Shown piece by piece: positions 1 through 64,000 of a stretch of 64,000 nt of DNA. This stretch comes from Aeoliella mucimassa (GTDB lineage: Bacteria > Planctomycetota > Planctomycetia > Pirellulales > Lacipirellulaceae). Position numbers and translations under genes: made by a program. Where the stretch lies: positions 1,922,001-1,986,000 of the forward strand of contig NZ_CP036278.1 of assembly GCF_007748035.1 (NCBI RefSeq), read 5' to 3'. The notes below the pieces were generated by a model that saw nothing but the letters and a program-made list of their open reading frames with translations, did no database searches and was not told the origin of the DNA. Numbering within the stretch: the stretch's first letter is position 1; each line of letters starts with the position of its first letter.

Positions 1-2
1 TA

Positions 3-77
3 TTTGTACTGTGGCATAGCTATGTGATGATCGATGTGAACGCGAGCCGCAAGGCCCAAAAAGCCCGCAAACTCTAG
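3..77 (+). CDS. C-terminal end of an unidentified protein (partial)
   Basis: An open frame runs from the window edge to a TAG stop and gives about 24 residues ending in a run of Lys, Arg and Ala (ASRKAQKARKL). A basic tail after a hydrophobic-looking stretch (VLWHSYVM) would suit the cytoplasmic end of a membrane protein, but the piece is too short to identify. The next gene on the same strand begins about 110 bases later. It could also be a chance open frame. Confidence 0.3.
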   Translation, partial: FVLWHSYVMIDVNASRKAQKARKL

Positions 78-189
78 GGGCGAGTCGCTGCTAGCAGTCT
101 ACGTTGGAATTGGCCTGGACGCGATAGCCATCCCTTGGCAAACTCCCCGCCGAATTGTTGTTTCCCGTTTCCCGAAGGAAATCAGTACG

Positions 190-768
190 ATGAATTCCTA
201 TTCGCGAAGTGTCGCCTGTTTCGTTTTGTTCCTTAGTTCCGCTTTCTCTGGCTCGTCGTTGTGCGTTGCCGAGGAGGGAGGAATTCGCAATCTGTTCCCA
301 TTCGGAAAGTCCGAAGAGAAGCAGACCGAGCCGGTGCAAAGCGATCCTGTATTGTTGGGCGACCCCACGTTGCAGCAGCCTGCTGCGGTTGAAGCCGAAA
401 AGTCCAACTGGTGGGTCGATTCGCCGATTGCCAAGGTGAGCTGGCCCGAAGTAAAGATGCCGAAAGTCGAGTGGAATCCTCCTTGGAAACCCTCGGAGAC
501 CGGCGAACCGAGCTGGTTGCAGAAGCAAACCGCCAAGGCCAAGTCCGGCGCTCGCAACGTAGCCGAGAAGACCAAGACTGCCTGGAACGGCTCGCTCGAC
601 AAGATGAAGCTCGTGCTGCCTGGTCAGAAGCAGGATGGCACCCAGCTGGCCGAGGGGGACTCGGAACCTGGTTTCTGGCACAAGCTGTTTGCTCCCGACG
701 AACCGGAGTTGCCGGAGACCGAAACGCCGATGGTCGCCCAGCAACCGGGGCAAACCCTACAGCGTTAG
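190..768 (+). CDS. exported hypothetical protein
   Basis: 192 residues. The N-terminus has a short basic stretch (MNSYSRSV) and a hydrophobic core (ACFVLFLSSAFSG) followed by SSLCVAEEG, so it is probably a secretory signal peptide with cleavage near residue 27. The mature part is rich in Pro, Glu, Lys and Trp, with repeated Trp motifs (NWWVDSP, VEWNPPWKP), no recognisable domain and a Gln/Pro-rich acidic tail. I do not recognise the family. It is followed after about 55 bases by a small lipoprotein gene on the same strand, so the two may be co-transcribed cell-envelope proteins. Confidence 0.7.
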   Translation: MNSYSRSVACFVLFLSSAFSGSSLCVAEEGGIRNLFPFGKSEEKQTEPVQSDPVLLGDPTLQQPAAVEAEKSNWWVDSPIAKVSWPEVKMPKVEWNPPWKPSETGEPSWLQKQTAKAKSGARNVAEKTKTAWNGSLDKMKLVLPGQKQDGTQLAEGDSEPGFWHKLFAPDEPELPETETPMVAQQPGQTLQR

Positions 769-824
769 TCGGCTCGCCGAACCGATGGGGGTAAACTCGA
801 CTTCTCTTCTCTATTAGTAGGTTG

Positions 825-1031
825 ATGATGATCTTGCCTCGTTTTCGTAATGCGATGCTGCTGGCTGCTGTTCTGATGGTTTCGAGTACCGGATGCCAGA
901 TGTACCGGCCTCCGGGAGCGATGCTCCCGAGCCTGGCGGCTGCCAAGCAGGATCGCGAGATCGAAAAATTCGCCGAGACCAGCTCGTTTCCGACCCCCGA
1001 GCAGGTGGGACTCACCGACGAAGACGAGTAA
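825..1031 (+). CDS. small lipoprotein
   Basis: 68 residues starting at the first of two consecutive ATG codons; a TTG just before them is also possible. The N-terminus is basic then hydrophobic (AMLLAAVLMVSSTGC) and ends in a lipobox-like STGC, so the mature protein should start with a lipidated Cys and sit on a membrane. The mature part is only about 47 residues (QMYRPPGAMLPSLAAAKQ) and has an acidic C-terminus (GLTDEDE). No family was recognised. It probably belongs to the same unit as the exported protein upstream. Confidence 0.65.
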   Translation: MMILPRFRNAMLLAAVLMVSSTGCQMYRPPGAMLPSLAAAKQDREIEKFAETSSFPTPEQVGLTDEDE

Positions 1032-1161
1032 CCTCGTCGACTTCGGTTGCGGCTCACCCCTCCACGCGACACCCGAAAATCGGATAAACTAGCCGACTTG
1101 TCGATGTCACCATCAACCAAGTGGGCAGTGATCCGCTGCGCAAGGAAGGGTCTCGCACGTT

Positions 1162-2256
1162 TTGTATATTCTGTTTGGTATCGTCGGAGGTTTCGTCGCC
1201 TTGATCGCAGGAGGCGAACTCTTGGTTCGCGGGGCTTCGAACCTGGCGGCAGCTGCTAAAGTTTCTCCTCTCATCATTGGTCTCACTGTCGTTGCGTTCG
1301 GCACCAGTGCGCCGGAACTCGCCGTCTCCATCCAATCGTGCTACGAAGGCAAAACCGACCTGGCTGTCGGCAACGCGGTCGGTAGCAACATCTCGAACTT
1401 GTTGTTTATCCTCGGCGTGTCGGCCATCGCGGCTCCGCTGGCAGTAAGCTTGCGACTGTTCCGGTTGGACATTCCTGCGATGATCGTCGCGGCGCTCATG
1501 CTCCTCGGGTTCGGTTGGGACGGTAAACTCGATCGCGTCGAAGGAGCGGTCTGCTTCCTCACGCTGGTTTGCTATTTCATCTTTACTGTCCGGCAAGGTC
1601 GCCGCGAGTCGGCCATCGCTGCGGCCGAGTCGCAGATTGCCGTTCAGGAGATCACTTACGATCCCAAGAAAAGCACCGCGAAGGATACGATACTCGATGT
1701 CGTGAAACTCCTGATTGGGTTAGCCTTGTTGGTGAAGGGAGCTGACTGGCTGGTGAAAGCCTGCGTGTCGCTCGCCCAAGGATTTGGAGTGAGCGAACTG
1801 GTGATCGGGCTCACGGTCGTTGCGATCGGCACCTCGCTTCCGGAGCTGGTTACCTCGCTCATGGCTAGCCTGCGAGGCGAGCGCGACCTGGCGGTCGGCA
1901 ACGTGGTCGGTAGCAATATTCTAAATATTTTGTTGGTCCTCGGGCTTTCTTCCGTTGTGGCTCCAGATGGCATCAACGTCGATCGTCAGTCGCTGGCCTT
2001 CGACATTCCGGTGCTGATCGCCATGAGCGTCGCAGCGATCCCGGTGTTCTTTTCAGGCATGGTGATCTCTCGCATCGAGGGTATCGCCATGTTACTCTAT
2101 TACCTGTCGTATCTGGGTTACCTGGTGAGGCACGCATCGCGTCCCGCCGGCACGGTGACTCCTGCGATGGAAACCGTGTTGTTTCTTGCTCCGTTGGTTC
2201 CTCTAGTGCTAACGGTAATCGTCGTATCGCGATGGAAAAGCAAGAGCACGAGCTAA
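1162..2256 (+). CDS. calcium/sodium antiporter family protein (CaCA, YrbG-like)
   Basis: 364 residues from a TTG start preceded by an AAGGAAGG ribosome-binding site. The protein is an inner-membrane exchanger with two homologous halves. Each half carries the family's alpha-repeat: GLTVVAFGTSAPELAVS plus GNAVGSNISN in the first, and GLTVVAIGTSLPELVTS plus GNVVGSNILN in the second. The acidic residue in each PEL motif is the expected cation ligand. About ten hydrophobic segments are visible, and a hydrophilic loop around residues 150-175 joins the halves. The length matches the YrbG family. The family exchanges Ca2+ (or another cation) for Na+ or H+, but the ion specificity cannot be read from sequence. 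Confidence 0.92.
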   Translation: MYILFGIVGGFVALIAGGELLVRGASNLAAAAKVSPLIIGLTVVAFGTSAPELAVSIQSCYEGKTDLAVGNAVGSNISNLLFILGVSAIAAPLAVSLRLFRLDIPAMIVAALMLLGFGWDGKLDRVEGAVCFLTLVCYFIFTVRQGRRESAIAAAESQIAVQEITYDPKKSTAKDTILDVVKLLIGLALLVKGADWLVKACVSLAQGFGVSELVIGLTVVAIGTSLPELVTSLMASLRGERDLAVGNVVGSNILNILLVLGLSSVVAPDGINVDRQSLAFDIPVLIAMSVAAIPVFFSGMVISRIEGIAMLLYYLSYLGYLVRHASRPAGTVTPAMETVLFLAPLVPLVLTVIVVSRWKSKSTS

Positions 2257-2318
2257 ACCCCAGAGACTGATTCGTACCCTCCCTGTTTCACTTGTCCCTT
2301 GCGTGAGGAGCTCCCTCG

Positions 2319-3833
2319 ATGCCTAGCGTCCAGATTCGCTTGCAGATCATGATGTTCTTGCAGTTCTTTGTATGGGGAGCTTGGTTCGCTACGCTGGGTC
2401 AGTGCCTCGGCGAGAACGGCATGGAAGGCTTCATCGGCACCGCGTTCGGTACCGCCCCGCTGGCAGCCATCATTGCTCCTTTGTTTCTGGGCCTGATTGC
2501 CGACCGCTTCTTCCCATCCGAGAAAGTGATGGGCGTGTTGTTTCTCATCGGTGGTGGCCTCATGTGTATGGCTCCGCACTACTTGGTTGCTGGTAACAGC
2601 AATATGCTGTATTGGTTGTTCCTTGGTCACCTGTTGTGCTACATGCCGACCTTGGGGTTGAGTAACACTATTGCGTTTACCAATATCGAAGACCAAAACG
2701 ACTTCCCCAAGATTCGCGTGTGGGGCACCATCGGTTGGATCGTCGCTGGTCTGGTCGTTGGTTTCTCGGGTTGGTCGCCGACGCCGAACATTCTCTGGCT
2801 CGCTGGTATCGCTTCGTTGGTGATGGGTGTCTTCAGTTTCGCGCTGCCGACCACTCCTCCGCCCGCTAAAGGCAAACCAGCCGACTTCCGCACCGTGTTG
2901 ATGCTCGATGCGTTCCAGTTGATGGCCAGCACTCCCTTCCTGGTGTTCATCATCTGCTCGACGCTCATTTGTATTCCGCTGGCTTACTACTACAGCTTCA
3001 CGTCGAACCTGCTCGGTCAGCTCGGCTACCAAGCAACTGCTTCGACAATGACCCTTGGTCAGATGAGCGAAATCATCTTCATGCTGCTCATTCCCTTCTT
3101 CTTCCGCCGTCTCGGCGTGAAGTGGATGATCCTGGTCGGCATGGGCGCCTGGGTCGTGCGTTATATGCTCTTCGCGTTCGGTGCTCCCGGGCAAGTGGAG
3201 TGGATGGTACTGCTGGCGATCTTGCTGCATGGCGTGTGTTACGACTTTTTCTTCGTCACCGGTTTCATGTACACCGATCAGAAAGCTCCAGCCGAAGTGC
3301 GAGGCCAAGCCCAAGGGTTGTTGGTGTTCTTCACCCAAGGCGTCGGCATGTACTTTGGTTACATGGTTGCCGGCATCTTGTTTGCTTCGACCATGACCAG
3401 CTACACCGCGCTCGACCTCGACATGAAGATTGCCGAAGCCCGTCCGCTGGTCGCTCAAGCGACCGAAGCCGAAGCTGCGGAGCCGAAAGCCAACCTGGAA
3501 CAAGCGATTGTTGCTGGCGAAGCTGCCTTGGCTGCTGCTGATGCCAATGCGGAAGACGCTGGCGATCAAATCAAAGCAGCCGGCAAGCAACTCGCCGTTG
3601 CGCTTGCCGAAATGCCAGGCGTCACCGCCCCGAGCTTCGTCGAGCAGTTTGGTTTGATGTTCACAGCTAAGGTGCCCGAAGGAACCGATCAGGCACGCTA
3701 CAGCACGACCATGGATCAGTGGAAGCAGTTCTGGCTGATTCCCGCCGGCATGGCCGGAGCCATCCTGGTGCTGTTCGCCCTGACGTTCTTCGACCGCAAG
3801 GCTTCGGAAGCTGCGATTGAAGAGAACACCTAA
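2319..3833 (+). CDS. MFS transporter, nucleoside:H+ symporter-like
   Basis: 504 residues with a GAGGAG ribosome-binding site upstream of ATG. The N-terminal half (FFVWGAWFATLGQ, PLFLGLIADRFFPSEKVMG) and the NDFPKIRVWGTIGWIVAGL segment match the NupG/XapB-type nucleoside:proton symporters of the major facilitator superfamily, an inner-membrane uptake system. About 12 transmembrane segments are visible. Between the last two segments, roughly residues 365-475, there is a long hydrophilic insertion rich in Ala and Glu that looks alpha-helical; classical NupG is about 420 residues and lacks it. A strong terminator follows. The substrate is inferred from family only. Confidence 0.85.
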   Translation: MPSVQIRLQIMMFLQFFVWGAWFATLGQCLGENGMEGFIGTAFGTAPLAAIIAPLFLGLIADRFFPSEKVMGVLFLIGGGLMCMAPHYLVAGNSNMLYWLFLGHLLCYMPTLGLSNTIAFTNIEDQNDFPKIRVWGTIGWIVAGLVVGFSGWSPTPNILWLAGIASLVMGVFSFALPTTPPPAKGKPADFRTVLMLDAFQLMASTPFLVFIICSTLICIPLAYYYSFTSNLLGQLGYQATASTMTLGQMSEIIFMLLIPFFFRRLGVKWMILVGMGAWVVRYMLFAFGAPGQVEWMVLLAILLHGVCYDFFFVTGFMYTDQKAPAEVRGQAQGLLVFFTQGVGMYFGYMVAGILFASTMTSYTALDLDMKIAEARPLVAQATEAEAAEPKANLEQAIVAGEAALAAADANAEDAGDQIKAAGKQLAVALAEMPGVTAPSFVEQFGLMFTAKVPEGTDQARYSTTMDQWKQFWLIPAGMAGAILVLFALTFFDRKASEAAIEENT

Positions 3834-3864
3834 GCGAACAAATAGGTTCGACATTACGAATCCA

Positions 3865-3901
3865 CCCGCTGTGTGAGCCATGCTTGCACAGCGGGTTTTT
3901 T
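3865..3901 (+). terminator. intrinsic terminator of the MFS gene
   Basis: A perfect 9-bp stem, CCCGCTGTG paired with CACAGCGGG, can extend by wobble pairs. It is followed by six T residues and lies about 30 bases after the stop codon of the nucleoside-type permease. Confidence 0.88.
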
Positions 3902-3914
3902 ATTCTGAAGGAAA

Positions 3915-4027
3915 ACCACGTCCTCTGGACGTGGTCACAATCAGGTGGCTACGCCGTACTTCCACTTATTAAACAAATGAGCACGCCCTCCGGGCGTACA
4001 CTTGAAAGCCCCCGGCTCTGCCGGGGG
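3915..4027. repeat. three tandem short hairpins, REP-like palindromes
   Basis: Three palindromes lie within 113 bases. The first is ACCACGTCC/GGACGTGGT with loop TCT (3915-3935), the second ACGCCC/GGGCGT with loop TCC (3983-3997), and the third CCCCCGGC/GCCGGGGG with loop TCT (4009-4027). All have a three-base pyrimidine loop and none is followed by a T run, so they do not look like terminators. The style resembles the repetitive extragenic palindromes mobilised by REP-associated tyrosine transposases, but no such transposase gene is visible here. They occupy the gap between the MFS terminator and the next gene. Confidence 0.6.
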
Positions 4028-4147
4028 ATCATTTACTCCGATTGCCGGAGCAGCGATGTTTCTGATAATCTTGTCCACAAGCACCGGATGCTTCCGTGTG
4101 TGTTCGAACCGTTGATGTTTTCCATTTTGTCGCAAAGGCCAAGCAAC

Positions 4148-4381
4148 ATGCCTGGTGAGCATCTGGATCTCTCAAGCGAGCAACCTGCCCCGCGCCGAGC
4201 GGCCGCGGAGGAGGCCCGCAAGTTTATCGGCGTTCACTTCGCGTGCTGCGATGTCTACTCGCGGGTATACGTGAACCGCGACCGCAGTGCGTACATCGGC
4301 CATTGCCCACGCTGCGCGAAGCCGGTGAGGTTCACTATTGGACCCGGCGGGTCCGATTCGCGGATGTTCCAAGCCAGCTAG
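4148..4381 (+). CDS. small zinc-ribbon-like hypothetical protein
   Basis: 77 residues. The conserved-looking core starts at FIGVHFACCDVYSRVYVN and continues with HCPRCAKPVRF and IGPGGSDSR. The CC pair and the CPRC pair together could bind one zinc, as in a small zinc ribbon. The ATG at 4148 was preferred to a much longer upstream extension because that extension would run through the hairpin cluster. The pattern is familiar to me from small conserved planctomycete proteins, but I cannot name a function. Its stop codon directly abuts the stop codon of the convergent HTH gene. Confidence 0.6.
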   Translation: MPGEHLDLSSEQPAPRRAAAEEARKFIGVHFACCDVYSRVYVNRDRSAYIGHCPRCAKPVRFTIGPGGSDSRMFQAS

Positions 4382-5293
4382 CTAGCCAGCTGCACAGCCC
4401 GAAAGCGAGTCGGGCAGCGCGATAGTCGGCATTCCGACCGGCGAGTTATTATCCGGGCGATTGTTTCCCACTTTGCCCAACTCGATCGAGTGGGAATCTA
4501 TTTCGCGCGGGTCCGACGCTGCGTTTTCCTCGGGATTTACGCGGTTTTCACTCGCGCTCGGGGGAGAATCCTCCGTCGATAGATTCCCACGTGGGAAACT
4601 ATTCTCAGCGCCTTCCACATCCGCCGGCGACGACGCATCGCAGGCTTCGACAGGCTCTTCGGGAGCTTCGTCGGCGACCTCCAACGGTTCGCGTGCAGGC
4701 TCAGTCTCCTCGGGCTCCAGATTATCGGAATCGGGCTCGTCAGAAGCGAACTCGTCGCAGTCCACTTCGCCCTCGTCCAACTCTTCGGTGTCCCAATCGC
4801 CCTCGCCCCAGTCATCTAGCTCCCAATCGTCTAGATCCGCACTGCGGGCCGACTCGTGCTGGCCGGCCGCATCGCGGATCAGTTGGGCCACCTGCTCGGC
4901 GATCGGCTGCCCGGTAAGTTGGATGATATCCGCATGCTTCACCAGGTCGTGCGCCCGCTGGGCGAGTTGTTCGATATCGCTCGGCTGTAACTGCTGCTGA
5001 CGACGCTCCTCGCGCCGCGCCCGCTCCAGGCGTTCCTCGCGTTCCAGCATCCAGGCGGCCGCCCGCCAGTGGGTCGCAGCGAACTTACGCATCGCATGCA
5101 GCGGGCTCAGCTCATGCGCAACCCGAGCTTGCCGCAACCGCTGGTCGAACAACTCGTCAACGCGTCGCTCGTTCACGATCGTCTTGCGGCTACACCCCAC
5201 GTAGCTGGCAATCCGCTGGTAGCTCATCCCGGCGGTCAGCAACGTGCAAATCTCGCGTTTTTTGGTCTCATCCAGCACTCTTACTCGTCCCAT
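4382..5293 (-). CDS. helix-turn-helix protein with long acidic tail
   Basis: 303 residues. The start at 5293 gives MGRVRVLDETKKR and has an AAAGGA ribosome-binding site, so a longer upstream reading was rejected. Residues 1-45 form a Hin/homeodomain-like helix-turn-helix (REICTLLTAGMSYQRIASYV, then CSRKTIVNERR), suggesting DNA binding. Residues 60-140 are helical with an Arg/Glu/Gln-rich coiled-coil-like section (EREERLERARREERRQQQ). The remainder, residues 155-303, is strongly acidic and Pro/Ser-rich, probably disordered. The 3' end of the gene contains copies of the AATAGATTCCCA repeat that is clustered near 51.3 kb. Possible roles include a transcriptional regulator or a small-terminase-like protein; none is proven. 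Confidence 0.7.
   Translation of the reverse strand: MGRVRVLDETKKREICTLLTAGMSYQRIASYVGCSRKTIVNERRVDELFDQRLRQARVAHELSPLHAMRKFAATHWRAAAWMLEREERLERARREERRQQQLQPSDIEQLAQRAHDLVKHADIIQLTGQPIAEQVAQLIRDAAGQHESARSADLDDWELDDWGEGDWDTEELDEGEVDCDEFASDEPDSDNLEPEETEPAREPLEVADEAPEEPVEACDASSPADVEGAENSFPRGNLSTEDSPPSASENRVNPEENAASDPREIDSHSIELGKVGNNRPDNNSPVGMPTIALPDSLSGCAAG
4485..4606. repeat. AATAGATTCCCA-type repeats inside the HTH gene
   Basis: ATCGAGTGGGAATCTATTT at 4485-4503 is a 19-base exact match to 51344-51362. GATAGATTCCCAC at 4578-4590 is followed by GTGGGAAACTATTCT, forming a palindrome (TTCCCAC/GTGGGAA) that closely resembles the copy at 51435-51461. The repeats are translated as part of the protein's disordered tail. 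Confidence 0.75.
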
Positions 5294-5635
5294 GGTTGGG
5301 TCCTTTCTTGCGTCAATAATAACTATACATGCGCACACATATGCACTAGTTGTTGTAGCAAGCCAGGTGGCCATTTCCTAGCAAGAAATGGGCAAAACGA
5401 GGGCTGAAAAGCCCGCTGGATCAGCTTTTCCATCGCAGAAAAATGCCCCGCAGCGGGGGGCTGGCAGCCGAGGTGTAGGGGGGCGGCTGGGTGCCCAAAT
5501 TCGCCAAGTTGCCAGCTCGATCGCTGGTGTTGGAGCGGAGTGCTGGCATGGGCCGAACCGCGTTGCGTTGGTCCGCGAAATCCGCTACGGTCTCGCAGCT
5601 ATGTCTCTCCCGGTTTGGTTGTTCAAGGGTCATCC
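5294..5635. other. intergenic region between divergent genes
   Basis: This 342-base gap separates the HTH gene (minus) from the next plus-strand gene. The part next to the HTH start is AT-rich and includes TATAGT in the minus orientation, a plausible -10 element for the HTH gene. A short GC palindrome (CCCCGC-AG-CGGGG) occurs near 5446-5459. Nothing else was recognised, and open frames here lack ribosome-binding sites. Confidence 0.5.
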
Positions 5636-6127
5636 GTGCTCGATTTCGACGTTCAACGTTGTACGCGCCGCTGTGCTGCGACCGAGGTTCCGCTGGAGCC
5701 GGGCGACGCCTATTACTCGGTGTTGCTGGCCGAAGGGGCCGACGTGGTGCGCCGCGACTTTGCGAAGTCGGCCTGGCAGGGACCGCCCGAGGGAGCCCTC
5801 GGTTGGTGGGCCGCTCAGGTGCCAGCCGATGAGAACGCCAAGCCGAAGCTCGCCCCGAGCGAGGTGGCACTCGAACTATTCGACCGCTGGCGCGATCAGC
5901 CCGAGCATGCGGATGCGACCTACGTGCTCGCGCTGCTGTTGGTCCGCAAGCGGGTGTTTCGCTTTTCGGATAGCCCCTTCACCGAACAGGCCTCGCCGGA
6001 AGAGCAGTTGCAGCTCTTCTGCCCCACCCGGGCGGCGGAGTACGAGGTGCCGGTGGTGGAGGTCACTCCGCAGCGGGCCGACGAGATCCAACAGCGCCTG
6101 ATCGAACTACTCTACGACAATCAATAA
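5636..6127 (+). CDS. conserved hypothetical protein
   Basis: 163 residues from a GTG start with AAGGG seven bases upstream; an upstream extension to 5540 is less likely. The sequence starts VLDFDVQRCTRRCAATEVPLEPG and has a small-domain feel: two Cys near the N-terminus (CTRRC), a middle region with WW (GALGWWAAQVP), then a helical part with VLALLLVRKRVFRF. There is no signal peptide, so it is probably cytoplasmic. It resembles a short planctomycete protein often encoded next to an envelope lipoprotein, and here it is 37 bases upstream of one on the same strand. Function unknown. Confidence 0.65.
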   Translation: MLDFDVQRCTRRCAATEVPLEPGDAYYSVLLAEGADVVRRDFAKSAWQGPPEGALGWWAAQVPADENAKPKLAPSEVALELFDRWRDQPEHADATYVLALLLVRKRVFRFSDSPFTEQASPEEQLQLFCPTRAAEYEVPVVEVTPQRADEIQQRLIELLYDNQ

Positions 6128-6164
6128 CCCTACCAACATTCACCCCTCGCGAGCGAGCATCCCC

Positions 6165-7451
6165 TTGTCTTCCCAAGTCGCTACCCGCCGAACGTTGCTG
6201 GCTGCAGGTTTGCTCTGCTTGATGCTCGCGACCGGTTGCCGTGGATTCCGGCAAGGGTTCTTCAAGCCGCCTGGGCCGACCGCGCCGTCGGTGCTGAATA
6301 CCACGCCGACCGCGATGGACATCGTGGGAGCGGTGAATGCCAATACCGCGCGGGTGCAATCGTACCACGCCAACTCGGCAACGTTCACCGTGCCTGGAGT
6401 GGCTGGCATTCCGCTGCTGCGGGGCAAGATCGTGCTCGACCGCCCGATGGATTTCCGCCTAACCGCGGGGCTGGGGCTGGGGAGCGACGTGATCGACCTC
6501 GGCAGCAACCAGGAGATGCTCTGGTTTTGGGTGAAGTACAACTCGCCGCCGGCGATGTATTACTGCCGGCACGATCAATACGCATCGAGCGCGGCGCCGC
6601 AGATGCTGCCGATCGATCCCACCTGGATTGGCGACGCACTCGGTTTGGTGGAGCTGAATCCCACTGCCAATTACGAGGGACCGATCGCCCGCCCCGACGG
6701 AACGTTGGAGCTTCGCTCGCCGATCACCGCGCCGAGCGGCCCGATGACGCGGGTGATTGTGGTCGACGCCACGCGGGCGTGGGTGCTTGAGCAGTACTTG
6801 TACGATCAATCGGGCAATCTGGTGGCCAGCGCCAAGTCGAAGGACTTCCGCTACGACACGGTAGCCAACGTTTCGTTGCCTCGTCAGGTAACGATCACGG
6901 TGCCTGCTTCGGAGCTGACGCTCACGATCAACGTCGGTTCGGTGGCGGTGAACGTTCCGGTGGCCAACCGTACGACGATGTTCTCGCCGCCGGCACTGAC
7001 GAACTATCCGCGGGTTGACCTGGGGAGCATGCCGGCCGGCATGGCGTTCGATCCCTCGATCATCCCGCCGCAGACCGTGGTGCCGAACGAGCCTCCGCCG
7101 ATTGCGTACAATCCGTCGGCGGCCGCCCCGTCGTATGGATCCAGTACACAGAACACGCTGGGCACTCCGAACACCTTGGGCACACCAAGCATGATGGGCA
7201 ACTCATCGGCCGCCAGCGGCTTGCCGAGCGCGTATGGCTCGCCGGCCAATACGATTCCCACAACCACTCAGCCGAACTTGTCGGGCTCGCTGATCGGACC
7301 GACCAGCTACGACACCCCCACGAGTGTCGACGCCCCGCTCGGCGGCAGCGATCCCGCGGGCTTGGGGGCTCCCGTTGGCTATGGCGCTCCTGCAGGGGTG
7401 CAGCGGTTGCCGCAAGGTGGCATCGCCCTCGATCCCACCGCTTCGTTCTAG
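6165..7451 (+). CDS. outer-membrane-type lipoprotein, LolA-like N-terminal region
   Basis: 428 residues from a TTG start; no better start keeps the signal. The sequence LLAAGLLCLMLATGC ends in a lipobox, so this is a lipoprotein. Residues 45-260 read as an antiparallel beta structure typical of LolA/LolB- or DUF4292-like lipid-binding folds (VQSYHANSATFTVPG, PLLRGKIVLDRPMDFRL, MLWFWVKYNSPPAMYYC). The C-terminal third, from about residue 290, is a low-complexity Pro/Ser/Gly/Thr region with near-repeats (NTLGTPNTLGTPS) that may span the envelope. The assignment to the LolA-like group is from fold-style reading only. It is convergent with the beta-propeller gene. Confidence 0.65.
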   Translation: MSSQVATRRTLLAAGLLCLMLATGCRGFRQGFFKPPGPTAPSVLNTTPTAMDIVGAVNANTARVQSYHANSATFTVPGVAGIPLLRGKIVLDRPMDFRLTAGLGLGSDVIDLGSNQEMLWFWVKYNSPPAMYYCRHDQYASSAAPQMLPIDPTWIGDALGLVELNPTANYEGPIARPDGTLELRSPITAPSGPMTRVIVVDATRAWVLEQYLYDQSGNLVASAKSKDFRYDTVANVSLPRQVTITVPASELTLTINVGSVAVNVPVANRTTMFSPPALTNYPRVDLGSMPAGMAFDPSIIPPQTVVPNEPPPIAYNPSAAAPSYGSSTQNTLGTPNTLGTPSMMGNSSAASGLPSAYGSPANTIPTTTQPNLSGSLIGPTSYDTPTSVDAPLGGSDPAGLGAPVGYGAPAGVQRLPQGGIALDPTASF

Positions 7452-7475
7452 CGAAACGACTTTGCTGCTGGTGGT

Positions 7476-8843
7476 CTACTCGCCGAAGCAGAACAGGTGG
7501 TCGTAGCCGCGGATCAGCAGCTTGCCACCTACCACGACGGGAGTCGCATCGATGCCTTCGTCGAGGCGGTTCGTCGCGAGCACCTGGTACTCGTCGGAAT
7601 CGGCCAGCACCATGGTGGTTCCATCCCGCCCAGCGATGTAGACGCGCCCGTCGGCCCCCACCGGCGAGGCATACACGTTGCTGATGTCGCCCAGGCGTTG
7701 GGCCGAAACCAACAGCTCGCCGGTTCGGGCGTTGGCGATCGACAGGATGCCGTTGTTCGATTTGATGTAGTAGAGCCGCTCGCCATACAGCAGTGGCGAA
7801 GGGACGTACGGCGCGTTGCGTTCCGACTGCCAGGCGATGGTCTCGCTGTTGGTGACGTCGCCGGTGGAGTCGAGGGGAATCGCCAGGATGGCCGCCCCGC
7901 GATAGCCGCTCATGCAGATCGCCAAATTCTCGAAGATCACCGGCGAGGGAATCGGGTTGCCGACCTGCCCGCCGCATTCCCAGATCACGTCGCCGTTGGT
8001 CAGGTCGTAGCTGCGGGTGCGATTCGATCCGTTGACGATCACTTGAGTCTTGCCGGCCGCTTCGACAATGAGCGGCGTGACCCACGTGGTTCGCTCGTCG
8101 CGATCTTTCTTCCAGCGAGGCTGGCCGGTGTTCGCATCGAGTGCGGTGATGAACGACGGCCCTTCGTGATCCCAATTCACTACCAGGGTATCGCCATGCA
8201 GGGCAGGGGAGGCACCCTCGCCGAACCCGGCGCGAGTTTGCATGTCGCCCAGATCGGTCGACCAGACGAGGTCGCCATCGAGCGTGTAGCAGTAGAGTCC
8301 CTGCGAACCAAAGAAGAAGTAGACGTGCTTGCCATCGGTCACCGGCGAGGCCGAAGCGTGCGTGTTGTCGGAGTGCCCCGCTTCGCTCGGCACCGCTTCG
8401 ATGGCGGTCTTCTGCCAGAGCGTCTTGCCGGTCTCCAGGTCCAAGCACATCGCAACGTATTGGTAGTAGTTGGTCGGCTTTGACGACCCGCGACCAAACC
8501 GCCCGCCGCGTCGGCCACCAGGGCCTTGGGGTGGTTCTTCGGCGGCAGGCTCGTCGCTTGCAGCGTCGGCCGCGCGGTCGGTCTCAATCGCAGTAGCAAT
8601 GAAAATGCGGTTGCCCCACACGATGGGAGTCGCGTTACCGCGCCCAGGGAGATCGACCTTCCAGGTGGCGGAGTCTTCGCTCCACTCGGTGGGAGGAGTG
8701 CCGCTGGGAGCGACGCCGGTGTGTTCGGGACCCCGCCAGCTTGGCCAACTAGCTTCCTGCTGCTGGGCAAGCGATATCGTCCAGGGCAGGCAAATCAAGG
8801 CGACGAATGCCAGGAAGGGAGAGGCCAGGCAGGGGGATTTCAT
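7476..8843 (-). CDS. exported PQQ-like beta-propeller protein
   Basis: 455 residues starting at MKSPCLASPFLAF; an upstream extension in frame was rejected because this start gives a clean signal peptide ending near SLAQQQ. Repeated PQQ-type blades are visible: WPSWRGPEHTGVAP, ETGKTLWQK, LDGDLVWSTDLG, NTGQPRWKKDR, NGDVIWECGG, ARTGELLVSAQ. The family is common in planctomycetes as periplasmic WD40/PQQ-like proteins that may scaffold or bind ligands; catalysis needs PQQ and metal residues that I cannot confirm. An insertion around residues 90-125 is Gly/Arg/Pro-rich (GGRRGGRFGRG). It faces the lipoprotein gene tail to tail and diverges from cdd. Confidence 0.85.
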   Translation of the reverse strand: MKSPCLASPFLAFVALICLPWTISLAQQQEASWPSWRGPEHTGVAPSGTPPTEWSEDSATWKVDLPGRGNATPIVWGNRIFIATAIETDRAADAASDEPAAEEPPQGPGGRRGGRFGRGSSKPTNYYQYVAMCLDLETGKTLWQKTAIEAVPSEAGHSDNTHASASPVTDGKHVYFFFGSQGLYCYTLDGDLVWSTDLGDMQTRAGFGEGASPALHGDTLVVNWDHEGPSFITALDANTGQPRWKKDRDERTTWVTPLIVEAAGKTQVIVNGSNRTRSYDLTNGDVIWECGGQVGNPIPSPVIFENLAICMSGYRGAAILAIPLDSTGDVTNSETIAWQSERNAPYVPSPLLYGERLYYIKSNNGILSIANARTGELLVSAQRLGDISNVYASPVGADGRVYIAGRDGTTMVLADSDEYQVLATNRLDEGIDATPVVVGGKLLIRGYDHLFCFGE

Positions 8844-8949
8844 AAACGTTCCTCGTGCGGTGCAGGCAAAACGGTATAGTGGTAGAGCGAAAGGATTGTA
8901 TCGCATTGCCTTGGGGATGGCGAATTTTGACGCAGTAAAGGAGTAAGAG

Positions 8950-9336
8950 TTGGAAATCGATCGCGAGCTTCTCATCGAGCAGGCCAAGCAGGCGAGCCGC
9001 CAGGCTTATGCCAGGTTCAGTCATTTTTCTGTCGGCGCGGCGGTGCTCGGCAACGATGGCAACGTGTACGTTGGCTGCAACGTCGAGAACTCCTCCTACG
9101 GGCTAACCATGTGTGCCGAACGCTCGGCCGTGTTTGCGGCCGTGGTCGGCGGGGCGACCAAAATCGTTGCGGTCGCGGTGTTTACCCCTACCGAACGGCT
9201 GGTCTCCCCCTGCGGTGCCTGTCGGCAAGTGCTGTACGAGTTTGCCGACGACATGCAGGTGTTCATCGCAAATAACACCGAACACGTGCAAGAGTTCCGT
9301 TTGGAGGAGCTATTGCCAGAAGGTTTTCGACTTTAA
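8950..9336 (+). CDS. cdd: cytidine deaminase
   Basis: 128 residues, the usual length of the homotetrameric class. It starts at TTG with AAAGGAG eight bases upstream. The enzyme hydrolyses cytidine and deoxycytidine to uridine and deoxyuridine in pyrimidine salvage. The zinc-binding and catalytic residues are in place: C55-A-E57 (MCAERSA) and the PCGACRQ motif with C88 and C91. Substrate-binding NVENSSYG and the FSHFSVGAA segment also match. It is divergent from the beta-propeller gene. Confidence 0.95.
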   Translation: MEIDRELLIEQAKQASRQAYARFSHFSVGAAVLGNDGNVYVGCNVENSSYGLTMCAERSAVFAAVVGGATKIVAVAVFTPTERLVSPCGACRQVLYEFADDMQVFIANNTEHVQEFRLEELLPEGFRL

Positions 9337-9379
9337 GTCGTTAGCAAGCCGCTGTCGGCGAAGAGCGGACGAGGGGCTA

Positions 9380-10222
9380 CTACTGCTCGTCGGCTGGGCG
9401 TTCCCACGTTTTTAGCTCTACTTCTTCGAGCGGCGAGTCGTCGCGGGCGAAGTAGAACACGTGTTGCCAGGGAAGCTCGTCGTACTGCCCCACCAGTTTG
9501 AAGCCGTTGGCCGTGTACTCTTTCATCGCTTGCGATTGGGTCATCTTGTGCAGCTCGCGAATCGGAACCGTGGGGTCTTCGGCGCGGTACTCCACCAGCG
9601 CGATCCGCCCCGTTGGTTTCAGGCTCGCCCGCATCGCGGCCAGCATTTCCTTGGGGTGCGAGAACTCGTGGTACACGTCAACCAGCAGCACCAGGTCGAG
9701 TTCCCCCTCCGGCAGTTGCGGCGAGTCTTCTTTGCCGAGCGTGGGGCGGATGTTCGTGATCCGGCGCGCCTTCGCCCGCTCGCCGAGCAGTTCGAGCATC
9801 TCGGGCTGGATGTCGACCGCCCACACGGTGCCTTTGCTCCCGACCCGGCGGGCGAGTTGCAACGTGTAGAATCCGTTACCGCAGCCCAGGTCGCAAACCG
9901 TCTGCCCACGCTCGATCGGCAGCGCCTTGAGCAGCTTGCTGCAGGCCTCTTCGCGCTCGCGGGTGGTGCGCGTCAGCCAGTCGGCCGCCAGGTAGTGCAT
10001 GGTGTTGGCAATCCGCCGGCCCATGAACTCCTGAGGATTCAACCTCTCCGCCGGCGTCTTTCCGCGGTCCAAACCTTGGCGATCGCTGTTTTGGGTGTTG
10101 TTAGCGGTTTCCCGTGAATCCTTCGGGTCTTTCTCCTGGGCCAGCAGGGCAGCCGGCGAGATGGTGGTCGCCAGGATCGTAAAAACCGCGAAAAACCGTC
10201 GAATATGGGGCGAAATCGGCAT
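9380..10222 (-). CDS. exported SAM-dependent methyltransferase-like protein
   Basis: 280 residues from MPISPHIRRFF. The N-terminus has an apparent signal peptide (FFAVFTILATTISPAALLAQ) followed by a polar linker, then a class I methyltransferase domain: motif I VCDLGCGNGFYTLQLA, WAVDIQPEML, LVLLVDVYHEF, and a C-terminal GRIALVEYRAEDP. It is closest in style to UbiE/Mg-protoporphyrin-type small methyltransferases. The signal peptide is odd because SAM is cytoplasmic; either the N-terminus is a membrane anchor or the protein is an exported relative with another ligand. An alternative start further upstream (to 10339) only lengthens the N-terminus. Convergent with cdd. Confidence 0.8.
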   Translation of the reverse strand: MPISPHIRRFFAVFTILATTISPAALLAQEKDPKDSRETANNTQNSDRQGLDRGKTPAERLNPQEFMGRRIANTMHYLAADWLTRTTREREEACSKLLKALPIERGQTVCDLGCGNGFYTLQLARRVGSKGTVWAVDIQPEMLELLGERAKARRITNIRPTLGKEDSPQLPEGELDLVLLVDVYHEFSHPKEMLAAMRASLKPTGRIALVEYRAEDPTVPIRELHKMTQSQAMKEYTANGFKLVGQYDELPWQHVFYFARDDSPLEEVELKTWERPADEQ

Positions 10223-10824
10223 GATCGGGTCCTGTTTCGAGGCACGGCGTCCGCGGGGGGCGTCGACGCGGGGGTGGGAATGTATCGGCTGGTCAGGGCG
10301 AATCTCAGGGTACCCGCTAACCATATGCTTGCAACACAATTCGATCGCACTTACTCTAAAAGTTATTAGTCCATCCTCGTGGCTGCACTGGTAGCAGCGC
10401 TGTCTCCCTTGCCCGAATTGCTCGTGAAATAACCTTCCCTTTGCCCCTCGCTCGTGCGGGGCGTATCTTCCGACTCGACTCCAAAAAAAGTCGGACAGTC
10501 TATGGTTTCCGCCGGTGCTTTGTCGTTCGACAACCGCTCAGGCTGAGCCGGCTGGGGAATTGTTGTTTCATCGTGCCAGGCATCGCTTCGACAGCCATGC
10601 TGCTTAACCGCAGAATTCGCAGGTTGGGCTTGTAGGCAATGATAAACAACACCTGCTGCAGAGATTTACCCCCTGCTGCTGATGACCACCCCAACCCGGC
10701 AACCCACCCCCCTCGCGCTTCGTGATGAGCGGTAGGTTTCCTGCGTTCCCCTTCGTGGAGCGATGTCTCTCGCTGAGGGACCGTTGGCCAGGCATCCGGC
10801 AGAACGGAACATTCGGAGTCGCCA
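10223..10824. other. 602-base intergenic region
   Basis: No gene was found between the methyltransferase start (minus) and the matrixin gene (plus), so it should hold both promoters. Two hairpin-forming stretches occur: GCCCC...GCGGGGC at 10443-10462 and CCGACT...AGTCGG around an A7 run at 10470-10494. Neither looks like a standard terminator in either direction. Short open frames here lack ribosome-binding sites. Confidence 0.5.
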
Positions 10825-12204
10825 ATGTCGTCGATCAAAACCTGGCTGCTACTACTCGTAGTGGTACTGATGTGCGCGACATCGCCGGCCAGGGCGTGTT
10901 TCTTCTGCAGTTGTGGAGTCTCCGAGCTTCATATTGATGGCAGCGACGAAGGTAGCGACGAAGAATCGGTTCCGTCGGCCTATCGCACGCAAGGCAGCGG
11001 GTGGGGCACCACATCGTCCGGGTACTCCGGCATCGGCAACCCTGCGATTCTCACCTGGAGCATCGTGCCCGATGGCACCACGCTGCCGCGCGGGGTGAGC
11101 GAGCCAGCCAGCGACAGCAATCTCATCGAGTTCCTCGACGGACTCCACCACGGCGGCGAAAGCCCTGGCGGCGACGACTACACGCAACGCGCCTGGTGGG
11201 GGCTGATGAACAGCGCCTTTGAGCGTTGGTCGCAAGTCGCTGGTTTGACCTTCAATTACGAGCCGGAAGACGATGGTGCGAGTATGCCGACCAATCGAGG
11301 AGTGCTCGGCACCCGCGGCGATCATCGCATTGGCGGGCATTACATCGATGGCGACGTCCGCCCCAGCAACTTGGCGTACAACTACTTTCCCAGCTACTCC
11401 GACATGGTGATCGATACCTCCGAAGCAGGTATCTTTGGTAACTCGGAGCAAAACTATTTGCGATTCCGCAACACGCTTACGCACGAAATCGGCCACGGGC
11501 TGGGCCTCGCCCATTTGGAGTCGGTCGATACCACCGACGACGATGACGACCACGTGTTCGGCACCTTCCTGATGGAGCCGACCCTCTCGGTAAACTTCGA
11601 CGGCCCGCAGTTCGACGACATCCTCGGCATCCAACGCTTGTATGGCGACGTGTACGAAAAGGATGGCGGCAACGATACTGCGAGTACCGCCACCAGCCTG
11701 GGCGCTCTCGCTTTCGGGGCGAAGCTGATGATTGGCACCGATGCCGACGATCAGTACGTGGCCTACACCGATGTTGATTTTGTGAGCATCGACGATAACT
11801 CCGATGTCGATTTCTTTCGATTCACGATCGATGCTCCGATGCAGATCTCGCTGCTGCTCGAGCCAAAAGGCCCCACCTATTTGGAAGGGGCGCAAGGTTC
11901 GGCCGACAACGGCCGGCAAGACCTGCTAGATACCTCGGCCCTGGGCGACTTGAGCCTCGCGCTACTGGCGATGGATGGATCGACCACCATCGAGCTCCAG
12001 AATACGTTTGGGCTTGGTCTGGACGAGTGGATCGAGGAGGTGACGCTCACCGATCCAGGCGAGTATTTCGTACGCATCGGCAGCACGACGAATGCCGCCC
12101 AAATGTATCAATTGAGCGTGATTAGCGTGCCTGAGCCGGCTTCGCTCGCCATTTTATCGGCCGGATTGTTAGGCATCGTACGATGGCGGCGTCGGCGGGC
12201 GTAG
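10825..12204 (+). CDS. matrixin-type metalloprotease with PEP-CTERM anchor
   Basis: 459 residues with GGAG before the ATG. A signal peptide (WLLLLVVVLMCATSPARA) is followed by a zinc-metalloprotease domain. The motif HEIGHGLGLAH starts at residue 220 and gives the three zinc-ligand His and catalytic Glu of the M10 (matrixin) clan; a Met-turn-like FLMEP follows. After about residue 275 comes a beta-sandwich of the bacterial pre-peptidase type (DVDFFRFTIDAPMQISLLLEP, GEYFVRIGS). The last 25 residues are a PEP-CTERM sorting signal: VPEPAS, a hydrophobic helix, then RWRRRRA. The protein should be exported and processed by an exosortase elsewhere in the genome. The stop codon lies in the loop of GGCGGGCG/CGCCCGCC. 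Confidence 0.88.
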   Translation: MSSIKTWLLLLVVVLMCATSPARACFFCSCGVSELHIDGSDEGSDEESVPSAYRTQGSGWGTTSSGYSGIGNPAILTWSIVPDGTTLPRGVSEPASDSNLIEFLDGLHHGGESPGGDDYTQRAWWGLMNSAFERWSQVAGLTFNYEPEDDGASMPTNRGVLGTRGDHRIGGHYIDGDVRPSNLAYNYFPSYSDMVIDTSEAGIFGNSEQNYLRFRNTLTHEIGHGLGLAHLESVDTTDDDDDHVFGTFLMEPTLSVNFDGPQFDDILGIQRLYGDVYEKDGGNDTASTATSLGALAFGAKLMIGTDADDQYVAYTDVDFVSIDDNSDVDFFRFTIDAPMQISLLLEPKGPTYLEGAQGSADNGRQDLLDTSALGDLSLALLAMDGSTTIELQNTFGLGLDEWIEEVTLTDPGEYFVRIGSTTNAAQMYQLSVISVPEPASLAILSAGLLGIVRWRRRRA

Positions 12205-12275
12205 TCATCGCCCGCCCGCGAGCTAAAATAATGGCAGTCGATTCGCCCCCACCCCAATGAGGCCAAGCGATTGCT

Positions 12276-12977
12276 ATGATGTACCATTCAAAATGTCTCG
12301 CCGCGGCTGCGATGTTGCTCCTTGCTTCCACCGCTTGCAGCGGGCCCTCCGCCTCCTACGCGCAGGAGACGGCCGAAGCCAAGCCGGCGGCGAAAACGGA
12401 GTCCAAGGAGGAGAAAAAGCCGATGACCGAACCCTCTCTGGCCACCTTTGGTGGCGGTTGCTTCTGGTGTACCGAAGCGGTGTTCCTGGAACTCAATGGA
12501 GTTTCCAGTGTGACCAGCGGATACAGCGGCGGGCACTCCGAGAATCCCACCTACAAGCAAGTGTGCAACGGACACACTGGCCATGCCGAAGTGATCCAGA
12601 TCGAGTACGATCCCGAGAAGGTCACCTTCAACGAACTGCTCGAGGTGTTCTTCAAGACGCACGATCCCACCACCCGCAACCGGCAAGGGGTCGATGTCGG
12701 CTCGCAGTACCGCAGCGCGGTCTTCTATCACTCGCAAGAGCAAAAGGAAGTCGCCGAGCAAATCATCAAGGCCCTCAACGAAGAACAGGTGTACGACAAC
12801 CCCATCGTCACCGAAGTGACCGAGTTCACCAAGTTCTGGCCCGCCGAGGATTACCACCAGAACTACCTGGCCGAGAATCCCCAAAACCCCTACTGCCAGC
12901 GCGTGGTCCAGCCGAAGGTGGAGAAGTTCCGCAAGGTGTTCAAGGACAAGCTGAAGAAGGAAGAAGTGGAAAAGTAG
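12276..12977 (+). CDS. msrA: peptide-methionine (S)-S-oxide reductase, exported
   Basis: 233 residues. A lipoprotein-like N-terminus (AAAAMLLLASTAC) is followed by a Lys/Glu/Ala-rich linker to about residue 52 and then the MsrA domain. The signature GGGCFWCTE contains catalytic C62; GYSGGHSENPTY, HAEVIQIEYDP, DVGSQYRSAVFYH and FWPAEDYHQNYL are all in place. The enzyme reduces methionine-S-sulfoxide in oxidised proteins, here probably on the periplasmic side. A Cys near the C-terminus (PYCQRVV) may be the resolving residue. Both ATG codons at the start are possible. Confidence 0.95.
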   Translation: MMYHSKCLAAAAMLLLASTACSGPSASYAQETAEAKPAAKTESKEEKKPMTEPSLATFGGGCFWCTEAVFLELNGVSSVTSGYSGGHSENPTYKQVCNGHTGHAEVIQIEYDPEKVTFNELLEVFFKTHDPTTRNRQGVDVGSQYRSAVFYHSQEQKEVAEQIIKALNEEQVYDNPIVTEVTEFTKFWPAEDYHQNYLAENPQNPYCQRVVQPKVEKFRKVFKDKLKKEEVEK

Positions 12978-13030
12978 CGACACTCATCTTACGAGTGTAA
13001 AATAAGAACGATTTCCTTCAGGAGCATGCT

Positions 13031-13261
13031 ATGGAACTTTCGATATCGCTCGCCACTCAGCAGAAGATTGACGCCCAATTGGCCACGGGAAAGTTCTCGC
13101 ATGCCGAAGATGTCATCAACGAAGCCTTGGATCTATACGCGGAACATCAAGCGACGCTCACCGATCTGGAAGATAGCCTAAGAGATATTGAAGCAGGCCG
13201 ACTTCGTCCCATCGGTGAAGTCGCTAACGAAGTGCGTTCAGCCAGAGGTTGGCAAACCTGA
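13031..13261 (+). CDS. ParD-like antitoxin
   Basis: 76 residues with an AGGAG ribosome-binding site. The N-terminus (MELSISLATQQKIDAQLATGKFSHAEDVINEALDL, given here only as its key parts: a beta strand, then GKFSHAEDVINEAL) matches the ribbon-helix-helix antitoxins of the ParD type, which bind their operator and neutralise the cognate toxin. The C-terminal half is helical and acidic, as expected for the toxin-binding part. The stop codon TGA overlaps the ATG of the toxin gene by one base, the usual antitoxin-first arrangement, implying autoregulation of the pair. Confidence 0.85.
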   Translation: MELSISLATQQKIDAQLATGKFSHAEDVINEALDLYAEHQATLTDLEDSLRDIEAGRLRPIGEVANEVRSARGWQT

Positions 13262-13584
13262 TGGCGGATTTTCGTGTTCTAATAACCGACCGCGCATCAG
13301 CACAATTGCACGAGATAGTTGAGTGGATTGAACAACGTGCTCCAGAAACAGCCCAGCGCTGGTTCAAAAAGACACTCACGGAGATCACTTCACTTTCAAT
13401 AATGCCACGACGGCACTCGCTTGCCAGGGAGTCCATTCAACTAAAAATGGAACTTCGAGAGATCCTCGTAGGCAAACGAAAATGGCGCGTGTTGTATACG
13501 ATTCGCGATCAGGACGTGATCGTCATGTGCATACGTATCGGTGCTCTGGGGCCGGTGACAGCCGAAGACCTGTCAGGGGATTAA
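13261..13584 (+). CDS. ParE/RelE-superfamily toxin
   Basis: 107 residues, start codon overlapping the antitoxin stop. Features of the ParE/RelE fold are visible: FRVLITDRASAQLHEIVEWIEQ at the N-terminus, a helical middle (APETAQRWFKKTLTEI), then MELREILVGKRKWRVLYTIRDQDVIVMCIRIG. The RVLYTI strand and the conserved Arg next to a basic stretch are typical. ParE members poison DNA gyrase and RelE members cleave ribosomal mRNA; sequence alone does not decide which applies. The unit lies between msrA and the convergent metH gene. Confidence 0.85.
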   Translation: MADFRVLITDRASAQLHEIVEWIEQRAPETAQRWFKKTLTEITSLSIMPRRHSLARESIQLKMELREILVGKRKWRVLYTIRDQDVIVMCIRIGALGPVTAEDLSGD

Positions 13585-13590
13585 CTCCCC

Positions 13591-17307
<3,717 letters not shown>

Positions 17308-17317
17308 AAATGAGTAT

Positions 17318-17418
17318 CTTGGGGATAGGGATCGATTCGTTGCGATAGCCAAAGTGGACCATGATAACATGGAACCCGGGGCTACTTAACCCTATCCCCA
17401 GGACAGTTATGCCTGGGG
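17318..17418 (-). promoter_or_regulatory. metH leader with alternative hairpins
   Basis: In the metH-sense (minus) strand, CCCCAGG and CCTGGGG (17396-17402 and 17412-17418 on the plus strand) can form a 7-bp hairpin with a 9-base loop. The same 3' arm, extended as TGGGGATAGGG (17390-17400), can instead pair perfectly over 11 bp with CCCTATCCCCA (17320-17330), which ends 13 bases before the metH start. The two foldings are mutually exclusive. An inner CCATG-TTAT-CATGG hairpin lies in the loop. This is the layout of an attenuator or riboswitch, but it matches neither the B12 box nor SAM-I core motifs I know. The upstream gene ends at 17450 on the same strand, so part could be its terminator. 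Confidence 0.5.
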
Positions 17419-17449
17419 CGATGTTCGCTGGGGGGCCAATTTCCGCGGT

Positions 17450-19348
17450 TTACGGTTGTTCCGATAGCTCTTCTTCGGCCGCTTCCACCTCGGCTTCGGG
17501 CAGTTCGCGACCCATGTTGAACATCATCGCGTGCAACCCGGTATTGGTATCGAGCAAGTAGCCGCCGGTCGGGGCGAAGTAGCCCTCCAGCTTGTCGAAT
17601 TCAGGCAGTTCGTTCGCTTCGAGCACGCCGAGCATGTTGCTAGCAAACGGGCTGTTTTCGCCGATCGTGCCGAGGAAGCTCCGAGTGCCATCGGACTGCG
17701 AGGTCTCAAACCAGTGACGGAACGTCTCTGCGGGATTGTTATACAGGAAGCCAACCATCTGCTTGCCGCGGGTCAGACGCTCGACCCGGCTTTGAATCAC
17801 TTTGTACTCGATCGAATCCGACAAACGAGGACGCGAATCCTGGTGGGCTTCGATCATCTGTTCCAGCACGTTCGACGACATCGTGACGATCAGTGTGTTG
17901 TCCAAAATGCCGACCGCTGGCGTGAACGGGCGATTTTCTTCCGGCATGTTCCGCATCCACGGAGGAGCCATCGAGTAGTACTGTACTCCGCCGAATTCCA
18001 CGTCTTCCCAGAATTCGCCCGCTGTTTCGCGGATCGCATCCAGCAGCTCTTGGCCTACTTCGGGATCAATCAGCTCCAGGCAGATTGCATGTTGCTCACC
18101 TTGAATACGGTTTGGTTCGTCAAAGCCAGAATATAGAGTGACCCTGCCCGAGAGGTTGTCAATGAAATACTCACGGAAGTCGACTCCCCAAGCATTGGTC
18201 GCGCCCGACTCGACTTCGTCGAGGAACGCTCCGTCGTAGCGGAAGTGGTCGTAGAGTTGGATCACGCGGTCATAGATGCCGACCGGATCGAGATAGGTGG
18301 TGCCATAGTTGCAGGCTTGAGCAGGCACGTAGTCTGGCGGAGTGATATCGCCATCGACGAAACGCAGCAGGGTGAGCACCCCTGCGCGAGGATTATCGAG
18401 CAGCAGATGCATGTGCATCAGCGTGTCCCAGTTTTCGGTGGCAAAGCTCGAGGTGCCGCCGAGCGACAGGATACCATCGAGCCCCAGAGCGGGGAACGTG
18501 GCCAGCGTGATCGACGCGCCGACGTTGCCTCGCATCGTGCGACGCACCACGAGAATCGGGTCGATATAGGCAACAATCTGCGGAGGTTCTTCGAGTTGGG
18601 TGCTGCACTCCTTGAGAATGGTCTGGAATTGGGGATTCTCGGCAAACGACCGCTCGCCTGGCAGCGGGCCTGGTTCCAGGGTGTCGTCATCGCTTTCGGC
18701 AACGTCCTCTTCGGTCAGTTCAACCGTGGGAGTCCGCCCCGCCCAGCGATCAAGCACGTGGCCGAGCAGCACTTCGTCGTTGCTTCCGATCAGGCAGCAA
18801 TCTTTGATCAAGTAGCCGAACGAACTCGAGCGGTCGTCGCCGTCGCGGACGATCGTTACGGTTTCGCCACCGATTTCTTGCTCTTCGACCACCATGGCCC
18901 GATCGGCCCATCGTTGATCGAGTACCTCGACCAGGAAGTCGACGTTCTCCTGGGCGCCGTCGAAGTCGGCCAGCAGCAGGATGCCGAGGTTGTCGTCGCC
19001 GCGATCGATGAGGCCGATGGCGACTTCACCTTGGGGAATACGATCGAGGTCGGCCCACTCAAAGCCAGCTTCTTCCGAATTCCGCTCGTTAAACTGGTCG
19101 CCGACTAGGCTCCATATACCACCCACTAGGGGGGCGACTTCGGGATCGTTCAGCATGGCTCCGACGCCAGTTTGACGCCAGCGCTCGTAAAGCTCGCGAC
19201 CATGGGCAATTCGGAAAAAAGCAGCTGTTTCGTAGGGAAATAGCCGCATTGCCGAAGGTCGGGATTCTACGGCCTCCTGGGCGTGGAGCTGCGGGGGCGT
19301 GAGGAGTGAGACAAGAAGGAGAACCGGCAAAAAATAGCGGGGTTTCAT
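17450..19348 (-). CDS. exported DUF3352-like protein
   Basis: 632 residues from MKPRYFLPVLLLV, with a signal peptide ending near QLHAQEA. The sequence after it (RLFPYETAAFFRIAHGRELYERWRQTG) and the long alternating alpha/beta pattern (DRIPQGEVAIGLID, GYLIKDCCLIGSN, GILDNTLIVTMSSNVLEQMI) match the large periplasmic proteins I know from planctomycetes as DUF3352-like. Function unknown; it should be periplasmic. It ends in an acidic tail (EAEVEAAEEELSEQP). It is 102 bases upstream of the metH leader on the same strand and divergent from the BON gene. Confidence 0.7.
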   Translation of the reverse strand: MKPRYFLPVLLLVSLLTPPQLHAQEAVESRPSAMRLFPYETAAFFRIAHGRELYERWRQTGVGAMLNDPEVAPLVGGIWSLVGDQFNERNSEEAGFEWADLDRIPQGEVAIGLIDRGDDNLGILLLADFDGAQENVDFLVEVLDQRWADRAMVVEEQEIGGETVTIVRDGDDRSSSFGYLIKDCCLIGSNDEVLLGHVLDRWAGRTPTVELTEEDVAESDDDTLEPGPLPGERSFAENPQFQTILKECSTQLEEPPQIVAYIDPILVVRRTMRGNVGASITLATFPALGLDGILSLGGTSSFATENWDTLMHMHLLLDNPRAGVLTLLRFVDGDITPPDYVPAQACNYGTTYLDPVGIYDRVIQLYDHFRYDGAFLDEVESGATNAWGVDFREYFIDNLSGRVTLYSGFDEPNRIQGEQHAICLELIDPEVGQELLDAIRETAGEFWEDVEFGGVQYYSMAPPWMRNMPEENRPFTPAVGILDNTLIVTMSSNVLEQMIEAHQDSRPRLSDSIEYKVIQSRVERLTRGKQMVGFLYNNPAETFRHWFETSQSDGTRSFLGTIGENSPFASNMLGVLEANELPEFDKLEGYFAPTGGYLLDTNTGLHAMMFNMGRELPEAEVEAAEEELSEQP

Positions 19349-19488
19349 AATAGAAGATGCCAAATGGAGAGCAGATTAGTTGGTCCGAGGCGGTCAGCAC
19401 CTGTTCATAAGTTATACTACTGCGTGCTGTCCTACTGCCATTTACCCCCGCAAATAGCAAGTTGTTTCTCGCAATCTGGAGTTTTCTT

Positions 19489-20190
19489 ATGTCTCGCCAC
19501 TTTCGCCAGCTAATGATCGTCGCGACCGTTGCCGGCTTTTTTGCCGTATCCCCTGTTTGGGGGCAAGGCATCGGCGGCAGCCGGACCACCGGCACAGGCA
19601 CTACCGGAATGAGCTCGGGAATTGGCACCTCCGGCATTGGAGGTAGCTCGCTGGGGGGCGGCATCGGAACTAGCGGAATTGGTTCCGGCGGCTTTGGCAC
19701 CAGCGGAATCGGCCAAGGCGGCTTCGGCCAAAGCACTTCTGGCATTGGAAATCAGTCCAACAGTGGGTTCGTCGGTCGCACGAGTGACGACGTAACCAAC
19801 ATGTTTAACAACATGACCCGCCAGAATACCCAGGGCGGTCAGTCGGGACGCACGCGAAACAGCAGCAACCGTAGCACTCGGAGCAGTAGCTCCAACCGAG
19901 TCCAGCAGCCAGTTCGTGTGACCCTGAAAGTGGCTTTCGATCACCCCGCGATTCGTACTCCACAGCGAACGATTGCTGAGAACGAAAAAGTAATGGAGCT
20001 GCTCACCGACCAGAATCTGTCGGGCGTCAGCATGTCTCGTAGCGAAGGACGCGTAGTGCTCGGTGGCACCGCTCCCACGGCTTGGGATCGCAAGGTCGCT
20101 GAGAAACTCGTCTCGCTGCAGCCTACCGTGGTCAGCGTATCGAACGAGATGAGTGTTTCCGAAACGGTCAGCACTCCCTCGCCGGAATAG
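19489..20190 (+). CDS. exported BON-domain protein with Gly-rich region
   Basis: 233 residues from MSRHFRQLMIV, with a GGAG ribosome-binding site seven bases upstream. A signal peptide ends near SPVWGQG. Residues 25-95 are a low-complexity repeat built on GIGTSGIGGS and GGFG units. A Ser/Arg/Asn-rich linker (RNSSNRSTRSSSSNRVQQP) leads to a C-terminal BON-type domain: LTDQNLSGVSMSRSEGRVVLGGTAPTAWDRKVAEKL, then VVSVSNEMSV. BON domains bind phospholipid or other envelope ligands. It lies head to head with the DUF3352-like gene and tail to tail with the lipoprotein below the secretion operon. Confidence 0.75.
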   Translation: MSRHFRQLMIVATVAGFFAVSPVWGQGIGGSRTTGTGTTGMSSGIGTSGIGGSSLGGGIGTSGIGSGGFGTSGIGQGGFGQSTSGIGNQSNSGFVGRTSDDVTNMFNNMTRQNTQGGQSGRTRNSSNRSTRSSSSNRVQQPVRVTLKVAFDHPAIRTPQRTIAENEKVMELLTDQNLSGVSMSRSEGRVVLGGTAPTAWDRKVAEKLVSLQPTVVSVSNEMSVSETVSTPSPE

Positions 20191-20229
20191 ACTGCTACGC
20201 GCGTTACTTGTTGGGAACTAAGGCCCTGC

Positions 20230-21015
20230 TTACTTCTTGATCGAAGGCAACGTGGCCGTCGAAGGTGCGTTGCCCACTTCCACTCTGGTGGTAACGTCCC
20301 CTTCTTGCGTGGTCACCACTGGCGAGCGACGGAACTTGCCCGGCAGCGAGATCGTAGTGGCCTTCATCTGCAGCTTGTTCTGCTCAGCGGTAGTGGCATC
20401 ACGCACTTCCACCTTGGTGGTGTACCCTGCCTGCTCGATATTGGCCGGCTTGGTGCTCTGCGCAACGAGGGTGGGGGTCTTCGCCCGCCCTGGTAAGAAT
20501 TGGCGAGCTTGATCGCTCACAACGAGCCCGCCCCCCTTGAGGGGCTCGAAGCGGGCGATCAAGCTCACCTCAGCTTGTTCTCCGCCAAGTTCGTCCCACG
20601 GCAGCCAAATACTGTAGGACACCCCAATTTCCGAGTCGCTCTGATGCTTGGCGAACTGCTCGGGGGGGAATACATAACGCCGAGTCGGGCGGTTATCGGT
20701 TTCGGCACGATCGTCTTCGGCGAACGCGTAGACGACTAGCTGTCCCTCGACCATGACCGGCTCATCCGAGACTCGGTCGTAGAAGTAGAGTCGACCGCCA
20801 AAGCCTCGCGAACCAGCACCATTTTGGTGCAACACCGCTTCCGACCAAGTGGCGACCACGCGGTCGGGAGTCTGAGGTGTCGGTTCTGCTTCCTGGAATG
20901 AAGCCAGCGGATTGAACTTGCTTTGCTTCTCGCCAGTCGATTGACAGCCAATGGCCGTCAGGACGGTTCCACAAACCAGGGTAGCCGCAAGGAATCGTGA
21001 GTTCAGAATCGACAT
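20230..21015 (-). CDS. lipoprotein downstream of the secretin gene
   Basis: 261 residues from MSILNSRFL, with lipobox TAIGC and therefore a lipid anchor. The mature protein contains a beta-rich domain (GGRLYFYDRVSDEPVMVEGQLVVYAF, YSIWLPWDELGGEQAEVSLIARFEP) and a Lys/Thr/Gln-rich tail with repeated VxTxVEV patterns (TTKVEVRD, VTTRVEVGN). It lies 62 bases after gspD on the same strand, so it may be the last gene of the secretion operon and an outer-membrane accessory or pilotin-like factor. That role is inferred from position; the sequence is not recognisably a GspS pilotin. Confidence 0.65.
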   Translation of the reverse strand: MSILNSRFLAATLVCGTVLTAIGCQSTGEKQSKFNPLASFQEAEPTPQTPDRVVATWSEAVLHQNGAGSRGFGGRLYFYDRVSDEPVMVEGQLVVYAFAEDDRAETDNRPTRRYVFPPEQFAKHQSDSEIGVSYSIWLPWDELGGEQAEVSLIARFEPLKGGGLVVSDQARQFLPGRAKTPTLVAQSTKPANIEQAGYTTKVEVRDATTAEQNKLQMKATTISLPGKFRRSPVVTTQEGDVTTRVEVGNAPSTATLPSIKK

Positions 21016-21077
21016 GGCAGTGTTCGCGTAAAGCAAGAAACAATTCGTAAGGGATGACACCAGCAACACACAATCGA

Positions 21078-24000
21078 CTAAGGAGTGCCCAAGGCTGGCA
21101 GGCGACGAATCGCAGGGCCGGTGGGCTGTTGGTACCCAACTGGTACCGTGGCCGAACCGGTTCGCGAGTTGGCCGATTGGCTCTCGGGAATCACGACATC
21201 GTAAGCTTGCTCAGGTTGCTGCAGTTGAGGTTCTGCTTCCTGAGGTTCGTACATGTCGCCTTCGGTCGGTACCGGCATCAGTTCGCTATCGCCTGGGATC
21301 TGCGTGGGGAACACGCTATCGGCATCGCTCCAGTCGTCGCAGCGGCTACGCAGCCCGCTCGGACCATGCATGCTGATCACGTCGCCCAGCACCCAGCTCA
21401 TGCGAGCCGATTCCACCTGCTTGATCATTTCGGCATCTTCTTCGTTGCGGATCACGCGAGGTGTCATGATGATGAGTAGTTCGCTACGTTGTTCGGTAAC
21501 GCCGTCGTAGCGGAACAGGTCGCCCAGCAGCGGAATCTCCGACAGAATCGGCACCCGGCGATGGACGTCCAAGGTTTCCTTGGAGAGCAGACCGCTGAGC
21601 ACCACGGTTTGACCCGAGGCCGCAGCCACGGTGGTGGTCGCTGTGATCTGATCGATCTTCGGAGCCCGAATCACGGTGCCATCGGTACCAGCGAAGATGG
21701 GAATACCTTCCGACTCGGAACCAACGTCCGACTTCGTGGCTTCGATATTCATCACCACCATGCCATCGGGGCTCACCCGTGGGGTGACCTGCATGATAAT
21801 ACCAACGTCCTCGTACGATACCGAGTTCTGCTGGCCATATTCCGAGATGCTGGTACCCACGATACGCGGCACGCTCTGACCGATGCTTACCGTGGCAACC
21901 TGATTATCAAGGGCCGAAACCTGAGGACGGCTAAGCACCTCGAGTCGGCGGTTTTCCTGCAACGCCCGCAGCAAGGTGCTCACGCTGTTGCTGCTGGCCG
22001 AGAACACGAAGCCACCAAAACCAAGTTCCTGGTTCACCCGATTCAAAGCAAAGCTCGAAAGTCCCTGCGTGGCCACGGTGCCCGCGGTTGCCAAGGCTTG
22101 GGTGCTACCGTTGTTGCCTGGCGTCTGGTTGTTAAAGTTGAAACCAGGCGACAAAGGCGAGTTAATCACGTTCTGTTGAGTCGTGGTAATCGTGGCTCCA
22201 CCCGCCGACTGGGTCGTGGTGGTCGTGTCGATCGTTTCGAAGCTATCGAGCACCGAGCGGTCGAACAGAATCGAATCCTGCAGGCCCAGCTCCACACCAA
22301 ACTCGTCGGTATCATTCAGGCGGACTTCAGCAATCAAGACCTGAATCATCACCATCGGTGGCCGCTCGTCGAGCTGCTCAATCAGCTGAGCAATCTCTTT
22401 GAAGTAGCGATCGGTCGCACTGACGATCAGGCTGTTGTTCACCAATTCGGGAACGATGATCACTTCGCGATCGATTTGTTCGAACGGACTCATGGTGAGT
22501 TCGGCCGCTTCTTCGGCATCGCGTTTTTCTTGCAGCCATTCGTTCAGGGCTTCGGCAACGTCTTCCGCCGGCGAGTTCTTCAAGCGATACACCTCGGTGC
22601 GTCGCTCGCGAGTCTCACTTGCATCGAGTTGCAGAAGGATCGCGTAGACCACTGCCAGATTGTCCTGCGTACCCGCAGCGATGATGCTGTTGGTGCGTTC
22701 GTCGACCGAGAACTGCAGTTTAACCAGCGAGTTGTCGCCGGCACCCATGCTGGGGCCGTCGCCGCTGTTGTTGTCGCTGGTGAACAGCTCTTGCAGCATT
22801 TCGGTCAGAGCGACTGCATCGCCATTGACGATGGTGAATACTTTGATTTCCGCTTCGGCTTCCGGCACGCGATCGAGTTGCTCGATCAACGCGGCGATCA
22901 GTTCCATACTTTCGCTGGGAGCGGTGATCACCAGGTTGTTCGCCTGCGAATCGGCCGCGATGCGAATGTTGGCCAGCACGCCTGATTCGAGTTTGCGCTG
23001 GTTCTCGGGATCGATGATCATCAACTGCAGAGCCGAAACCCGTGCCGAGGTGGCGTCGCCACCCTCTTGGGCGGAGCCTTCGTCGCGGGCGAGTACCGCT
23101 TCGCGGAGCACATCAGCCATGTCTTCGGCCAAGGTGTTACGGAGCGGGAAGACGCGGACTTCGTCGATGGCTGCCCCGCGATTCACATCGAGTTTGCGAA
23201 TCATCGTGGCAATCTCCGACATGTCGCGTGGACCTGCGTTGACGAACAGTGAGTTCGTACGGAAGTCGGCTACCACCAAGGCTCGCGGACGCAAGCTTGG
23301 TAGATCGTCTTGGTTGTTGTTGCTGCCAGGGTTGCTCGAGAAGGTTTGTTCCTGGTCGGTGATATAAGCATCGATAATCTGCTTCACATCGCCGGCCACG
23401 GCAAACTTCAGTGGGAACACCTCGAAGCGAGTCGTTGGTTCCACTGGTACGTCAATTTGCTTGACCAGTTCCAAAGCGGTCTCGACGTTCTCGGGGCGGC
23501 CAATCAGCATTAGCGAATTGGGCTTGCCGAGCGGAGTGATGCTAAGCGTACCAGTCCGTGGGCCAAGCACTTCGGTGTAAACCCGTTCGAGCAAGCGTGC
23601 CATGGCACTGCTTTCGACATGCTCGAGCGAAACTACTTCGACCTTGGGAACCGTTTCGAGGCTCACCTGTTCGATGCGATTGATGATGGCCTTCACCCGT
23701 TCGACATCACGCTTGTTACCTTTGATCAGGATGATGTCCAAGCCTTCGACAAATTGAATCTGCACAGGGCCCATCAAGGCTCCGTCGGCACCTTCGACAC
23801 CTTCTTCATCGCCGGCACCGGTAAACGGCACCGCGGCTACTGCATCGTCGCCTTCGGCCGGAGCCGATTCGTCTTGGGGTTGGAACAGCATGTTGACCAT
23901 GCGTGCTTGGGCGCGATTCGTGCCTCGCTGACCCGCACTCGCTTGCACCACTTGCAGGGCTTCGCGGATTTGGGCTTCGGTCTTCGGTTTGGTAGCGACC

Positions 24001-24914
24001 ACGTGCGTGGACGATTGGCTGGTCTGAGGAGTGTCCATCGCCGACAGCACGCTTTGCCAGGCCCGCTTCTGTTCGGGCGTGCCCGAGAGCAGCAGGTCGC
24101 CTGAATCGCGAGCCACGTTTAAGGTGACTCCGGCTCCGGGAATCATTTCCGCACGGAACGAAATGCGTTGGTCGCCGTTGGTCGCGGTGGCTGGAAGCGG
24201 ACGCGAGAGCAACTGCTCCAAGCGTTGGTGCAGCTGCTCACCGTTCATGGTGCGAAGCTGCAACCGCATGGCGGTGCCGCCGGTGGCCACGGTTGGCTGG
24301 GCGACTTGAGCTGGCTGGGGCTGCTGAGGAGCTGGCGTCGGTTCCTGATTGGCCGCGACTTGCGGAAGGGCCGCCGCTGGGGCTGGCTCTCCGGTCGTGC
24401 CGAGCTGCTGACCTACAAAGCGGTGCAGGTTATCGGGACCCATCACCAGCAGTTGATTGTTGTGCTGGTCGTAAGCCACGCGGTTGCCTGCAGGCAGCTG
24501 AAGCTTGGCAGCCCATTCGGCTGCTGCCGCTTGTTGCTGAGGAGCCACCGGGTAGGCCTTCAGGTAGGGCTCGACCGCGACGGTCGGAGCAGGCTGTGCT
24601 GGCGCCGCTGGGCGATCGACCTGACCAAGCAACTGCCCCACTTGGGCCAGCTTGTCGGCCGGGGCCTGCACCAGCAAGCGATTCGACTCCTGATCGGCGA
24701 AGACCACGCAGTTGGTGTCTCCGGAGAGCAGCTGGCGAACCTGCTGAGTTGCCTCGTCGAGGCTCAGGTGCTTCACCGGGTAGGCTCGCTGTTGAATGGA
24801 TGTTTGAGCCGCAACCGGTTCGGCGGCTGCCAAGAATCCAGAAAGCAACAGAACAACCACGCCGAAAGTGCGGGTGAATTGCGAATGTCTGTGGGATAAA
24901 ACTAGCCCGTCCAT
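21078..24914 (-). CDS. gspD: type II secretion secretin, very large
   Basis: 1278 residues, nearly twice the usual GspD. After a signal peptide (VVVLLLSGFLAAAEPVAAQ) come several N-domain repeats (VKHLSLDEATQQVRQLL, RLLVQAP; VEVVSLEHVESSAMARLLERV; EVFPLKFAVAGDVKQIIDAYI; VYRLKNSPAEDVAEALNEWL), with an Ala/Pro/Gln-rich linker near residues 170-210. The secretin domain occupies about 900-1165: VLSRPQVSALDNQVATVSIG, SYEDVGIIMQVTPRVSPDG, TVVLSGLLSK, VPILSEIPLLGDLF and LLIIMTPRVI. About 110 residues follow as a Gln/Glu/Pro-rich tail, unlike the short S domain of classical secretins. It forms the outer-membrane gate of the type II system. Confidence 0.93.
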   Translation of the reverse strand: MDGLVLSHRHSQFTRTFGVVVLLLSGFLAAAEPVAAQTSIQQRAYPVKHLSLDEATQQVRQLLSGDTNCVVFADQESNRLLVQAPADKLAQVGQLLGQVDRPAAPAQPAPTVAVEPYLKAYPVAPQQQAAAAEWAAKLQLPAGNRVAYDQHNNQLLVMGPDNLHRFVGQQLGTTGEPAPAAALPQVAANQEPTPAPQQPQPAQVAQPTVATGGTAMRLQLRTMNGEQLHQRLEQLLSRPLPATATNGDQRISFRAEMIPGAGVTLNVARDSGDLLLSGTPEQKRAWQSVLSAMDTPQTSQSSTHVVATKPKTEAQIREALQVVQASAGQRGTNRAQARMVNMLFQPQDESAPAEGDDAVAAVPFTGAGDEEGVEGADGALMGPVQIQFVEGLDIILIKGNKRDVERVKAIINRIEQVSLETVPKVEVVSLEHVESSAMARLLERVYTEVLGPRTGTLSITPLGKPNSLMLIGRPENVETALELVKQIDVPVEPTTRFEVFPLKFAVAGDVKQIIDAYITDQEQTFSSNPGSNNNQDDLPSLRPRALVVADFRTNSLFVNAGPRDMSEIATMIRKLDVNRGAAIDEVRVFPLRNTLAEDMADVLREAVLARDEGSAQEGGDATSARVSALQLMIIDPENQRKLESGVLANIRIAADSQANNLVITAPSESMELIAALIEQLDRVPEAEAEIKVFTIVNGDAVALTEMLQELFTSDNNSGDGPSMGAGDNSLVKLQFSVDERTNSIIAAGTQDNLAVVYAILLQLDASETRERRTEVYRLKNSPAEDVAEALNEWLQEKRDAEEAAELTMSPFEQIDREVIIVPELVNNSLIVSATDRYFKEIAQLIEQLDERPPMVMIQVLIAEVRLNDTDEFGVELGLQDSILFDRSVLDSFETIDTTTTTQSAGGATITTTQQNVINSPLSPGFNFNNQTPGNNGSTQALATAGTVATQGLSSFALNRVNQELGFGGFVFSASSNSVSTLLRALQENRRLEVLSRPQVSALDNQVATVSIGQSVPRIVGTSISEYGQQNSVSYEDVGIIMQVTPRVSPDGMVVMNIEATKSDVGSESEGIPIFAGTDGTVIRAPKIDQITATTTVAAASGQTVVLSGLLSKETLDVHRRVPILSEIPLLGDLFRYDGVTEQRSELLIIMTPRVIRNEEDAEMIKQVESARMSWVLGDVISMHGPSGLRSRCDDWSDADSVFPTQIPGDSELMPVPTEGDMYEPQEAEPQLQQPEQAYDVVIPESQSANSRTGSATVPVGYQQPTGPAIRRLPALGTP

Positions 24915-25093
24915 GAGCGATTCGTTTGTCAGAGGTTAGACGGAAAGCAAACGAGCACTCACGCGCACCGCTCGCCTACGATCTGCCGGATCGTTACTAC
25001 CGGAATAATCGGTAAGGTTTAACAACCCGCGCCAACCTTTTTCCCACAGAATGCAGGGTTTGCCGCCATTCGTGGGACGAATCGAAGAAAATC

Positions 25094-26062
25094 TCAGCCG
25101 CCAGCCGGTGCAGAAGCCATGATTCGGCCTTCCAGAAGCGTGTCGCCCAGCCGGAACGCAATCAGACCTTCGGGCGTTTCGACCACGAGTTCTTGCTTGA
25201 ACACATCGACCACGGTCCCTTTGAATTCGCCGACCTCGATCGCATCGCCCCGTTTCACGCGGAGACGCTCGTCTTCCAGGGTCTTGGCCCAGACCCATGC
25301 CTGGTAGTCGTCGCCATCGCTCACAAAGCCAGTGACCGTGGCAAACTCCGCATGATTAAACGAAGGCTTGGGGGCAGGTTGGCGAGGCTCTGGTTGGGAA
25401 GTTGTAACCACTCGGTCGGGAAGCTTGGGAGGTGGATCCTTGTACTCCGCGAAGGGGTTTCGGCCTACGATGCGGTCGAGGTACTCCTTCGACGATGCTA
25501 GCTTCAAGCGATCGGAGGTCCCTTCGGACAGGCCTTCGGTTCGCTCGGTGCCGTCGACCACGAGGGCTTCGACCGATAGCGACACGCTTAGCTCGCTGCT
25601 TCCGTCGCGGGGAGTTAAACGAAGGCTGCTGATCTTGTGCAGCAAGTCGCTGCGGTAGAATGTATCGAGGAACTTGACGACCGAGTCGAGCTTGCCAGTG
25701 GCTTCCACCTGGTAGCTGACCGGTTCGTAGGCGTCGCTCCGCCCAGTGACTCGGCGAGGAGTCACGTTGTCGACATCGAGCCGAGCGTCTTGCAATTGTT
25801 CGACGAGCCAGCCGCGGTACTGCGCTTGGGCCTTGGCAGGGTCGGCGGGCAGCGATTGGTTGCGCCATTCATTAAGCTGCTTCACCGCATCCTCGGCCTT
25901 GAGCTTGTCGAGTTCGGCTTCTTGCAAGCTGTTTTGAGCCGAAGTCAGCGACTTCTGGGCGGTTTGCTTCCAGTCGGAGTACTTGTTCCAACCCCAGTAG
26001 CAGCCCCAGAGGGCGAAGATCACCCCGACGGCAGCAGCAAGTTTCTTTTCACGATCGTTCAT
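25094..26062 (-). CDS. PilO/GspM-like protein with PilP-like C-terminal domain
   Basis: 322 residues from MNDREKKLAAAVG; a longer reading was rejected because this ATG overlaps the upstream stop by four bases. One membrane segment (AAVGVIFALWGCYWGW) is followed by a coiled coil (DWKQTAQKSLTSAQNSLQEAELDKLKAED), then an alpha/beta region (SYQVEATGKLDSVVKFLDTFYRSDLLHKI) as in PilO/GspM. A Pro-rich linker (NPFAEYKDPPPKLP) leads to a small beta domain (TGFVSDGDDYQAWVWAK, FKGTVVDVFKQELVVETPEG) resembling PilP or the GspC homology region. No separate gspC is visible, so this protein may link the inner-membrane platform to the secretin. Confidence 0.8.
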   Translation of the reverse strand: MNDREKKLAAAVGVIFALWGCYWGWNKYSDWKQTAQKSLTSAQNSLQEAELDKLKAEDAVKQLNEWRNQSLPADPAKAQAQYRGWLVEQLQDARLDVDNVTPRRVTGRSDAYEPVSYQVEATGKLDSVVKFLDTFYRSDLLHKISSLRLTPRDGSSELSVSLSVEALVVDGTERTEGLSEGTSDRLKLASSKEYLDRIVGRNPFAEYKDPPPKLPDRVVTTSQPEPRQPAPKPSFNHAEFATVTGFVSDGDDYQAWVWAKTLEDERLRVKRGDAIEVGEFKGTVVDVFKQELVVETPEGLIAFRLGDTLLEGRIMASAPAGG

Positions 26063-27540
26063 GATCGGCCCTCCTGTGGCGTAGTCACCACGATATCGTT
26101 TTGGAACGACCATACATAAGGTTTGGCATCGGGGTCTTCGATCGCAGGCTTTTGCTGCACTTCGCGATCCGCCCCGCCGAGTCGCTGTTCCATTTCGTCG
26201 ATCACCGAGAACTCGCGGACCCCGCCGGCAAGCTCCACAGTACCGCCGCGGCCATTCTTGCCAGCCGCCTGGCGGACGTTAATGCGAGTGAGGATCACGT
26301 CGCCCTCTTTATCGAACTTCTCATGGTTGTCGAGCGGTTCGGGACGCAAAGTGACCGCGATGCGATCGAGCTCGTCGAGCCAATTGACGTTTGTATTGTG
26401 CCATTGCTGGATTTGTTGCGATTGTTTGACTTCGTCCGACATCTCTTCGATATCGTTACGCAACGTGGCAAGCTGTGCCTGAGCAGCATCGGCCTTGCTT
26501 TCGATGCTAGCAACGCTGGAGTGAATCAGCCAACCGCCGCCCAGCAGCACGATAGCAGCTAGCGTGCCGGCCAAGGCGTACATCGTGAACGGCTTTTTCG
26601 GCTCGGGGGCCTTGCGGGGAGCAAGGAAATCGAAGCCGAGCTTGGCTTCGTCGGCCATGATGGCGGTGCCGAGCAGATTGGCGAACGGCGCCAGGGTGTC
26701 GGTGCTCTCCAGGTCGTTCAATCTCAAACCTGGAAGACTCGTGAGATCGACTGCAACCATCTTGCGGGCGAGTTCGTTGCCACAGCTCTCGGCGAGCGCC
26801 TGGTCGTGCTCGTTGGCGGTGAGCCAGACAAGCGACTCAATCTGCGAAGCCTCCAGACCACTAGCTAACGCTGCAATCGTGCGGCGGATTTCGCGAGCAA
26901 CTGCCTTGGTTTGGGTCGCCAGGTCGCCATCCTTCGGCAGCGGTACCGCTCGTACCGAAGCGAGCTTGCCATCGTACAGGCCGACCAGATCGACTCCGTC
27001 GTTGCGGCAAGCAGCCACCAGATGGGTTCCCCGGGCGAGTGATTCGTTGCCAGCAATTGCCAGCGAGGCGATGCCATCGCCTTGGAGCGAGATATGCTGC
27101 AAGCCCAATTGCAACTTGCCACACACTTGCTTGGCCAACTCCAGGCGGTTCTCCGCGGTGCGGGCGACGAGCAAGGTCGCTGGCTCATCTTCCGGCTCGA
27201 GCAACGGCAGGTAGTCGACGATCGCAGTTTCGTCGGCGGTCGAGAACTCGGTGCCGGCTCGCAGCCGCACCATGTCGGGCAGTTCTTCGGCCGGCACCGG
27301 CGGAATACGCAGAATGCGACTCTGCACGTCGCGCCCACCGAGCACGAGTACTGCTTTATGCTTGCCGCCGCTCACGCGTTTTACCAAAGGCGAGAAAGCC
27401 GCGATCAGGCTGGCCGCGGAGACTTCGTCCTCCAGCGGTGCGGATTCGGCGTGTCGAACGGACAGAACACCACCCGAGTGACTGCAAGCTAGCAATCGAA
27501 CTTGGCGGGTGTCCCAGTCGAGTAGTACAAAATCGGACAT
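26059..27540 (-). CDS. PilM/PilN (GspL)-like assembly protein
   Basis: 493 residues. The N-terminal 300 residues read as an actin-like PilM/GspL cytoplasmic domain (FVLLDWDTRQVRLLA, AVLVLGGRDVQSRILRIPP, IVDYLPLL). One membrane helix follows (MYALAGTLAAIVLLGGGWLIHS), then a periplasmic coiled coil and a PilN-like ferredoxin fold (SIESKADAAQAQLATLRNDIEEM; GGTVELAGGVREFSVIDEME). This equals a PilM-PilN fusion, the same layout as GspL. It would couple the GspE ATPase to the inner-membrane platform. It overlaps the next gene by four bases, typical translational coupling. Confidence 0.82.
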   Translation of the reverse strand: MSDFVLLDWDTRQVRLLACSHSGGVLSVRHAESAPLEDEVSAASLIAAFSPLVKRVSGGKHKAVLVLGGRDVQSRILRIPPVPAEELPDMVRLRAGTEFSTADETAIVDYLPLLEPEDEPATLLVARTAENRLELAKQVCGKLQLGLQHISLQGDGIASLAIAGNESLARGTHLVAACRNDGVDLVGLYDGKLASVRAVPLPKDGDLATQTKAVAREIRRTIAALASGLEASQIESLVWLTANEHDQALAESCGNELARKMVAVDLTSLPGLRLNDLESTDTLAPFANLLGTAIMADEAKLGFDFLAPRKAPEPKKPFTMYALAGTLAAIVLLGGGWLIHSSVASIESKADAAQAQLATLRNDIEEMSDEVKQSQQIQQWHNTNVNWLDELDRIAVTLRPEPLDNHEKFDKEGDVILTRINVRQAAGKNGRGGTVELAGGVREFSVIDEMEQRLGGADREVQQKPAIEDPDAKPYVWSFQNDIVVTTPQEGRS

Positions 27541-27681
27541 GCGGGGGAGGGGGGATGGAGGGCGGGGGGTAGCAACCAGGGATACTACCTGTTGCAGGTT
27601 GCCGCAGCCACCCGCGTTCTGTTTGGAATTACTATTTGGATATTCTATTCACCCTGGCGGCAAATCGCGAACGCTTCGGCG

Positions 27682-29304
27682 TTATTCCGCCACTTGTTCG
27701 TTGTAACCGAGTTGCTCCACGGTAAATCCGGCTCCCAGCGGTGTCAGGTCGCGAATCGAGAGCACCTTGGGTGTGGTGCCCGACGCGTCGATAATCGCTT
27801 CTAGACGGGTGTAGGGGCCTTCTGCTTCATAATAACCGACCACCTGGGCACGGTGCACGTCGCCGCCGGCGGTGATCATCGGGATCAATTGCTTCATTTC
27901 CTCTACTGTTACTAACCCCATAGTTAGTAGCCAAGTTTCGTGCGATTGGTCGATCTGGTCATTTATGCCGGGCTCGAATACTCGATTCGAGATAATGGCC
28001 TCCACCACATCGGGGGGTAAGGCGGTGGGGAGCGTGTAGCTCATCCCTTCGAGCAGTGTCCGCGGGGCCTGGTTGATGTTCAGCCGCCCGGGAATCACCG
28101 CATCGCCGTTGGTGGTGCAGTAGTCCATGAGAATCGGCAGGTAGGCCGCCATCGAGCCGGTATCGTCGAGAAACGCCGCTTCGACGACGGTTCGCTGGGT
28201 CTGGCCGCTCTCGACCACGCGGGTTTGCACGCCGATCAGGTCGAGCACCGACTCCAAAGGTACCGACCCTCCCTGTTCGTAGTCCAATTCGATTTCGCTG
28301 GCCAGTTTGACTTCTTCGCCACCGGTGGCTGCGGCGTTGCTTGATTCGGAGTCTTCCTCGTAAGCTCCACCTTGCCGATAGGCGATGATGAAGCTCGCCA
28401 TTTCTTCGTCCAGGATCTCGCTGAGCTGCTCGTGCAGCGTTTCAAGATCATCGGAATTCAGGTCGATCTTCGCCTCGCCTTCGGGCGTGAGGTTCTTCTC
28501 GGCGCTGCTCAACGTGAGATAGGCCGACCAGCCGCGGTTCATGCTACCGGTGGAGTTGTCGACCTGCTCCAAGGCAAACATCTGCTGCTCGGCCGCATCA
28601 AGCGTGAAGTTGCGGTTGCGATCGTAACCGTACAGAAGTTCGGGGGTGACGTCGCGGACCAGCAGCAATTGATCGAGGCTCTCCAGTGGGCCATTCTGCG
28701 GCTCGTAGCCGGGACTCAGCCCCGAGTAGTAATCGCGCTCGGCGCCGAAGTCGCGCGGGTCGTCGTCCTCGTCAAGCCAATCGAGAATCGCGTCGGCCAT
28801 CGACTCGGTCATGCCTGGTAGTGAGTTCACTAGCAGAGTACGTCCGAGCGAAGCGGTGGGATCGCTGGCATCGACCACCAGGATGGTGTTCAGGTTTAGC
28901 TTGGACGATTCGTTTTCGAGCCCGATGCGAATGCCGGAGTACTCGCCGTAACTCTGGTCAAGAGCAGGGGAGAGCACGGTGAAGCGATACCGCAAGGCCG
29001 CTTGAGCTGCCAGGCTTCCCTGACTGTCGGTGAAGGTCGACTGCATCACCGCGGGATTGTTGGTGAGCCCGCCATACTGGGTGAGGGTGGCTTCGTCGAG
29101 GACGAGCAGGTAACGCAGGTACTCGATGCCCGACTCGGCAGCCATGTTGGTTTGCAACTGACGCTGACCGACATCCGAGGACTTGTACTGCGAAAACGAC
29201 CAGTCGTAAAACGCCGCGCAGGTGATGGTCATCATCAACACGACGACCAGCACCGTGATTAGGATGCTTCCGCTTCGCTTAGGGATGGCCGGGGAGCTAA
29301 GCAT
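27682..29304 (-). CDS. gspK: minor pseudopilin GspK
   Basis: 540 residues. The N-terminus is a short basic leader and hydrophobic helix (KRSGSILITVLVVVLMMTITCAAF) with GS in place of the usual prepilin cleavage GF. The GspK signature follows: NSLPGMTESMADAILDWLD, DDDPRDFGAERDYYSG and LESLDQLLLVRDVTPELLYG. GspK sits at the tip of the pseudopilus with GspI and GspJ. It is longer than E. coli GspK (about 330 residues), with a second helix-hairpin-helix-like repeat (DLNSDDLETLHEQLSEILDEEMASFIIAYR). Its start overlaps the gspJ stop by one base. Confidence 0.88.
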   Translation of the reverse strand: MLSSPAIPKRSGSILITVLVVVLMMTITCAAFYDWSFSQYKSSDVGQRQLQTNMAAESGIEYLRYLLVLDEATLTQYGGLTNNPAVMQSTFTDSQGSLAAQAALRYRFTVLSPALDQSYGEYSGIRIGLENESSKLNLNTILVVDASDPTASLGRTLLVNSLPGMTESMADAILDWLDEDDDPRDFGAERDYYSGLSPGYEPQNGPLESLDQLLLVRDVTPELLYGYDRNRNFTLDAAEQQMFALEQVDNSTGSMNRGWSAYLTLSSAEKNLTPEGEAKIDLNSDDLETLHEQLSEILDEEMASFIIAYRQGGAYEEDSESSNAAATGGEEVKLASEIELDYEQGGSVPLESVLDLIGVQTRVVESGQTQRTVVEAAFLDDTGSMAAYLPILMDYCTTNGDAVIPGRLNINQAPRTLLEGMSYTLPTALPPDVVEAIISNRVFEPGINDQIDQSHETWLLTMGLVTVEEMKQLIPMITAGGDVHRAQVVGYYEAEGPYTRLEAIIDASGTTPKVLSIRDLTPLGAGFTVEQLGYNEQVAE

Positions 29305-30323
29305 TAGTAGCCTCCCGAACTGGAAGAGCCCGACGTGCTGCCAGAGCTGGTCGACGAACTGGTGCTGCTCGTGCCTTCGGTGAGCACCGCCAGGTCGGGA
29401 TCCACCGCATTCCAGATGCTCGGCAAGGCGACAGTCACCACGTAAGGGTTCGACTGCCGCTCTTCGAGTACGTCGCCTCGCACGTCGAGACGATTCTGTT
29501 GGAACCAGATTCGCATTTCCACGGCTACCGGTAGCTCGCCATCCATGAGTTCACTGTCCCAGGTATCGAGCAGGTCGATTCCATCAAAGTAGCGAAACTC
29601 CAGCCCGACCACTTCGGGGGCCAGCAGCTGTGGTTCGCCGACCAGATCGACGGTAGTGCCAACCTGATCGGCCCAGTTCAGTAGGTCGCGATTCGCTTCT
29701 TGTCGCACTAGGCCGGTCGTGAGGTCTTTTACCGAACGCGATTGGCTGATGCCGAGCGTCGCGACCCCTTGAGACAAAGCGTAACGCACCGTGGTAATGC
29801 CTGAGAGGGCCGAAGGGGCTACCAAATTGCCGGCGCTGTCGACTTCGTATTGCGACTGTTCGCGGAGCACGTCGATCTGCATCTCTTGCAAGGTGCCATA
29901 CAGCCCGAGGGGACGCCGCAGCACGACCTCGCCGGTGTCGCTCGAGCTGTCGTCGCTGCTCGAAGAGGAGCTACTGCTGCCGCTGCTGCTACCGCTACTA
30001 CTGCCGGTGCTGGCTCCCATGGCCGAGATGTCGTCGATCGAATCGACATCGAACTCCGCGGTCGATTCGGCCAACTCCATCGCGGTCGAGGTATCTTGCG
30101 GATCGTAAATCACTACGCGATGCAAGTCGCTGCGGATGAGCGAAACGACGCCATCCACCAGGCGAGCTTGTTCCACCTTCTGGCGGCTTTCCATCGCCCC
30201 GGCCGCTCCCATCACCAGGGCGCTGCCGATTAACACCACCAGCACGGCCGACAAACCGAGCGCCAGGATTAACTCGATGAGCGTAAAACCACCGCGGACG
30301 TTAGCACTTGGCTGGTATCGCAT
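29304..30323 (-). CDS. gspJ: minor pseudopilin GspJ
   Basis: 339 residues with a type IV prepilin leader, GGFTLIELILALGLSAVLVVL, including the Glu at +5 after cleavage. The body reads as a pseudopilin globular domain (QARLVDGVVSLIRSDLHRVVIYDP; VVGLEFRYFDGIDLLDTWDS; LPVAVEMRIWF). Two poly-Ser stretches stand out: an insertion near residues 110-130 (SSGSSSGSSSSSSSSDD) and the C-terminus (SSTSSSTSSGSTSGSSSS). Such tracts are not part of classical GspJ, so they may be flexible or surface-exposed additions. It follows gspI with two bases between them. Confidence 0.85.
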   Translation of the reverse strand: MRYQPSANVRGGFTLIELILALGLSAVLVVLIGSALVMGAAGAMESRQKVEQARLVDGVVSLIRSDLHRVVIYDPQDTSTAMELAESTAEFDVDSIDDISAMGASTGSSSGSSSGSSSSSSSSDDSSSDTGEVVLRRPLGLYGTLQEMQIDVLREQSQYEVDSAGNLVAPSALSGITTVRYALSQGVATLGISQSRSVKDLTTGLVRQEANRDLLNWADQVGTTVDLVGEPQLLAPEVVGLEFRYFDGIDLLDTWDSELMDGELPVAVEMRIWFQQNRLDVRGDVLEERQSNPYVVTVALPSIWNAVDPDLAVLTEGTSSTSSSTSSGSTSGSSSSGGY

Positions 30324-30325
30324 CG

Positions 30326-30817
30326 CTATTCCTCCTCCGTTTCCGTGGAGGTCGAGCTCGACGACGCGCTGGTCGCAGCGGCCGACTCCATGAGGGCCAG
30401 CTCTTCCTTAAACGCGGGACTTTGGAACCAGCGAACCAATTCGCAGGCGGGCTGATTGAAGTCGGCGTCGCGACTCACATACACGCGCACTTGCAGCAGC
30501 ATATCGATCGAGCCCGCATCGGTGTTCACTGGTTCGACAACTACTTGGGTGTACCAGGCTGCCAACGCCTCGTCGGCGTTGAGTTGAATGGGGCCAAGAT
30601 TTTCGGGCTCGAGCGCGCCGCATTTGATTTGATCGATGATCGACTGGGCGACCATGCGTGCTTCCAGGCGATCCGATGCGTTGTTTGCATTGTCGAACGA
30701 AGTTTCGACCAGCTTGCTGATCATCGTCAGCGAGATCGCCAGAATCGCGAGGGCGAGGATCACCTCGATCAGCGTGAAACCATTGCTCGTAGAGGGGGAA
30801 CGTTGATGCATGCTCAT
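30326..30817 (-). CDS. gspI: minor pseudopilin GspI
   Basis: 163 residues from MSMHQRSPSTSN; this start overlaps the upstream stop by four bases. The leader NGFTLIEVILALAILAISLTMI is a clean prepilin-type cleavage and pilin helix. The body (ASDRLEARMVAQSIIDQIKCG) has the conserved ARxxAxxxxxxxxxG pattern of GspI/PulI. It ends in a Ser/Thr/Glu tail (ATSASSSSTSTETEEE) like that of GspJ. GspI starts the tip complex with GspJ and GspK. Confidence 0.85.
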   Translation of the reverse strand: MSMHQRSPSTSNGFTLIEVILALAILAISLTMISKLVETSFDNANNASDRLEARMVAQSIIDQIKCGALEPENLGPIQLNADEALAAWYTQVVVEPVNTDAGSIDMLLQVRVYVSRDADFNQPACELVRWFQSPAFKEELALMESAAATSASSSSTSTETEEE

Positions 30818-31422
30818 AGCTCCCCAGGTGACAAGATGTTGGATTCTTCCACGGTGCAAGTCAGTCCGCGAAGCGCGAGCTGCGTCTGCTTGCCGGAATC
30901 CGAAGCGAACACCACCACCGCATCGTACGAGGTGCCGTCGGGGCTGAACACCACCGGCGACGACCAGGTGCCTTCTTCTTGCACGCCGTTCAGGGCAACC
31001 GCACCCACCGTTTTGCTAGGGCAAGCCGTGACAGAAACAAACTTCACGCCTTCGGGCAATTCCTTTGTACCAAAGGCATCGTCGTTCCCACTGGCGTTAC
31101 CTGTTCCATCGACGTCGCTGGCTACAACGCCGGTTCCTGCTGCCTGAGCATCTGCCGGTTGTACGTTACCGACTTTGGTCAGGCGAAACTCACGGCCTCC
31201 CAACATGCAGGTAAAGGCAATGCGGTCGCCCCCTTCCACCGACTCGCGACGAGCGTCGCTCCAGGCGGTTCGCACCTGGCTGACACCCTTAGTCATTTTT
31301 GATCGCAGTAGCGAACCTTGTAAGGCAATCACTGCGAACCCGGAGATAATGACCAACAACGCCATGACGAGCAAAAGCTCGATGAGCGTAAAACCGCGAC
31401 GTTGGTAGATCGGCGTGTTCAT
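30814..31422 (-). CDS. gspH: minor pseudopilin GspH
   Basis: 202 residues. The leader RRGFTLIELLLVMALLVIISGFAV is a prepilin cleavage site plus pilin helix. The region after it (LRSKMTKGVSQVRTAWSDARRESVEGGDRIAF) matches the GspH/FimT pattern of Arg/Ala-rich helix followed by a Gly-rich turn, and a beta-rich C-terminus ends with GKQTQLALRGLTCTVEES. It lies between gspG and gspI in the standard order. GspH connects the pseudopilus shaft to the tip. Confidence 0.85.
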   Translation of the reverse strand: MNTPIYQRRGFTLIELLLVMALLVIISGFAVIALQGSLLRSKMTKGVSQVRTAWSDARRESVEGGDRIAFTCMLGGREFRLTKVGNVQPADAQAAGTGVVASDVDGTGNASGNDDAFGTKELPEGVKFVSVTACPSKTVGAVALNGVQEEGTWSSPVVFSPDGTSYDAVVVFASDSGKQTQLALRGLTCTVEESNILSPGEL

Positions 31423-31507
31423 GGTCGAGGGCTATTCAAGGGCTAAGCCGCGAGCAGCGACCCGCGGCTTAGCCATAGTATTCAATAATTCGCACGGGCC
31501 AGCGGCA

Positions 31508-31933
31508 TTACCAGTTGCCGATGTCGTCGTCGGTGCCATCTTGGCGATCGGGACCGAGCGACCACAGATCGTACTTCTCGTTGTGCTTGCCGGGAGCCGC
31601 CAGACGATAGTCGTTGTTCCAGGGGTCTTTGTTGATTTCCTGGCCATCGAGATAAGGACCACCCCAATCCGAAGCGTTATCGCCGGAAGGTTGATTGATC
31701 AGGTCTTCTAGAGAGCTTGGATACTCTTTCATGTGCCATTCGTAGCGGTCCACAGCACCCTTCAGAATGCCGATTTCGCCCTTAGCGGCATCGACCAAGG
31801 CCTTTTCGCGGGTACCGCCAAAGATGGCGGTTGCCATGGCACCGAGTACCACCAAAATGGCCAGCACGAGCAACAGTTCAATAAGCGTGAAGCCTTCGCG
31901 ACGCGAGCGACGGCTAACTGTTTGGGAATGCAT
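31508..31933 (-). CDS. gspG: major pseudopilin GspG
   Basis: 141 residues with a CAGGAG ribosome-binding site. The leader REGFTLIELLLVLAILVVLGAMA is processed by a prepilin peptidase elsewhere. The short globular domain has the GspG hallmarks KGEIGILKGAVDRYEWHMKEYPSSLEDLINQP, then GGPYLDG and KDPWNNDYRLAAPG, and an Asp-rich end (GPDRQDGTDDDIGNW) equivalent to the calcium-binding loop. It is the shaft subunit of the pseudopilus. Here it is separated from gspF by an IS630 element, so it may now depend on its own promoter in the roughly 105-base leader. Confidence 0.92.
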   Translation of the reverse strand: MHSQTVSRRSRREGFTLIELLLVLAILVVLGAMATAIFGGTREKALVDAAKGEIGILKGAVDRYEWHMKEYPSSLEDLINQPSGDNASDWGGPYLDGQEINKDPWNNDYRLAAPGKHNEKYDLWSLGPDRQDGTDDDIGNW

Positions 31934-32041
31934 GACTCAATCTCCTGTTACAACTACACTTTGAGGCGGGCTGCTCGCCGTGGAGCGGGGGTTTGGAAGG
32001 GCTGAACTCGCAGGTTCGTAGCGAGCTTCGGTGCTCGCAAC

Positions 32042-32068
32042 TAGTACGTCTTTCCTGAAATCCATTCC
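32042..32068 (+). repeat. left terminal inverted repeat of the IS630 element
   Basis: Starts TAGTACGTCTTTCC. It aligns to the reverse complement of the right end with about 20 of 26 positions identical; the outermost nine bases are identical. Confidence 0.85.
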
Positions 32069-32086
32069 GCTGCTATATGCTGCGGA

Positions 32087-33186
32087 ATGAAAAAGCACAT
32101 TGTTTGCCTGGACCACCAGGCCCGTGGAGGTTTGGAGCAGCTAGCACGCTCAGGCGCCCGCGCGGCGCAAGTGGTGCGTCGCTGCCAGATATTATTGAAA
32201 TCGGACTCGGGATGCACCGACGAAGAGATCGCCGAGCATGTGGGCTGCACGACGCGCAACGTCCGAGCCGTCCGAAAGCGGTTCTGCGAAGAGGGCGTCC
32301 AGCGGGCGGTGTACGATGCGCCTCGCTCGGGCCGCCCCCCAGAGTTCACCAAGCGGCAGCAGCAACAGGTAATCGCCCTGGCGTGCAGCGAGCCGCCCGA
32401 GGGACGGGCTCGCTGGACGCTGGAATTGTTGTGCGAGCACGCGGTGAAGGAAGGCTTCGTCGATTCGCTCAGCGTGACGGAGGTCTCGCTGTGGCTCAAG
32501 GAACACGACCTGAAGCCGTGGCGAAAAAAACTTGGTGCGTGCCCAAGCTGAACGACGAGTTCTGTGAGCGGATGGAGGACGTCCTCGAGCAGTACGAGAA
32601 GCCGCTCGACCCGAACGAGCCGGTCGTCTGCCTCGACGAGCAGCCCTATCAGAGGGTCGACGACGCGCGGCCGCCCGAGCCCGCGGCACCCGGCAAGATC
32701 GCGAAGCAGGACTACGAGTACCGCCGCTGCGGAACCTGCAGCGTGTTCGTGGCGGTCGAGCCGAAGGCGGGCAAGCGATTCGTTCAGGCCAAGCGTCACC
32801 GCAAGCGAGCCGACTTCGCCCGGTTCGTCCGCGACCTCTTGAAGCGCTATCCCGACGCAGAGCGGGTTCATCTGGTGATGGACAACCTCAACACGCACAA
32901 CGAGAAGTCGTTGATCGAAACCTTTGGCGAGGAGGCGGCTCGGCCAATGCTGGAGCGGATTGTGTGGCATTTTACCCCCAAGCATGCCAGTTGGCTCAAC
33001 ATGGCCGAGATCGAAATCTCGGCCATACAGCGACAATGCCTGGGACGTCGGTTGGCTTCGCTCGACAAGGTTCAAAGCGAACTCTCCCACTGTTCACGCG
33101 ACCGCAATCGGAAGAAAATCAAAATCAATTGGACCTTCCATCGAAAAGACGCCAAACGCGTCTTCCCTGAACTCTATAGGAAATGA
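32087..33186 (+). CDS. IS630 transposase, made by -1 frameshift
   Basis: The first frame (32087 to a stop at 32551, 154 residues) encodes an HTH domain: CTDEEIAEHVGCTTRNVRAVRKRF, then WTLELLCEHAVKE and VSLWLKEHDLKPWRKK. The second frame (continuing to 33186) encodes the DDE catalytic domain: VVCLDEQPYQR (first Asp), VHLVMDNLNTHN (second Asp) and HASWLNMAEIEISAIQRQ (Glu). The frames join at CGA-AAA-AAA (32522-32530), an A_AAA_AAA slippery heptamer in the correct phase for a -1 shift, as in other IS630 members. The fused protein is about 366 residues. The stop codon lies in the right inverted repeat. Confidence 0.9.
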
Positions 33187-33205
33187 CTTCCGGGACGACG
33201 TACTA
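33179..33205 (-). repeat. right terminal inverted repeat of the IS630 element
   Basis: Ends GGGACGACGTACTA on the plus strand and includes the transposase stop codon. It is the partner of the repeat at 32042-32068. Confidence 0.85.
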
Positions 33206-33230
33206 GGCTCCAAGCCCAAGTAAAACATCA

Positions 33231-34442
33231 CTACATCGCAGTATTCATCTTAAGCACTGGCAGCAGCAAGGCCATCACCACCATTAATACCACAATGGCT
33301 AGCAGTACCAGCAACAAAGGTTCGAGCAACCGGACCGCGAGGTCCAGCTTACGCCAGGTTGTCTTCTCTTGTGTTTCCGCTATTTGAGTTAACACCGTTT
33401 CGAGGCTATTGGACTGCTCGGCAACGGCAATCATTTCCACAACATTCCGGGGGAAGTGTCCGCTGGCCCCTAAAGGCTCGGCCAAACTCTCGCCCGACGA
33501 GATGTTTTCGGCTGCATGGTTTACGGCTTCCATCAGCACTTTGTTGCCGGTGGAGTCGGAAGCAATTTCGAGCGACCGCACGATCGGCACACCACCATGC
33601 AGCAGAGTACCCAGCACGCGACAGAACCGGGCGACCGCCAGGCTCAGGTAAATGTCGCCCGCCATGGGGACTTTGAGCCGCAGTTTATCGAGGCTCATCC
33701 GCCCTTCCGGCGTCTCCAGGTATTTTTTGATCAAGAAATACAACGCAACGAAGGCGACCAGGATGTAAATGCCATAGTTCACCATGAAATCGCTGATCCA
33801 TAGCAACCAGGTGGTCATTAGCGGCAACTGGCCCTGCTCCTTGAGGGTCGCAAACATCTTTTCGAAGTTCGGCACCACGAACACCATCAAACCGGTCACG
33901 ATACCGGTGCCGATTACCGAGAGCATCATCGGGTAAGCCAGGGCACCCACCACGCGGCTTTGTAGTTCGCCTTGCTGTTCGGCAAACGCAGCGACGCGTT
34001 CGAGGGCATCCTCCAGGAAGCCACCCTCGCCGCCGGCTCGCACGATGCTGACCGACAATTCGTCGAAGGTCTTCGGATTGTGGCCCATGGCGTCCGACAG
34101 GTTCGCACCATCTTCGACCCGCGATCGCACATCTTCGAGTACCGCGCGCAGTTTTTCGTTGGACGATTGCTCGCTGATCACTTGCAACGAGCGGAGCAGG
34201 GGGACACCGCTCCGCAACAGCGCAGCCAGTTGCGAATAAACCGGCACCACAATGCGGACCGGCACCTTGATCGTTGCGGTGCCTGCCGCGTTCTCCAGCG
34301 ACTTCTTGTCGGCGGTGACTTTGACCGGAAACAAGTCTCGCCCAGCCAGTTGGGCGAGTGCTTCGCGCTCGCTGCCCGCTACCAGCGTGCCTTCGACACG
34401 TTGGCCAGTGAGGTTTCGGGCGATATAGGCAAAGTCGGGCAT
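33231..34442 (-). CDS. gspF: type II secretion inner-membrane platform protein GspF
   Basis: 403 residues, the usual GspF length. Two repeated GspF domains are visible: VYSQLAALLRSGVPLLRSLQVI at about 65 and VARFCRVLGTLLHGGVPIVRSLEIA at about 275. There are three membrane segments (MMLSVIGTGIVTGLMVFVVP, MVNYGIYILVAFVALYFLI, LLEPLLLVLLAIVVLMVVMALLLPV). The N-terminus FAYIARNLTGQRVEGTL is family-typical. GspF is the core of the platform contacting GspE and GspL. It follows gspE and precedes the IS element. Confidence 0.95.
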   Translation of the reverse strand: MPDFAYIARNLTGQRVEGTLVAGSEREALAQLAGRDLFPVKVTADKKSLENAAGTATIKVPVRIVVPVYSQLAALLRSGVPLLRSLQVISEQSSNEKLRAVLEDVRSRVEDGANLSDAMGHNPKTFDELSVSIVRAGGEGGFLEDALERVAAFAEQQGELQSRVVGALAYPMMLSVIGTGIVTGLMVFVVPNFEKMFATLKEQGQLPLMTTWLLWISDFMVNYGIYILVAFVALYFLIKKYLETPEGRMSLDKLRLKVPMAGDIYLSLAVARFCRVLGTLLHGGVPIVRSLEIASDSTGNKVLMEAVNHAAENISSGESLAEPLGASGHFPRNVVEMIAVAEQSNSLETVLTQIAETQEKTTWRKLDLAVRLLEPLLLVLLAIVVLMVVMALLLPVLKMNTAM

Positions 34443-34596
34443 GGAGGATTGGCGAGGCGAAGGATCAACTAAATAGGACGGCTAGCGTCGACGAACTTGT
34501 TCAAAAAAACTGGCAGTGACTTTGGGAGGAATCGAGGGCGACTGTCTGGTTTGTGCGAAACCGCTTACCAGCCAGCGGCCTAGCACCGCGGCGATT

Positions 34597-36294
34597 CTAA
34601 ACCACATCTCCTTTGGTGACACGCAATACTTCGTCGACGGTCGTAATGCCGGCGATGGCTTTCTTCCAGGCATCTTGTCGCAGGGTGAGCATGCCATCTT
34701 TGAGCGCTGCCTGACGGATGTCCCAGCTACTCGCCCGATCGTGGGCAAGCTGGCGGACCGAGTCGGTCGTGGTGCAGAGCTCGAAAACACCTTGCCGGCC
34801 CGCGAAGCCAATTTCGCGACATCGCCGGCAGCCCGCAGGGGCATACAGCAGCCCGCCGGCTTCCTGGAACTCGTCCCAGGGGAAATCACTAGGCAGGTCA
34901 TCGCGGTCGGGCTTGTAGGCTTTCTTGCATTCCTGGCAGAGTCTGCGAACCAGTCGCTGGGCCATGACCGCTTCGATGGTACTAGCTACCAGGAACGGCT
35001 CGATGCCCATATCGACCAACCGAGTGTAAGCACTGGGGGCATCGTTGGTGTGCAGGGTACTAAACACCAAGTGACCCGTGAGGGCCGCCTGAATGGCATT
35101 TTCGGCGGTTTCGTGATCGCGGATTTCGCCCACCAGCACCACATCGGGGTCATGACGCAAAATCGACCGCAGCGATGCTGCAAACGTCAAACCAATCTTT
35201 GGATGCACCTGGATCTGATTGATGCCTTCGAGCTGGTATTCTACCGGGTCTTCGGTAGTGATGATCTTGGTGTCTTCGCTTTTGATCTCGATCAGTGAGC
35301 TGTAGAGAGTGGTTGTTTTACCCGAACCGGTTGGCCCAGTCACCAGCACGATGCCATGCGGCATGCGAATGAAGTTGCCAAACTTGTTGTGTAGCTCATC
35401 GCCCATGCCGAGCTTGAGCAGCGAGAACTCCATCGATCCCTTGTCGAGCAGACGCATGACGATGCTCTCGCCATGGATCATGGGGATCACACTCACACGC
35501 ACGTCGACCTCGCGGCCGGAGACTCGCAGCTTGATGCGGCCGTCCTGCGGCAGTCGTTTTTCGGCGATGTTGAGCCGAGCCATAATTTTCAAACGGCTGA
35601 CAATCGCCGCGTGAAAATGGTTGATTTCCGGTGGCACCGGTTGGGCGTGGAGGATACCGTCGATACGGTAGCGAATCTTGATGCCGGAGCCTTGCGACTC
35701 GATGTGCACGTCGCTCGCTCGCGTCTCGACGGCTTCGAGCAGAATCTCGTTCACCAGTCGCACCACCGAGGCTTCTTGCGCTTCTTCGGCAAGCTCGGCC
35801 GCGTCGGCATCGATGTCTTCGAGTAGTTGGATCTCGTCCTGGCGGGCGGCGAGCAGGCCTTCGACCGTTTCGCTACCAACGCCTAAGTGATTCTTAATGC
35901 GCTCAGCAATCTGCCGACGTTCGGCCAGCACCGGTTCGATGTGCTTGCCGGTTTGGTTGGCCAGTTCGTCGAGAGCGTAGAGATCGAACGGGTTGCTCGT
36001 GGCAACCACGATCGAGCCATTCTCGCGGCGCACCGGGAAGAGGTCGTAGCGGTGGATCAGCCGCTGGGGGAATTCGTTTAGCAGACTCAGGTCGACCTCG
36101 GTGTGCTCCAAGTCGACCACGTCGACACCAATCGCGTCGCCGAGGGCTTCGAGTACTTCGTCCTCACGCACCCAGCCGCGGTCCACTGCGGCCATCTCCA
36201 AACGGATCGGCGCCCCATTGGCCGAGTCACGCAGTTCCGTCACCTGATCGGCGGTGAGCAAACCACGTTCGATGAGTAGCGCGCCAGTTTCCAC
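34597..36294 (-). CDS. gspE: type II secretion ATPase GspE
   Basis: 565 residues from a GTG start. The N-terminal GspEII/MshEN-like domain (LLIERGLLTADQVTELRD) is followed by ASDVHIE and RYRIDGILH, Walker A GPTGSGKTTTLYSSL near 318-332, the Asp box, and VVLVGEIRDHETAENAIQAALTGHLVFSTLHTN with Walker B and His box. The C-terminal zinc finger is complete, with four Cys: CQECKKAY and CRRCREIGF. This cytoplasmic hexameric ATPase powers pseudopilus assembly. It is the first gene of the locus and its promoter should lie in the 270-base upstream gap. A PilB role is possible, but the gene neighbours support GspE. Confidence 0.94.
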   Translation of the reverse strand: METGALLIERGLLTADQVTELRDSANGAPIRLEMAAVDRGWVREDEVLEALGDAIGVDVVDLEHTEVDLSLLNEFPQRLIHRYDLFPVRRENGSIVVATSNPFDLYALDELANQTGKHIEPVLAERRQIAERIKNHLGVGSETVEGLLAARQDEIQLLEDIDADAAELAEEAQEASVVRLVNEILLEAVETRASDVHIESQGSGIKIRYRIDGILHAQPVPPEINHFHAAIVSRLKIMARLNIAEKRLPQDGRIKLRVSGREVDVRVSVIPMIHGESIVMRLLDKGSMEFSLLKLGMGDELHNKFGNFIRMPHGIVLVTGPTGSGKTTTLYSSLIEIKSEDTKIITTEDPVEYQLEGINQIQVHPKIGLTFAASLRSILRHDPDVVLVGEIRDHETAENAIQAALTGHLVFSTLHTNDAPSAYTRLVDMGIEPFLVASTIEAVMAQRLVRRLCQECKKAYKPDRDDLPSDFPWDEFQEAGGLLYAPAGCRRCREIGFAGRQGVFELCTTTDSVRQLAHDRASSWDIRQAALKDGMLTLRQDAWKKAIAGITTVDEVLRVTKGDVV

Positions 36295-36564
36295 GGAAAG
36301 CCGCCAATTCCAAATAGAGGGAGGGGGACAGGAATGCGCTGGAGAGGGGGAATCGCCGCGCCGGGGGGAAGGGGAGGATCGAGGGGTGTTGGTCTGCTGC
36401 CCAACCGCCGGATGGGGTGGGGCTTATTCTCGTTGCGGGAACTCTGCCAGCGAAATCTAATCGAGTTCTCTATTATGAACAACCGAGCTCCTTGCCGCAA
36501 ATCATTACGACAAGGAGCTTTCGGTCATTTCTTCAGCCAGTCACATGCGGTAAATCAAGGGGTT

Positions 36565-37287
36565 TTAGCCCTGAGGACCACCACGTTGGCCGCGTTGGCC
36601 ACGCTGACCCTGCTGACCACGTTGGCCAGGGCCACCGAAGGCGTTCGACATTTCGAAGGCTTCGCCAGTCATCTCTTCCAGCTTTTCCTGTTGAGCAGGA
36701 GTCAACACGCTGAGAATCTCTTTTTGAGCTTCTTTGCGGAGCTCAGCAATCTTCTCTTGCAGTTCGGCTTGAACCTCTTGGGCCTTCTCGCGAAGTTCCA
36801 CTTGTTGCTCTTCGGTGATGCCGAGTTCTTCAGCCAGCGAACCGGTCAAACCACCCTGCAAACCACGGCTCAGCTGTTGCTGGACGTTGATTTGCTTCAG
36901 GCGATCCATTTGATGGGGAAGCAGGATCTCGCCCATGCGATCTTCGATGTCCGACTGCAGGCTCTGCATGTCTTCTTGCATCGATTCCATACGGTCACGG
37001 CGTTCTTCCGGCGAAAGATCACGCATGTCCTGGAACATCGAACGCATTTCGTCGCGGATTTCCTGACCCATGGCCTGGATATCGTCCATTTGATCGTCGG
37101 TGATTTCCAGCTCGTTGCGGACATCTTCCGACATCAGCAGACCGTTCAGGCCACCGCCGCCGCCGCCCATCATACCGCCGAAGCCACCTTGGCCACGACC
37201 ACCACGTCCGCCAGGTTGTGCCAGAGCCGGGGCTGCGCAAACAGCAAATACAGCCACCATCCAGAAACTCAAACGTACCAATGACAT
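36565..37287 (-). CDS. exported Spy/CpxP-like Gly- and Gln-rich protein
   Basis: 240 residues from MSLVRLSFW; GGAG lies nine bases upstream and two further in-frame ATGs were rejected. A signal peptide ends near PALAQPG. A Gly/Arg-rich stretch (GGRGGRGQGGFGGMMGGGGGG) precedes a helical domain with repeated LTxxQ-style motifs (VRNELEITDDQMDDIQAM; LSPEERRDRMESMQEDM; LGITEEQQVELREKA; LTPAQQEKLEEM). This resembles the Spy/CpxP periplasmic chaperone group but is not a clear ortholog. The C-terminus is QRGQQGQRGQRG. It lies upstream of gspE on the same strand with 270 bases between; a 9-bp hairpin (AGCTCCTTG/CAAGGAGCT, 36486-36519) follows it without a T run. Confidence 0.75.
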   Translation of the reverse strand: MSLVRLSFWMVAVFAVCAAPALAQPGGRGGRGQGGFGGMMGGGGGGLNGLLMSEDVRNELEITDDQMDDIQAMGQEIRDEMRSMFQDMRDLSPEERRDRMESMQEDMQSLQSDIEDRMGEILLPHQMDRLKQINVQQQLSRGLQGGLTGSLAEELGITEEQQVELREKAQEVQAELQEKIAELRKEAQKEILSVLTPAQQEKLEEMTGEAFEMSNAFGGPGQRGQQGQRGQRGQRGGPQG

Positions 37288-37564
37288 TGCCATATACTCC
37301 ATAAAAACAAGGGTGAAATCCAAACGCTACCGCCATCGGGTGGAGCGGTTTTCAGCCGAACAGGCTAAGTTGAGTCTTGCCATCTCCAAGAGACTGGAAA
37401 CCAAGGCCTAACAGTTTTAACCCCCACGGAACCAAAGTGTTTCGAGCTTTTCAGGCAAATTATTCATCCCCTAAGCACTCTCGACCGAACGACTATTGCG
37501 AAACCCGGGCACTAGGCGTAAGTTGCTTTGGTCAAACGCTTTAACGCCTGTTGGGGGTTCTCTC

Positions 37565-38353
37565 GTGGTTCGCAACCAAATGGTCGACAAACGGTCTATC
37601 GCACGCGACTGGCTTACCCGGTATACCGGCATGCCGCTTGAGAAATTCGGCGACTATATCCTGCTCACGAATTTTCGCGACTACATGAGCCGCTTTGCCA
37701 ATCGCTTTGGCTGCGAAATCCATGGCGAAGATCGACCGATGCAGGCGGCGACGAATTCCGACGGGCTGACCATCGTGAACTTCGGCATCGGTTCGCCGAA
37801 TGCGGCGACTATCATGGATCTGCTCACCGCCTGTATGCCCGAGTGCGTGTTGTTCCTGGGCAAGTGCGGTGGACTGAAGGACTCCACCGAGATCGGTCAC
37901 TTCATATTGCCGATCGGCGCCATCCGCGGCGAAGGCACTTCGGACGATTACCTGCCGCCGCTGGTTCCCGCACTTCCGTCGTTCAAGCTGCACAAGTTTG
38001 TGTCGCAAGTGCTTGTTGAGCATGGACTTGAGTACCGCACCGGAGTGGTGCATACCACCAACCGACGGGTGTGGGAGCACGACGAAGCGTTCAAGGACAA
38101 GTTGCGGGATTACTCATGCAATGCAATCGATATGGAGACCGCAACGATCTTTGCGGTTGGCCACCGCAACCACATCGCTCGCGGAGCGCTGCTGTTGGTC
38201 TCCGACAAGCCAATGACCCCTGATGGGGTGAAGACCAGTCGAAGCGATGCAGCGGTATCGAAGAATTGGTCCGACATTCACCTCGACATCGGTATCCAAT
38301 CACTCACAGAAATTGGCGAAAAAGGTGAAACGATTAAGCACTTCACTTATTAG
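37565..38353 (+). CDS. AMP nucleosidase-like nucleoside phosphorylase-fold protein
   Basis: 262 residues from a GTG start; ATG at 37580 is an alternative. The sequence (RDWLTRYTGMPLEKFGDYILLTNF, IVNFGIGSPNAATIMDLL, ECVLFLGKCGGLKDSTEIGHFILP, YSCNAIDMETATIFAVG, ALLLVSDKPMTPDGVK) matches the short bacterial AMP nucleosidases, which have the C-terminal phosphorylase-type domain of E. coli Amn. The predicted reaction is AMP + water to adenine + ribose 5-phosphate. The FLGKCGGL and DMET motifs hold the usual phosphate- and base-contact residues. It is a single gene with a roughly 280-base gap after it. Confidence 0.85.
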   Translation: MVRNQMVDKRSIARDWLTRYTGMPLEKFGDYILLTNFRDYMSRFANRFGCEIHGEDRPMQAATNSDGLTIVNFGIGSPNAATIMDLLTACMPECVLFLGKCGGLKDSTEIGHFILPIGAIRGEGTSDDYLPPLVPALPSFKLHKFVSQVLVEHGLEYRTGVVHTTNRRVWEHDEAFKDKLRDYSCNAIDMETATIFAVGHRNHIARGALLLVSDKPMTPDGVKTSRSDAAVSKNWSDIHLDIGIQSLTEIGEKGETIKHFTY

Positions 38354-38594
38354 GTGAATTGTGTCTTAACTCGTGTGCTAGTCACTGTTTGTGACAAGAT
38401 CGTGGACGAAAGAAACCTCCACGTAATATTGACGGTCAGTGAATCTTGAATGAATTCAAGGCTTAGTACTGGCAGTATTTTTCACCGTAAGTAACATGGT
38501 GAGCGTATTGTAAATCGTCAAGCCGGGTGCGCTCCGTAGGGCCCCCATCTCTCTCAATCTTTCAGGCGGATTGGCACCTTAGTTATTCTTGCAT

Positions 38595-38612
38595 GACAGA
38601 GCCCCCTCTGTC
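38595..38612 (+). promoter_or_regulatory. hairpin just upstream of a ribosome-binding site
   Basis: GACAGAG-CCCC-CTCTGTC is a perfect 7-bp stem with a 4-base loop. It ends a few bases before GGAGAAGGAG, the ribosome-binding site of the lamin-tail gene at 38633. It may stabilise the message or tune initiation. No T run follows, so it is not a terminator. Confidence 0.5.
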
Positions 38613-38632
38613 GGAGAAGGAGAATTGTTCTA

Positions 38633-39340
38633 ATGAAGTTAGCTTCACTTGCAGCTGCGGTCCTCTGCGTGATCGCAACTCAGGCCCAAGCCGGTCTGAT
38701 TATCTCTGAAGTCGTCGACGCCACCCTCGCTGGCGGTAATCCCAAGTTCGTCGAAATCACCAACACCAGCTCCACCGACTACACCTTTAGTGGTGGTGGC
38801 ATCATCGTGCAGTCGAACTCCAATACCGATCTGGATATCGATGTCGACCTCACCGGCGTGACCATTGCTGCTCTAGATTCGTATGTGATTCAGAGCACTT
38901 CCAATACCGGACAAGAAGTCTTTGAGTCGACCTATGGCTTTGCCGCTGACCTGTACACCGATGCGTTCTTCAGCAACGGCGACGACCGTTACATTCTGAC
39001 CCTCAGCGACGACGCGAGCGTGCTTGCCGACATCCATGGCGAAATCGATGTGGATGGTACCGGCACCGACTGGGAATACACCGATGGCTACGCTTACCGT
39101 TTGCCGAGCGTCAACACCGGCAATGGCGGTGTGTACGATCACAGCGAATGGTTCACCGGCGGTGTCAACTCTCTGGAAACTGGTGACGACGTGGAAGAAG
39201 CTGCGTTGATTCTGCAGCTCACGACCCCAGGTACCCACGATTTTACCCCCATGCAAGTTCCAGAGCCTTCGAGCATTTTGCTCACGCTGATGGCCGCCAC
39301 CGGTGCTGGTGCTGTGGTAATGCGTCGCCGCTTGGGCTAA
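38633..39340 (+). CDS. lamin-tail-domain PEP-CTERM protein
   Basis: 235 residues with an AAGGAG ribosome-binding site. After a signal peptide (ALCV.. ATQAQAG) comes a lamin-tail-like beta domain starting LIISEVVDATLAGGNPKFVEITNTS; the IxEV and FVEI(T/Y)N elements are characteristic. The rest is Asp/Thr/Gly-rich and has no Cys after the signal. It ends with VPEPSSILLTLMAATGAGAVVMRRRLG, a PEP-CTERM signal for exosortase sorting. Likely a surface or matrix protein. A terminator-like hairpin follows, then a second lamin-tail gene. Confidence 0.85.
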   Translation: MKLASLAAAVLCVIATQAQAGLIISEVVDATLAGGNPKFVEITNTSSTDYTFSGGGIIVQSNSNTDLDIDVDLTGVTIAALDSYVIQSTSNTGQEVFESTYGFAADLYTDAFFSNGDDRYILTLSDDASVLADIHGEIDVDGTGTDWEYTDGYAYRLPSVNTGNGGVYDHSEWFTGGVNSLETGDDVEEAALILQLTTPGTHDFTPMQVPEPSSILLTLMAATGAGAVVMRRRLG

Positions 39341-39421
39341 TTGCGTTTCAGATAGATTCGTTTGTTTTCCGCCCTGCTTGCTCCTGGCAGCGGAGTCAGG
39401 CAGGTGGTTCACGGAATAAGG

Positions 39422-39460
39422 GGTCACGCTGCGTCCATACGGCGTGGCGTGACCTTTCTT
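39422..39460 (+). terminator. probable terminator after the first lamin-tail gene
   Basis: GGTCACGC pairs with GCGTGACC (stem about 8 bp, extendable by wobble pairs) and TTTCTTATT follows. It sits about 80 bases after the stop codon. Confidence 0.6.
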
Positions 39461-39571
39461 ATTCGCCCCCCAATTCAATTGCACCTGCGACTCGCTACCG
39501 ACGGAACGCCTAAAGGTCTGAGTCGGACTCGCGGGGCAAACCTTGCTTAAAGCTCATAAGGAAAGAAGGGA

Positions 39572-41308
39572 ATGATGAAGAGTCATTGGCTTGGAGCGCT
39601 GCTTGCAGCCCTCGCCGTGTGCTGTGGCTCGGCCCACGCACAATTGCAAATCACCGAGATCATGTACAACCCAACCGGTAGTGGCGACAGTAGCTACAGC
39701 GGTGAATGGGAGTGGTTTGAAGTACGCAATTCTGGTGCAACAGATATCAATTTGATTGTTGAAGACGGATTGCCAGCCGAAGAGGATGGTGCTTGGCTCG
39801 ACGGCATTGGCGACGTAGATCCAGGTGCTGGCTCGTCTCCTAACGTTACAGCGGATACTAGTGCTGGTGCCAATGCAGTTCGTGAAACCGTAATTCCTGC
39901 CGGCAGCGTTGCGGTGTTCTACAACTCGTGGGCTGGATCTGGCAATTTGTCGACACACAATCCTCAACTGTTTCGCGATGCATGGAACATCTCGTCGTCG
40001 GTCCCTGTGATTGCGGTCGACTTTCATCCTTTCTTGAGTAACAGCGGCAACGATTCCATTGGTGTTTGGCAGAGCCGAGAAGCTTATCTTCAAGATTTAG
40101 ATACCAGTGCTGATGAAGGAACGGTCGCTTCCTTCGATCATGCTCTGGCTGGTGTTGAGTATGGTACTGCCAACCCTTGGCCATCGAATACCGAAGGGTA
40201 TTCCATCAGTTGGACCGGAAATGGCAGCTATACCGATGGAGCGAACTGGCGGCTGTCGTCGCTCGAACAAACCGGAGTAACTACCAGCAGCGCTGTAGGA
40301 ATCCCCGGTTCGGTCGCTCTGAACGGCGAAGAAGGTGGCAGCCCTGGAGCTGTCCCAAGTGCTGCTTCGGGTGCGGTTCCAACCGGACTGTTGATCACCG
40401 AGATCATGTACAACGCGGTGGTTGAAGATGATTGGGAGTGGGTCGAAATCTACAACAATACCGGAAGCACTATCGATTTCAGTGCCACTCCTCATTGGTT
40501 TGACGACGACGACAATGGAACCGATGCGTTTGAAGAAGCAAACTTGACCAGCGGTGTGATTGGCAATCAGGAAGCGGCCGTGCTTTACAATGCCGATGAC
40601 ATTACTTTGGAGCAGATTCAAGCCGCTTGGGATCCGGGCAATACGGGTATCAACTTTATTGGAGTCAGTCCCTTCGTAAATACTACTAGTGGACTCTTGG
40701 GGAATAGCGGTGATGTGATCTCGATTTGGGACGACGAAGCGCTCTACTTGGCTGACCGTGCAGCTGATGTGGCTACCAATGCGATTGCTTCTGTGGCTTA
40801 CGAGAGCGATGGTGACTGGCCTTCCGACAGTGGTACTAGCTCGATCTTCCTTACCGATCTATCGCTTGATCCGAATCTTGGGACAAGTTGGAGTGAAGCT
40901 ACCAGCTTTGAGGATGGCGATCCCAATCTCACTTTTTCAGTCGTCCTTTACGACGACGTATTCCACGCTGGTGGTGATGTAGGAAGTCCTGGATTCTTTG
41001 AGGCTGAAGAACCCACCGTGCTCGAAGGCGACTTCAACGGCGACGGCACCGTCGACCTCGGCGACTATACCGTATGGCGCGACAACCTTGGCTCCAGTAA
41101 CGACCTCAGCGGCAACGGCGACGAAACCGGTGCGAGTGCTGGCCTTGTGGATGCGGCTGACTACGAGTTGTGGAAGTCGAACTTCGGCGCTACTGCTCCG
41201 GTCGAAAGCCTCAGTGGTTCAGCAAATGTGCCCGAGCCAGCCAGCGTTGTTGGATTGATGTTCGGCTTGGCCGCTCTACTGGGTGGTCGGGCTGTACGCC
41301 GTTCGTAG
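39572..41308 (+). CDS. two-domain lamin-tail protein with dockerin-like repeat and PEP-CTERM
   Basis: 578 residues; AAGGAAAGAAGG is upstream of the ATG. A signal peptide ends near SAHAQ. Two lamin-tail domains begin [12 protein letters not shown] at residue 28 and [24 protein letters not shown] near 270. Near residue 485 is a dockerin type I-like calcium repeat: [20 protein letters not shown], then a second half [14 protein letters not shown]. The end, VPEPAS and a hydrophobic helix ending RAVRRS, is a PEP-CTERM signal. It is an exported, probably cell-surface protein; dockerin-like modules suggest docking to a partner, and none is visible in this window. Confidence 0.86.
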
Positions 41309-41346
41309 TCGCAACTTGGTGTAACTGTGAACGAATAGGTAAACCA

Positions 41347-41389
41347 GGCGGTGCGGTTCCTGGCGTCTCGGGTTCCGTACCGCCTTTTT
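41347..41389 (+). terminator. intrinsic terminator after the second lamin-tail gene
   Basis: GGCGGTGCGG pairs with CCGTACCGCC (10-bp stem with one G:T pair) and is followed by TTTTT. Confidence 0.85.
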
Positions 41390-41554
41390 GCTGACACGCA
41401 AACTTTCGCAATCGATGTTGAGAAGCTAGCCCGTTTCTTTTTCCGCGTGATAGACGGATGCTAGCAAAGCCTTTATCATGCGGTGGAATAAGCAGTTAAG
41501 CTGCTTTGCTCAGGAGAATTAGCAGGTGCCAATCAGTGCCTCAACGGAGTTGCT

Positions 41555-42703
41555 ATGAAACAAATCCTGTGTTCGAAATCTCGTGATCGGGGCTTCACTT
41601 TGGTGGAACTCCTGGTGGTGATCGCCATCATCGGCATTCTGGTAGCTCTACTGCTACCCGCGGTTCAGTCCGCTCGCGAAGCTGCCCGCCGGATGCAATG
41701 CACGAATAACCTGAAGAATATCGGTCTCGCATGTATTAACTACGAGAGCGCGAACAAGGAGTTTCCTCCCGGTCGTGAGTATCCCGATTGGTCCTCTGGC
41801 GGCTCGCCTGAGAGCAGCTATACCAATTACAACTCCGTACAGCAGAACACCGATGAAGAGACCGGTTTCTACAGCGTACACGTGCGGATTCTGCCTTACA
41901 TCGAAAACATCAATGTGTACGACTTGATCGATTTCAGCCGTGCCCAGACGCTGAGAATGTCGGGCAACATTAACTACAACGCTTATGCAAACGCCGAGGA
42001 CATTTTCCTGTGTCCGAGCGATGCGAATAGCGAACAGAAGATTTCGGAAAACAGTTATCGTTGCAACTTCGGTGGCTCCACCCCTTATGGCGGAGCCAAG
42101 TCGTCTAAGGAACAGGACAACATCGACGCCGAGTCCAGCGATGGCTTCTCGTGCCGCGGTAATGGTGCTTTCACCATCGGCGGTGGACTCAAGCCTCGGC
42201 AGTTTGAAGATGGTCTCTCCAATACCGCATTGTTCTCTGAACGTACCAAGGGTAGCGGTATCACGGCTGGATCCGCCCCCGTAACCGAAGCCGACATTGT
42301 CACCATGCCAGGTCGCCAGGATGCACTGATTCCTCGCGATGGGATGTTTTCGCGTTGTCAGAACGCAGGCAAGTCCGCGAGTGGCTACGACTTCACTTCC
42401 ACCGGACGTTGGTTGCCAGGAAGCGATTTCTCGAATGGATGGCCATTCGCAGGCTATTCGAATACGCAATACAATCACGTGGCTCCTCCGAACTGGTCGG
42501 GACGCGACTGCGGCAACTGGAGTGCCATTGCTGATACCCCTGGAGAACACGCAATCCTAAGTGCTCGCAGCATGCACTCAGGCATCGTGAATGTTTGCTT
42601 TGCCGATGGTCATGTCGCAACCGTTGCCGACGATGTTGACTTAGTGGCCTGGCGAGCAGCCGGATCTCGCAATGGTGGTGAAACGGAAGACACGGTGGAA
42701 TGA
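41555..42703 (+). CDS. DUF1559 prepilin-like protein
   Basis: 382 residues. The start [37 protein letters not shown] is given here by its key parts: a GF prepilin cleavage site, Glu at +5 and a pilin helix. It is followed by the family motif [17 protein letters not shown]. The C-terminus has the DUF1559 H-x9-DG box ([20 protein letters not shown]). Planctomycetes carry dozens of these type IV prepilin/pseudopilin-like proteins of unknown function, probably substrates of a prepilin peptidase and type II-like machinery. The next gene overlaps by four bases. Confidence 0.93.
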
Positions 42704-43137
42704 CGCAATTGCCACGCATCCTGTTTCTCTGCATCGCCTTCGTCAGCCTGATGTCATTCATCGGATGTTCCGGCGATGCCGGAGATCCTAACCTAAGACG
42801 CTCGGCCGAAGAGCTACATGCATCGGGTCTCCAAGCCTTCGAACAAGGTGACTATCAAAAGGCCTTCGACGACCTTGGTATGGCAGCCAAAGGTGGATTG
42901 AATCCAGATCTCTACTCCGAGGCTCTGGTGTATCATGCCGTGGCGGCTGTTCATTTGAATCAGTTGGATGTTGCCCAAGCCGACTTCGAGATTCTCGACC
43001 AAGGCGCAACCAACATGGACGAGGTGCTGGCCGCCAAGAGCTTTTGGGCCGAGAAGCAAGGCAACAAGGCTCAAGCTAAGCAGTTCATGCAACAGGCGAA
43101 GCAGATAGATCGCCAAGTCAAATCGTTTGGCGGATAG
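42700..43137 (+). CDS. TPR-like lipoprotein paired with the DUF1559 protein
   Basis: 145 residues whose ATG overlaps the upstream stop by four bases, so the two are translationally coupled. The lipobox LMSFIGC gives a lipid anchor. The mature part contains helical TPR-style segments ([69 protein letters not shown]). Function unknown; the coupling suggests a role with the DUF1559 protein. A similar small protein often follows DUF1559 genes in planctomycetes as far as I know. Confidence 0.8.
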
Positions 43138-43301
43138 CCGAACGCCCCTTCCGTCACTGCAGGCTTCTGCAGCGGCGACTGCAAACCTCACCACTTCGCG
43201 TTCCCGCTATTTTGCCAGCCACGTGTGCACCGAGTACATGGCGAAATTAGAATGGCGGGTTTGCCTCCCACCAGTTACGAATCCCCCCTCAGGCTCTCCC
43301 G

Positions 43302-44324
43302 ATGCGTACTTCTAGTGCTTTGCTGCTCGTTGTCTTGCTGTTCTTTGCCTCTCCGCTCAAAGCGGCGGAGCCGACCTCGTTGCGAATCGTGACGTTCAAC
43401 GCAGAGATCCTGACCGCACCAGGCGTGAGGGCAGGGCAGTTGCAGCGGTATCGCTTTGATTTCGCTCGTGAGCAGCATCATGAACGCGTAGCCGACATCA
43501 TCGAAGTACTCCGCCCCGATATCTTGAACCTGGTAGAAGCCACCAGCAAAGAGGCCGTGGATCTCGTAGTGCAAATCCTGCATGAGAAGGGACTCACCGA
43601 ATACAATGGCTACCACGTGGAAAGCAACGATTCGTTCACTGGCATGGACGTATCGCTCATCACCCGGCTCGAGCCCGATACCATCGACGGCGAGCAGATT
43701 CGCACCTACTTCTCCAAGGGAGACGACCAGACCTGGCGCGAACCGTTTTCGTATACCAGCTTTAGCGGTAGTCGCGAAACATCACGGGCATCGATCTCGC
43801 GAAACTCGGTCTACTACTTCACGGTCGGCGACTACAAGCTCGGTTTCCTTGGATTGCACCTGAAATCGAATCCCGAAGACGAGTATTCCAACTCGCGCCG
43901 CACCGCCGAAGCGACGGTTGCCACCCGCATCATGCGTGACGAGATCGCCAAGAATGGTTACTTGCCAGTCGTCCTCGGTGACCTGAACGATTATGATCCC
44001 GATGTTGCTGACCGCGACGACTCCCGCGAGACCGCAACCAAGGTGCTCGCGAGCTTGAAGGATTACGATCCAGAGCACGATGGAGCCGAACTGGTGAACG
44101 TTGCCGAGAAGATCACCCGCCAGGCGGATCGTTACACTTCGCACTGGGACTGGAACGAGAACGGTGCCCGCGATCCTCAGGACGTGTACACGATGATCGA
44201 TCACATCTTGCTTCCAGAGCAGCTGATGCCGTACGTGAAGCGAGTGTTCATCGCCCGCTGCGTGGGGCTCGAAACCTCGGATCACTATCCCGTGGTGGTC
44301 GACTTGGAGCTCCCCGCCAAGTAG
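43302..44324 (+). CDS. exported endonuclease/exonuclease/phosphatase-family protein
   Basis: 340 residues with a signal peptide ending SPLKAAEP. EEP-fold motifs are present: RIVTFNAEILT, DILNLVEATS (metal-binding Glu), KLGFLGLHLKSNPE, LPVVLGDLNDYDPD (Asp/Asn metal ligands) and GLETSDHYPVVVD (catalytic DH). The fold includes DNases, sphingomyelinases and inositol phosphatases; the substrate cannot be told from sequence. The enzyme is probably periplasmic or secreted. Convergent with trmB, with 18 bases between stops. Confidence 0.86.
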   Translation: MRTSSALLLVVLLFFASPLKAAEPTSLRIVTFNAEILTAPGVRAGQLQRYRFDFAREQHHERVADIIEVLRPDILNLVEATSKEAVDLVVQILHEKGLTEYNGYHVESNDSFTGMDVSLITRLEPDTIDGEQIRTYFSKGDDQTWREPFSYTSFSGSRETSRASISRNSVYYFTVGDYKLGFLGLHLKSNPEDEYSNSRRTAEATVATRIMRDEIAKNGYLPVVLGDLNDYDPDVADRDDSRETATKVLASLKDYDPEHDGAELVNVAEKITRQADRYTSHWDWNENGARDPQDVYTMIDHILLPEQLMPYVKRVFIARCVGLETSDHYPVVVDLELPAK

Positions 44325-44342
44325 TCGGAGATCGCTTCGCTA

Positions 44343-44996
44343 TTAGGCGACGCGCGGAGTTCGCACAAATAGCGAGCGGTAGATCGGCAACCCGGCTTGC
44401 CGCTTGCGGCGTTCGAAGTGGGTGCGGTAGTCGAGATCATGCTCGGGATCGCGTTCTTCGACCGCTTGCGGACCAGCAAGCGTTGGCACTTGTTCCAATA
44501 GCTCCAAAGTCGACTCGAAGTACTCCTCGACGTCGGTCCAGAAGTGGAACAGCCCGCCATCTTTGAGCGTGCGCGACGCGTCTTGCAGGAACTCAGGCGT
44601 CAGCACTCGACGTTTGCGGTGGCGTTTCTTCCACCAGGGATCGGGAAAGTAAACGTGCACGGCCGCCAGGCTGGCGTCGGGCACGCGCTCGCGAAAGATC
44701 GCCAGGGCGTCGCCGGCTACCATCACCGCGTTGTCGATCTCACGCTTGGCCAGCCGAGTCGCGGAGAAGCGGGCGTACATGCGGGCGACTTCGATGCCGA
44801 GGAAGTTGTGCTCGGGAAACGTCTTGGCGGCGTTTTGAATAAACAGACCTTTGCCGCTACCGACTTCGATCTCGAGCGGCGCATCGCGGTCGAACAGGGC
44901 CACGGGATCCCAAGGATCGGGCAAGTCTTCCGGCAGTTTGAAATGGCGGGTCAGGTCGATGTCTTTGTCGACCTTCGGTAAGGCACGTCGCCCCAT
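44343..44996 (-). CDS. trmB: tRNA (guanine-N7-)-methyltransferase
   Basis: 217 residues. The family motifs are IEVGSGKGLFIQNAA (SAM motif I), NFLGIEVARMYARFSA and VHVYFPDPWWKKRHRKRR followed by PEFLQDASRTLKDGG. The PDPWWKKRHRKRR segment is the RNA-contact signature of TrmB. The reaction is methylation of G46 in the variable loop of tRNA using SAM. It is followed after about 50 bases by the rhomboid gene's 3' end. Confidence 0.95.
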   Translation of the reverse strand: MGRRALPKVDKDIDLTRHFKLPEDLPDPWDPVALFDRDAPLEIEVGSGKGLFIQNAAKTFPEHNFLGIEVARMYARFSATRLAKREIDNAVMVAGDALAIFRERVPDASLAAVHVYFPDPWWKKRHRKRRVLTPEFLQDASRTLKDGGLFHFWTDVEEYFESTLELLEQVPTLAGPQAVEERDPEHDLDYRTHFERRKRQAGLPIYRSLFVRTPRVA

Positions 44997-45043
44997 GGTG
45001 TTAACACTCGAAATAAGGTGATTCTTAGAAAGCGTGAGCCAGC

Positions 45044-45880
45044 TCAGGTGCGTTTGCTAAGAGGCTGGGGATCGTCGAACTGAAACAGCGCCTCGGTTTC
45101 CTGGTTCCAGTCCTGACCTTCGGGAGGCCGCCCGACCGCCAGGATCGGCATCAGCACCAGCCCGGCGACAAAGCCGCCGATATGGGCCCAGTGGGCAACG
45201 CTGGTCGGTGCACCCAACTGGATCTGCATGATGCCGAGCACGGTTTCCATGAGCATCCAGGTGCCCAGTACGACAAAGGCAGGTAATGAAAGTATCAACG
45301 GAATGCCAATGAATACAAGCGTCTTGACCTTTGCCCAGGGGAAGGTCAACGCGTAGCCACCGAGCACTGCTGCCACCGCTCCGCTGGCGCCGATCATTGG
45401 CAACTGGCTCTCGGGATCAATCGCCCATTGGCTGATCGCCGCTACCAGGCCACCGGCGACGTAGAACCCGCTATACGCGACGTACCCCAGTCGGTCCTCG
45501 ATGTTGTTTCCAAAGATCCAGAGCATCCACATGTTCGAAAGCAAATGGAGCCAGCTGCCATGCAAAAACATGCTGGTCAGCAGCGACCCGAATACCGACG
45601 CGGAGTCGTTCGGGAGGTCGATCTTCAGCATCACTTGCTGCGGAGCCTGCTGACCCCAGGGGCCGGCAGCCACTTCCATCGGCTGACGGATGCGAAGCGG
45701 TTGGGCATCGCCAATGTGGGTGAGTCGGGCCGGCACAAAGCCATGCTGGAATGCCACCAGGGCCTGACGCACCGGAGTTTGTCGTGCGGTTTGGAAGGTG
45801 ATCCACACGTTGATCACGATCAGCAGGATCGTGATGATGGGAAAGCGGCGATGCGGATTTTCGTCGTATAGGGGTAACAT
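45044..45880 (-). CDS. rhomboid-family intramembrane serine protease
   Basis: 278 residues with six hydrophobic segments. It begins RRFPIITILLIVINVWITF. The rhomboid motifs are HLLSNMWMLWIFG, the serine motif GASGAVAAVLGGYALT near residue 165 and the His motif AHIGGFVAGLVLM near 232. The Ser and His form the catalytic dyad. The loop between the first two segments (PMEVAAGPWGQQAPQQ) is long. It probably cleaves single-pass membrane proteins; the substrate is unknown. Confidence 0.92.
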   Translation of the reverse strand: MLPLYDENPHRRFPIITILLIVINVWITFQTARQTPVRQALVAFQHGFVPARLTHIGDAQPLRIRQPMEVAAGPWGQQAPQQVMLKIDLPNDSASVFGSLLTSMFLHGSWLHLLSNMWMLWIFGNNIEDRLGYVAYSGFYVAGGLVAAISQWAIDPESQLPMIGASGAVAAVLGGYALTFPWAKVKTLVFIGIPLILSLPAFVVLGTWMLMETVLGIMQIQLGAPTSVAHWAHIGGFVAGLVLMPILAVGRPPEGQDWNQETEALFQFDDPQPLSKRT

Positions 45881-45993
45881 GCAGCCGAAGGGCGGTAGCT
45901 AGAGCACTGGGAGGGCGAAGCGGCCACCACCCCCGCGGCGGGGGTAACGAACCACTGATAGTATAGTAGCCCAGTGCCTTGCCCGTCGGCAAC

Positions 45994-46515
45994 TTACTTG
46001 TTGGTGGTAAGGTCCTGCTTGACCGACTCGATGGGAATCGAGACGCCGACCAACTCGCCTTCGCAGACCATGTTCTGCTCAACAAAGCATTGGAACGCAC
46101 AGCGGATCATCATCCGCGGCCGCAGCGCTAGGCGTTTGGAGACAATCACCAGTCGGTCGCCAGGTCGGACGATGCCACGGAAGCGGACCTTATCTAAGCC
46201 TCCAAAGCCGAGCATGCCAGCCTGCAGTGCCCCGTGGCGCTGCACCTGATAGGTGCTCAGCTGGGCTGCCGCTTCGCACATCATGACCCCAGGCATCAGC
46301 GGCATGCCAGGCATGTGACCCGAAACCCAGAACTCGCTCTCTTTCAGGTCTTTGTAGCCAGCGACGAGCCCTGCGTCGGGGTCGTCGTACACAATCGCGG
46401 TCAGCTGCTCCATGGAGTAGCGCTGCGGATTGTACTTGCGAATTTCCTCAATACCGGCCAGGACATTGTCCAGGTCGATAGATTGGGGGTCGAGTAAAAA
46501 TTCCTTCTCAGGCAC
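45994..46515 (-). CDS. FabZ-like 3-hydroxyacyl-ACP dehydratase
   Basis: 173 residues from a GTG start. The hotdog fold with SGHMPGMPLMPGVMMCEAAAQL corresponds to the FabZ signature GHFPxxPxMPGVxxxEAxxQ, with the catalytic His and Glu retained. The upstream part (YNPQRYSMEQLTAIVYDDPDAGLVAGYKDLK) resembles FabZ but is longer. FabZ removes water from beta-hydroxyacyl-ACP in fatty acid elongation. The divergence from E. coli FabZ leaves open a related role in polyketide or lipid modification. Confidence 0.85.
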   Translation of the reverse strand: MPEKEFLLDPQSIDLDNVLAGIEEIRKYNPQRYSMEQLTAIVYDDPDAGLVAGYKDLKESEFWVSGHMPGMPLMPGVMMCEAAAQLSTYQVQRHGALQAGMLGFGGLDKVRFRGIVRPGDRLVIVSKRLALRPRMMIRCAFQCFVEQNMVCEGELVGVSIPIESVKQDLTTNK

Positions 46516-46596
46516 GCGAAGTTACCTCTGAAGCCGCCATGAAAATTCCACCAGTTGGCGCAGCATAAGCCAGACGCCAGACAACTCGGAGGAGAC

Positions 46597-46695
46597 TTAG
46601 GTCTTCACCTTCTGACGACGTTGCTTGCGAGGGCGGCTGCAAGCGGGGCGGGCACCGTGGTTGGCTTTTTTGACTTTACGACCGGGCTTGGCCAT
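46597..46695 (-). CDS. 32-residue basic protein
   Basis: MAKPGRKVKKANHGARPACS followed by RPRKQRRQKVKT; nearly half of the residues are Lys or Arg. It resembles the very small basic ribosome-associated type of protein (compare bTHX) and the kind of sequence I recall from planctomycetes. It is not recognisable as a named protein. The reading frame ends in TAA. Confidence 0.55.
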   Translation of the reverse strand: MAKPGRKVKKANHGARPACSRPRKQRRQKVKT

Positions 46696-47079
46696 CGAAT
46701 CACTCCAGCAGAGGGAAACAGGATTGTTCAAGTTTGAGCCCCGCATTGTAGCAGAACCCGCAAAGCGGAGAAAGCCAGCCCACCCCCATCTTCCAAATCC
46801 GCGATCCCTGGCAGCGTGGGGGAAATCCGCAGGTTGTGCGATCACAGCTATCGAGACTCGCAAGGCCGATTTCGGGTAGCCGATCGACCCCCTCGGTACG
46901 ATCGTTACGGCCCGCAAAGTTTACCATTCTCAGGCCAATCCTTGTCACTTTGGCGTCAGCCGGCCTGGGCGTTTCGGCGACGCTCGGTCGATGGTTAGTT
47001 TTGTCCCCTCCTCGGTGCGGTGGCAACATTCGCTGCCGCACCGAGTCCCCCCATCTGCCCTGCCTGCCTTCTGCCGCCG
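46696..47079. other. intergenic region with inverted repeat
   Basis: 384 bases without a convincing gene. CTCGGTGCGG at 47011-47020 and CCGCACCGAG at 47036-47045 form a 10-bp perfect inverted repeat, extendable to about 12 bp with a small bulge, just before the small gene at 47080. It may be a 5' hairpin of that gene. Promoters for the minus-strand basic protein should also lie here. Confidence 0.5.
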
Positions 47080-47208
47080 ATGACCGACAATATCGATTTG
47101 CTCAAGGACATCGAGGGTCGTCACTCGCAGCTTCTCAGCGAGCTCGACGCACTCAACGACCGCATCGAAGCCGTGCTGGCGGAAAACACCACGCGGACGG
47201 AACAGTAG
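47080..47208 (+). CDS. 42-residue coiled-coil-like hypothetical protein
   Basis: MTDNIDLLKDIEGRHSQLLS then ELDALNDRIEAVLAENTTRT: almost entirely helical with a heptad-like Leu/Ile spacing. Longer readings from 47020 add a low-complexity N-terminus and were rejected. There is no clear ribosome-binding site, so the call is tentative. It may be a small planctomycete conserved protein. Confidence 0.4.
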   Translation: MTDNIDLLKDIEGRHSQLLSELDALNDRIEAVLAENTTRTEQ

Positions 47209-47218
47209 TATCCTCGGG

Positions 47219-48877
47219 TTATTGTTTGCGATCCAAGTGCCCCGACTTGTTGATCGCCCGCATGATGCGGATGCCGAGCATACCGCTGAGTACCATGCCG
47301 AGCGTGCCGGGTACCGAGATGCCATGCACTGGCCACACTTCGCGGCTGAGCATCAGCGACGAACCGAGGAACAGGGCGCTGGTCATCATGCCCATCACCA
47401 GTCGGTTGACCGACGGTTCGAGTCCCCGGTGATCGAGGTGTACGTCGAACTTGCCGCGCTGCACCTGTTCGAGAATCTCGCGTAGCCGCCGAGGAGCAAC
47501 TTCGGCAAGTTGCTCCAGCTCGCTCATCATGTTCCGCAGCTTGCGAGCCTGGCGTTTCGGCGACAGCCGCCTGCGAAAGATCTTCGTCCGATAAGTCTTC
47601 ACCAGCTCCATCAGCGAAAACTCTGGCTCCATCATCTTGGCCATGCCTTCGAGCATCAGCAGCGTTTTGATGAGCAGAGCAACCTGCGTTGGCAGCACGA
47701 TCTCGTATCGCCGGATCAGCTCGACAAACTCCGTGAACGCGCCCGACAGATCGAAATTGTCCATCGACTGATAGGCGTACTGTTCAACGAATGCACTCAG
47801 GTCGGTCGACAAGGCCATGTCGTCGAGCCCGGGAGGAGTCGCCCCGAGTCGCATGACTACGTTGGTTAGTCGCTCGGTATCGTGCGACGCCATGGCGACC
47901 AGCAGGTCTTCGACTTGTTCGCGAAGCGGGTCTCCCAAGCGGCCGACCATGCCGAAGTCCAACAGGCCGATCGCTCCGTTATCGAGCAGGATCAGATTCC
48001 CTGGATGCGGGTCGGCGTGGTAAAAGCCATGCTCGAAGATCATGGTCAGGTAGATCTCCGCGCCTCGGCGGGCGTACTCTGGCAACCGCACCTTGGCCGC
48101 GGGGTCTTCGACCACCGACGACAGCTTGCGGCCGTTGAACCACTCCATCGTCAGCACTCGCTGCGTGGAGAGTTCGGGGTACACCTTTGGCACGCTCACC
48201 AGTGCGTCGTCGGCAAACATGGCATCGAACTGCTGCTGGTTACGAAGCTCAAGACCAAAATCGAGCTCGCGACGCATCATCCGTTGCAGTTCGGCCATCG
48301 TCGATTGCAAGCGATACGGGCGCAGCTCGGGCAAACGCTCGGCCAATTGGGCCAGGCCCGAGAGTATCTCCAGGTCGACATGCACCTGCTTTTCAATGCC
48401 GACGTGCTGCACCTTGACGACCACCTGCGTGCCATTGGTAAGGGTGGCACGGTGCACTTGTCCGATCGAAGCCGAGGCGAGCGGCTGGTGCTCGAACGTT
48501 GCAAAGCAATCCGCGATCGACCGGCCGAGCTCCTTCTCGATCAACGCGACGACGTCGTCGGTCGAGTCGGCAGGCGTGTTTTGTTGTAGGTTGGTAAGCT
48601 CATCGGCAAGCTTGAAGCCTACCTGGTCGGGCCGTGTGCTGAGTACTTGTCCTAGCTTGATGAACGTCGGCCCGAGCTCTTCGACGGCCAGGCGAATGCG
48701 CTCTTCGTGCCCGGCTCGTATCAGTGGTTGTCCCTGGCGGTTCGTCAGGAAGTTCGAGCCGAAGCTCAACCCGAGCCGACTGGCCCACCCTGCGAGTCCG
48801 TACTTGCTCAGTACCGACAGAATCTCTTGCCAGCGCCAGAAGTAGCGATTGATCTGTGGAATCGTGGAGATCTTCAT
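47219..48877 (-). CDS. UbiB/AarF/ABC1 kinase-like protein
   Basis: 552 residues from MKISTIPQINRYF. It carries the family signature: FIKLGQVLSTRPDQVG (the KxGQ motif), PLASASIGQVHRATLTNGTQVVVKVQ (Ala-rich nucleotide loop, here ASASIGQ), and HADPHPGNLILLDNGAIGLLDFGMVGRLGDP (metal site). Two hydrophobic C-terminal segments (LVMGMMTSALFLGSSLML, GTLGMVLSGMLGIRIMR) anchor it in the inner membrane. The family is required for ubiquinone or other isoprenoid quinone metabolism, with ATPase activity. An extended N-terminal reading to 48907 was rejected. Confidence 0.93.
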   Translation of the reverse strand: MKISTIPQINRYFWRWQEILSVLSKYGLAGWASRLGLSFGSNFLTNRQGQPLIRAGHEERIRLAVEELGPTFIKLGQVLSTRPDQVGFKLADELTNLQQNTPADSTDDVVALIEKELGRSIADCFATFEHQPLASASIGQVHRATLTNGTQVVVKVQHVGIEKQVHVDLEILSGLAQLAERLPELRPYRLQSTMAELQRMMRRELDFGLELRNQQQFDAMFADDALVSVPKVYPELSTQRVLTMEWFNGRKLSSVVEDPAAKVRLPEYARRGAEIYLTMIFEHGFYHADPHPGNLILLDNGAIGLLDFGMVGRLGDPLREQVEDLLVAMASHDTERLTNVVMRLGATPPGLDDMALSTDLSAFVEQYAYQSMDNFDLSGAFTEFVELIRRYEIVLPTQVALLIKTLLMLEGMAKMMEPEFSLMELVKTYRTKIFRRRLSPKRQARKLRNMMSELEQLAEVAPRRLREILEQVQRGKFDVHLDHRGLEPSVNRLVMGMMTSALFLGSSLMLSREVWPVHGISVPGTLGMVLSGMLGIRIMRAINKSGHLDRKQ

Positions 48878-48988
48878 CGCAAGGCCGGGCGAGGGGGGGG
48901 TAAACAAAAGACGTCATAGCCATTTTAGTTGAGGGGAGGGCCGAGGACAAAAAAGGTTGGGTTGTTCTGTTTCGAGCGATTGCAGCAG

Positions 48989-49480
48989 TTAGCTCTCGAT
49001 CGCAGCGAGTGCCTTGGCAATGGCCCGGGCGAGGCTCTCTGGCTCGGTGATCGAAAGCGACTCGAGCTGCGGCTTCGCCGACGATGCTGCAGGCCCGATC
49101 TTGGCGATCGCCCAGGCAGCACGCTCGCGAGTCGCCGGTGCTGCGTCGCTGGCAACCAGGTTGCCGAGCTGCGTGGCACAAGCGGCCGATTGCTCGCCGC
49201 AGCGACCAATCAGCGTAGCGGCCCAGTACGCGACATCGCTATTGTCGCTCGCCAGTAGTCGGCACAGCGCTGGCAAGTCGTTCGGGCTTGGTTCGCCGAG
49301 CTCTTCGAGCGTTGCCACGCAGTACTCCGCGACCACGCGGTCGTCGTCGCCAGAGTGCTCCACTAGCTCTACCGCCAATTCCATAGCGACGTCGGCGTTC
49401 TGGCTAAGCCATTCCGCGGCTTGCTGTCGCGATGGATTGTCGCTGCTTGTGAGCAACGTCCGAGCTTCGGAAGGAGTCAT
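48989..49480 (-). CDS. HEAT-repeat protein
   Basis: 163 residues preceded by AAGGAG. Repeating helices of the HEAT type are visible: SRQQAAEWLSQNADVAMELAVELVEH; VAEYCVATLEELG; VAYWAATLIGRCGEQSA; RERAAWAIAKIGPAASSAKPQLESL. The fold is a protein-binding scaffold without known enzymatic activity. It lies downstream of the lolD-like gene with about 55 bases between. Confidence 0.8.
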   Translation of the reverse strand: MTPSEARTLLTSSDNPSRQQAAEWLSQNADVAMELAVELVEHSGDDDRVVAEYCVATLEELGEPSPNDLPALCRLLASDNSDVAYWAATLIGRCGEQSAACATQLGNLVASDAAPATRERAAWAIAKIGPAASSAKPQLESLSITEPESLARAIAKALAAIES

Positions 49481-49535
49481 GGCAGTCTGCTTGTTGCAAA
49501 TGGATTGTCAAGAAAAGGGGGAGTCGGTCGGTCGC

Positions 49536-50210
49536 TTAATTCTCCAGCAGCTTGCCATCTTCAATGCGTTTTTGTTGCTGCATGGTCTCCGCGAGGGCTT
49601 CGCTGTGCGTGACCACTACCAGCAGCGACTGATGCTCGACTTGCAGTTCCACGAGCAGCCGACCGATGGAGTCGGCGGTCGCCGAGTCGAGGTTGCCGGT
49701 CGGTTCGTCGGCGAGCAGCAGCACCGGCGAGCGAACCAGCGCCCTGGCGATGGCCGCCCGTTGGCGTTCGCCGCCCGATAGCTCTGCGGGCCGGTGCGTG
49801 AGCCGCTCAGCCAGGCCGACGCGCCCGAGCAGCATCTCGGCCCGCTCGATGTCGGCCGAGGTCGGTTTACCATCGGCCAGCAGCGGTACCAGTACGTTTT
49901 CCAGCGCCGACAGTTGCGGCAGCAGGTGATGATCCTGGAACACAAAGCCCACCCGGTCCCGGCGGAACTCGGCCAGGTTCATGTCGTTCAGCGCAAACGG
50001 GTCGACCGTGCCGAGCTGAACTTGCCCGCTGGTCGGCCGGTCGAGCGCACCGAGAATCGCGAGCAGCGTACTCTTGCCCGACCCGCTCGGGCCGACAATC
50101 GCCAGGCTTTCGCCCCGGTCGAGCGAGAGCGATACCCCTCGCAGTACCGAAAGTGGTTCGGCCGGGGTCGGATACTCTTTGGTCACGTTGTCGACTGTCA
50201 GCATCGTCAT
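49536..50210 (-). CDS. LolD/MacB-type ABC transporter ATP-binding protein
   Basis: 224 residues. ABC ATPase motifs are complete: Walker A IVGPSGSGKSTLL, Q-loop VFQDHHLLPQLSALENVLVPL, signature LSGGERQRAAIARAL, Walker B VLLLADEPTGNLD and His switch VVVTHSEAL. The sequence resembles LolD, the ATPase that drives lipoprotein release from the inner membrane, and MacB. No FtsX-like permease gene is adjacent in this window, so partner subunits must be elsewhere. The gene downstream of it encodes a HEAT protein and the one upstream a YbgC-type thioesterase. Confidence 0.88.
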   Translation of the reverse strand: MTMLTVDNVTKEYPTPAEPLSVLRGVSLSLDRGESLAIVGPSGSGKSTLLAILGALDRPTSGQVQLGTVDPFALNDMNLAEFRRDRVGFVFQDHHLLPQLSALENVLVPLLADGKPTSADIERAEMLLGRVGLAERLTHRPAELSGGERQRAAIARALVRSPVLLLADEPTGNLDSATADSIGRLLVELQVEHQSLLVVVTHSEALAETMQQQKRIEDGKLLEN

Positions 50211-50240
50211 AGCGGGTGTCTCTGCTGCGCGTCAGTGGGA

Positions 50241-50666
50241 TCAATCGGCCGCGACGAAAGGCTCGATCAGCTTCACGAAATCGGCCGGCAGCGGTGTCGA
50301 CTCAGGTGGGCGATCGTGGAAAATATGGCAGCACACGCAGGTGATCTCGCCGGTCGCTACCGGGCGACCTTCGCAGCTGAAATCGATCTGATAGGTCAGG
50401 CTGGTGCGGCCGAGTCGCAGGATTTTGAAGTTCGCGTCGAGTACGTCTTCGCACTTCGCTGGCGACTTGAAATCGCACTTCGCAGCGACGCGCGGAAAGC
50501 TGATGGCTTTGCCTTCGATCTGCGTGTAGACGCTCAGACCAAGGCTGCGGAAGAACTCGTGCTCGACCGATTCCATGTAGTGGAAGAACGACGCAAAGTG
50601 CATGATGCCGGCCATGTCGGTGTCGGCAAATTCGACCATCCGTTGCCTAGTAAAGCTCTGCGGCAT
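50241..50666 (-). CDS. YbgC-type acyl-CoA thioesterase
   Basis: 141 residues with the hotdog motif VEFADTDMAGIMHFASFFHYMESVEHEFFRSLG, in which the Asp after FA-DTD is the catalytic acid of YbgC/4-hydroxybenzoyl-CoA thioesterases. The remainder (AAKCDFKSPAKCEDVLDANFKI, YQIDFSCEGRPVATGEITCVCC) has the usual beta-strand pattern. It likely hydrolyses acyl- or aryl-CoA/ACP thioesters. It ends 30 bases before the LolD-like gene and could be in one unit with it. Confidence 0.87.
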   Translation of the reverse strand: MPQSFTRQRMVEFADTDMAGIMHFASFFHYMESVEHEFFRSLGLSVYTQIEGKAISFPRVAAKCDFKSPAKCEDVLDANFKILRLGRTSLTYQIDFSCEGRPVATGEITCVCCHIFHDRPPESTPLPADFVKLIEPFVAAD

Positions 50667-50755
50667 CGCCAGTCGCCCTTCCGTAAACGAGACTAGCCCT
50701 CAACCAGTGGCCGAGGGCTAATCGGTATGTATTGGGGTTTCGCGCCGGGCTGCGA

Positions 50756-51001
50756 TCAGTCGCCGACGTATGGCATCAAAGCCATGAACCGAGCCCGCTT
50801 GATCGCCTTCGAAACAGCGTGCTGGCTGGCAGCGTTGCAGCCGGTCTTGCGACGGCTCACGATGCGGCCGTGACGGTTCGTCAGCTTGCCGAGCAGCTCG
50901 AGGTCCTTGTAATCCACATACATCGGGCGTGGCTTCACGCCATCGACGTAAATCGGGTCCTTCTTAGGGGCTTTTTTTGCGCTGGAACGACGCTTGGCCA
51001 T
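50756..51001 (-). CDS. rpsR: 30S ribosomal protein bS18
   Basis: 81 residues. The family core is unmistakable: PIYVDGVKPRPMYVDYKDLELLGKLTNRHGRIVSRRKTGC and AVSKAIKRARFMALMPYV. bS18 binds with bS6 near the 3' major domain of 16S rRNA. It stands alone here, away from its usual partners rpsF and rplI. A tRNA-like fragment and the dispersed repeat cluster lie directly upstream. Confidence 0.97.
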   Translation of the reverse strand: MAKRRSSAKKAPKKDPIYVDGVKPRPMYVDYKDLELLGKLTNRHGRIVSRRKTGCNAASQHAVSKAIKRARFMALMPYVGD

Positions 51002-51079
51002 GGATTAACTCTGAAAAACGATGAATGGGAAATAGGGCTCTTGTAGAGTCCCGCATTATACCGCTTTACGACTCGCCCG

Positions 51080-51105
51080 CAACCGGTGGGGGATTCGAAC
51101 CCCCA
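51080..51105 (-). other. tRNA-like T arm fragment
   Basis: On the minus strand GGGGG-TTCGAAT-CCCCC is a perfect T arm and loop with the canonical TTC and ACCGGTT-G acceptor-like continuation (51080-51087). No matching 5' acceptor AACCGGT, convincing D arm or anticodon arm lies upstream, and there is no encoded CCA. It therefore looks like a detached 3' end of a tRNA gene, as left by integration or decay. Confidence 0.45.
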
Positions 51106-51197
51106 AACCCAAGAGAGAATCGAAGCTCGTCGCCAACCGACCACGCCCCAGCTTACCAAGCGATGCGGAGAACCGACGGTGTTGCGTGCGAGGGAGC

Positions 51198-51446
51198 AAT
51201 AGATTCCCAACGCCGTGCAAATAGATTCCCACCTCTGAGCAAATAGATTCCCAATGTTCCCACCGATGGGAAAATTGAATCTTCGCCCACACTACAAAAC
51301 AAGTGGTTTTCGGCTGCGAATAGATTCCCATTTCCCAAAACGCATCGAGTGGGAATCTATTTTCTCGCCGGGAATCTATCGCAAGTGGTTGGTAGGTCAT
51401 GAGTTACAGCAAGACCTCCGCGGAAAGTGCCCAAAATAGATTCCCA
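51198..51446. repeat. cluster of AATAGATTCCCA repeats
   Basis: The 12-mer occurs six times exactly: five forward copies at 51198, 51220, 51242, 51319 and 51435, and one reverse copy at 51350-51361. A degenerate reverse copy lies at 51369-51380. The first three are spaced 22 bases apart. The reverse copy belongs to the 19-base string shared with the HTH gene (51344-51362), and the last is followed by GTGGGAAAGTATTCT, a near match to 4591-4605. No gene overlaps them. They may be binding sites or a small mobile repeat. Confidence 0.85.
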
Positions 51447-51955
51447 TAGGTGGGAAAGTATTCTGGGGAGGATTCAGGAGTGAGGGTTCAGGGAACAGGG
51501 GAAGGTGGAGGATGTCATCTTGAGGGAGCTTCCGGCGACTGAAGAATCTTGGCTTGCCACTTCGAGCGTGTTAACCACCCGCGCAGCAGCGAACCCGCAC
51601 GCAAGCGACCATTCGCCAGCGCGTCGCCAGAAGTCCGACATGAATGTAAGTATCACATCTCAATCACCTCCAATCGCTAAAAAACCAACAGCCGATAGCT
51701 GAAAGCCGACAGCCTCGACTACCTGTCCATTAGATCACCAGTGGTGGCCAATTCCCAGCGAAAAGTGAAACAACCAGCGAAATCGTTTAGCCCGCAGCCG
51801 AAGGCGATGGCTAGCGATGTGGACCTAGAGCGACCGCAAGAATTCTGACGCGGAGTCGCAGGGCGTCGGGGTCGTACCAACAGGTCACCTATCACCCGCC
51901 CAGTTGCCAGAGCCGATGAGCTGCGACGGCGATCCTCTGTTCGTGTGCTACGAGA
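51447..51955. other. intergenic region without a convincing gene
   Basis: About 500 bases. No ribosome-binding site or conserved-looking frame was found. Short direct and inverted motifs such as AGCCGATAGCTGAAAGCCGA occur near 51690. A CTAATGGACAGG string (minus strand) recalls a tRNA D arm, but no folded tRNA could be built around it. Confidence 0.5.
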
Positions 51956-52594
51956 TTAGATGGTGTATCGCTCGCGGGTTCGGTGTTGCGGTTTCACTCG
52001 TGCGGCAACGATACCGATATCGTCCCATAGCTCACCGGAGGGGAGTTGCACCATTTCCACACACTTCCGCGGGATAGAGAAGAAGTCAGCTTGCGCGATC
52101 ATCGGTAGCAAGTCACTCGGTTTCACGTAGCTGAAGAATCCATCGGTGGCAACAAGCAATAGACCATCGAGTTTGCCTTGCATGAATGACACTGGCGACG
52201 CATTGCCAGACCCAAGCAGTGGTTTCCTGATCTGGTTTACTGTGAGAGCACTTGTGTTGCCATCCTTGATGATCCAAGCTTCGCTGTCGCCAACACTAGC
52301 CCCGGCGAGGCCGTAGGGTCGAATATCGACCACCACGGCCGTTGATTCGCCCTGTGAGAGTCGGCAGTCGATCTGTCGCAGTGTGTCTGCCCACTGGTCG
52401 GCTGAATGAACATGAGGCAGCGCTGCCTCGACTTCCCTAAGCACCGCTTCTGCGGCGATGTCGCCTGCGCCAATGCCACCTGCGCCGTCAGCAACAACGA
52501 TCACAGTTCGTTCGCCCGCCTCAAACACCGCTACGCGATCCTCGCACCACTGGCGATAAGCTTCCACCAATATAGTCGTTTCAAAATGCGACAT
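51956..52594 (-). CDS. PP2C-type serine/threonine protein phosphatase
   Basis: 212 residues. PP2C metal-binding motifs are present: CEDRVAVFEAGERTVIVVADGAGGIGAGDIAAEAV, given by key parts EDR and VVADGAGG; then ASVGDSEAW, LVATDGFF and the final DDIGIVAARV. Asp residues in these motifs hold the two catalytic metals. It is somewhat shorter than standard PP2C and the N-terminus starts directly with the domain. Partner Ser/Thr kinases are not in this window. Probably involved in signalling. Confidence 0.85.
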   Translation of the reverse strand: MSHFETTILVEAYRQWCEDRVAVFEAGERTVIVVADGAGGIGAGDIAAEAVLREVEAALPHVHSADQWADTLRQIDCRLSQGESTAVVVDIRPYGLAGASVGDSEAWIIKDGNTSALTVNQIRKPLLGSGNASPVSFMQGKLDGLLLVATDGFFSYVKPSDLLPMIAQADFFSIPRKCVEMVQLPSGELWDDIGIVAARVKPQHRTRERYTI

Positions 52595-52738
52595 GGCACT
52601 GCCGGGGCACTTTCACGGTCGTCTCCGAAACAAGTTTCTGCGGTTCTTTACTTAAGTGGATCGCTGTCAGGTCAAGAAGTCAAACCGATTACCAGTTCCA
52701 TCGGCGAGCATTATGTCTCGCCCGACGGATGAATCCTA

Positions 52739-53494
52739 TTAATCTCTCTGCAAACTCAACCAGTCACCGAGTGCTCCGAAGACGATGAGCATTTGCCCCA
52801 GCCCGTAGGTGAGCCAGACCAGGTCGACGTGGGGGTAGCGGTAGTCGTGGAAAATCCAGATCGCCAGTAAGGCGTCGCTGGCGACAAACAGCATGGCACC
52901 TAGGGCGACCACGGCAAACCAGCGGCGGGTGAGTGCGGTGCCGAGCGTTGCCCCGGCCGTGGTTGCCAGCAGCAGCGTGTACGCGAGGGCGGGCCACTTG
53001 AGCACTGAGTGGTGGGCACCTCGCCAGGCGGCGAAGTACCACAGCACGGCTCCTGCGATCAGCCAGAGTGCCAGGCTCGCGTACCACCCGTTAGCCTGTT
53101 TCGGAGTGGAGGGGGACATCCGCGCGGCCAGCACGCTGGCGCGAATGTACGCCAGATGCCCGATGCCAAAGAGCACCATGTTCAGCAGTGTCCGCTGAGG
53201 ATCGGGCCACCAGTTGCCAAGCAGGGGACTCGCATCGCCCATGGAGCCGAGCGCCATGCCGACCGCCAGGTAGCGGGCGACGTGGTGCCAAACCCCCGTG
53301 GCCCGCCAGGCAAACCAGCAAGCGGTCGCGACCAAAACCAGCGACGAGCCCGCCTTGAGCCAGGTCTCGTTTGCCTTGAGTCCAGCACTCGGTGTGGCAT
53401 CGGCCAGCAATCCCAACGTAAGCAGCCCCGCCCATAACACCCACAGCAACAGGGGAATCCAAAACGTCCGGGTTGGTGGTGCTGTAGAGGTCAT
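52739..53494 (-). CDS. YhhN/lysoplasmalogenase-family membrane protein
   Basis: 251 residues from MTSTAPPTRTFW; an upstream extension to 53587 was rejected. Eight hydrophobic segments are visible with the family motifs YLAVGMALGSMGDASPLLG, MVLFGIGHLAYI and LFVASDALLAIWIF. YhhN members hydrolyse the vinyl ether bond of lysoplasmalogen; bacterial substrates are less clear. It lies next to the 3' fragment of the glycosyltransferase duplication. Confidence 0.85.
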   Translation of the reverse strand: MTSTAPPTRTFWIPLLLWVLWAGLLTLGLLADATPSAGLKANETWLKAGSSLVLVATACWFAWRATGVWHHVARYLAVGMALGSMGDASPLLGNWWPDPQRTLLNMVLFGIGHLAYIRASVLAARMSPSTPKQANGWYASLALWLIAGAVLWYFAAWRGAHHSVLKWPALAYTLLLATTAGATLGTALTRRWFAVVALGAMLFVASDALLAIWIFHDYRYPHVDLVWLTYGLGQMLIVFGALGDWLSLQRD

Positions 53495-53608
53495 CGAAGC
53501 GAGCGGAATTGGAGGAGGGCAAAACCTGGCGGGTGCCAGTGGCAACGCACTGCTATCGTAGATCGACGCAGGCTCAAAAGATACCAACCGCTCGGGTGAA
53601 ATCGGGAT

Positions 53609-53694
53609 CGTTACTGAAGCGATCGATACAGCTCGAGCGTGGTCTCGGCCATTTTCTTCGCGTGGTATCGATCGACCACCCCGGCATGGCCTCG
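53609..53694. repeat. direct repeat, left copy (3' end of glycosyltransferase)
   Basis: 86 bases that match 54822-54907 with about five mismatches in the same orientation, offset 1213 bases. It begins around the shared stop codon. The segment between the copies carries the ankyrin-repeat gene. Confidence 0.9.
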
Positions 53695-53697
53695 GTT
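53611..53697 (-). pseudogene. fragment of glycosyltransferase 3' end
   Basis: The minus strand reads RGHAGVVDRYHAKKMAETTL, then ELYRSLQ and a stop, against RGHAAVVDRYHAKKMAETTL plus ELYRSLL in the intact glycosyltransferase ending at 54824. Only the last 27 or so codons are present. It lies in a frame with no start and no upstream domain, so it is a remnant copy produced by the insertion described for the direct repeat. Confidence 0.88.
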
Positions 53698-53782
53698 CGC
53701 TATACTAAAAGTACTACCATTTGAGCCGAAGCTGGGGGTGGCGACTTTGGTTTCGTTGCTCGTCCGCTCTGTCGAGTGAACC

Positions 53783-54736
53783 ATGAATGTGATCACAAGC
53801 ATCTCGAGAATTCCTGTGCCCATTGGCATCTTCATCGCAATAATGTTGATGCAGGTATCCACTTTCGGTCAAGCGATCGAGATGAAGAGCCGTCCTTTTC
53901 ACGAAAAGTACAAGTGGATCGCGGAGGACTTTTTCGATGACTCACAAGTCATCGCACTCTGCAAGGCAATCGAAGCGAATGACTTAAAGGAGATGGATCG
54001 CTTGTTGGCTGCGGGAGCGGATGCGAATGCCAAGGGGAAAGGCAACATGACTCCGCTACTGTGGGCGTATCCCGAGAATCATCCGGAGCGATTGAAGAAA
54101 CTCCTGGAACATGGAGCTGATCCGAATGTGATCTTCACGAGCGATTTCAACACTCGCCGGTCGATTATCGTTCCGGGAGATTCGGTGACTCATATGGTTT
54201 GCGATTGTTACTTTCCGAAGTACTTTGAATATGTGTTCGAGCATGGAGGGGATCCGAATCTAGTCCATCCCCAAAGTCACAATACACCGATGCTCGTCTT
54301 AATCTATGGCTTGTGCCAAGACAAGAAAGCGAAGCTACAGCGATTGATCGATTTAGGTGCCGACTTGGAGGCAAATCACGATGACGAACTTACTGGCTAT
54401 GCAACGCCAGTCACCGTTTCTATCAGTTGTTTCAGTCAATTCGATCTGACCCTATTGCTCTTGGAGTCGGGGGCCGATTATCGACGTCATCGACCAGATC
54501 ATGCTGCTCGCTTAATACACCTGGCGGAAGGTGCAAATAGCTCTGTTATGAGTAAAGAGACGAGGAAAGAGCTGCAGAAAGTGATCGACTGGCTGGAGGC
54601 CCATGGTGAGTCCCTGGAAGAGGCCGCAGAAGACAAAAAGAAGTGGAGAGAGTGGCGGGAAGCCGGCACCTACCAGGAGATGATGGCCAAGGAAGTCGAG
54701 AAACTAAAAGCAGAAACTGCCGAGAAGCAACCTTAG
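53783..54736 (+). CDS. ankyrin-repeat exported protein on a presumed insertion
   Basis: 317 residues. The N-terminus has a signal-like stretch (IPVPIGIFIAIMLMQVSTFGQ). Ankyrin-type repeats are visible at residues 60-250: ALCKAIEANDLKEMDRLLAAGADANAKG, LKKLLEHGADPNV, YVFEHGGDPNLVHP and LLLLESGADYRRHRP. The C-terminus is a Lys/Glu-rich helix (EEAAEDKKKWREWREAGTYQEM). Ankyrin repeats mediate protein binding, and such small proteins sometimes act as immunity or effector proteins. The gene is AT-richer than its neighbours and is bracketed by the 86-bp direct repeat, which points to horizontal acquisition. Confidence 0.82.
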   Translation: MNVITSISRIPVPIGIFIAIMLMQVSTFGQAIEMKSRPFHEKYKWIAEDFFDDSQVIALCKAIEANDLKEMDRLLAAGADANAKGKGNMTPLLWAYPENHPERLKKLLEHGADPNVIFTSDFNTRRSIIVPGDSVTHMVCDCYFPKYFEYVFEHGGDPNLVHPQSHNTPMLVLIYGLCQDKKAKLQRLIDLGADLEANHDDELTGYATPVTVSISCFSQFDLTLLLLESGADYRRHRPDHAARLIHLAEGANSSVMSKETRKELQKVIDWLEAHGESLEEAAEDKKKWREWREAGTYQEMMAKEVEKLKAETAEKQP

Positions 54737-54821
54737 CCGAAGTTGCCGAACGATGGCGAGAGTTGTCTCTGAGTCAAAGTCGCTTTGAGCAAAGACAGCA
54801 GAGCAGAGTGGAACCGCTCTC

Positions 54822-54907
54822 CGTTACAGAAGCGATCGATACAGCTCGAGCGTGGTCTCGGCCATTTTCTTCGCGTGGTACCGATCGACCACCGCGGCGT
54901 GGCCTCG
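54822..54907. repeat. direct repeat, right copy (intact glycosyltransferase end)
   Basis: The other half of the 86-bp imperfect direct repeat. It contains the true 3' end of the glycosyltransferase and its stop codon. Confidence 0.9.
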
Positions 54908-56104
54908 GGTGCCGAGTTCTTTTCGCAGGTCGGCGTCGACCAGTAGTTCGGCCAGGCGGCCGGCCAAGTCGACCGGGTCGTGCGGCACGTGCAGCATTCC
55001 GCCAGAGGTGTCGGCTACCATTTCGGAGAAGCTGCCATGGTCGGGCAGCACGACTGGCACACCGTTGGCCCAGGCTTCGAGCACCGGCAGGCCTTTGCTC
55101 TCGGCATACACGGTTGGTAGCGAAAATACGCTGAGCGATTTGAGGAAGGCGAGCTTGCCGTCGCGATCGAGTTCGCCAAGGTATTCGAATCGCCCCGCCA
55201 GCGGGCCATTGGCGATGCGACGCTCGAGGTCGGCAAGGTAGGGCTGGTCGGACTTGCCAAGGTAGCCGACCGCCTGGATCTTAAAATGCAGCTCCGGCGC
55301 GGTCTCGGCCAGGTGTTCGCAGGCTTCGATTAGTAGGTGCAAGCCTTTGTCGTGACAGATGCGGGCCAGGTACCCCACGATCAGATCGTCGCTTTGTGGC
55401 TCCGCTGGTCCATGCCCCGCGAGGTCGAGCCCGTGCGGCACCACGTGCATCCGCTCGGGAGCGACCGCCAGGTATTCGCTCATGAAGTTGGCGTAGTACT
55501 CGTTGAGCGATACGAACGCGGCCACGTCGCCCGCCCGCTCGCGGATCAGATCGCGAGCTTGCTGGTAGTAGGGGGGAGTGAGCTTTTCGAGAAAGATGTC
55601 CTCGCCCGACAGCGAGCAAACCACCGGCGGGCCACATCGCTCGGCGATCAGTTTGGCGAAGCCAAGTAGCATGGAGTTCGACAGGTGCACCACATCGGGC
55701 TTGGCGACATCCACCAGCCAGTCGACCAGCTCCACGACCCCTTTGCGCTGGTTGCCGCTTTCGCCGCGGAGCATCGAGACGGTCATGTCGCCGAGCTTCG
55801 CGGGATCGACACTCGGCCCGCCGCGGGTGGCCAGCTTCAGCAGCCAGGGCTGATCGAATAGCCGATCGACCCACCGCGGCGTGTAGCGAAACAGCGGCAT
55901 CTTTTGCTGCAGGTACGAACTGATACCGCCGACAAACACCCGCGGCTGGCTCACGTCGACTTCGTCGGTGCGAATCGGCGTGTAGGTCGGCACCAGCAGT
56001 ACGTCGTGACCGAGGTCCATCAACGCCCGGGCGAGCGTGTTGTCGTGCAGGCAGCTGCCGCAGTACATACCAGCGGCACCAGCAGCGATGTAGGCAATAC
56101 GCAT
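54824..56104 (-). CDS. family 4-type glycosyltransferase
   Basis: 426 residues. GT-B fold motifs: the N-terminal half begins MRIAYIAAGAAGMYCGSCLHDN, and the C-terminal half has VGYLARICHDKGLHLLIEAC, then VYAESKGLPVLEAWANGVPVVLPDHGSFSEMV, containing the EX7E-type nucleotide-sugar site of GT4. The sugar and acceptor are unknown. Its 3' 86 bases are duplicated at 53609. It lies 18 bases downstream of the symporter gene on the same strand. Confidence 0.9.
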   Translation of the reverse strand: MRIAYIAAGAAGMYCGSCLHDNTLARALMDLGHDVLLVPTYTPIRTDEVDVSQPRVFVGGISSYLQQKMPLFRYTPRWVDRLFDQPWLLKLATRGGPSVDPAKLGDMTVSMLRGESGNQRKGVVELVDWLVDVAKPDVVHLSNSMLLGFAKLIAERCGPPVVCSLSGEDIFLEKLTPPYYQQARDLIRERAGDVAAFVSLNEYYANFMSEYLAVAPERMHVVPHGLDLAGHGPAEPQSDDLIVGYLARICHDKGLHLLIEACEHLAETAPELHFKIQAVGYLGKSDQPYLADLERRIANGPLAGRFEYLGELDRDGKLAFLKSLSVFSLPTVYAESKGLPVLEAWANGVPVVLPDHGSFSEMVADTSGGMLHVPHDPVDLAGRLAELLVDADLRKELGTRGHAAVVDRYHAKKMAETTLELYRSLL

Positions 56105-56122
56105 ATCGACGTGACGAACCGC

Positions 56123-57703
56123 TTAACTGGGGAAGAACTTCTGCAAGGTCGCGGTTGACGGTTTCGGGGTGATCAGCGAGACCACGATCAGCGAAATCGC
56201 CGAGGCCGCAAAGATGCCAGCCACTGGCATCAGCTCGTAGGTGGTCCCGCCGAGGGTGATATCGAGCGTGTAGGTGCGATCCGATCCGTAACCCGACGCG
56301 CGGAACAGGTAGAACCAGGTCGCGATGGTCGACAGCACGCAAGCGTACGCGCCCGCTTTGGTGAGCCCCCGCCAGTACAGGGCGGCGAACACCAGCGGGA
56401 ACAGCGAGGCAAAGCCGCTAAAGCACCAGACGCCCAGCGCAAACACACTCGGTGGCTCAAACAGACTGAAGCAGTACGTGACCGCGACGATGGCGATAAT
56501 GAATCCGCGGGTGATCAGCACCATGGTGCGGTCGCTGTAGCGATCATGCCCCATGTAATGGCCTACCATGTCGTTGCTGAACATGGTGCCGATGCAGAGG
56601 AACTGACTATCGAGGCTCGACATGATGGCCGCAAGCACGCCGGAAACCAAGAGACCGGAGAGCACGGGATCGGTCAGCGATTTCACCAGGAACACCAGTA
56701 CGCGGTTGGGATTCTCGGCAACAGGCGGGGGAATCATCACGATGCCCGAAGCGGCCCATACGCCGATCAGCACGCATGGCACCCACACGATCATAATAAA
56801 CAGTGGGTGGGCGACCACCGAGAGCTTGAAGCTATTGGCGCTTTTGGCCGTGAGCCAGTGCTGGAACAGATGCGGAAACATGCCGACCGACAGCGGGATA
56901 AACAAGTAGGTGAAGAACTGCGTCTGCGACATCTCCGCCCGGGTCGATTTCGACTCGGGTATCTGCTGGGAGAGCAATCGCAGGTTCTCCATCAAAGTGC
57001 CGCTTTCGCCAACCTTCTCGGCGAGCTTGTCGGAGAGCGTGTAAAAGGTAACGAGCCCTAACGCCATGAACACGATGGTCTGGAACGCATTGGCCCAGGC
57101 GGTGCCACGCATGCCGCCGAAGAAGACGTAAACGAGCACCACGCCGCAGATCACAAGCGAGGCAATCTCGCGAGGGACGCCGCCGTTGGTCGATTCGAAG
57201 AAGGGGAGGGCACCGAGTTCGGGTTTCCCCGGAGGGCCGCCGGTGATGGTCTCGACAACGCCGCCGGCCGAGATCACGCCGACTAGCAGGTAAGGAATCA
57301 CCAGACCGACGAGAATGGGGAACAGCAGCAGGCCGATCTTGTCGCTCTCTAAACGGTCGCGGAAGAACTGAATCTGGGTGGAGTAGCCGTTGTCGCGCCC
57401 GAGGGTCCAGAGCTTAACGCCGATGACGAAGAAGCAGAGCGAGTGGATGATACCGCTGCTGCTGGCCATCATGCCGTAGACGCCGATGCCTTCCTTGAAG
57501 GCTTCGCCGCTAGAGCCGACGAGCGCAAAGGCGGTCATCGTGGTGCCGAAAATCGACATCAACAACAGGAACGGGCCGATGCTATGGCTCGCGAGTTGGT
57601 AGTCTTCCTTGGTGCCGGTAAAGAGTCGGCTAGCAAACATGCCGAGCGCGAGCAGCAGGCCAAGGTACACACAAATGATAATCAGGGTAACTAGCGGGGT
57701 CAT
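56123..57703 (-). CDS. sodium:solute symporter
   Basis: 526 residues with about 13-14 membrane segments. It starts TPLVTLIIICVYLGLLLALGMFASRL; SSS-family features include FALVGSSGEAFKEGIGVYG, RGTAWANAFQTIVFMALG and LAAIMSSLDSQFLCIGTMFSNDM (the Na+-site helix). It imports an organic solute with Na+; the substrate is not determinable. The preceding gene overlaps by four bases, showing tight coupling. Confidence 0.92.
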   Translation of the reverse strand: MTPLVTLIIICVYLGLLLALGMFASRLFTGTKEDYQLASHSIGPFLLLMSIFGTTMTAFALVGSSGEAFKEGIGVYGMMASSSGIIHSLCFFVIGVKLWTLGRDNGYSTQIQFFRDRLESDKIGLLLFPILVGLVIPYLLVGVISAGGVVETITGGPPGKPELGALPFFESTNGGVPREIASLVICGVVLVYVFFGGMRGTAWANAFQTIVFMALGLVTFYTLSDKLAEKVGESGTLMENLRLLSQQIPESKSTRAEMSQTQFFTYLFIPLSVGMFPHLFQHWLTAKSANSFKLSVVAHPLFIMIVWVPCVLIGVWAASGIVMIPPPVAENPNRVLVFLVKSLTDPVLSGLLVSGVLAAIMSSLDSQFLCIGTMFSNDMVGHYMGHDRYSDRTMVLITRGFIIAIVAVTYCFSLFEPPSVFALGVWCFSGFASLFPLVFAALYWRGLTKAGAYACVLSTIATWFYLFRASGYGSDRTYTLDITLGGTTYELMPVAGIFAASAISLIVVSLITPKPSTATLQKFFPS

Positions 57704-57912
57704 ACGCCGGGCTCCTTTTTCTTTTCAAGCTCGGCGGGCCAGCAGAACAACGTCGCCAGAAACCAGGTAGCGGCAGCGGCAAGCGAGATGCACGCATGGT
57801 AGAACAAGCCGATCGGCATGAACCCGAACACCATGGTATCGCTGTTCCAATTCCAATTGTCTTGATGCAGCACCAGTAGGGCTGCGATGATGATCCACAC
57901 CGCTAATTTCAT
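57700..57912 (-). CDS. small SSS-associated membrane protein
   Basis: 70 residues from MKLAVWIIIAALLVLHQDN; an upstream extension was rejected. Two membrane segments are seen (LAVWIIIAALLVL, FYHACISLAAAATWFLATLF). The middle carries NWNSDTMVFGFMPIGLFYH, reminiscent of DUF3311/YhdT proteins that accompany sodium:solute symporters. It overlaps the symporter start by four bases, so it is probably a small accessory subunit. The end EKKKEPGV is polar. Confidence 0.78.
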   Translation of the reverse strand: MKLAVWIIIAALLVLHQDNWNWNSDTMVFGFMPIGLFYHACISLAAAATWFLATLFCWPAELEKKKEPGV

Positions 57913-58093
57913 ATGCCGCTCTTTGATGGGTAAGAGTCGCTGGCTCCAGGGAAACGAGCCAAGAGTGTACCACAACCGCCGGGGAGACTAAAGAAAAACT
58001 TGCTCAGGGCAAGTTGCCCCGTATGGCTTTCGCAGGACGACCGGTTCCCCATTGCCGTCCCGCAATCACTGAATCGGAAAACCTAACCACGCG

Positions 58094-59347
58094 CTAGGCG
58101 GGTTCTTCCATGGCCGACATCTGGCGATCGAGCCAGGGGTCGAGGTCGTCGAACATCATCGCAACGCCCGGCTTGAAGATGCGACCGATCAGCAGATCGG
58201 TCAGGTTGCCTTGGTGCTCGGGATGCTCCATCACAAACTTACCGACGCGGAACTCGCCGGAGTAAAACGCGTTGACCAGCTTGCGAACCGAATTCGTGGC
58301 CTCTTTGAACTCAGGACCCCACCCGCCGAGCTGAGCAGCCGAGGTGTCGCCGGTCGTAAGGGCCTGCGAAACGCAATCGGCAGCCAATGCGGCCGATTGC
58401 AAGGCGAAGTACACACCGGAGGAGTAAACCGGATCGATAAAGCCCCAAGCGTCGCCGACCAGCACCCAGCCGTCTCCGGCGATTTGATCGGTCGAGTACG
58501 AAAACTCCTTGGCGACCCGCAGGTCGTCGAGGGCTTCGGCACCCTGCACCCGCTGGTACGCCCCTTCGCACTTGGCGAGTTCCTGCTCGAACACCTCGGC
58601 AGGGGTACCGCGGCCTTTGAGCAGGTAGTCGTTATCGCCGACGCAGCCAACGCTTACGGTGTCGTCGGCTTGCGGGATGTACCAGAACCAGCACTTCTTA
58701 TCGCTGGTGTGCATGATGATGGTCTTCACGCCGCCGCCCGACTCGTCGCGTTCGGCGCCGCGGTAGTGCCGCCAGATTGCGGCCTTCTTGAGTTCGGGAT
58801 TCACCTGCTTGATGCCCAACTTGTTGGCGATCAGCGTTTGTTGGCCGGAGCCATCGATCACCACTTTGCAAGCGATCTTGTGTTCGGTACCGGTGCGGTC
58901 GATGAGTCGCACGCCGGTTGCGCGGTTGTCGTCGAATAGCACGTCGGCCACGCGCGTTGCATCGTGGCAGTGAGCCCCTTTGGTCGCTGCGTTTTCGAAC
59001 AGCATCTGGTCGAACTCACTGCGGTCGACGTGCCAGGTTTCGCTGCAGGGACGAGGGTCGTGCGTGCGGAAGAAGAAAGGTTGCGACTCGCGGCCGGTAT
59101 TGTTGACGAATTGCACGCCAACTTTGCGCGGGAAGCACGATTTGTTGAGCTGTTCAAGCACGCCCAATCGTTCGAATACCCAATAGCTTTCGGGCATCAG
59201 CGACTCGCCGACGTGTTCGCGAGGCATTGGCTCGCGTTCGACTAGTAGCACCGAGTGGCCTTGCTCGGCAACCAAAGCGGCGGCAGTCGAGCCCGCAGGG
59301 CCGCCGCCGATGACCACACAATCGTATTCGCTCAGCAATTCAGGCAT
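58094..59347 (-). CDS. halogenase-like FAD-dependent oxidoreductase
   Basis: 417 residues from MPELLSEYDCVVIGG. The FAD motif GGGPAGS is at 14-20 and VGESLMPESYWVFERLG at 46-62, as in flavin-dependent halogenases. K75 in FPRKVGVQF matches the region that carries the catalytic Lys of the PltA/CmlS-type halogenases. CWFWYIP fits the WxWxIP halogenase signature and GDAWGFIDPVYSSGVYFAL is the second FAD-binding motif. These point to a halogenase or a related flavin monooxygenase/reductase. It lies seven bases downstream of the chorismate-lyase-like gene. Geranylgeranyl reductases are an alternative family, less favoured by the WxWxIP motif. Confidence 0.82.
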   Translation of the reverse strand: MPELLSEYDCVVIGGGPAGSTAAALVAEQGHSVLLVEREPMPREHVGESLMPESYWVFERLGVLEQLNKSCFPRKVGVQFVNNTGRESQPFFFRTHDPRPCSETWHVDRSEFDQMLFENAATKGAHCHDATRVADVLFDDNRATGVRLIDRTGTEHKIACKVVIDGSGQQTLIANKLGIKQVNPELKKAAIWRHYRGAERDESGGGVKTIIMHTSDKKCWFWYIPQADDTVSVGCVGDNDYLLKGRGTPAEVFEQELAKCEGAYQRVQGAEALDDLRVAKEFSYSTDQIAGDGWVLVGDAWGFIDPVYSSGVYFALQSAALAADCVSQALTTGDTSAAQLGGWGPEFKEATNSVRKLVNAFYSGEFRVGKFVMEHPEHQGNLTDLLIGRIFKPGVAMMFDDLDPWLDRQMSAMEEPA

Positions 59348-59354
59348 TGTCCGA

Positions 59355-59957
59355 CTAAGGCACTGGGTAAACTTCGGGAATTGGTCGGGGGTGGTCAGTG
59401 ACGATCTCAAGCACTTCTACAGCCCGCCGACCATCCAGGTGGATGACCGCCAGACGACCGTAGATTACGTCGTCTGGCTCCAGGGCCAGGGGTACTCGGA
59501 GTTCGTCGGTGGGTTCGATTCGCCACAACGCACGCAGCTCCACATGGCGGAGCAGATTGTTGCGGATCAACACACGACCTAACGGACCGCGGTGGGTTTG
59601 TATGGCGTCGCGAACCTCCCAAGGCAGACCCGCGGTCACCAAACGTACAATGCCGTATTGTACGACTGCTCCATCCGATTGACGAGCCAAAAGACTTTGC
59701 CGGGCGTAGAAATCGTGCTCGATGGTTTGCCGAACCACTGTGAGCGTCACCAGGGTCTCGAAATAGGCCTCGAGCGTCACGGTCATGTGATCTTCGTGGG
59801 CGAGCAGCGTGGCATAGCTCGAAGGTAGCTGTTGCTCGCCAACCGGCTCGAAATGGCCCATATTCTGCAGCCCATCGTGGAAGAGTTGGGCGAGAGTTTC
59901 GGTGTCCTCCCATCTCGACCGGCTGATTTCGGCGGTAATTCCGGTCGGCTCAGGCAT
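59355..59957 (-). CDS. chorismate-lyase-like protein
   Basis: 200 residues from MPEPTGITAE; a longer reading to 60110 overlaps the preceding gene and was rejected. The family core is recognisable: AHEDHMTVTLEAYF, then VVRQTIEHDFYARQSLLAR, QYGIVRLVTAGLPWEVRDAI, GPLGRVLIRNNLLRHVELRALWRI. The Arg/Glu residues that bind chorismate in UbiC (here R86 or R92 and E140) and the PLGRVL turn are present. UbiC splits chorismate into 4-hydroxybenzoate and pyruvate. The similarity is distant, so the fold is more certain than the reaction. Confidence 0.75.
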   Translation of the reverse strand: MPEPTGITAEISRSRWEDTETLAQLFHDGLQNMGHFEPVGEQQLPSSYATLLAHEDHMTVTLEAYFETLVTLTVVRQTIEHDFYARQSLLARQSDGAVVQYGIVRLVTAGLPWEVRDAIQTHRGPLGRVLIRNNLLRHVELRALWRIEPTDELRVPLALEPDDVIYGRLAVIHLDGRRAVEVLEIVTDHPRPIPEVYPVP

Positions 59958-60027
59958 GTGCGCGTTCGTCCTTTCGCAGCAGCTGGAATCGGCAGACGCG
60001 GAGAGCAGCATGAGTCGGGGGGGCTGA

Positions 60028-60939
60028 CTACTTACCCGCGGCCGGGTGGGGGGGCCAACTGCCATCGGACGAGAGCGTACTAAACAAGTACTCCACGCCG
60101 CGGCGGACAATCGGACCGGAGGTTTGGCCGATGCTGGCCAGGCTTAGGATCACCAGGCTGGTCACGGCCACCGAGTCGCCGAAACCGCCATCCTTCTGCT
60201 GTTGCGATCGCAACCAGTCGTGCACTTGTTGGTAAGCACGGCTACGACGCCACAGCGTGAGTGGGTTCAGTGGTTTGCAATTGTGATAACTGGCCAGTCC
60301 CAATGCAATCAGCGCGGGAGTGATCGATCCGCGATCGGCCCAGAAAACCGGGCGAGTTGCATTGCCATCGAGCGGAAAAGTTTCCACCGGAATCGTGGGT
60401 AAGTACTGGCAGTCGAGCACTTCGGTCAACGCGCTAATACCGCGGGCGAGCAGCGTGGCGTTGTGAAAGGGCCCATAAGTCACGCGTAACTGGTCGAGGC
60501 CGTTGTTACGCTTGATGTATTGATTGATACGATCGACCAAGTCGGGGTAAGCAGCAGGGGCACCCGTGAGTTGGAATGCCGAGCGAACCATAATCGTGGT
60601 GAGCAGATTCGAGGGGGCCGAGCAATCGGTCGCGATGCCGCTGTATCCACCATCCTTCTGTTGATGGCGAGCCAGCCAGTGGACCGAGCTAACAATTACC
60701 TCGCTCAGGTCGGTTTGATACGCCGAGTCAAACTCGTCGTCGGTCTCGGTCTCCGGCAGTTCATGACCGTGCTGTTCCGACTGCACCAACGCTCCGACCG
60801 CAGCGGCGGTGGCAACCACAGGGCTATTCCACTCGCGCAACCAGTCATCCGTGGGACAGGACGAAGGAGTCGCGAGTACCGGAGACTTCCGCAGTAGGCT
60901 GCCTGCAGGGGCAACCGCGGTAACTGTGGTGGAGAACAT
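60028..60939 (-). CDS. squalene-cyclase/prenyltransferase-repeat protein
   Basis: 303 residues. QW-type repeats of the terpene cyclase/prenyltransferase superfamily are visible: WLARHQQKDGGYSG, RSQQQKDGGFGDSVAVTSLVILSL and YLFSTLSSDGSWP. The size is that of one alpha/alpha barrel, about half a squalene-hopene cyclase, and the sequence ends soon after the last DGSWP. No DXDD acid motif of class II cyclases is apparent. It is 70 bases upstream of the chorismate-lyase-like gene, probably in one unit. Could be a structural or truncated relative of terpene cyclases. Confidence 0.72.
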   Translation of the reverse strand: MFSTTVTAVAPAGSLLRKSPVLATPSSCPTDDWLREWNSPVVATAAAVGALVQSEQHGHELPETETDDEFDSAYQTDLSEVIVSSVHWLARHQQKDGGYSGIATDCSAPSNLLTTIMVRSAFQLTGAPAAYPDLVDRINQYIKRNNGLDQLRVTYGPFHNATLLARGISALTEVLDCQYLPTIPVETFPLDGNATRPVFWADRGSITPALIALGLASYHNCKPLNPLTLWRRSRAYQQVHDWLRSQQQKDGGFGDSVAVTSLVILSLASIGQTSGPIVRRGVEYLFSTLSSDGSWPPHPAAGK

Positions 60940-61085
60940 AAACGTTCACGCGGGAGGAAGACACGCGAAACCACCCGCGCGTCATAGGTCGATCCGCTGG
61001 GCGGATCGCGGCAACCCATGCGGCCGCCGCCCTCTGTAGCGATTGAGCATAGTCAGGTGCTGGCAGCCTGTCGAGGGGATAGCAG

Positions 61086-61129
61086 GGCGGCACCACGGAG
61101 GGAGGGGGGGAGAATACCGTGGTGCCGCC
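61086..61129. promoter_or_regulatory. 13-bp inverted repeat upstream of the cyclase-repeat operon
   Basis: GGCGGCACCACGG at 61086-61098 and CCGTGGTGCCGCC at 61117-61129 are perfect complements with an 18-base loop. The loop contains a run of G residues. No T run follows in either direction. It lies between the end of a response regulator gene and the start of the three-gene operon, so it is either an unusual terminator or a leader hairpin/operator. Confidence 0.55.
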
Positions 61130-61226
61130 TGCTTGGGAGACTGCTCTTAACTATCTGCTACTAAACAATTTACGAAGGCAGGTTGCCTTTGGGTCGCCGT
61201 TTTTCGGCAACCCGAACTCTTTTTTC

Positions 61227-61877
61227 TCAGGAATCGATGAATCCAGCGGCCACGCACGAACGGGTTAGCTCGGCCACCGATTGCACGCCCATCGACTTGT
61301 AAATCCGGCTCCGGCGGGCTTCGATCGTGCGAATGCAAACGTTCATCAAGCTGGCAATTTGCTTGTTCGGAACCCCATCGAGCACGTACTTCAGCACCGC
61401 TCGCTCGTTGTCCGAGAGTCCTTCGATGCGGGCGGCCAGCTCGCGGCGAGTCGCGTTGCGGGTGGCTTCCTTACGACCAAGAGCCAACGCCTGGTCGATC
61501 GCGTCGCGTAGCTGATTTTCGCAGCAAGGCTTCTCCAGCACATTCACCGCGCCCATTCGCATGGCGTCGACTGCCATCGAGGTCGTGGCGTAAGCCGTGA
61601 CCAAAACAGCCGGCATTTGCAGGTTATCGTTACGCAACTGACGCAGCAGTTCGCAGCCATTCATGCCAGGGAGCTGATGGTCGAGCAACAAGCAACTTGG
61701 CTGATCGGAGTCGACGTTTTGCAAAAATTCTTCGGCCGACCCATAGGTCACGACCTTGGCTCCGGTCGGGCGAATCAACTCGCCGAGCGCCTCGCGGGTG
61801 CTCTCATCGTCTTCCACGATGTAGACCGTGTCGGTAGTTACTAGTTCTTCGGTGCTTGGGTTGTCTAATGCAATCAT
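61227..61877 (-). CDS. FixJ/NarL-type response regulator
   Basis: 216 residues from ATG at 61877. The receiver domain reads VYIVEDDESTREALGELI, LLLDHQLPGMNG (phospho-acceptor Asp) and AVLVTAY with a final EKPC. The C-terminal LuxR-type DNA-binding HTH reads LSDNERAVLKYVLDGVPNKQIASLMNVCIRTIEARRSRIYKSM. The protein should be a transcription factor controlled by a histidine kinase. It has a sister gene about 300 bases upstream on the same strand. Confidence 0.92.
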   Translation of the reverse strand: MIALDNPSTEELVTTDTVYIVEDDESTREALGELIRPTGAKVVTYGSAEEFLQNVDSDQPSCLLLDHQLPGMNGCELLRQLRNDNLQMPAVLVTAYATTSMAVDAMRMGAVNVLEKPCCENQLRDAIDQALALGRKEATRNATRRELAARIEGLSDNERAVLKYVLDGVPNKQIASLMNVCIRTIEARRSRIYKSMGVQSVAELTRSCVAAGFIDS

Positions 61878-62179
61878 CAATCGGGTTCCAGCTACTCAAC
61901 AGTAAAAAATCGACTCCCCCAGGGGGGGTGGTATCGTTGAGGAGTACCAAGGGGAGTGGGGCGATCCGTGTCGATCGCTCAATCGGGGGGGGAAGCCGCA
62001 TCTGGCGGCCGGTCGCAGAGTGATTTCCGTTCAGAAACTCATGTCTTCCTGCGACTAATACAACAATACGACCCAATCCCCGAGGTTTTTAGAGAGGGAA
62101 ACCCGCGGAATCGTGTGAGTGACCACATGCGGTGTGTGGCTGGCCGAATCAAGTGGACCTGTGGGGCCTCAATCTACCC

Positions 62180-62794
62180 TTACTGCTCCGCTTCAACCAC
62201 AATTTTTACTAGTTCTGCTACGGAATCGGCCTGTAGCTTCGTAAATACGTGCTGACGGCGGACCTCGACCGTGCGGACACTAATATCGAGCGAGGTCGCG
62301 ATGCGTTTGTTGGGTTCGCCGGCGACGATGAGGTCGAGCACCTCTTTCTCGGCTGGCGTCAGCTGATCAATTCTTGCTCGCAATTCGGCTCGGCGAGTCT
62401 CGCGACGATAATTTTCTTCGTCCCGGGCTAGTCCTTCGCGAATGGCGTCCCACAGTTCATGCTCGCGGCATGGTTTTTCGAGCAGTGTGACCGCCCCGTT
62501 TTTAATCGCTCGCACCACGATCGGCGTATCTGCGTAGGCGGTCACCACGACCACCGAAATGGTAATGCCTCGGCGTTGCAGTTCTTCCTGCAACTCCAGT
62601 CCGCTCATCTGCAGCATCCGCACGTCGGTCACCAGGCAACCAGGCCGCGCTCCATCGTAGGTCTCCAGGAATTCCTCGGCCGAGGCGTACGCGCGGAACG
62701 GCACCTTCATCTCGGCGAGCAATGTCTCCACCGAGTCGCGAGAGTCGTTGTCGTCGTCGACGATGTAAACGGTCGGGGTATCAGCCACGTTCAC
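62180..62794 (-). CDS. FixJ/NarL-type response regulator, second copy
   Basis: 204 residues from a GTG start. The receiver reads VYIVDDDNDSRDSVETLL, with phospho-acceptor Asp in LVTDVRMLQMSGLEL and VVVVTAYADTPIVVRAIKNGAVTLLEKPCREHEL. The LuxR-type HTH reads LTPAEKEVLDLIVAGEPNKRIATSLDISVRTVEVRRQHVFTKL. Its start overlaps the end of the kinase gene by 14 bases, so it is the likely direct partner of that kinase. It is paralogous to the regulator at 61227. Confidence 0.93.
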   Translation of the reverse strand: MNVADTPTVYIVDDDNDSRDSVETLLAEMKVPFRAYASAEEFLETYDGARPGCLVTDVRMLQMSGLELQEELQRRGITISVVVVTAYADTPIVVRAIKNGAVTLLEKPCREHELWDAIREGLARDEENYRRETRRAELRARIDQLTPAEKEVLDLIVAGEPNKRIATSLDISVRTVEVRRQHVFTKLQADSVAELVKIVVEAEQ

Positions 62795-64000
62795 GCTCCG
62801 AGTCGGAGGGGAGCAAAACAGAGAAGGTCATTCCATGGTCGGAGTTCAATTCTCCCCAAATCTTCCCATGATGACTAGCCACGATCGATCGACATAAGGC
62901 GAGGCCCATGCCCATGCCTTCCTCCTTATTGGTCTGGAAGGCGTTGAATAGCGGCTCGATTTCGGTGTCGGTAGTCAGCCCACAACCATTGTCTACCACC
63001 TGCATGAGGATTCGCTCCTCGAACGGCAACGTGCGAACGATCACCACTGGGCTGTGCGAACATTTTTCGGCTGCCATATGGCAGGCGTCAAACGCATTGC
63101 GGAGCAGATTGACGATGACCTGCTGCACCTGAATCCGGTCACCGATCACCGGGCTTAGCGATTCGTCGAGGTCGAACGACAGCCGAATGTTCTTGCAATG
63201 CGAGCCAAAACCAGGCATCTCGGCCGATTCGCGGATCAGTTCGTTCAGATCGAACTTGGCCATGCGTACCGGGCGAGGGCGAACAAATTCGCGCATGCGA
63301 CGAATGATGTCGGCCGCGCGATTGATTTGCTTCGAGATTTTCTGCACCATTTCGGCCACGCGGTCCATGCAATCGGGATCGCGATTCGAAATCGCCGTGT
63401 TCACGGCCGAGGCAAACGTGGCCGCTGCGTGGAGCGGTTGATTGACCTCGTGGGCGATGCCGGCCACGATCTCGCCCATCATGGCAACCCGCGACAGATG
63501 CGCCAGCCGGGCGTCGGCCTGTTGCAGGCGTTCGCGGTCGGCCAGTTGGTCGGTGATGTCGCGATCGACCCCCACCATACGAAGCGGTTTGCTCTGGCCA
63601 TCGCGTTCGATCACCCGCCCACGGTCGAGTGTCCAGCGAAACTTATCGCCTGGCATCCGCACTCGGTACTCGCACTCGAAAGCAGTCGTACGCCCCTGTA
63701 GGTGGGTGTCGAGCAGTTCGACTACTCGCAGCCGATCCTCGGGGTGGATGAATGCTTGCCAGTCTTCGAGCGTCCAGATATTTGCGCCCGCGAGCAGCCC
63801 GCGATTCTCGAGCCAGTTGTCGCTCACATACACTTCGCCGGTGGTGATGTTCCAGTCGTAGAAACCATCGGCAACCGCGTCGATTGTCGACCGCAGCCGT
63901 TCTTCGCTGTTGGCCAGTGCTTCTTCGGCTGCCTTGCGTTCCATGGCATTCACGAATACTTCGCCGATGAGCCGCAGCAGATAGATCGTGTCTTTATTCC
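62781..64000 (-). CDS. PAS-domain sensor histidine kinase (partial, runs off the window)
   Basis: The frame is open at the window edge, so the start is missing. The residues before MNAMERKAAEEAL read LLRLIGEVFVNAMERK, like the end of a GAF domain. A PAS domain follows (LRSTIDAVADGFYDWNITTGEVYVSDNW) with PAC segment (FECEYRVRMPGDKFRWTLDRGRVIERD). The phospho-acceptor His is in GEIVAGIAHEVNQPLHAA; the ATP domain carries VQQVIVNLLRNAFDACH (N box), VVDNGCGLT (G1) and GMGMGLALCRSIV (G2). The layout matches FixL/NodV-type kinases. The ligand cannot be inferred. Confidence 0.93.
   Translation of the reverse strand, partial: NKDTIYLLRLIGEVFVNAMERKAAEEALANSEERLRSTIDAVADGFYDWNITTGEVYVSDNWLENRGLLAGANIWTLEDWQAFIHPEDRLRVVELLDTHLQGRTTAFECEYRVRMPGDKFRWTLDRGRVIERDGQSKPLRMVGVDRDITDQLADRERLQQADARLAHLSRVAMMGEIVAGIAHEVNQPLHAAATFASAVNTAISNRDPDCMDRVAEMVQKISKQINRAADIIRRMREFVRPRPVRMAKFDLNELIRESAEMPGFGSHCKNIRLSFDLDESLSPVIGDRIQVQQVIVNLLRNAFDACHMAAEKCSHSPVVIVRTLPFEERILMQVVDNGCGLTTDTEIEPLFNAFQTNKEEGMGMGLALCRSIVASHHGKIWGELNSDHGMTFSVLLPSDSERERG

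Follow-up and report, generated by a model that had tools for sequence, protein, structure and literature searches.

A chorismate-lyase-like protein and a halogenase-like flavoprotein of Aeoliella mucimassa point to a shared aromatic-compound pathway in Planctomycetota

Most known FADH2-dependent halogenases serve a single natural product, and halogenases are usually taken as marks of strain-specific natural products. Among the halogenated aromatics of planctomycetes are alichondrichlorin and 3,5-dibromo-p-anisic acid, and a 2025 review gives the alichondrichlorin genes as unknown (PMC12078418). In the biosynthesis of the phenazine griseoluteic acid, ehpF adjoins ehpG, as listed in a published gene table (PMC11278526). 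Here we analyzed a 64,000-nt stretch of Aeoliella mucimassa DNA (contig NZ_CP036278.1, 1,922,001-1,986,000, forward strand; hereafter the window), in which an initial annotation had described three tightly spaced, co-oriented genes and proposed from them a small pathway leading from chorismate to a halogenated or otherwise modified aromatic, possibly with an isoprenoid step. The three open reading frames all lie on the minus strand in the order described, the gaps of 70 and 7 bases between them are exact with ATG starts (59958-60027 and 59348-59354), and the motifs that had been quoted (MTVTLE, PLGRVL, VGESL, FPRKVG and CWFWYIP) were located in the sequence. The features of the locus, in window coordinates, are as follows:

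47219-48907: UbiB-like ABC1 kinase gene, at a distance of about 10 kb (passes the Pfam ABC1 cut-off but not that of NCBIfam UbiB)
54824..56104, minus strand: group-1 glycosyltransferase, recurring neighbor (PF00534, neighborhood tables)
56123..57703, minus strand: sodium:solute symporter (SSF), recurring neighbor (PF00474, neighborhood tables)
57700..57975, minus strand: DUF3311 small membrane protein, downstream neighbor that recurs at other CL loci (PF11755, 1.1e-12)
57997..58015, minus strand: terminator-like stem-loop and T run directly 3' of HAL (consensus scan only)
58094..59347, minus strand: HAL, flavin-dependent halogenase-like protein, 417 aa, ATG at 59345-59347
59355..59957, minus strand: CL, chorismate-lyase-like protein, 200 aa, ATG at 59955-59957
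60028..60939, minus strand: CYC, half-length squalene-cyclase-repeat protein without DxDD, 303 aa, ATG start
61227-61880 and 62180-62794, minus strand: two LuxR-type response regulators, upstream (Pfam)
62781-63953, minus strand: PAS histidine kinase, upstream (Pfam)

The longest reading frame begins at a TTG upstream of the ATG for CL and at TTG 59410 for HAL. Evidence for the terminator is weak, because the scan returned 6 such sites compared to 3.3 +/- 2.0 in shuffled sequence, and a tRNA scan of the 64-kb window found none. The arrangement of LuxR-type regulators and PAS kinase recurs at five same-family loci (L031-L034 and L037), and ABC, permease, thioesterase, DMT-like and PaaK-like genes are further recurring neighbors. 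A ubiquinone-type reading would combine the UbiB-like ABC1 gene with CL.

Fold and residue conservation suggest that CL probably makes 4-hydroxybenzoate from chorismate. Because the 200-aa protein reached no Pfam family, including PF04345 and PF01947, we refer to it as chorismate-lyase-like and file it under neither UbiC nor DUF98. The single sequence matched no solved structure, and a profile of its relatives gave 2nwi as the top match at a non-significant E of 0.1, followed by seven other weak matches. The closest fold to the predicted model (pLDDT 94.1) was again 2nwi, the DUF98 protein AF1396 (Z 17.1, rmsd 1.9, 143 residues aligned), and UbiC (1g81) was matched with Z 11.4 (rmsd 3.4, 144 aligned), below the UTRA domains with Z up to 12.7. 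In hhalign, which matched CL to UbiC of E. coli at E 7.4e-6 (probability 84), R86 of CL pairs with the UbiC arginine, and E184 falls on the UbiC glutamate if the structural alignment is read on from its end (191 to 162) without a gap; we take R76 and E155 to be the catalytic residues of UbiC. Both R86 and E184 are present in 64 of 64 aligned relatives. That CL is matched in 119 genomes of the 146 searched in the order, and that 18 columns are invariant over 41 aligned sequences, indicates that the CL motifs are more than chance. The Rv2949c-like/DUF98 profile is reached by 3 of 41 relatives, at a best E of 0.0036, and UTRA is likewise matched in 3 of 41 (best E 0.0018). The latter matches, together with the fold shared by UTRA effector domains, which outscore UbiC, would suit a stand-alone UTRA-like ligand-binding protein that is not an enzyme; we judge this improbable, since DUF98 scores higher still, the UbiC catalytic positions are occupied by Arg and Glu in every row, the protein shows no match to a separate DNA-binding domain, and a natural CL-HAL fusion (see below) fits an enzyme. 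In the profile check proposed in the initial annotation, CL matched neither Pfam model; the fold (2nwi and 1g81) and the Arg/Glu pair bear out a chorismate-lyase-type fold with the catalytic positions occupied.

HAL probably adds a halogen, as judged from its motifs and profile matches. It passes the Pfam Trp_halogenase model PF04820 with 105 bits (cut-off 21, 5.8e-30), and its profile matches 8zop, PltA, CndH, ChlB4 and CmlS over nearly the whole length, the top-scoring solved structures being named halogenases. The catalytic lysine (K73), WxWxIP and FxxPxxSxG (our reading of the printed pattern Fx.Px.Sx.G) occur in 66 of 66 HAL rows, the lysine by a wider pattern, as a stricter one missed 5 of the 66, and HAL of the window carries the FAD motif GGGPAGS. 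A glutamate equivalent to PrnA E346 is absent from the usual place in HAL (DPVYSSG), assuming that we have placed this residue correctly within the motif; PltA and CndH likewise lack it in profile alignments. This residue is named in PMC5945002. Geranylgeranyl-reductase-type and QhpG monooxygenase models match HAL as well, as does 3nix, whose name says no more than flavoprotein/dehydrogenase; a UbiB-like ABC1 kinase gene (NCBIfam UbiB below cut-off) lies about 10 kb away; and the wide occurrence of HAL is easier to reconcile with a housekeeping molecule than with a halometabolite. These points would be consistent with the same pathway in which HAL acts on the phenolic ring as a flavin hydroxylase or oxidase, its product being a hydroxylated aromatic or quinone-like compound rather than a halogenated one. 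We regard this as unlikely, given the lysine, WxWxIP and FxxPxxSxG in every HAL row, the named halogenases among the best-scoring structures, and the view, in two publications, that this motif stops the enzyme acting as a monooxygenase (PMC5945002, PMC12871659). The score to the geranylgeranyl reductase model TIGR02032 (GG-red-SF, NCBIfam) is 151.2 bits, below the cut-off of 158.8, and a geranylgeranyl reductase identity for HAL was rejected on this basis. The halogenase motifs stood, and neither outcome that had been named beforehand as damaging occurred: the 200-aa protein did not score to another fold, nor did HAL cluster with geranylgeranyl reductases without WxWxIP. In the HAL tree, 27 of the 66 rows form a separate clade that was not seen adjoining CL.

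Next to these assignments stands the distribution of CL, HAL and two further genes, LIG, for an EhpF-like aryl-acid adenylating enzyme, and rHemN, for a HemN-like radical-SAM protein (E thresholds: CL 1e-3; HAL 1e-60 for the order and 1e-100 for the phylum; LIG 1e-60 and 1e-40, respectively; rHemN 1e-100; prenyl synthase 1e-90). Scanning contigs with CL as a lone query gave no relative; with the CL alignment the scan returned 340, of which 80 were kept, their titles naming planctomycetes save for three that read only 'bacterium'. CL was found in 119 and HAL in 116 of 146 Pirellulales genomes, with both in 114, CL only in 5, HAL only in 2 and neither in 25; CL and HAL co-occur with rHemN and LIG, all four being present together in 103 of the 146 and all four missing from 23. 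In a phylum-wide draw of 294 genomes, 43 of 44 with CL also have HAL and LIG, and HAL is present in all 60 with strong LIG, a count that leaves out 17 of 77 LIG genomes (155-232 bits), none of them in the HAL list; two of the three HAL-only genomes score at about 338 bits and may hold paralogues. Fisher tests on the order and phylum counts ignore kinship. HAL is also present in 59 of 61 genomes of another family (f21). Of the 60 phylum genomes that have both LIG and HAL, 17 gave no CL with the Pirellulales-built profile. For 11 of these 17, the stretches surrounding LIG or HAL were also searched with a broader CL profile of 64 rows, again without a CL; the gene would therefore be dispensable or replaced there, which counts against a single conserved pathway. 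In four CL-less stretches (L248, L250, L251 and L259), rHemN is directly followed by HAL.

The comparison of gene order in Pirellulales that the initial annotation had suggested placed CL and HAL within 1 kb of each other in at least 37 genomes, a lower bound from pairs picked by eye in two tables. CL is immediately followed by HAL at 26 of 60 loci inside and outside the window's class. These loci were chosen non-randomly to span families and comprise the window, 40 of the 119 hits in Pirellulales and 19 of the 44 in the phylum draw. In one genome (L254) the two genes are naturally fused. Co-occurrence, adjacency and fusion argue for a functional link between CL and HAL.

The isoprenoid step finds no support in the A. 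mucimassa genome. CYC matches SQHop_cyclase_C (39.9 bits, cut-off 26.1) and SQHop_cyclase_N (32.5, cut-off 26.2); at half length (303 aa) and with DxDD absent by pattern search, it falls outside the class II terpene cyclases of the squalene-hopene type, which are full length with DxDD. A full-length homologue with DADDT is encoded elsewhere in the genome (3.261-3.263 Mb). A meroterpenoid pathway joining a polyprenyl synthase and a class II terpene cyclase with 4-hydroxybenzoate and HAL would account for the gene that immediately precedes CL, a DUF116-polyprenyl synthetase fusion at 25 of the 60 chosen loci and a cyclase-repeat gene at 9, for DxDD in 22 of 26 full-length cyclases, and for HAL lying beside GcvH-like, ferredoxin, SPASM and polyprenyl-synthase genes in two stretches (L257 and L258). 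We consider such a pathway improbable, given the state of CYC in the window and a prenyl synthase that 33 of the 119 genomes with CL lack and that 12 genomes without CL possess, 11 of which belong to the 19 named genomes of family f17. In A. mucimassa the prenyl-synthase gene lies 1.3 Mb from CL. An isoprenoid step from CYC was rejected for this genome on the same grounds.

The three-gene unit is not the whole pathway, as better-linked partners lie about 3.9 Mb from the window by contig coordinates: LIG, rHemN, an aldehyde dehydrogenase (ALDH) and an iron alcohol dehydrogenase (FeADH). LIG adjoins ALDH and FeADH, also in the A. mucimassa genome, whose own LIG copy scores 602 bits to the LIG profile. 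This profile, built from 11 relatives, matches EhpF with E 5.5e-63, positions 17-367 of 367 falling on residues 15-369 of 3hgu. The part of our explanation with the strongest support is that all of them act in one pathway. We propose, at slightly better than even confidence, that CL and HAL each carry out a step in a conserved Planctomycetota aromatic pathway with LIG, ALDH, FeADH and rHemN. Going by fold and conserved catalytic positions, CL would take pyruvate off chorismate to give 4-hydroxybenzoate; HAL, according to its motifs, would use FADH2, O2 and halide to halogenate the ring of 4-hydroxybenzoate or a derivative; and homology and linkage suggest that LIG, ALDH and FeADH would reduce the aromatic carboxyl to an aldehyde or alcohol and that rHemN would make a further change. 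Points against this proposal are the missing Pfam match of CL and its UTRA likeness, the genomes with LIG and HAL in which no CL was found, the glutamate lacking at its usual place in HAL, and the separate HAL clade. Co-occurrence, partner genes and the CL-HAL fusion are the reasons for viewing the pathway from chorismate to a modified aromatic as conserved. The small pathway envisaged at the outset is partly upheld: the CL fold, the halogenase motifs and the CL-HAL link are supported, and the isoprenoid step is not supported in this genome.

A literature search, chiefly of freely readable papers, found no description of this gene set, and the data point to a shared aromatic-compound pathway of this phylum that is apparently undescribed. 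Here a halogenase that 116 of the 146 Pirellulales genomes and 59 of the 61 f21 genomes retain is linked to a chorismate-lyase-like protein and to a module for reducing aryl acids. If the pathway is real, its genes would give direct access to an aromatic molecule that is common to the lineage and so far undescribed, and they would be candidates for the origin of the halogenated 4-hydroxybenzoates of planctomycetes. More tentatively, and with some doubt, we suggest that several planctomycete lineages have the halogenase as a core gene and that, with CL, the EhpF-like reductive module and the radical-SAM protein, it produces a halogenated compound of 4-hydroxybenzyl or 4-hydroxybenzoyl type throughout the lineage, serving as a cofactor, lipid head group or signal and absent from the sampled family f17, with organohalogens of the alichondrichlorin type as possible branch products.

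Compared to described systems, CL shares the fold, the catalytic Arg and Glu, and the PLGR and GR motifs with UbiC (PF04345) and DUF98/Rv2949c-like proteins (PF01947), whereas neither Pfam model matches CL of the window; E. coli ubiC has ubiA beside it, and CL of the window does not. HAL shares with the FADH2-dependent halogenases PltA, CndH, CmlS and ChlB4 the near whole-length match, the FAD motif, the lysine, WxWxIP and FxxPxxSxG, but differs from this group in its presence across most genomes of the order and of f21 and in its link to CL, LIG and rHemN. The similarity of LIG to EhpF spans nearly the full length, and LIG, going by the gene table, lies beside ALDH as ehpF lies beside ehpG, a likeness of gene position; the substrate is a phenazine in the one case and a presumed benzoate in the other, and no phenazine genes were recognized among the typed neighbors. 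Finally, alichondrichlorin and 3,5-dibromo-p-anisic acid, as presented in the review cited above, combine a halogen with a 4-hydroxybenzoate-type structure in planctomycetes, as predicted for the product of CL and HAL.

The A. mucimassa genome is a single contig of 6,608,792 bases from a genus that the title of a paper (PMC13315336) assigns to Lacipirellulaceae. The initial annotation had described three tightly spaced, co-oriented genes encoding a cyclase-repeat protein (CYC), a chorismate-lyase-like protein (CL) and a halogenase-like flavoprotein (HAL), and this arrangement was borne out, with all three on the minus strand and gaps of 70 and 7 bases:

61227-63953, minus strand: genes for a PAS histidine kinase and two response regulators, immediately upstream of CYC
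60028-60939, minus strand: CYC, 303 aa
59355-59957, minus strand: CL, 200 aa
58094-59347, minus strand: HAL, 417 aa

The same regulatory genes also immediately precede the unit in five fetched loci (L031-L034 and L037), and a UbiB-like ABC1 atypical kinase is encoded about 10 kb from CL (47219-48907, minus strand).

As a single sequence, CL matched neither a Pfam family nor a solved structure. In structural comparison, an AlphaFold2 model built from a 41-sequence alignment (mean pLDDT 94.1) came closest to the DUF98 protein AF1396 (Z 17.1, rmsd 1.9, 143 residues); next came UTRA effector domains, with Z reaching 12.7, and product-bound UbiC at Z 11.4. Profile comparison with E. coli UbiC (E 7.4e-6, probability 84) paired R86 of CL with a UbiC Arg and also aligned the PLGR and GR motifs, while E184 falls at the UbiC Glu position if the end of the structural alignment is extended without a gap. 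Because of the fold match, the UbiC alignment and the retention of R86 and E184 in 64 of 64 CL rows, some from outside the class, CL is, as judged from sequence and model, chorismate-lyase-like; a test of its Pfam membership came out negative.

The halogenase-like identity of HAL was likewise upheld: it scored 105 bits against Trp_halogenase (Pfam), a 26-row HAL profile matched 8zop, PltA, CndH, ChlB4 and CmlS, and the catalytic Lys, WxWxIP and FxxPxxSxG occur in all 66 HAL rows. A passage in PMC5945002 treats Lys and WxWxIP as halogenase marks, one in PMC12871659 describes WxWxI and a tunnel motif for halogenases, and passages in both hold the Trp motif to prevent monooxygenation.

Across 146 Pirellulales genomes we found CL in 119, HAL in 116, an EhpF-like aryl-acid adenylating enzyme (LIG) in 115, a HemN-like radical-SAM protein in 114 and a DUF116-polyprenyl synthetase fusion in 98. 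CL and HAL occurred together in 114, CL only in 5, HAL only in 2 and neither in 25 (uncorrected for kinship); CL, HAL, HemN-like and LIG were all present in 103 and all absent from 23. All four are missing from the 19 named genomes of one Pirellulales family (f17), 11 of which keep the prenyl synthase, and 59 of 61 genomes of another sampled family (f21) carry HAL at E 1e-30, one as a fragment. Of 294 genomes from across the phylum, 60 carry a strong LIG match and every one of them also encodes HAL, which turns up without LIG in 3 further genomes; CL is present in 44, of which 43 carry both HAL and LIG, and 39 of those 43 fall outside Pirellulales (again uncorrected for kinship). Among 60 chosen loci, HAL directly follows CL in 26, and the gene directly upstream of CL encodes the prenyl synthase in 25, the HemN-like protein in 13 and a cyclase-repeat protein in 9. 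Outside the class the order can be symporter, LIG, aldehyde dehydrogenase, iron alcohol dehydrogenase, PQQ-repeat, HemN-like, CL, HAL, glycosyltransferase, thioesterase (L122, L123); in A. mucimassa the LIG, two dehydrogenase, PQQ-repeat and HemN-like genes cluster at 5.853-5.860 Mb.

In one genome CL and HAL form a single 695-aa ORF (L254:4934-7021, minus strand), in which a CL domain (41-217) and a HAL domain (287-688; 38% identity to window HAL, Trp_halogenase 108.7 bits) are joined by an Ala/Gly-rich linker. This ORF may have arisen from a misread stop codon in the sequencing; L261, from another genome of that genus, encodes CL and HAL as two adjacent ORFs. Read as a true fusion, it supports a shared route for CL and HAL, and co-occurrence, adjacency and fusion together support the membership of CL, HAL and the partner genes in one pathway.

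The CL-less genomes and a separate HAL clade speak against a simple story. Of the 60 phylum genomes that combine LIG with HAL, 17 gave no match to the CL profile. For 11 of these 17 the regions flanking LIG or HAL were retrieved, and a 64-row CL profile matched nothing in them; in L248, L250, L251 and L259 HAL directly follows the HemN-like gene without CL between. In the 66-row HAL tree, a 27-row clade (support 100/98) has no member seen adjoining CL, and in 11 of its 27 loci (L209, L211, L212, L213, L215, L217, L222, L225, L237, L240, L242) HAL lies directly behind a gene of one family, two scanned members of which are MarR regulators (Pfam). Two HAL matches per genome occur in 6 of 116 Pirellulales genomes.

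CYC, a squalene-cyclase-repeat protein of half length, lacks DxDD, and half-length copies also precede CL in L031-L034 and L037. Other Pirellulales encode a full-length cyclase (~675 aa) near CL, and 22 of 26 full-length cyclases in the fetched loci contain DxDD by pattern; in A. mucimassa the full-length cyclase and the prenyl synthase lie at 3.258-3.263 Mb. The surrounding row (L106, 3.2535-3.2627 Mb) comprises genes for a GcvH-like protein, with a Lys at the usual lipoyl position, a SPASM radical-SAM protein, the prenyl synthase, a 297-aa prenyltransferase-repeat protein and the DxDD cyclase, and parts of it recur across the order. A terpenoid link is still alive, since HAL in L257 and L258 adjoins GcvH-like, ferredoxin, SPASM and prenyl-synthase genes.

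In the proposed route, CL would convert chorismate to 4-hydroxybenzoate, HAL would halogenate, and LIG with the two dehydrogenases may reduce the carboxyl to aldehyde and alcohol, as suggested by the nearly full-length LIG profile match to EhpF (E 5.5e-63) and by EhpF chemistry; the radical-SAM protein would add one further step. The literature searches brought up no description of the CL/HAL/LIG/HemN-like gene set, and we hypothesize a tie between these genes and the known halogenated aromatics of planctomycetes. Like PltA and CndH, HAL has no tryptophan-halogenase Glu at its place. CL resembles UbiC and the DUF98 chorismate lyases in fold and catalytic Arg/Glu and differs from them in matching neither Pfam family.
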